Shown in pieces: positions 1 through 20,332 of a stretch of 20,332 bases of DNA (the stretch's first letter is position 1; every line of letters starts with the position of its first letter). Origin of the DNA: a virus. The stretch is taken from positions 1 to 20,332 of IMG/VR virus record IMGVR_UViG_3300031521_000400; one strand, written 5' to 3'. Below the pieces are notes generated by a model. It worked only from the letters and a program-made list of their open reading frames with translations, did not search any database and had not been told where the DNA came from. The translations under genes and the position numbers were made by a program.

Positions 1-554
1 TTACGTCCAATGTTATTACTACCACGATTGCAGGTACTGCAGTTGCTTCTACGTTTGCCACGGATCATGCAACGACCATGACAGCCCATATTGCAGCGAT
101 TAATGCCAATGCAACTCTTGTTGCTGCTGGTTATAGTGCTGCTGCGGGTGGCTCCAATCTGATTGTTGTTATTACAGGCCCCGTTGGTACTTCTGTTGCT
201 GTTACTTCTGTTGTTACCCTTGGTGCTGGTCAGGCAACTGCAACTTATACCTACACCACTAATGCTAAGTTCCTTGGTATTGCTGCGTTCGTTCAGAATG
301 GTGGTAAGGATTGGGGTGCCGGTAACGCAGGATGGAAGACTGGCATGTCAGTCAACATTGTTGCTGACGGTACAGCGTGGGTTCCTGCAGAAAGTTCTGT
401 TTCTGATAAGAAAGCCGCTTATGTAGTTATTAGTGGAACGGGAACGATTGGCAATTTTGGAACAGTTTCTACCAGCAATTACGACATTGGTAGTTTCTTC
501 CGCTCGAACGTAAACAATGGCCTTGCGATCCTTGAAGTTCGCGGTCTCAAATAA
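1..554 (+). CDS. Capsid cement (decoration) protein, 5' end missing
   Basis: The frame is open to the left edge (codons begin at base 3), so the true start lies outside the window; the internal ATG at 78 should not be taken as the start. The visible part, about 183 residues, is rich in Ala, Thr, Val and Gly with alternating small and beta-branched residues, as in an all-beta structural protein. It ends in ILEVRGLK, resembling the C-terminus of phage structural cement proteins (P22/N4-type 'Gp24' family). Such proteins bind the outside of the expanded capsid and stabilise it. The position directly before the major capsid gene, with 11 bases between, fits this role. The family call is from sequence style and context, not a catalytic motif. 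No signal peptide or membrane segment is seen. Confidence 0.65.
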   Translation, partial: TSNVITTTIAGTAVASTFATDHATTMTAHIAAINANATLVAAGYSAAAGGSNLIVVITGPVGTSVAVTSVVTLGAGQATATYTYTTNAKFLGIAAFVQNGGKDWGAGNAGWKTGMSVNIVADGTAWVPAESSVSDKKAAYVVISGTGTIGNFGTVSTSNYDIGSFFRSNVNNGLAILEVRGLK

Positions 555-565
555 GGAGGTAGGAA

Positions 566-1504
566 ATGGCTGATGATCTGATGCACCTTGATTCTGGAGA
601 GTCTATTTTCTTCACCCGTGATCTTGAAACGATTCGTGCCAAGACTTATGACATTAAGTATGACGATAATTTTAAGATGCTTGCCACGCTTCCCATCTCT
701 ATGGAAGGTGATCCCCTCGATATTGACATTACCCATCGTTCCTATGGTCGTGTAGGTATTGCTAAGATGGGCGGCGGGGACTACGCCACCGACTTCCCAT
801 CCGTCGATATCTTCGCTACCGAGACGACTGTTAAGGTCTATCCTGTACAGGCTTCATATCGGTATAACAAAGATGAAATTGCCCGTGCTGCTAAGATGAA
901 TCGTCCCCTTGATGCTCTTCGTGCTTCTGCTGCTCGTAAAGCTGTCGAAAAGAAGCTGAATGATGTTGCAATGAACGGTGACACTGTTACCGGTGTTGTG
1001 GGATTCTTTGGCCTTGCAGGAACCTCAACTTATACTGTTCCTGCTGGAGCTGCTTCTAGTACCATCTGGAGCACCAAGACTTCTGACGAGATCTTGAAAG
1101 ATCTGTTTGGTATCAGCAATGCTATCATCCAGTCCACTAAAGGTATTGAGATCCCTGATACCCTCATGCTCCCGCTTTCTAGCTACCAGCTCATTGAGCA
1201 GAAGCGTCTTGCAGATGAGACCGAGAAGACAGTTCTTCAGTACTTCCTTGAGACCAGTAAGAACATCACGAACGTCCTTTGGTTCAACGAGCTTGAGACG
1301 ATTATGCCCTCTGGATACACCTCCACTAAGGGTATGTTCTGTTTCAAGAACGATGCAGACCACGTAGTTTTTGACCTTCCGATGGATTTCTCTCAGGAAG
1401 AGGTTCTGCGCGATGGACTCGCTTATGTGATCCCTTGCAGAGCGAAGACTGCGGGCTGCACCTGCTTCTATCCCTTATCAATTTGCAAAGGGTTTGGGAT
1501 TTAG
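566..1504 (+). CDS. Major capsid protein (DUF2184 / HK97-fold type)
   Basis: The 312-residue protein forms the icosahedral shell. An AAGGAGGT ribosome binding site at 553-560 sits just before the ATG and is one of the strongest in the window, as expected for the most abundant virion protein. The N-terminal stretch FFTRDLETIRAKTYDIKY, the middle SYRYNKDEIARAAKMNRPLD (about residues 98-117), the Arg/Ala-rich helix after it and the C-terminal CFYPLSICKGFGI match the layout of DUF2184 capsid proteins, which adopt the HK97 fold. No prohead-protease-type N-terminal scaffold arm is seen; length is normal for the family. The C-terminus looks complete, so the endonuclease gene downstream does not interrupt it. 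A terminator hairpin follows at 1523-1548. Confidence 0.85.
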   Translation: MADDLMHLDSGESIFFTRDLETIRAKTYDIKYDDNFKMLATLPISMEGDPLDIDITHRSYGRVGIAKMGGGDYATDFPSVDIFATETTVKVYPVQASYRYNKDEIARAAKMNRPLDALRASAARKAVEKKLNDVAMNGDTVTGVVGFFGLAGTSTYTVPAGAASSTIWSTKTSDEILKDLFGISNAIIQSTKGIEIPDTLMLPLSSYQLIEQKRLADETEKTVLQYFLETSKNITNVLWFNELETIMPSGYTSTKGMFCFKNDADHVVFDLPMDFSQEEVLRDGLAYVIPCRAKTAGCTCFYPLSICKGFGI

Positions 1505-1516
1505 ACTAGGTTAAGG

Positions 1517-1556
1517 TATGAGGGGTATTGTGTTAATCCACAGTACCCTTTATACT
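1517..1556 (+). promoter_or_regulatory. Possible degenerate promoter overlapping the capsid terminator
   Basis: TTGTGT (1528-1533) and TATACT (1551-1556) are spaced by 17 bp. The -35 is poor (3 of 6) and the -10 good. The block 1517-1538 is 17/22 identical to 4810-4831, the upstream half of the tail-tube promoter (both start TATGAGGGGT and share AATC, then CAGTA), so it may be a decayed copy of the same element. It could drive the endonuclease and the head genes behind the terminator. Low confidence. Confidence 0.3.
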
Positions 1557-1557
1557 T
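1523..1557 (+). terminator. Rho-independent terminator after the capsid gene
   Basis: Arms 1523-1532 and 1539-1548 (GGGTATTGTG / CACAGTACCC) pair over 10 bp with a single G-U wobble around a 6-base loop, and TTTATACTT follows. It lies 18 bases after the capsid stop codon. It would separate the very abundant capsid message from the endonuclease and the head-completion genes. Confidence 0.65.
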
Positions 1558-1592
1558 CCATTATTAAACTTTTTCAAGGAGAGACTTTAATA

Positions 1593-2534
1593 ATGGGATG
1601 TGTGTATAGAGCAACTTGTAACACAACAGGGAAGTATTATATTGGGAAGACTATTGGGCCTTTGAAAGAAAGAGCGTACGCCCATAAAATAGCAAAAGAT
1701 GATTGTGTATTTCATAGAGCTTTACGAAAATATGAGTGGGATGATTTTACATGGGATATATTGTATGAGGACAATGATGAGCAAGCTCTGTATTGTAAGG
1801 AGCGACTTTTCATAAAGATATACAATTCAATACTTCCATATGGGTATAATATGACCACAGGGGGAGATGGGAATTACAGCATAGAGTGTAGTGATGATTG
1901 GCGATTTAAAAATATGGAGAGGGCTTATAGATTAGCCAAACAGATATACTGTGTAGAGCTAAATAAAGTGTATCCTTCTATATATGAGGCTCATTATGAG
2001 ACAGATGTAACAGCGGGCTGTATAACTTCACTCTGTAACAACCCATTTCGAAAGGCACATAAGTATCATTTTTGTTATGCTTATACAGACACTATAGAGG
2101 AGTTGCGTAATAGATATATCTGCAACAAATTGCAATATGGTAACTACAAGGATGACTCTCCAATTGCTAAAGAACGTAGGGCCAAAGCTGCTAGTGGTCA
2201 AAAATGGCCTCCTCATATGTATTTAATTATGGCAGATCGTATGTCTGGTGAACGTAATCCGTTTTATGGGAAGCATTTATCGGAAGAACAGAAAGCGCGA
2301 GTGGGTACTTATGCAAGTGCTCATTTTAAGGGTGCAGGAAATCCATCAGCTAAAGATGTGATGAATTTAGATACTGGAGAACATTTCTCTACAATGAAAG
2401 GTGCTGCAGAATTCTATCATCTGCCACCTAAAGCAGAGAGCAATATATGCTCATGCTGCACTGGTAAGCTAAAGACTGCCTATGGATATAGGTGGGCTTA
2501 TTATAAAGAAGGTAAAGACCTTCAAAAATCATAA
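1593..2534 (+). CDS. Free-standing GIY-YIG homing endonuclease
   Basis: The start is the ATG at 1593, preceded by AAGGAGAG; the in-frame ATG at 1518 would run the protein through the terminator hairpin and lacks a good ribosome binding site. The 313-residue product has a GIY-YIG nuclease domain at residues 1-92: CVY at 3-5, YIG at 16-18, the likely catalytic Arg27 and metal-binding Glu70, and GYNMTTGGDG at 84-93. It is followed by a NUMOD1-like DNA-binding unit (about 117-163), a NUMOD3 motif (GERNPFYGKHLSEEQKAR, about 219-236) and a second NUMOD1-like unit (about 250-304). Such modular enzymes nick or cut a specific site and copy their own gene into it. The gene is more AT-rich than the capsid gene before it, which fits recent insertion. 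No split host gene is visible, so it appears free-standing rather than intron-borne. Confidence 0.88.
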   Translation: MGCVYRATCNTTGKYYIGKTIGPLKERAYAHKIAKDDCVFHRALRKYEWDDFTWDILYEDNDEQALYCKERLFIKIYNSILPYGYNMTTGGDGNYSIECSDDWRFKNMERAYRLAKQIYCVELNKVYPSIYEAHYETDVTAGCITSLCNNPFRKAHKYHFCYAYTDTIEELRNRYICNKLQYGNYKDDSPIAKERRAKAASGQKWPPHMYLIMADRMSGERNPFYGKHLSEEQKARVGTYASAHFKGAGNPSAKDVMNLDTGEHFSTMKGAAEFYHLPPKAESNICSCCTGKLKTAYGYRWAYYKEGKDLQKS

Positions 2535-2545
2535 AGGAGATACCT

Positions 2546-3040
2546 ATGATTATTACGTCGAAAGATACCGGATGTATTCTGGTTCCGTGTGCTACGATCC
2601 CCAATACCTATGTAACTATTGTTCCGGGTACTAGTGAAATTGATGATATTCAGTGGGCTGACGCCCGTGCAACTGCCCAGCATTTTTTGGATGATGAGAC
2701 TCTCCATGAGGAATTCTACAAGGTGAACTATGAAGACATCCTTGTTAAGAAAGGGGAAGACTCTGAAGGTGCAGATGACGAACTTGCTTATCCTCAGGAG
2801 CTTGTCCTTGAGTCTGATGATAAGAAAGAAAAGAATAAGCGACTTGTTCCTGCTAAACTGGCTAATATTGACCGTAAGGGTGGAAAAGTTGGAGCTGGTG
2901 GCAAGGTAATTGCTCTTGTTAAGAACACCTTCCATCCTGATACGTTGCGTAACTGGTATGATACTGAAGAGCGGCAGGATGTACGCCTTGAGATTTTCAA
3001 ACAGAAAGAAGGTGTCGAAAAGGGCACCATCAAAGGATAA
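2546..3040 (+). CDS. Hypothetical phage head-region protein
   Basis: I do not recognise this 164-residue protein. Its AAAGGAGATACC ribosome binding site overlaps the endonuclease stop codon. The N-terminal half contains a hydrophobic stretch (residues 1-30, probably beta structure). The middle is very acidic (about residues 70-95) and then strongly basic (KKEKNKRLVPAKLANIDRKG). A Gly/Lys-rich segment and a second charged region complete it. There is no signal peptide, membrane segment or catalytic motif. Its place between the major capsid gene and the DUF4054 adaptor suggests a small virion or head-assembly protein. That is inference from synteny only. Confidence 0.6.
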   Translation: MIITSKDTGCILVPCATIPNTYVTIVPGTSEIDDIQWADARATAQHFLDDETLHEEFYKVNYEDILVKKGEDSEGADDELAYPQELVLESDDKKEKNKRLVPAKLANIDRKGGKVGAGGKVIALVKNTFHPDTLRNWYDTEERQDVRLEIFKQKEGVEKGTIKG

Positions 3041-3044
3041 ATAA

Positions 3045-3425
3045 ATGACCGCCGAGGAAATACTGCAATATGAGTGCCCTGCTCTCTATGCACTTACTGC
3101 TACCATGAATTATTATGTAGCCTCTGCTAGGCTTGAACTCAGTGCTAGCGTCCTCGGTGTTTTTTATGACAAGGCTGTAGCTTATCTTGCTGCTCATCGC
3201 TACAGCCTTAATACAGTCCAGAATTCAGCCGTAGGAGCTGGGGCTGGTAGAATCACTTCTAAGACCGAAGGAAGGCTCTCTGTATCATTTGGTGGTATAG
3301 ATAGTGCTACTGATGATTATGGACTTACAAATTATGGTTTACAGCTTAAAGGCATCATAGATAAATGCGGACTAGTGGCTTCGTCTTCATCCACTTTTGC
3401 TGTTAATTGCCTTATGGACAATTGA
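3045..3425 (+). CDS. Head-tail adaptor, DUF4054 family
   Basis: At 126 residues it has the usual length for DUF4054 proteins, which join the portal ring to the stopper in the neck of siphoviruses and related phages. Visible family features are the helical segment VFYDKAVAYLAAHRYSL (about 39-55), the Gly-rich turn followed by ITSKTEGRLSVSF (about 70-82) and the later TNYGLQLKGIIDKCGL. The ribosome binding site AAAGGA is 7 bases before the ATG, and only four bases separate this gene from the one before. The next gene begins one base after the stop codon (TGATATG), so translation is probably coupled. Confidence 0.75.
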   Translation: MTAEEILQYECPALYALTATMNYYVASARLELSASVLGVFYDKAVAYLAAHRYSLNTVQNSAVGAGAGRITSKTEGRLSVSFGGIDSATDDYGLTNYGLQLKGIIDKCGLVASSSSTFAVNCLMDN

Positions 3426-3426
3426 T

Positions 3427-3774
3427 ATGGCATTATTCCCTGAATGCAGAGAAACACATAGAGTATATAGGCAAGTTGAAGCTAGTGGCTTTTCAGATGC
3501 CACTCTTACTTATGTAGGAACAGTACAAGGCAGACTTGAGCCCATAGGTGCAAGTGAAGCCTTTTTGAATGAGCAAAATAACCAGAATATATCCCATTAC
3601 GACTTCTTGGATGTTTCCTATGACGGAGTTGTAATGGCGCAAGATTATATATTGGATCCTAGAAACAAGCAATATCATGTTGTTGGTGAACCAGAGGTGT
3701 GGCGGAATCTTATACCTCAGTTAGTCCTGAAGTTAGAGATACCTCAGACGGAGATAGACGTAAGTGACCTCTAA
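3427..3774 (+). CDS. Head-closure / stopper-like neck protein
   Basis: The start is taken at the ATG at 3427, one base after the previous stop; an in-frame ATG at 3397 lies inside the previous gene and would add ten residues unlike a neck protein. The 115-residue product has DATLTYVGTVQGRLEPI near the N-terminus and DGVVMAQDYILDPRNKQYHV in the second half, the beta-rich pattern of small head-tail joining (stopper) proteins. These seal the portal after DNA packaging. No strong ribosome binding site is seen, so translation probably relies on re-initiation from the DUF4054 gene. The family call rests on pattern and on its place between the adaptor and the gp10-like gene. Confidence 0.6.
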   Translation: MALFPECRETHRVYRQVEASGFSDATLTYVGTVQGRLEPIGASEAFLNEQNNQNISHYDFLDVSYDGVVMAQDYILDPRNKQYHVVGEPEVWRNLIPQLVLKLEIPQTEIDVSDL

Positions 3775-4327
3775 TTATGTCAAATGGAAATGTTCGGGGG
3801 AGATTACTAAATCAGCTTTCGCCGATGCTCTTCCTATAGGCATACAGGCTCTTATGAATGATGTCGGGGCTAAAGCAGTAGCAAATATGAAGGCTATAAC
3901 CAGCAAGCATGATGCCTCTGGTGAATTAACAGATTCTATTATGTGGGTTACTGCTGCTGGTGGAACCCATCCTAGTGGGTGGGCAGGTGAAACTAAAGAA
4001 GTAGATGCTCCTACAGATATTTACACAGTACGAGCTGGATCTGCAGCAGAACATGCTATTTATAGGGAAACAGAATCGAGTATTCACTTGACTGATGATG
4101 GTAGTGATTTGTTTATTGAGCGTATGAAGAGTTGGTACTGGATTAGATTTAAGAAAAATCCAGATGATCCAGATAACAAGAATAGCTTCTATAAACTCTT
4201 GAGTAAGATACGGAATACTAAGACAGCAGGTGTGCCTTTTGTTAAACCCACTAAAGATATGATAGTGCCCTATGCAAATAGCAGATTCAAGACCATTATG
4301 AATATGGCGTTAAGGACTAAAAAATGA
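3764..4327 (+). CDS. HK97 gp10-like neck / tail completion protein
   Basis: It begins with GTG at 3764, overlapping the last codons of the stopper gene; GGAGAT at 3750-3755 supports this start. The 187-residue protein has a conserved layout for gp10-like proteins: an N-terminal helix (IGIQALMNDVGAKAVANMKA), then SGELTDSI, a beta hairpin ending in YTVRAGSAAEHAIYRE, and a basic C-terminus (NMALRTKK). In related phages this protein sits at the junction of head and tail. The stretch of about residues 105-165, including KSWYWIRFKKNPDD, is longer than in the shortest family members and may be a local insertion. It ends with an ATGA overlap with the next gene. Confidence 0.65.
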   Translation: MTSNYVKWKCSGEITKSAFADALPIGIQALMNDVGAKAVANMKAITSKHDASGELTDSIMWVTAAGGTHPSGWAGETKEVDAPTDIYTVRAGSAAEHAIYRETESSIHLTDDGSDLFIERMKSWYWIRFKKNPDDPDNKNSFYKLLSKIRNTKTAGVPFVKPTKDMIVPYANSRFKTIMNMALRTKK

Positions 4328-4737
4328 TAGAAGCAGATATAATTGGAATCCTACAAGGCAACTCAACCCTCACTACAGCTCTTGGGGGTATCAATAAGAT
4401 ATTCTATATTCAGGCAGGAACTACTGCAACTATGCCTTGGTTGCTTGTGGAAGTGGCCTCTGGAACTCCTCAGAAGATGGGGGCTAGTAGGCAGCAGGTT
4501 ACAGCTACAGCCCGACTCACACTTGCCATTGCACATACCAGTGCTGTCAAGGGTAGGCAGATAATGGAATACGCTAAGGACGCTTTACAGGGATTGCGCG
4601 GAGACGCTACAGAGAGCAAGGACTTGGAAGTCCGGTGTAGCGATGTGACTAGCTATGCAGGGGTTGGTTCTACAGATATATTTAACCTTACCTGCACCTG
4701 TAAGTTTATGGAAGACTGGGTTACACAACACGTTTAG
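4324..4737 (+). CDS. Tail terminator protein (DUF3168-like)
   Basis: The ATG overlaps the previous stop codon (ATGA at 4324-4327), so the two genes are translationally coupled. The 137-residue product has the tail-terminator pattern: a short N-terminal helix, IFYIQAGTTATMPWLLVEVAS with a central Pro, a stretch of beta strands (VTATARLTLAIAH), the helix GRQIMEYAKDALQGL and a final beta strand (FNLTCTCKF). Tail terminators form a hexamer that caps the tail tube at the correct length and docks to the neck. It is the last gene before the regulatory region 4738-4927. Confidence 0.7.
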   Translation: MIEADIIGILQGNSTLTTALGGINKIFYIQAGTTATMPWLLVEVASGTPQKMGASRQQVTATARLTLAIAHTSAVKGRQIMEYAKDALQGLRGDATESKDLEVRCSDVTSYAGVGSTDIFNLTCTCKFMEDWVTQHV

Positions 4738-4742
4738 TTCAT

Positions 4743-4764
4743 GTACCGGGAGTACCGGGAGTAC
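4743..4764 (+). repeat. Short tandem repeat, GTACCGGGA x 2.4
   Basis: Two perfect copies of GTACCGGGA and a partial third (GTAC) lie directly after the tail terminator gene. GTAC is itself a palindrome, so three palindromic centres are spaced by 9 bp. The role is unknown; it may be replication slippage or a small protein-binding site. Confidence 0.6.
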
Positions 4765-4777
4765 AAGGAATATTCAG

Positions 4778-4808
4778 AACCCGCTGTAATAGGTGGGTTT
4801 TTGCTTTG
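4778..4808 (+). terminator. Rho-independent terminator before the tail-tube promoter
   Basis: Arms AACCCGC (4778-4784) and GTGGGTT (4793-4799) pair over 7 bp with one G-U wobble around an 8-base loop, and the 3' arm runs into TTTTTGCTTT. It ends the head/neck transcript just before a strong promoter. Confidence 0.75.
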
Positions 4809-4820
4809 TTATGAGGGGTG

Positions 4821-4859
4821 TTGACAAAATCATACAGTAGTGTATCCTTTTGTATACAA
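4821..4859 (+). promoter_or_regulatory. Tail-tube promoter with palindromic operator-like site
   Basis: A perfect -35 TTGACA (4821-4826) is followed after 16 bp by TATCCT (4843-4848). A 20-bp inverted repeat GTGTAT-N8-ATACAA (4840-4859; five of six arm positions pair) covers the -10 and the expected start near 4855. The promoter upstream of the holin gene (19486-19524) has the same hexamers, spacing and inverted repeat, while the spacers differ. Conservation of only the functional parts supports both a real promoter and a shared regulator. A palindrome over the -10 is typical of a repressor operator, but an activator or anti-terminator site is not excluded. Confidence 0.75.
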
Positions 4860-4921
4860 TGCCAGTTTGGCACTTATACAAAGAGATGCCCTCCTATTTA
4901 TAGAGGGCCTAAAAATAGGAG
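4860..4921 (+). promoter_or_regulatory. Structured leader that can hide the tail-tube ribosome binding site
   Basis: Three pairings are visible: TGCCA/TGGCA (4860-4872, 3-base loop); a hairpin 4888-4908 with GCCCT/AGGGC, one bulged C, CTA/TAG and a TTTA loop; and a perfect 9-bp pairing of CTCCTATTT (4891-4899) with AAATAGGAG (4913-4921). The second and third share bases 4891-4899 and so exclude each other. The third covers the TAGGAG ribosome binding site of the tail-tube gene. Translation could be switched or timed by refolding. No known riboswitch class is recognised. Confidence 0.5.
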
Positions 4922-4927
4922 AAAACG

Positions 4928-5581
4928 ATGAGTTTGAATAGACTCGTAGGAAGTGATGGTGAGCTTTGGGGCTATACCTTTGGAACACCTCTCATTACAG
5001 GTTCAGCAACTGCTGGTGCTGAATATAAAATTGTAAAACTTGATGGGACTACAGTATTCCCTGCAGGCTACAAAGTTGGGGATTTGTGGACTTGTCCGAA
5101 AACCACTCCTCCAACATTTTCAGCAACTAATAGTGCTGCTCTTGCAACAGCTAAACTTGTTGGTGAGATCACCTCTTTTAAGTTTACCTTTTCTAAGGAT
5201 GCTGTTGAGGTTACTACTCTTGCTGATTTGGTCAAGGTATATCGTGCGGGAAAATCTGATGTAACAGGCACCATTGAAGGTATCACTTTTGTGGATGCCC
5301 TTGCTGATGGTTCCTCTCTTGCTAATCGTTTCATCCGTATTGTTAATATTGGTTCTACTGGTGACACCACTCTTAATACAGTAGATACATCTGACCTCTT
5401 TGTTAAATGCTATCTTCAGAAGGATGATTCCGATGGAGAAACTCAGATATGGCTTGCAGCGCAGGTCGAGCTTCTTGGATACGACTTCGGCGCTGCCACC
5501 TCTGATGCCCAGTCTTGGTCTTCTGACACTCGTATGTTGACCAGCCCGATCATCTTCACCAAAGTCACCCAGACGACCTAA
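4928..5581 (+). CDS. Major tail tube protein
   Basis: The 217-residue protein is called as the subunit that polymerises into the siphophage tail tube. It is rich in Thr, Val, Leu and small residues, predicted mostly beta, with ITSFKFTFSKDAVEVTTL (about 79-96), DVTGTIEGI (about 108-116) and a repeat-like C-terminus, all typical of tail tube proteins. The position after the tail terminator and before the chaperone/tape measure genes is diagnostic. TAGGAG lies 6 bases before the ATG. A dedicated promoter and leader precede the gene, matching the need for many copies. The first 80 residues include a VGDLWTCPKTTPPTFSATNS segment that may be an inserted loop or a virion-surface region. Confidence 0.75.
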   Translation: MSLNRLVGSDGELWGYTFGTPLITGSATAGAEYKIVKLDGTTVFPAGYKVGDLWTCPKTTPPTFSATNSAALATAKLVGEITSFKFTFSKDAVEVTTLADLVKVYRAGKSDVTGTIEGITFVDALADGSSLANRFIRIVNIGSTGDTTLNTVDTSDLFVKCYLQKDDSDGETQIWLAAQVELLGYDFGAATSDAQSWSSDTRMLTSPIIFTKVTQTT

Positions 5582-5609
5582 TAGTTAAATCATTAAAAGG
5601 AGATACCTA

Positions 5610-6014
5610 ATGATTAAGCAGATTTCGATTAACACTGAGCGCGTTTTCATTCCGACTTTTGACGGCAATGATAAAGCCGATCCAAATGACCAGATCAAGG
5701 TTCATTACAAAGCGATTACTTCTTCCATTAAGGAAGATCTGGTACGTCGTAATGTAGATCTTAAAAAGAATTCTCAGTCTGGTGAAATGGAACCAACTGT
5801 TTCTCTTCAGATTGATATGCGTAGGACACTTGATAAACTTATTACAGGTATTGAGAATCTTGGTTATGCAGTCAATGGTGGGGAAGCAAAAAAGATTGCC
5901 ACAGTACAGTCTCTGTTTGATGCTGATCTTGAAGTAGGACTGTATCCACTTATTGAGGAAATCTTTGCTTTCTGTAACGATATGCTTAATCAGAGGGTAG
6001 ACGAAAAAAACTAA
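5610..6014 (+). CDS. Tail assembly chaperone, short form (lambda gpG-like)
   Basis: The gene starts with ATG at 5610 after AAAAGGAGATACC. The 134-residue protein is soluble and mixed in charge, with a predicted helical core (KLITGIENLGYAVNGGEAKK, LYPLIEEIFAFCNDML). It lies directly between the tail-tube and tape measure genes, the fixed place of the G/T chaperones that coat the tape measure during tail assembly. Its last codons carry the slippery heptamer A AAA AAC, at which part of the ribosomes shift to the -1 frame and make a 258-residue fusion with the next frame. The homology to lambda G is by position and mechanism; the sequences themselves are not visibly alike. Confidence 0.8.
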   Translation: MIKQISINTERVFIPTFDGNDKADPNDQIKVHYKAITSSIKEDLVRRNVDLKKNSQSGEMEPTVSLQIDMRRTLDKLITGIENLGYAVNGGEAKKIATVQSLFDADLEVGLYPLIEEIFAFCNDMLNQRVDEKN

Positions 6015-6048
6015 GAACTGCTTATCGGTTGCTGGCGACTGGTAAGCA
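6005..6048 (+). promoter_or_regulatory. Programmed -1 ribosomal frameshift signal
   Basis: The heptamer A AAA AAC (6005-6011) lies in the correct register for tandem slippage (A | AAA | AAC) and is followed immediately by the zero-frame stop TAA. After a 7-base spacer, arms 6019-6031 and 6036-6048 form a 13-bp hairpin with three G-U wobbles and a CTGG loop. A purine-rich AGAGGG (5992-5997) 7 bases upstream could act as an internal Shine-Dalgarno stimulator. The -1 frame is open from 6011 to 6385. Frameshifting at this place is conserved in long-tailed phages. Confidence 0.9.
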
Positions 6049-6385
6049 TACAGAACTGTATAGACCCGAAAAAGGACATATACCCCATATCTTAACCGTT
6101 ATGGGGGAGCCAGTAGCAATAAGAAGAGATGAAGTACTAGGAATGGTAACAGATCCAATATTTCAGGAAGCTCTCAGTATATATCAACTGACGAAGTTAT
6201 GGGGCAGCCCAAATGGCAACGGATGGGCGAATGAACCAATAGAAGTGCTTGATGCAATTACAGCGTTGGAACTTGAGGCTAAGGCTTTGGAACATGAGGA
6301 GCTAGACGATGCACGAAATGGTGGTAAAAAACAGCAGTCTGGTGATCCAAAGAGTTTCATGCGAAAAGCAGGAAGTAAAAAATAA
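6011..6385 (+). CDS. Tail assembly chaperone T extension, made only by -1 frameshift
   Basis: This frame continues the chaperone gene after the slip at 6005-6011 and adds about 124 residues, giving a 258-residue G-T fusion. The first codons after the slip read LRTAYRLLATGKHTELY. There is no convincing independent start: the TTG at 6029 lies inside the frameshift hairpin and has no ribosome binding site. In lambda, the T part recruits the tail tube protein to the chaperone-coated tape measure. The C-terminus is charged and flexible (GGKKQQSGDPKSFMRKAGSKK). The stop codon overlaps the tape measure start (TAATG at 6383-6387). Bases 6210-6241 are part of a DNA repeat shared with the tape measure gene. 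Confidence 0.85.
   Translation, partial: LRTAYRLLATGKHTELYRPEKGHIPHILTVMGEPVAIRRDEVLGMVTDPIFQEALSIYQLTKLWGSPNGNGWANEPIEVLDAITALELEAKALEHEELDDARNGGKKQQSGDPKSFMRKAGSKK
6210..6241 (+). repeat. 32-nt direct repeat, copy 1 (in chaperone T)
   Basis: Bases 6210-6241 match 9790-9821 at 30 of 32 positions, the first 19 being identical (core GGCAACGGATGGGC). Here the sequence reads NGNGWANEPI; in the other copy, in another frame, it reads QMATDGQLNQ. The identity is therefore at DNA level, not protein level. Confidence 0.85.
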
Positions 6386-9300
6386 TGGCTGTTAAAGAAC
6401 AAGCTGTACTTGAGGTAAGTGTAACTGGGGTGGACAATGCTGCCTCCCAGTTCACTTCCTTTCAGCAAACCACCACTAAAACCATGTCTGCTTCGGAGGC
6501 CGCTGTAACAAGGTCTCTGAATAACATGGTTTCTCAATTTATTGGATTAGCTGCTGTTGCTCGTTCTGTTCAAAATGTTGTTTCTTCTGGTGTGGGCTTT
6601 GACCAGTTTGTAGAAAATACCACTATGAGCTTTACTGTTATGATGAAGTCTGCTGATAAAGCAAAACAGCAGATGAAAGACTTGTATGATTTTGCTGTTG
6701 CATCTCCTTTGACTTTCAAAGAAACTGCTGCCTCAAGTAAACAACTTATGGCTTATGGTTTTACAGCAGAAGAACTCATTCCAACTATGAAAACTCTTGG
6801 TTCTGTTGCTATTGCTACAGGCCATTCTCTTGATGATATATCTTATGTATATGGTACATTGAAGTCACAGGGCAGAGCATACAGCCGCGATCTTATGCAG
6901 TTTGGTATGCGTGGTATTCCTATATATGAAGAATTAGCTAAAGTCATGGGTGTTAATGTAACTCAGATTCAAAAATTAGCAAGTGAAGGTAAAATAGGTT
7001 TTGCAGAAGTAGAAACAGCTTTTCAGAATATGACTACCGGAAGTGGTAGATTTTCTGGTATTCTTGAAGGTTACATGGCTACGTTAACAGGTAAATTATC
7101 TATGCTGTCTGATATAGGGCAGCAATCTATGGGTACTCTTATGCAGAGCGTTACCGATCAGCTAAAACTATTTGTAGATGAGATGACTAAGGCTATTAGT
7201 GGAAAAGGTTTTCAGTCATTTATTGAAGATGCAGGGAGTGCATTAGGCGTATTGGCAGGAGTCTTAGCAAAGGTACTGGAAGCAGTTGTGGCTCTGTTGC
7301 CGGTATTATCAACCATGATAAAAGTATTGGCCTTACCTGCTATAGTGCTAGCTAGAATTGCTATAATGAGTAGCTTACCCGGAATTTTGATGGGTATTGG
7401 TGATGCTGCTAGTACATTAGCTGCCGGATTTGTAGCATTAAATTCCCAGTTGATAGCTACTACAGCAGCTGAATCTGCTATGGCAATGGGGGCAGCAACT
7501 GCTTCTACAGGCATTGCAGCCCTATCTTCTAGTTTGGTTGCTCTAGCCGCAGCTAATCCGTGGCTTCTGGCGCTTATCATAATAGCTGCTGCCGGCGGTG
7601 CAGTTATTACAATTATAAATAGTACAGCAAAAAGTGCTCGTAATTCAACAAATGAAAATGTACGCGCGCAGCAGTTATCTGAAGACTATGCTGTTGCGCC
7701 TTATAGTCTTAAGAATATTTCTGTTGCGCCTTATAGTCTTAAGAATAATTCTGTTAAAGCAGAAGATGTTGCAAAGATAGCAGAGCAATATAAACTCACA
7801 GAAGGTCTCACCGCAAATATACTTAAAAATACGGGGGCCTTGTCTGGTGATGCATGGCAACAATACCTTAATACCAAGTCTGCTAATGTCGCTCTTACAG
7901 AACAGGAAAAGATTGCAACAGGTCTGAAACACGTTTCTACTACCATAGAACAAGATCAGATGGCCTTTCTCTCCAACCTTACTGGTAAAGATGCGTCTGT
8001 ATATGAAGATCTTTCTAATGTAGATCTTAATGCTTTAGGTAACAAAGGTGCTAAAGATTATATAGCTGGATTTGCAGAAGCACGAGCAAAAGAAAAGGAT
8101 ATATTTGGATTTGCTTATAGTTCAGATCAATTAAAACAATCGCTTGAAGCTGAGGCAAAGGGTCTTACATCAGCTTTGGAAAGTGGTTCTAAGGTGGATG
8201 GTTTATTTGATACAAACTATGATGAAACCCTTCGATCTCGTTTAGCTGTAGTCAATAAAGAACTCGACGGTATGGGGAAGAAAGCTAAAAAAGTTCAACA
8301 GGAACTCATTCCAGTGCTATCTACTTGGTGGACTCCTATGCTTCAGTCTGCTAAGAATACACTTGATCCTATAGACGATATGCAGATAGCACAATTACAA
8401 TCTTTGGAGTCTGTGGATAAGGAATATGCCAATCAAGTTGCTATACTTGATAAGCAAGCTACTCTACTCGCCTCTGAGGGTGGTAATGAGACAGAACTTA
8501 ATAATATTGCTGCCCAGAGAGTAGAGCTTTTTATGACATTATTGGGGCTTCATAAAGATATAAACGCAGAATCAGAAAAACAGCAAAATCTAAAGAAATA
8601 TGAACTAGCAACAGAAGGTAACTCTGCTGTGATGGATCAGTGGAAGGCTAGTGCTGGAGCCGCATATACACAGGGGGGCGTTTCTGGAACTGCAACTGGT
8701 GCTGCTATTCAAGGCACCTCGCAGACGCTTTCTGGTACTCAGATGGGGACTATGGCTACGGGAGGGAACCCTGTTGCTGTTGCTGTGACAGCCTTGGTTG
8801 ATTTTGCAAAGTCTATAAAAAATGTGAATGCTGTACTTAATCCTTTTACCACTATATTTGAAGCTATGCGTTCTATTTTGGAACCTATTATTAATAATGT
8901 ACTACAGCCTCTTGTAGATATATTACAAATGGTGGGGGAAGCGATTGCACCTATCATAGGAGTTTTAGTAGCAGCTCTAAAACCTGCACTAGTAATACTA
9001 TATCTGGCAATCTCCCCTGTTATAGCAGCTCTTCAGATATTAGCTGCAGGGTTTACATGGTTTTATAATTATATTATAGTACCTGTAGCTAACGGGATAA
9101 TTAATATAGCTAATGCTATCATAAAAGTACTGAACCGTATTCCCGGTGTGCATATTAGATACATAGATCAGTTACAGAAAATGGGAACCGCTGTAGCTGA
9201 TCTAACCGCCACTATTAATAATCAGAAAAGTGCTCTTGATAAGACTATAACATATTTGACCAATAAAATCAATAATGCTATAGATGACCAATTGTCTAGT

Positions 9301-10191
9301 CTCAAAGATCTATATGAGGTGGGCGCTGTTTCTGCTACCAGCTATGATGCTCAAGTCACGGCTCTTAATGCTCAGAAAATCAGTACAGACAGTGTGGCTG
9401 TCTCTTCTGCAGATATGGCATTGACTGGAAAAGACATCTATGAGCGACTGTATGCACTGTATGATCTGAAGGATACGATTGAGAATGGTAACTTAAGCAG
9501 TGAAAAAATCACTGAGTTGTTACAAGAGTATGGGATATCTGCGCAGACTGAAGAATCCTTAATTAAAAACGCGGTATTGGCTGCCTTGCAGGCGTATAAC
9601 GCTTCTACAGGCGGTACTTCAACAACTACATCCAATGCATCTGATACAGTTTTAGCGACATTAGCCTCATCTCTACAGACAATCACCGCACTAGCACCTA
9701 CTATTGCCTCATTACAGTCCGCTATAAATACTACTCAACAACAGGCAGCACAAAGTAAAACATCAGGTTCCTATGAATCGCCTAGTGCTCAAATGGCAAC
9801 GGATGGGCAACTGAACCAATACCGAAACGCACTTAACTCACAATCTGCACAGTATCAGGCGGCACTTGCAGCATATAACGCCGCGCTGATTGCAGCCACA
9901 AATATGGGACTAGATGTATCTGGGTACAAAACGTTTGCAGTCGGTACGGCGAACGTGCCCTCTGATATGACTGCTCAGATCCATAAGGGAGAGGGCATAA
10001 TCCCCTCTACATTTATGGACAGCATACGTTCAGGAGAACTCACACTATCTTCTGGAAAGAATGGGGGGTCTGGACAAAATGTAGTAGTTAGTGTTACTGT
10101 ACAGGGGTCAGTGCAGACTGAGAATGATCTCGCAACCAGTATAGCACAAGCAATATATGTACAGCGTTCTCGTGGCGCTTTAACAGTTTAA
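6385..10191 (+). CDS. Tape measure protein
   Basis: At 1268 residues this is the longest gene. It sets tail length and is ejected with the DNA. By the usual rule of about 0.15 nm per residue it predicts a tail near 190 nm. Residues about 60-250 look like the conserved tape-measure N-terminal domain (FDQFVENTTMSFTVMM, SPLTFKETAASSKQLMAYGF, SYVYGTLKSQGRAYSRDLMQ, FGMRGIPIYEELAKVMG). Hydrophobic, membrane-competent stretches follow at about 285-355 and 375-408, with a second block at 832-922; helical and coiled regions lie between. The C-terminus has a Gly/Ser-rich end (SSGKNGGSGQN) and a beta-type tail. The ATG overlaps the chaperone stop codon, so translation is coupled. A ten-residue tandem duplication lies at residues 436-455. 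Confidence 0.92.
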   Translation: MAVKEQAVLEVSVTGVDNAASQFTSFQQTTTKTMSASEAAVTRSLNNMVSQFIGLAAVARSVQNVVSSGVGFDQFVENTTMSFTVMMKSADKAKQQMKDLYDFAVASPLTFKETAASSKQLMAYGFTAEELIPTMKTLGSVAIATGHSLDDISYVYGTLKSQGRAYSRDLMQFGMRGIPIYEELAKVMGVNVTQIQKLASEGKIGFAEVETAFQNMTTGSGRFSGILEGYMATLTGKLSMLSDIGQQSMGTLMQSVTDQLKLFVDEMTKAISGKGFQSFIEDAGSALGVLAGVLAKVLEAVVALLPVLSTMIKVLALPAIVLARIAIMSSLPGILMGIGDAASTLAAGFVALNSQLIATTAAESAMAMGAATASTGIAALSSSLVALAAANPWLLALIIIAAAGGAVITIINSTAKSARNSTNENVRAQQLSEDYAVAPYSLKNISVAPYSLKNNSVKAEDVAKIAEQYKLTEGLTANILKNTGALSGDAWQQYLNTKSANVALTEQEKIATGLKHVSTTIEQDQMAFLSNLTGKDASVYEDLSNVDLNALGNKGAKDYIAGFAEARAKEKDIFGFAYSSDQLKQSLEAEAKGLTSALESGSKVDGLFDTNYDETLRSRLAVVNKELDGMGKKAKKVQQELIPVLSTWWTPMLQSAKNTLDPIDDMQIAQLQSLESVDKEYANQVAILDKQATLLASEGGNETELNNIAAQRVELFMTLLGLHKDINAESEKQQNLKKYELATEGNSAVMDQWKASAGAAYTQGGVSGTATGAAIQGTSQTLSGTQMGTMATGGNPVAVAVTALVDFAKSIKNVNAVLNPFTTIFEAMRSILEPIINNVLQPLVDILQMVGEAIAPIIGVLVAALKPALVILYLAISPVIAALQILAAGFTWFYNYIIVPVANGIINIANAIIKVLNRIPGVHIRYIDQLQKMGTAVADLTATINNQKSALDKTITYLTNKINNAIDDQLSSLKDLYEVGAVSATSYDAQVTALNAQKISTDSVAVSSADMALTGKDIYERLYALYDLKDTIENGNLSSEKITELLQEYGISAQTEESLIKNAVLAALQAYNASTGGTSTTTSNASDTVLATLASSLQTITALAPTIASLQSAINTTQQQAAQSKTSGSYESPSAQMATDGQLNQYRNALNSQSAQYQAALAAYNAALIAATNMGLDVSGYKTFAVGTANVPSDMTAQIHKGEGIIPSTFMDSIRSGELTLSSGKNGGSGQNVVVSVTVQGSVQTENDLATSIAQAIYVQRSRGALTV
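7691..7750 (+). repeat. 30-bp in-frame tandem duplication in the tape measure gene
   Basis: Copies 7691-7720 and 7721-7750 differ at one base (T7718 versus A7748). Each encodes VAPYSLKN plus two residues. The near identity suggests a recent duplication; a ten-residue gain would lengthen a helical tape by about 1.5 nm. Confidence 0.9.
9790..9821 (+). repeat. 32-nt direct repeat, copy 2 (in tape measure)
   Basis: Thirty of 32 bases match 6210-6241, but the codon register differs from that copy. The two mismatches are at 9809 (A for G) and 9811 (C for A). No third copy was noticed by eye. Confidence 0.85.
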
Positions 10192-10202
10192 GGAGTACTT
10201 GA

Positions 10203-12752
10203 ATGAATCAGATTAAACTAAGTGAGCTTCCTACATTAGCCCAGCAACTACAGACAGCAGATTATATTCCTGTTGTTCATAGTGGCGATACGTACAAGTA
10301 TTCTCTGTTCGATTATATGGTAAAAAATTCTGGTAATGAAACCATTGCCGGAGTTAAAACTTTTTCTTCATCTCCAGTTGTACCTACCCCTACTACAGAC
10401 ATGCAAGCTAGTACTAAAAAGTATGTAGACAATAACATAACTGGACTTAAAGTGGGGTTGCCTAGTGGCATCGCAACTCTCGATTCCACTGGTAAGGTGC
10501 CTTCTACACAGATGCCCCAGCTCGTTATTACTGATGTATTTGTCGTTGCAACTCAGGCAGCAATGCTTGCCCTTACTACTGCAGAACAAGGTGATATTGC
10601 AAAACGTACTGATTATACTCCTGCTAAGACTTTTATCTTATCAGCATCTCCAGCATCTACTTTGTCTAACTGGGTGGAACTTACCGTATCTGCTGATCCT
10701 AATACACCAACTTCGGATCAGAAGGCCGCACTCGCTGGAACGGGGACTCCTAGTGCGAGTAATCCTTACGCAACAGATTCCTCCTTAGTACCTCTTGAGG
10801 CATTTAAGCTCTATGATCCAGATTATCCATATGCTTTAAATGAGCCTTGTTTTTATGACGGGGTTCCTTATAAATCACTCAGTGCTGATAACACAGGGCA
10901 TCAACCAGATAATTCACCGCTTTATTGGGAAGTGACCGGGGGTAGTGGAGAGACGGGAAATATAGGTTACAGTATCCCCAATGGGCAATTTGAGAATGGA
11001 ACAGTAACCGACTGGTCAACATATGCAGATGCTGCCGCTGATACACCTGTAGACGGAACGGGTGGTACTGCAAATACTACGTTTACTGCAACGGCAACGG
11101 AGCCACTTGTCGGTAGTTATTCAGGACTCATCACGAAGGCAGGATCAGCAAATCGTCAGGGTGAAGGTGTTGCAACTCCTATTACCATTGATTCTGGATT
11201 GACTAATGCACCATGTCAGGTAAAGTTAGTTTACAATACTTCAGCAAATTACGTTGCTAGTGACATCTGTATGTTCGTTTACGACATTGCCGGAAGTGTA
11301 CTTTGCCCCGTAAATAACAAAGCACTCGCTGCAACGTTTACAACTCCGGGTTCTCATGTCTTCCAGTTCTTCCCAAATCTTGGTCATACGCACTATCGAA
11401 TCATTTTTCACATTGCATCCACTTCGGCACTTGATTATACGGTAAAAATTGACAATGTACAGATTGGTGGGAAAGAGAGCTATATTTCTCCTGCCATGAC
11501 TCCATGGGTCGATTATACTCCTACGTTCACAGGATTTGGAACTGTCACAATAAACAAAGCACAATGGAGACGAGATGGAGAAGAAATTCTTCTAAATGTA
11601 AAATTTACTTCCGGAACGTCAACTGCTGTTGAAGCACAAATGACTCTACCGGGAACATATACTAGCAAAGCTAACATCGCCACGATAGAAAAGGTTGGCT
11701 ATGGTATCATTAGTTCTACATCGGTAGCACAATTTGCAATATATGACGAACCAAGTAAGGGATATGTAACATTCGGTTTTCAGTCCTCAGCAGGGGCTGG
11801 GTTTATAAAACAACTCGGTTCTAATGTGTTAAGTTCTGGTCAAATAATGTCTTTTGATGCACGAATACCATGTGCCCAATTTTCAGTCAACACTGTTTAC
11901 AATGGGATTAATGAGCCTTTCTATATTTCAAACACTGAATCTTCGTTAGCCACTAATGGAGTCTCAACAAAAACTAAATTAGGATTAGACGGATCTGCAA
12001 TAGTTGCCAATACATCAAGTGCTGGTTTTTATTTTGATATGACTCTTCCTAGGGCATTACTTCCAAATGAGACACCAAAAGTACAAGTAAGATCAAAAAT
12101 CGATGGTAATTGGTATGATGCAGACGATGCAATTGTACCCTCCCTATTTGTAAAACTTGGCTCAGCTATGTATACTGACATAGGAACTTCAACACTTGTT
12201 CAGCTACAAGGAATTAGTCTTGCAAAGTCTGTTGCTGGGCAAATACGTGTTTATTTCTGTGCTGTATATGGAGCATCAGCATTAGTTGGCGTTGTAGCTG
12301 TTAGAACATGGGCAAACATAACCTCTGCATCTGACGGTTTTGACAATTGGCGTGTTCGTATTGGACAAGCAGGGATGAGCGAGGTTAAGCCAATAGTATT
12401 TGCGAGTTATTATTCTGCAACACTCTCTGGAGCATTTACGTCAGCAATGAAAGTGGAGGACACGTACTCAGCAATAAACGCATCTAATCAATGGGTAGTT
12501 CCATTTGATGGAATATACGAATTTGAACTTGGTGTTGCTGCAACTACTAGCGGTGCTGCTGCACTTGCAGCATCAATAATAAAAGACTCAATTACGATTG
12601 CTACAAATTATGAAAATGCGGCGTCCGGATACGGCATTGCACCTTATTGCGCCCGTAAAATTAGATGCACAAAAGGAAGTTTAATAGGTTTTCAGATTAC
12701 TGGTCAGACTGCAAATGGGGCTTATGTAACGGTCTTACGAGTTGGCGATTAA
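10203..12752 (+). CDS. Tail fibre / receptor-binding protein with carbohydrate-binding-like and C1q-like domains
   Basis: This 849-residue protein starts after AAGGAG overlapping the tape measure stop. The N-terminus (KLSELPTLAQQLQTADYIPVV) and the repeat motif ETIAGVKTFSSSPVVPTPTTD followed by ASTKKYVD are typical of phage tail fibres. About residues 195-230 resemble a small chitin/carbohydrate-binding-like module (LYDPDYPYALNEPCFYDGVPYKSL). Residues about 255-425 look like a jelly-roll carbohydrate-binding module (NGQFENGTVTDWSTY ... VKIDNVQIGGKE). The C-terminal 130 residues (YSAINASNQWVVPFDGIYEF ... GAYVTVLRVGD) look like a C1q/TNF-type trimeric head. It probably binds host surface glycans. 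Domain names are by pattern recognition. The region after about base 11000 differs in codon style from the tape measure, consistent with mosaic exchange of host-range parts. Confidence 0.75.
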   Translation: MNQIKLSELPTLAQQLQTADYIPVVHSGDTYKYSLFDYMVKNSGNETIAGVKTFSSSPVVPTPTTDMQASTKKYVDNNITGLKVGLPSGIATLDSTGKVPSTQMPQLVITDVFVVATQAAMLALTTAEQGDIAKRTDYTPAKTFILSASPASTLSNWVELTVSADPNTPTSDQKAALAGTGTPSASNPYATDSSLVPLEAFKLYDPDYPYALNEPCFYDGVPYKSLSADNTGHQPDNSPLYWEVTGGSGETGNIGYSIPNGQFENGTVTDWSTYADAAADTPVDGTGGTANTTFTATATEPLVGSYSGLITKAGSANRQGEGVATPITIDSGLTNAPCQVKLVYNTSANYVASDICMFVYDIAGSVLCPVNNKALAATFTTPGSHVFQFFPNLGHTHYRIIFHIASTSALDYTVKIDNVQIGGKESYISPAMTPWVDYTPTFTGFGTVTINKAQWRRDGEEILLNVKFTSGTSTAVEAQMTLPGTYTSKANIATIEKVGYGIISSTSVAQFAIYDEPSKGYVTFGFQSSAGAGFIKQLGSNVLSSGQIMSFDARIPCAQFSVNTVYNGINEPFYISNTESSLATNGVSTKTKLGLDGSAIVANTSSAGFYFDMTLPRALLPNETPKVQVRSKIDGNWYDADDAIVPSLFVKLGSAMYTDIGTSTLVQLQGISLAKSVAGQIRVYFCAVYGASALVGVVAVRTWANITSASDGFDNWRVRIGQAGMSEVKPIVFASYYSATLSGAFTSAMKVEDTYSAINASNQWVVPFDGIYEFELGVAATTSGAAALAASIIKDSITIATNYENAASGYGIAPYCARKIRCTKGSLIGFQITGQTANGAYVTVLRVGD

Positions 12753-12899
12753 ATGAGCAGCTTACAAGTGTCTCTTATAGTGGCTGGTTCTACAACTATA
12801 ATATTAGGAATTAGCGATACATTATCTTTCAACTCAAATGGAGCTGTTACCGCTAACACACTCACGGGAATGAGCATAGACTACTTAGGCCCCGCATAA
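12753..12899 (+). CDS. Small hypothetical protein, 48 residues
   Basis: The frame opens with an ATG directly after the tail fibre TAA (TAAATG) and runs 48 codons to TAA at 12897-12899. The product begins MSSLQVSLIVAGSTTIILG, has a mildly hydrophobic first half and ends GMSIDYLGPA. No Shine-Dalgarno is visible, so it would depend on re-initiation after the fibre gene. It could be a real small tail-fibre partner, or a remnant of a longer fibre C-terminus or chaperone lost by recombination. It fills most of the 201-base gap between the fibre and hub genes. Confidence 0.4.
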   Translation: MSSLQVSLIVAGSTTIILGISDTLSFNSNGAVTANTLTGMSIDYLGPA

Positions 12900-12953
12900 T
12901 GATTTTTTACATTGACTGGTAAAAAGCTCAATGGAACACTATAGGGGGACAAC

Positions 12954-15900
12954 ATGAGCAACTTGCGTAAAGTATATTTTGATTTTCAAGATGGCACTGG
13001 TTTTCAAGACGTTAGTGCTATAGTAAAATATAATACTTTTACTATTAATATGTCAGCATTTAATGACACATATCACTATTCTCAGAATACATGTTCGTTT
13101 GATGCTATTTATAATGAAACATTTACTTCACTTATACTATCCACTGATAAGAATATTATAGTTCGGATAGTAGACTGGTCTACAGAGACTATGCTTACCA
13201 CGGAATCCAATTGGCTCCTTACCACTGAAGATGCTTTTTATCTTATTGCAGAGCAAGGCATAGCAACTCCGGTGTTCTATGGGCAAATTAAGCCTACTAG
13301 ATCACGTTCCTATAATGGTATACTAAACAACACTATTCTTTCCCTTGAGGCCACTGATGAGCTAGACCTGCTTGACAAGGAAGTTGGGGACATTATACTC
13401 ACCAACTGCAAAATTCTCGATCCAGCTAACCCTACAGCGTCTCTAGTGCACATCTTAGCAGGAATAGCAGGATTTACCAATATATCAGCCAATACCACTA
13501 TAGATGTTACTATAGCCAAATTTGCTCCAGAAAAAGAGACGGAAAGTATCCTCACAATACTTGATACTCTTCTCTATGAGTATGGTTATGTGTTGAATAT
13601 TAATGGTTATGGTGTATTGGAGCCTATAAAGTGGATATATGACGCTATTCCCACCCAGATTGCTTCCTTTGACGAAGATACTATTATATCTTCTATAACT
13701 ATAAAAGATACTGTACAGAATTACGATGGCTCTAAAATTATCTATTATGAATTAGGTTCTGCAAGTAAAGTATTACTCTATAGGGACGATAACTGTAGCT
13801 ATAATGAGGATGGCACCTTTGCCGGATATAACATAGTTGCAGGCTATTCCTATCCCCCAGAAACTAATGTTATAGATGAAACTACTGGACTCCCGACTGT
13901 TGTATATCAAGAATACACCGACGACAGTATCAAATATTGGACTAATAAGGCCATCAAGAATAAGCTTGACTATAATTACAAGGCATTTAGTTCGGACTTT
14001 TCTGCTATAGTTGCTACTGAAAAGCATTTCATGGACGTGAAGTATTCTACTGGGATTGCAGCAACTACCCCCGAATTCTATAACAAGAAATGTCGATTGT
14101 TGTACAATAATCCCACAGCAGATAGTGGACTTAAACTATACTATAATAACGTATACGGAGATGTGTGGTATAAATCAGCAGAACGAACTTCCACAGTTGA
14201 CAATGTACTAGCGCCAGATAATAGATATGAATACACTGCCAGCTACATATTTGACAAAATTCACGCAGATGTTCTTGCCAAAACTTATGCTGCTCAATAT
14301 GCGGGTCATAGAACCATGTACACATTTCCATCAGAGGAGGATGTATTTGTTGGAACTCTTGCTACCGTAGTGCTAGAAGATGGGACTAATCAACTATGTA
14401 TAGTGCAAAACCGTTCTTGGGACGAACAGTCTGAATACTATAACTATACACTCATGTCTTATTCTGTGAATAAGCCTGCCTTAACTGCACAGACAGTTAG
14501 TACTACGGCTACGATAGATCCTTCTTATACCTATCCTGTTATAAGTACTATTGGAACACCTGTTGCTATAGCCAACTCATCTCCTGCTTATAGAGGAATA
14601 GGTATATTAAGTTCTGCTGTAAGTGTTGCTTTTGTGGGGGGTATCGTGAATGAAAATGGTGTTATAGCAGTTTCAACAACTATTAGTGCATATATTGGAG
14701 ATTGGATGGTAAATTATGATGCAACTAATTTACCTCTTGGAATATATGTATGGGATGGTTTTATATGGAGTATTACTAATGATGTTGATTATATAAGTGC
14801 AGCTTCTATTGATCTATGTAATCTTCAAGTTGGGGGGATTACTGTGGGTGGATTTACTACATTTATAACGGCAATTGTCAAGACCTTATTCGCACAAAAC
14901 ATAATTTTACTATCTGGAGGTAATATCAGAGATTCAGGATATACTACTGGCGTTTCTGGATTTAATATTGCATCAACTGGTACTATGGAAATGAATAATA
15001 TTAGTGCTCGTGGTATATTTACTAATGGAAATCGTTATAATTTTTTGGGGGAATCTGTAGATCAACGTGAAGAAGGTATCTATATAGGTAATGGACAGGA
15101 ACAATATACTAGCATTTCTCCATATTATGGTGATACAAATACTAGCAAGTGGCATCCAACGGGGATACTTGCAACATATACTGGAGATAGTTATGAATCA
15201 GAGTATCTTCGTGCTGCAACTATACCAAATTCTGGTGGATATTTTGTGGTGATTACATCAGCTAATACACTAATTTTATATAGGTATTTATTAGGTGCAG
15301 TTACAAAAATAGTTACTACCACTATTCCGACAGCAGGGACTAATTATTCCTCATTTGACATAGTAAGTATTTCTGGAAATTTTGTAGATGGTGTATATAT
15401 TTCCATATTAAACGCGTCTATAATACGGAGGTATTCATTGTCCTTAGCGGGAACAATGACATTGCTATCGACATTGGTATTCCCAGTAAATGTAAACAGC
15501 GTACTTTCATGCCCAGCATCTACTATATCTATTTATAGTACCCTATATGTAGTCGATGTGCTTGTAAGCACATCGACTACACACACAAACGAAATGCGGT
15601 TATATGGGTATAAAACAAGCGATTCTTCTTTAACATTATTATATACTCTTTCTCATCCAACGGGATATGATCCGGGTTGGCAAAATCAATTATTACAAAC
15701 TAACTATTTCCGGGATGAGGGAATTACGAAATCAGAAAGTATTGTATTGTTAAATAATTTTATAGTGAAGATAGATACATTCACACAAGTTATGACACTA
15801 GGCTATTATAATAATATTTATAATAATCGTTGTGCTAGGTGCAGCATATATGGTAATGGAATATTTCAATTTGACACGATTAACGATAGAACAAGTATTA

Positions 15901-16073
15901 CTATATGGAGAGGTATTTCTGCCACAAGGTTTGATTCTGAGGAATTTCGAGGCTTATCTTCTAGTACTATAGATATGCCTCATAGAGCAATTCCTTTAGG
16001 ATATGGTCTAATGGCATGTATTGGCGCCAATTTTGGTGGCATTAAAATACTAGCTGTTGCGCCAAACTTATAA
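12954..16073 (+). CDS. Tail hub / central fibre with C-terminal propeller-like receptor domain
   Basis: The 1039-residue protein starts with ATG after AGGGGGA. The N-terminal half (about 1-500) looks like a tail-hub (gp27/gpJ-like) protein: KVYFDFQDGTGFQDVSAIV, the beta-rich PVFYGQIKPTRSRSYNG, then ILSLEATDELDLLDKEVGD and a second hub-like domain. The middle (about 610-710) has the pattern of central fibres, FAQNIILLSGGNIRDSG and GFNIASTGTMEMNNISARG. Residues about 740-1039 consist of repeated short strands with NTLILYRY, TLLYTLSHP and TSITIWRG, suggesting a beta-propeller. The hub caps the tail tip, and the C-terminal domain probably touches the host. Its style resembles tail-tip proteins of spirochaete prophages, as far as I recall. 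The 3' half is clearly more AT-rich than the 5' half. It contains a 34-nt palindrome at 15548-15581. Confidence 0.7.
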   Translation: MSNLRKVYFDFQDGTGFQDVSAIVKYNTFTINMSAFNDTYHYSQNTCSFDAIYNETFTSLILSTDKNIIVRIVDWSTETMLTTESNWLLTTEDAFYLIAEQGIATPVFYGQIKPTRSRSYNGILNNTILSLEATDELDLLDKEVGDIILTNCKILDPANPTASLVHILAGIAGFTNISANTTIDVTIAKFAPEKETESILTILDTLLYEYGYVLNINGYGVLEPIKWIYDAIPTQIASFDEDTIISSITIKDTVQNYDGSKIIYYELGSASKVLLYRDDNCSYNEDGTFAGYNIVAGYSYPPETNVIDETTGLPTVVYQEYTDDSIKYWTNKAIKNKLDYNYKAFSSDFSAIVATEKHFMDVKYSTGIAATTPEFYNKKCRLLYNNPTADSGLKLYYNNVYGDVWYKSAERTSTVDNVLAPDNRYEYTASYIFDKIHADVLAKTYAAQYAGHRTMYTFPSEEDVFVGTLATVVLEDGTNQLCIVQNRSWDEQSEYYNYTLMSYSVNKPALTAQTVSTTATIDPSYTYPVISTIGTPVAIANSSPAYRGIGILSSAVSVAFVGGIVNENGVIAVSTTISAYIGDWMVNYDATNLPLGIYVWDGFIWSITNDVDYISAASIDLCNLQVGGITVGGFTTFITAIVKTLFAQNIILLSGGNIRDSGYTTGVSGFNIASTGTMEMNNISARGIFTNGNRYNFLGESVDQREEGIYIGNGQEQYTSISPYYGDTNTSKWHPTGILATYTGDSYESEYLRAATIPNSGGYFVVITSANTLILYRYLLGAVTKIVTTTIPTAGTNYSSFDIVSISGNFVDGVYISILNASIIRRYSLSLAGTMTLLSTLVFPVNVNSVLSCPASTISIYSTLYVVDVLVSTSTTHTNEMRLYGYKTSDSSLTLLYTLSHPTGYDPGWQNQLLQTNYFRDEGITKSESIVLLNNFIVKIDTFTQVMTLGYYNNIYNNRCARCSIYGNGIFQFDTINDRTSITIWRGISATRFDSEEFRGLSSSTIDMPHRAIPLGYGLMACIGANFGGIKILAVAPNL
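15548..15581. repeat. 34-nt perfect palindrome inside the hub gene
   Basis: Arms of 16 bp (15548-15563 and 15566-15581, TGTAGTCGATGTGCTT and its exact complement) flank GT. The site lies in the propeller-like region, codons 865-876. No U-run follows on either strand, so it is not an ordinary terminator. Confidence 0.9.
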
Positions 16074-16085
16074 AGGAGCCTGAAT

Positions 16086-16484
16086 ATGCCTGAATTATGT
16101 GAAGATTGCCACGAGATAAAAAAATTAGAATTTCAATTATGTAAGACAAATCTTGACGTTAAAGAAGCTAGTATTATACAAACTAATAAGGATATTGAGC
16201 ATGAGTCTATGATACAAAATTTAGGCAACAGGATGAATACTATGTCACAAGATTTCATAGACTTTAAGAAAGAGATGAAAGATGATATACAATCTATAAA
16301 GAACGAAATACCAGATATGTTTGATAATGCTATTAATAAACTTATGGCTAGAATACTGAAAACAGTATCAATAGGAGTTCTTATAGTAATATGTGTTGTC
16401 ATTTTGGCATTTTCTCGTCCCATTATTCTTAGAGGAATAGATGAACTTAGACATTGCGTAGAAACTGTGGAGGTAACTAAATGA
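16086..16484 (+). CDS. Coiled-coil membrane protein, XhlA/holin-accessory-like
   Basis: The 132-residue protein starts after AAAGGAG. It opens with CEDCHE (a CxxC pair), continues with a long charged helix with heptad spacing (about residues 10-80, including NLGNRMNTMSQDFIDFKKEM) and has one clear membrane segment at about 92-108 (TVSIGVLIVICVVILAF). A short C-terminal tail (SRPIILRGIDELRHCVE) follows. This layout resembles XhlA-type haemolysin/holin accessory proteins, which sit next to lysis enzymes, as here. It overlaps the next gene by ATGA (16481-16484), so the two are translationally coupled. The family is not certain; a spanin or tail-associated membrane protein is possible. The CxxC may bind metal or form a disulfide. 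Confidence 0.55.
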   Translation: MPELCEDCHEIKKLEFQLCKTNLDVKEASIIQTNKDIEHESMIQNLGNRMNTMSQDFIDFKKEMKDDIQSIKNEIPDMFDNAINKLMARILKTVSIGVLIVICVVILAFSRPIILRGIDELRHCVETVEVTK

Positions 16485-16945
16485 CGCGAACTGTAACAGC
16501 GGATCTGGCTAAAGGTATTCTACATATGTTCGATAGAGAAATCCCTATAGCATGTATAGTACGAAATGAAGTAAACGGGTGGAGAAAATCAGATCAAGTA
16601 GTATATTCCATACCTGATAATAAACCTATTCAGCCTAGACAATTCCCGAAAGGAATTTGGTCGGTGGGTAAACCAGATACAAGAACTGACCCCTATCTTG
16701 CACCGTATTTTACCCCTACCTCGGCGTGGCAATATTTGCCCATCTGGGAACTAGATGAAAATAAATGCTATAAAAAAGCCACTGCTAATATGACTAAGGA
16801 TAAAGGATATGGATTACATTTTTCTACAAGTACCTCTACTCAAGGATGTATAAAATTACTAAATAAGGATGATCTATTGTGGTTTGTGACACAACTTAAA
16901 AATTATCAAGCACAAGGCGATGTTATTATGATAGAAGTTGTATAA
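16481..16945 (+). CDS. L,D-transpeptidase-like (YkuD/DUF5675-style) protein
   Basis: The 154-residue protein has GLHFSTSTSTQGCIKL at about 111-126: His113 and Cys123 in a His...Gly-Cys-Ile arrangement like the catalytic pair of L,D-transpeptidase-fold enzymes. FPKGIWSVGKPDT (about 55-67) matches the Pro-x-Gly-x-[WY] strand that precedes the active site in these folds. The spacing between His and Cys (10 residues) is shorter than in most YkuD enzymes, closer to DUF5675-like phage proteins. It may cut or modify peptidoglycan stem peptides during lysis, but activity is inferred. No signal peptide is seen, so it would need a holin or a tail route to reach the wall. ATGA coupling ties it to the membrane protein upstream. 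Confidence 0.55.
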   Translation: MTRTVTADLAKGILHMFDREIPIACIVRNEVNGWRKSDQVVYSIPDNKPIQPRQFPKGIWSVGKPDTRTDPYLAPYFTPTSAWQYLPIWELDENKCYKKATANMTKDKGYGLHFSTSTSTQGCIKLLNKDDLLWFVTQLKNYQAQGDVIMIEVV

Positions 16946-17008
16946 GCCCCCTTGACAAACCTACCTATTTATGGTAGGTTTTTAATTATTTATTCGATAG
17001 GAGATACC
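16937..17008 (+). repeat. 72-bp intergenic cassette, copy 1 (terminator, promoter-like hexamers, RBS)
   Basis: This copy aligns without gaps to 18175-18246, 64 of 72 bases identical. It contains GTATAAG, CCCCTTGACA, a hairpin, an AT-rich stretch and ATAGGAGATACC. The first bases overlap the end of the preceding gene. Three of the eight differences fall in the hairpin loop and none in the stem. Confidence 0.85.
16957..16990 (+). terminator. Rho-independent terminator, possibly combined with a promoter
   Basis: Arms AAACCTACC (16957-16965) and GGTAGGTTT (16973-16981) pair over 9 bp around a 7-base loop; TTTTTAATTATTT follows. TTGACA (16952-16957) stands just upstream of the stem, and TAGGTT (16975-16980), 17 bp further, lies in its 3' arm as a weak -10. 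The element may end one transcript and start the next. Confidence 0.7.
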
Positions 17009-17010
17009 AT

Positions 17011-17541
17011 ATGTTACAGATTAAAATTGTTAGAAAAGCTATATCGCATCATTATAAACGAGATCCATCAGTACAAGCTGATTGGCACAATAATGATGCT
17101 AATAATTCCCTAGATACATTTCAGGTATTAAAAGATAATTTGCCTATTGCTATTTTTAATGCACAGACCGTTTCAAATCTTGAAGGATTAGACGAAGGTG
17201 TAAAGTATACCAGTACCATTGCGCCCGGAAAATTCTATATTCGAGCATTTGTTCCGGGAAGGCAACATTATGGAAGGATCCATGAAATTGTTTCTGCTAT
17301 CACATTAGCTGGTGATAAAATTAATGGTTACTCTATTACAAATAAGGATCCAGCACGGTGGCTTGTTCATGATTGGGAAAAACTAAATTCAACCAGTCCT
17401 GCAGGAGTTGATACTCGCGTCGCATGGTCTGCTGGATGTATTGTCATTAAGGATGCTGATTTAGTTGCACTAGGTAAACTATTTGACGACAATGGTGTAA
17501 AACAAGGGGATCTTGTTCCTACTGAGTTAGTTGAAATATAA
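17011..17541 (+). CDS. Second L,D-transpeptidase-fold-like (DUF5675-like) protein
   Basis: The 176-residue protein starts with ATG at 17011 after ATAGGAGATACC. The motif WLVHDWEKL (His120) followed after about 20 residues by VAWSAGCIVIKDADLVALG (Cys143) is the H...SxGC[IV] signature of L,D-transpeptidase-fold and DUF5675-like proteins. APGKFYIRAFVPG (about 71-83) corresponds to the Pro-x-Gly-x-[YW] strand. It is not a recent copy of the upstream gene; the two share fold signatures only. No signal peptide or membrane segment. A cell-wall role in lysis is likely from context but unproven. It lies between the two copies of the 72-bp cassette, together with the lipase-like gene. Confidence 0.55.
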   Translation: MLQIKIVRKAISHHYKRDPSVQADWHNNDANNSLDTFQVLKDNLPIAIFNAQTVSNLEGLDEGVKYTSTIAPGKFYIRAFVPGRQHYGRIHEIVSAITLAGDKINGYSITNKDPARWLVHDWEKLNSTSPAGVDTRVAWSAGCIVIKDADLVALGKLFDDNGVKQGDLVPTELVEI

Positions 17542-17558
17542 TAGAGGAGGAAGCATGT

Positions 17559-18146
17559 ATGTTAGCGGAAAAGTATAAGATAGTTACAGGTGAAGGCTGG
17601 GTAACAGGAGGACTTAATGTACAGTATAAAGTTGTAGATGGAGTTCTTTATTTTCAATGCACTCATGGTGTGTCAGATTGGTTCTTTAATCTTTTTGCTG
17701 CAAAAGTCACATATGATGAGCATGGTATTACTGTTATTGCACATGCTGGATTTGCTGCCCTTTGGTTATCTATAAGGTCTGATATAGAAAAACTTTCTTA
17801 TTCAGAAATAGATGGGTATTCAGAAGGTTCTGCATTAGCTGCAGCAGCACATCTGAATTATGTAGCAAGAATGGGTAAGGAGCCAAATTCCTATGCCTTT
17901 GCTACCCCACGTTATTTTGATAGGAAAACGGCAAAATCATTAGGTAAATGGTTTACACAATTTCATAGAATCAATAATAAATGGGATATAGTAAAACATG
18001 TTCCGTTTGCTGGTTGGTATTTTAGACATATTGGAAAGGAGACTTTAACTACTGGTAAAGCTAAAAGGCCAATTGGATGCAGTCTCTTACGTTGGTTATC
18101 TGGTCATTCTCCTGAGGAATATATGCAGACATTGGCAAAAATGTGA
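17559..18146 (+). CDS. Lipase class 3-like alpha/beta hydrolase
   Basis: The start is the ATG at 17559, 8 bases after AGGAGG; the earlier ATG at 17555 stops after seven codons. The 195-residue product has the nucleophile elbow GYSEGSALA (Ser88 in GxSxG), preceded by AHAGFAALW, like the HxGF motif of lipase-3 proteins. RINNKWDIVKHVPF (Asp143) corresponds to the acid-residue loop, and GHSPEEY (His183) to the final His, so a Ser88-Asp143-His183 triad is plausible. This is short for the family. No signal peptide. Substrate unknown: host membrane lipid, outer-membrane glycolipid or an ester-linked wall polymer. Mycobacteriophage lysin B is also an alpha/beta hydrolase in a lysis cassette, but nothing here indicates mycolic acids. 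Confidence 0.7.
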   Translation: MLAEKYKIVTGEGWVTGGLNVQYKVVDGVLYFQCTHGVSDWFFNLFAAKVTYDEHGITVIAHAGFAALWLSIRSDIEKLSYSEIDGYSEGSALAAAAHLNYVARMGKEPNSYAFATPRYFDRKTAKSLGKWFTQFHRINNKWDIVKHVPFAGWYFRHIGKETLTTGKAKRPIGCSLLRWLSGHSPEEYMQTLAKM

Positions 18147-18174
18147 ATATATATATAGAAGCATTGAATCATTT

Positions 18175-18246
18175 GTAGTATAAGACCCCTTGACAAACCT
18201 ACCGAAATATGGTAGGTTTTTTATTATTTACTCAATAGGAGATACC
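18175..18246 (+). repeat. 72-bp intergenic cassette, copy 2
   Basis: Gap-free partner of 16937-17008. The copy is entirely intergenic here and ends exactly at the TTG start of the metallophosphoesterase. The preceding 28 bases (18147-18174) hold a short AT alternation and nothing else recognised. Confidence 0.85.
18195..18222 (+). terminator. Rho-independent terminator, possibly combined with a promoter
   Basis: Arms AAACCTACC (18195-18203) and GGTAGGTTT (18211-18219) pair over 9 bp around a 7-base loop, with a run of six T. TTGACA (18190-18195) and TAGGTT (18213-18218) are again 17 bp apart, as in the other copy. Confidence 0.75.
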
Positions 18247-19479
18247 TTGATTAAACGTGAAAATGCCCTTATAAAAGCCGATTATGTGAGCAAATATGGT
18301 AAGAAAGAAGCATGTCAGCACTTTCATATATCAGAGAGTAAGCTGAAGGAATACCTTGCGGTGGCCTCTTATGAGGAAACCGAAGAAGAAGTTACTGACG
18401 ACTTGGTCAAACTCTCTGCACAGAAGCAACGTCTAACTGATATTAACACAGTCATTAAGAAAGAGAACCGAGAGTCATATAGGCTCTATAATTCTCTTGA
18501 TGAAGTCTATAGAGAGTATACAACACTACTAAAGTCTTGTCCACTAGCGGATTTCAAACTAGATCCCATTGTTAGAATTCCTGAAGACAAACCTAAATGG
18601 GGAATTCTTCAGCTGAGCGACATACACTGCAATGAAATCATAGAACCAACCGAGTCTAATGGTAATAGTTTTGATTTCCTAGTATTTGCAAAGCGATTGC
18701 AAAAGTTTGTGGATAAGGCTAAGTGTGTATTTAAGGCGCAGGGCATAACGCATATTCTTGTAGCAGGAACAGGGGACTGGATAAACAGTGACCGCCGCTT
18801 ATCCGAGAAACTGGCGTCTGCAACCTCACAAGTGCGTGCAGCCCTTCTTACCACATACCTTATTCAGCAAGCTATTATTGATTTATCTAAAGACTTCTCC
18901 GTAGCGTTTGCTGGTGTTGTCGGAAATGAGACTCGGTTGGGGGAGAACGATTTTGACACATCCGATATACTTGCATCAAATAACTGGGACTATATGATAT
19001 ATGAACAACTAAAGATGCTGTTCACTGGTAGGCCCGTTTCATTTCCAGAACTACATAATCATGTAAACGATGTAGTAAAACTCCCTAACGGTTTCAATGT
19101 TCTACTGACTCACGGTACATTCTTCAAGAATTCCCCCGATAGATCCCTTCCTAAGATAGTCCAGAACTATACTCTACGAGGCATTCCTATACACATGGCT
19201 CTCTGTGGACATATTCATAGTGCAGCAGTAGGAGATATAGTGAGCCGTTCTGCATCTCTCTGCGGAGGTAATTCCTACAGTACTAATGATTTGGGGTGCG
19301 CCAGTAGAGCTAGTCAAAACATATATATTATCAATGATGACCTTGGGTATGATGGCATCAAGATAGACCTTCAGAACACTGATGGATATGAAGGCTATCA
19401 TATTATACCCGAGTTAGAGAGATATAATGTCCGCAGTGCTTCACCTAATACCAAGGTAACAATAACCTCCCTTGTATGA
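18247..19479 (+). CDS. Metallophosphoesterase with N-terminal HTH-like region
   Basis: The start is TTG at 18247, placed right after ATAGGAGATACC, the same leader used by ATG genes elsewhere in the window; a longer in-frame start would run through the terminator. The 410-residue protein has a possible helix-turn-helix (EACQHFHISESKLKEYL, about 21-37), a charged helical linker (50-95), and then a calcineurin-like phosphoesterase domain: LSDIHC (Asp125, His127), GTGDW (Asp177), GNET (Asn227), LTHG (His289) and CGHIHS (His322, His324). These are the standard two-metal ligands. The usual GNH/D motif reads GNE, so the catalytic His that normally follows the Asn is absent. Substrate could be DNA, nucleotides or phosphoprotein. 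A nuclease role is plausible from the DNA-binding-like N-terminus, but not shown. Confidence 0.8.
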   Translation: MIKRENALIKADYVSKYGKKEACQHFHISESKLKEYLAVASYEETEEEVTDDLVKLSAQKQRLTDINTVIKKENRESYRLYNSLDEVYREYTTLLKSCPLADFKLDPIVRIPEDKPKWGILQLSDIHCNEIIEPTESNGNSFDFLVFAKRLQKFVDKAKCVFKAQGITHILVAGTGDWINSDRRLSEKLASATSQVRAALLTTYLIQQAIIDLSKDFSVAFAGVVGNETRLGENDFDTSDILASNNWDYMIYEQLKMLFTGRPVSFPELHNHVNDVVKLPNGFNVLLTHGTFFKNSPDRSLPKIVQNYTLRGIPIHMALCGHIHSAAVGDIVSRSASLCGGNSYSTNDLGCASRASQNIYIINDDLGYDGIKIDLQNTDGYEGYHIIPELERYNVRSASPNTKVTITSLV

Positions 19480-19485
19480 GGGTTC

Positions 19486-19524
19486 TTGACAAATAGTCTC
19501 TAAGGTGTATGGTTTAGTATACAC
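19486..19524 (+). promoter_or_regulatory. Lysis-gene promoter with perfect palindromic operator-like site
   Basis: TTGACA (19486-19491), a 16-bp spacer and TATGGT (19508-19513) form the promoter. GTGTAT-N8-ATACAC (19505-19524) is a perfect 6+6 inverted repeat over the -10 and start region. Hexamers, spacing and palindrome match the tail-tube promoter at 4821. The transcript would begin about 15 bases before the holin-like start codon. Confidence 0.75.
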
Positions 19525-19535
19525 TTGGAGGCTAT

Positions 19536-19805
19536 ATGTTCGACTTATTTTCTTGTGTTGCTCTCTGGATAGCCGGTGCACTTATAGTCGCCGGACTCAC
19601 CCAATGGATCAAATCCTTCATTAAACTCAAATCCCCCCATAAATGGATCTACGGTATTATTTCCGCTGGATTGTCTTTTGCGGCTGCCTATGCTGGTGGA
19701 GGCACTGTTATCCTGTGGAACTTCCTTGGTATCCTTGCTGTCTCTCAGCTTGGTTATGAAAGCATTATGCAGAAGTTCCTGTTCAAGAAAACAGAGGAAA
19801 AATAG
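19536..19805 (+). CDS. Holin-like small membrane protein
   Basis: The 89-residue protein starts with ATG after TTGGAGG. Three hydrophobic segments are visible: about residues 8-21 (ALWIAGALIVAGLT), 38-53 (IYGIISAGLSFAAAYA) and 57-70 (VILWNFLGILAVSQ). A basic loop (KSFIKLKSPHK) lies between the first two and a Lys-rich tail (KFLFKKTEEK) ends it. Size, segment number and charged tail fit a holin, which forms membrane lesions at the end of the cycle and lets lysis enzymes out. The next two spanin-like frames, starting at its stop codon, support a lysis cassette. Many holins share no sequence similarity, so this is a topology and context call. Confidence 0.65.
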   Translation: MFDLFSCVALWIAGALIVAGLTQWIKSFIKLKSPHKWIYGIISAGLSFAAAYAGGGTVILWNFLGILAVSQLGYESIMQKFLFKKTEEK

Positions 19806-20230
19806 TGTGCAAAAAATACTTATGTATCTTGGCGGTTCTCTGTTTACCATTACTCTGCTATTCGGAGGAGGATTCCTCACAGGTCGTCTTACAGCAATTA
19901 AACAGCCAAGCCAAACTAGCACAGAATATAGTGGTGAGATTAGTCGAATCGTTGAACTTACGCGAAGCTACCTTGCTGAAAGATCAGGAGAACTTAAACA
20001 GCGAGAAGACCTCATTGCAGCAAGAGAAGCTAGAGTTTCAGACAGAGAAAAACTCCTTCGAGAAGCAGAAGACAGAGCAAAGTCAGACCGAACAGACCTT
20101 ACTGAACTTGAACAAATCGTATCAAACATTGTTAACCTCTCAGAAACGAAATGAGAAAATAATGTGGTGTCTGGGGGGTGTTAGCGTAGTAAGTATAGCA
20201 ACTACTGTCTTAGTTGCATTAATAAAATAA
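19805..20230 (+). CDS. Secreted coiled-coil protein with C-terminal membrane segment (u-spanin-like)
   Basis: It starts with GTG at 19805, sharing its G with the holin-like stop (TAGTG), 6 bases after AGAGGA. The 141-residue product begins with a signal-like sequence (KKYLCILAVLCLPLLCYSEE); Cys18 could be a lipoprotein cysteine if the host accepts a loose lipobox, otherwise cleavage after CYS is plausible. Residues about 25-115 form a Gln/Glu/Lys-rich coiled coil, and residues 119-139 are a membrane segment (IMWCLGGVSVVSIATTVLVA). Outer-membrane lipid anchor, periplasmic coil and C-terminal inner-membrane anchor is the layout of unimolecular spanins such as T1 gp11. It extends past the overlapping frame to the ribosome binding site of the next gene, which favours it as a real gene. 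Function is inferred. Confidence 0.65.
   Translation: MCKKYLCILAVLCLPLLCYSEEDSSQVVLQQLNSQAKLAQNIVVRLVESLNLREATLLKDQENLNSEKTSLQQEKLEFQTEKNSFEKQKTEQSQTEQTLLNLNKSYQTLLTSQKRNEKIMWCLGGVSVVSIATTVLVALIK
19807..20154 (+). CDS. Rz-like inner-membrane spanin candidate, overlapping frame
   Basis: A second frame starts two bases after the previous one, on the GTG at 19807 within GTGTG (ATG at 19822 is an alternative), 8 bases after AGAGGA. The 115-residue product has a single N-terminal membrane segment (about 6-28, YLGGSLFTITLLFGGGFLTG) followed by a long charged coiled coil (about 43-105, including RSGELKQREDLIAAREARV). This is the standard layout of lambda Rz-type i-spanins. It lies wholly within the longer frame at 19805-20230, which is in the +1 register relative to it, as Rz1 is to Rz. 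Codon choice looks natural in both frames. Possible reading: a two-component spanin pair encoded in overlapping frames. It could instead be a shadow of the other frame. Confidence 0.55.
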   Translation: MQKILMYLGGSLFTITLLFGGGFLTGRLTAIKQPSQTSTEYSGEISRIVELTRSYLAERSGELKQREDLIAAREARVSDREKLLREAEDRAKSDRTDLTELEQIVSNIVNLSETK

Positions 20231-20240
20231 GGAGAAGCAT

Positions 20241-20332
20241 ATGACCTCAGAATACCTTAATAGTGAACAAAATGTACTTATTACTGATACTGTAGTAGGG
20301 GTTTCAACCTCTACAGTATATTCCACTAAAAT
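20241..20332 (+). CDS. Partial gene at right edge, unknown
   Basis: ATG at 20241 follows AAGGAGAAG with good spacing, and the frame stays open to the end of the window. Thirty complete codons are visible (starting MTSEYLNSEQNVLITDTVVG), rich in Ser, Thr and Val. No domain can be assigned. It directly follows the spanin-like gene and is probably in the same transcript. Confidence 0.6.
   Translation, partial: MTSEYLNSEQNVLITDTVVGVSTSTVYSTK

Follow-up and report, generated by a model that had tools for sequence, protein, structure and literature searches.

Two predicted membrane-anchored coiled-coil proteins encoded in overlapping frames from one double start in an uncultured phage

The locus described here raises the question of whether two long reading frames that set out from a single GTGTG, directly behind a holin-like gene, both encode proteins, and whether such proteins would do the work of a phage spanin. 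It was found in the uncultured phage IMGVR_UViG_3300031521_000400 of IMG/VR, and the whole stretch of DNA analysed, 20,332 bases in length, is called the window. The original prediction described frames starting at 19805 and 19807, and both are present at exactly these positions. The features of the locus are as follows.

19536..19805, plus strand: holin-like ORF P0003, 89 aa, hydrophobic, stop codon TAG at 19803-19805
19793..19798, plus strand: SD-like AGAGGA, common to both starts, identical in the relative L004
19805..19809, plus strand: double start GTGTG, with GTG for B at 19805 and GTG for A at 19807
19805..20230, plus strand: frame B, GTG start at 19805, TAA end at 20230, 141 aa, omega 0.28
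19807..20154, plus strand: frame A, GTG start at 19807, TGA end at 20154, 115 aa, omega 0.48
19933..20142, plus strand: 21-base-periodic region with heptad repeats in both frames
20155..20230, plus strand: B-only tail coding for the C-terminal membrane segment of B, a single-coding internal control

The two starts are 2 bases apart, and A and B overlap over 348 bases across which the third reading frame has many stops. As the original prediction had it, B occupies the +1 frame relative to A, which is the register of Rz1 in Rz, runs 76 nt beyond the end of A, and is preceded, like A, by the single AGAGGA at spacings of 6 and 8 nt for the two starts. The stop codon of the holin-like P0003, for which no family match was obtained, overlaps the start of B by one base.

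Two independent relatives were available for comparison, IMGVR_UViG_3300048599_000097 (78.5 kb; L004) and IMGVR_UViG_3300004151_000025 (32.4 kb; L012), the latter found through its neighbouring metallophosphoesterase gene, which is 55% identical. With the window they bring the known distinct versions of the locus to three. A further contig, IMGVR_UViG_3300028767_000073, was identical to the window over the last 3,528 comparable bases and was therefore not counted as independent evidence. A and B of L004 are 77% and 79% identical to those of the window, A and B of L012 are 39% and 35% identical, and both frames are open in both relatives. The holin-like P0003 is 93% identical in L004. In L012 its place is taken by an unrelated hydrophobic ORF of 73 aa (5202-5423) with A/B retained, and the stop of this ORF overlaps the start of B by one base (TAATG) as in the window. 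Neither a megablast search with the window nor tblastn searches with A, B, the holin-like protein and the A protein of L012 matched any phage record. Scans of viral contigs returned A/B only in the near-identical contig and the two independent relatives, and a profile search of 80 metallophosphoesterase loci revealed no additional pair. No homologue of A was found in 393 genomes of the phylum to which the Spirochaetaceae MAG behind L093 belongs, a search that carries little weight since it had no positive control, and the matches to A and B included no relative with known function.

In the recoding null, one protein was held fixed, its codons were drawn at random from genome usage and the other frame was then scored. 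With B recoded, A was open in 0, 1 and 0 of 20,000 trials for the window, L004 and L012, and recoding of A left B open equally rarely (0, 1 and 0 of 20,000, in the same order). Since recoding almost never leaves the other frame open, the openness of both is more than chance. The true similarity to the distant relative exceeded the recoding null in every combination tested (z 9.7-14.6), with z of 9.7-11.4 for A given B. Between the window and L004, dS inside the overlap was 0.21 (frame A) and 0.39 (frame B), compared with 1.31, 0.73 and 1.62 in the metallophosphoesterase gene, the holin-like gene and the B tail, respectively, a collapse that is confined to the A/B overlap. The single-coding tail of B has an omega of 0.11. 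A dual-frame site model with separate omegas returned the values listed above for A (p = 2.7e-5) and B (p = 2.9e-15) in likelihood ratio tests against 1. The corresponding values were p = 0.004 and 8e-7 for the overlap plus B tail without the outside genes, and p = 0.16 and 0.001 for the overlap alone, the test for frame A being significant only with a neutral rate taken from flanking genes or the B tail. The original prediction had named stops or frameshifts in relatives, or purifying selection in only one frame, as evidence against it; the relatives carry no stops or frameshifts and both frames are under purifying selection. The relatives, the selection analysis and the recoding nulls strongly support the view, at first put forward as an inference, that both frames are real genes. 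A and B would thus be classed as a same-strand dual-coding (overprinted) pair, and it is nearly certain that both are functional proteins. For a set of three sequences, the case for dual coding is about as strong as comparison of sequences allows.

The reading that only B is a gene, with A open by chance in purine-rich heptad-coding DNA, draws on the greater length and stronger constraint of B, on its own conserved tail and on the overlap-only test for A, but it is scarcely credible in view of the closure of A when B is recoded, the similarity of A to the distant relative beyond what conservation of B forces, the synonymous rate of B in the overlap compared with its tail, the conserved GTG start of A and a codon usage that is normal for the genome in A and not in B. 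Synonymous codon usage of frame A is ordinary for the genome in the three phages (z about -1), whereas that of frame B is atypical inside the overlap (z -5.7, -4.6 and -3.3); the tail of B is not atypical (z 0.4, 2.6 and -0.9). By the usual overprinting argument, this codon usage suggests that B was overprinted on an older frame A.

The coil region carries both proteins on one repeat. Lags of 21, 42 and 63 are among the strongest there in all three sequences, and heptad periodicity by the 7 + 3.5 measure gave p = 0.0002 for A and p = 0.001-0.005 for B. One heptad position is hydrophobic in A and B alike (8 of 8, 8 of 8 and 9 of 9 repeats in the three sequences) because A mostly has NTT there, which is read as TTN by B. 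At the neighbouring position the hydrophobic codons of A mostly end in a base other than T, and in the window and L004 none of the residues of B there is hydrophobic. The alignment with L012 contains a coil indel of 21 bases (3 + 18), equal to one heptad per frame, which keeps both frames and both heptad registers. A 21-base period that is a heptad in both frames is a way for two coiled coils to share the same DNA.

The start motif is GTGTG in the window and L004 and ATGTG in L012. Since the last base of the start codon of B is the first base of that of A, the start of A must be GTG, and since the starts are 2 bases apart the second codon of B must begin with TG; it is TGC (Cys) in all three sequences, so that by this forced overlap the conserved Met-Cys of B marks the start of A. 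The aligned spacing (DtoStart) for B/A in the window and L004 is 12/14 with the core AGGA and 15/17 with the core GAGG, and possible SD cores in L012 lie at 9/11, 12/14, 13/15 and 16/18. In E. coli, both codons of GUGUG are used at DtoStart 12/14 to 14/16 in vitro and in vivo, and dual use of AUGUG is clear at 12/14 (Kohl et al., PMC9841429). The locus thus has the marks of ambiguous initiation, two starts in NTGTG at a permissive SD spacing, and by analogy with E. coli dual initiation may also occur in this phage's host. The upstream stop overlapping the start may in addition permit reinitiation. Co-initiation of A and B at the double start is considered very probable.

The N-terminal hydrophobic stretch of A is weak in the window (Kyte-Doolittle <1.6) and scores 1.76 and 2.03 in the relatives. 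With the helical coil that follows, A has the i-spanin layout ascribed to it by the original prediction, an agreement in layout only. In B both termini carry a hydrophobic segment, the C-terminal one strongly so. AlphaFold2 predicted long helices for residues 23-140 of B and 38-114 of A; the alignments, of 3 sequences, are shallow, so that little beyond helix can be read from the models. Judged from the layout, A would be N-in/C-out and B N-out/C-in (type I). The locus is a complete overlap of two predicted membrane-anchored coiled-coil proteins with opposite predicted topology.

The N-terminus of B resembles a signal peptide. In the window and L004 the sequence LPLLC stands before the putative cleavage site, with Leu at -1, and the B protein of L012 has no cysteine at the end of the signal, which is a plain SPase I-type signal (..VVLSA, followed by QD after the cleavage point). 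With LPLLC as the only candidate and, decisively, no cysteine in L012, the sequence of B is not that of a lipoprotein. Since o- and u-spanins are defined by the lipobox (Kongari et al., PMC6139136), B is by definition neither, and membership in a spanin family is not claimed. The u-spanin label first given to B is thus not upheld, B being moreover predicted all-helical whereas known u-spanins are described as beta-rich (PMC6139136), and the idea of an overlap between a two-component and a one-component spanin falls with it, for lack of the lipobox. That B is all the same a true u-spanin with LPLLC as an unusual lipobox is very improbable: its signal, coil and C-terminal membrane segment agree with this, and the non-canonical lipobox AWAC is functional elsewhere (PMC6139136), but Leu at -1 is not in the published consensus, L012 lacks the cysteine, the predicted fold is helical, and two other ORFs in these phages have clean lipoboxes (LTGC and LSGC). 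These short lipoprotein-like ORFs lie elsewhere, at L099 3481-3948 and at L112 10519 on the minus strand, and show that the lack at B does not stem from an inability of the phages to encode a lipobox. The ORF of L099 is upstream of the terminase gene and gave a weak transglutaminase-like match.

Scanning the window and three contigs for lipoboxes revealed no lipoprotein ORF near A/B. Neither A nor B has a periplasmic cysteine, a residue present in 507 of 528 known two-component spanin pairs; A has no cysteine (that of L012 has one, in the membrane segment) and those of B are in the signal or membrane segment. No spanin family of Pfam, PHROGs or NCBIfam matched A or B, a result that weighs little for A since spanin families are very diverse. 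Matches of B to FlbB and SH3_and_anchor were far below the cut-off and typical of coiled coils. A spanin-like action of the pair is possible; inner-membrane proteins of type I topology, although outside the survey criteria, could serve as i-spanins (PMC6139136).

Along the window the tail genes are followed by an XhlA-like gene, two YkuD-like genes, a class 3 lipase, a metallophosphoesterase, the holin-like gene and A/B. The XhlA-like coil-plus-membrane protein (16086-16484) was assigned by layout only; the lipase was identified with an E value of 8.7e-10 and the metallophosphoesterase with phrog_284 (E 5.5e-49). Lipase and metallophosphoesterase are also upstream of A/B in both relatives, with a DUF261 gene between them, and in all three phages A/B is located among the late genes, immediately behind a gene for a holin-like or small membrane protein. 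The class 3 lipase of this late cluster (17559-18146 in the window, 337-927 in L004 and 2777-3442 in L012; PF01764 in the window and L012) is possibly a membrane-acting enzyme at lysis. The YkuD-like ORFs (16481-16945 and 17011-17541) lie side by side and bear a weak resemblance to L,D-transpeptidases; neither was seen in the matching part of L004 or L012. For the second, phrog_26752 was matched at 1e-34, and Tetrasphaera phage TJE1 was the sole match in phage records. The product of ORF 1518-2534, which immediately follows the major capsid gene, by eye resembles a GIY-YIG homing endonuclease, and since the relative L099 is without this ORF there, it is probably an insertion. L099 also encodes, at 4444-4914, a transglycosylase (SLT, 2e-12) whose signal-like N-terminus ends in ..VFSD and which is a candidate for an exported endolysin. 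The DUF261 gene (L004 924-1376; L012 3436-3888) is absent from the window. DUF261 was over the cut-off in 6 of 198 genomes from the phylum of L093's genome and in 0 of 14 control genomes, and its presence in the two relatives is a weak hint of a spirochaete host. The best phage matches of the terminase, about 31% identical, are to Enterococcus and Lactococcus phages and some Leptospira phages.

It is proposed that one gene region would give rise to two proteins, with ribosomes starting at either of two codons 2 bases apart. Ribosomes would be directed to GTGTG or ATGTG by the SD sequence, and probably some would also reinitiate there after terminating on the holin-like gene. A would be anchored in the inner membrane by its N-terminus and extend a coiled coil into the periplasm; B would be exported, its coiled coil also lying in the periplasm and being tethered to the inner membrane by a C-terminal anchor in type I topology. 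The two coils may pair, antiparallel if both anchors are in the inner membrane, and the pair may act at the last step of lysis in place of Rz/Rz1. From comparison of the three sequences, both frames are evidently held by selection, with the double start and both predicted layouts conserved, and this selection lends indirect support to the view that A and B are probably both translated in infection.

Two other roles were considered for a pair that is made. Small membrane proteins of phages with a role in superinfection exclusion exist, and A and B could act on the cell envelope outside lysis in such a manner. Exclusion activity has been described for one pair of overlapping phage genes (PMC9936078), but that pair belongs to a lysogeny control region and has starts 25 nt apart, and A/B is in a late-gene position between tail and holin genes, which leaves this role unlikely. 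Only marginally better placed, and still improbable, is a role of both proteins in regulating holin timing, as antiholin-like or lysis-inhibition partners, with no disruption of the outer membrane. This is consistent with the position of A/B directly downstream of, and in one-base overlap with, the holin-like or small membrane gene of each phage, with the prediction of both anchors in the inner membrane and with a locus that has no lipoprotein partner, but the replacement of the holin-like gene in L012 indicates that A/B is not tied to one holin. Antiholins are not known to need long periplasmic coils, which also counts against a role in timing.

A co-initiated, dual-coded pair of inner-membrane coiled-coil proteins acting in lysis is the preferred reading, to which we assign a probability of about 0.5. 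A lysis role of any kind for A/B is an evenly balanced prospect, the absence of an outer-membrane anchor in B being a point against it, as it leaves the pair no evident means of disrupting an outer membrane. More tentative is the proposal of a new type of lysis complex, a mirror-image coiled-coil pair, both members in the inner membrane and neither a lipoprotein, encoded in register on a 21-base heptad repeat with amounts linked by one NTGTG start. If this proposal is true, the locus would be the first natural NTGTG site making two long functional proteins, as far as the literature found shows. Dual initiation at AUGUG and GUGUG was shown biochemically in 2022, and the alternative products described in E. 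coli are short peptides of unknown function. What is new at the A/B locus is that two long proteins would be co-initiated from NTGTG, and that their heptad registers coincide. It supplies evolutionary evidence that such a start can be used for two long proteins at once, and offers a test case found in nature. If the pair replaces Rz/Rz1, it would answer the survey's open question on non-lipoprotein topologies doing the work of spanins (PMC6139136).

The closest parallels are found among spanins and ambiguous start sites. Like the embedded lambda Rz/Rz1 (PMC6139136), A/B comprises two envelope proteins in overlapping frames with the same +1 register; A shares the i-spanin layout and the pair adjoins a holin-like gene. 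In about 70% of known embedded cases the o-spanin begins at 0.4-0.5 of the length of the i-spanin, whereas A and B start together and B outlasts A; B is moreover a non-lipoprotein with a C-terminal membrane segment, and the pair is without a periplasmic cysteine. B resembles the unimolecular spanins of the T1 gp11 type in its signal, periplasmic domain, C-terminal membrane segment and lack of a periplasmic cysteine, but differs in having no lipobox, in being helical and not beta-rich, and in being co-encoded with a second protein. The AUGUG/GUGUG sites of E. coli (pqiA, tamA and narQ; PMC9841429) have the same start motif, and one of the window's two SD spacings (12/14) is inside the range of dual initiation found for them; the alternative products of pqiA and tamA are peptides of 15 and 10 residues, in contrast to A and B, both >110 aa and under purifying selection. 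The rnpA-rpmH site of Thermus, said to be the sole ambiguous start site reported from bacteria until 2022 (PMC9841429), has the starts AUGGAUG and not NTGTG, and its proteins are unrelated, but like A/B it uses one initiation site for two proteins in overlapping frames.
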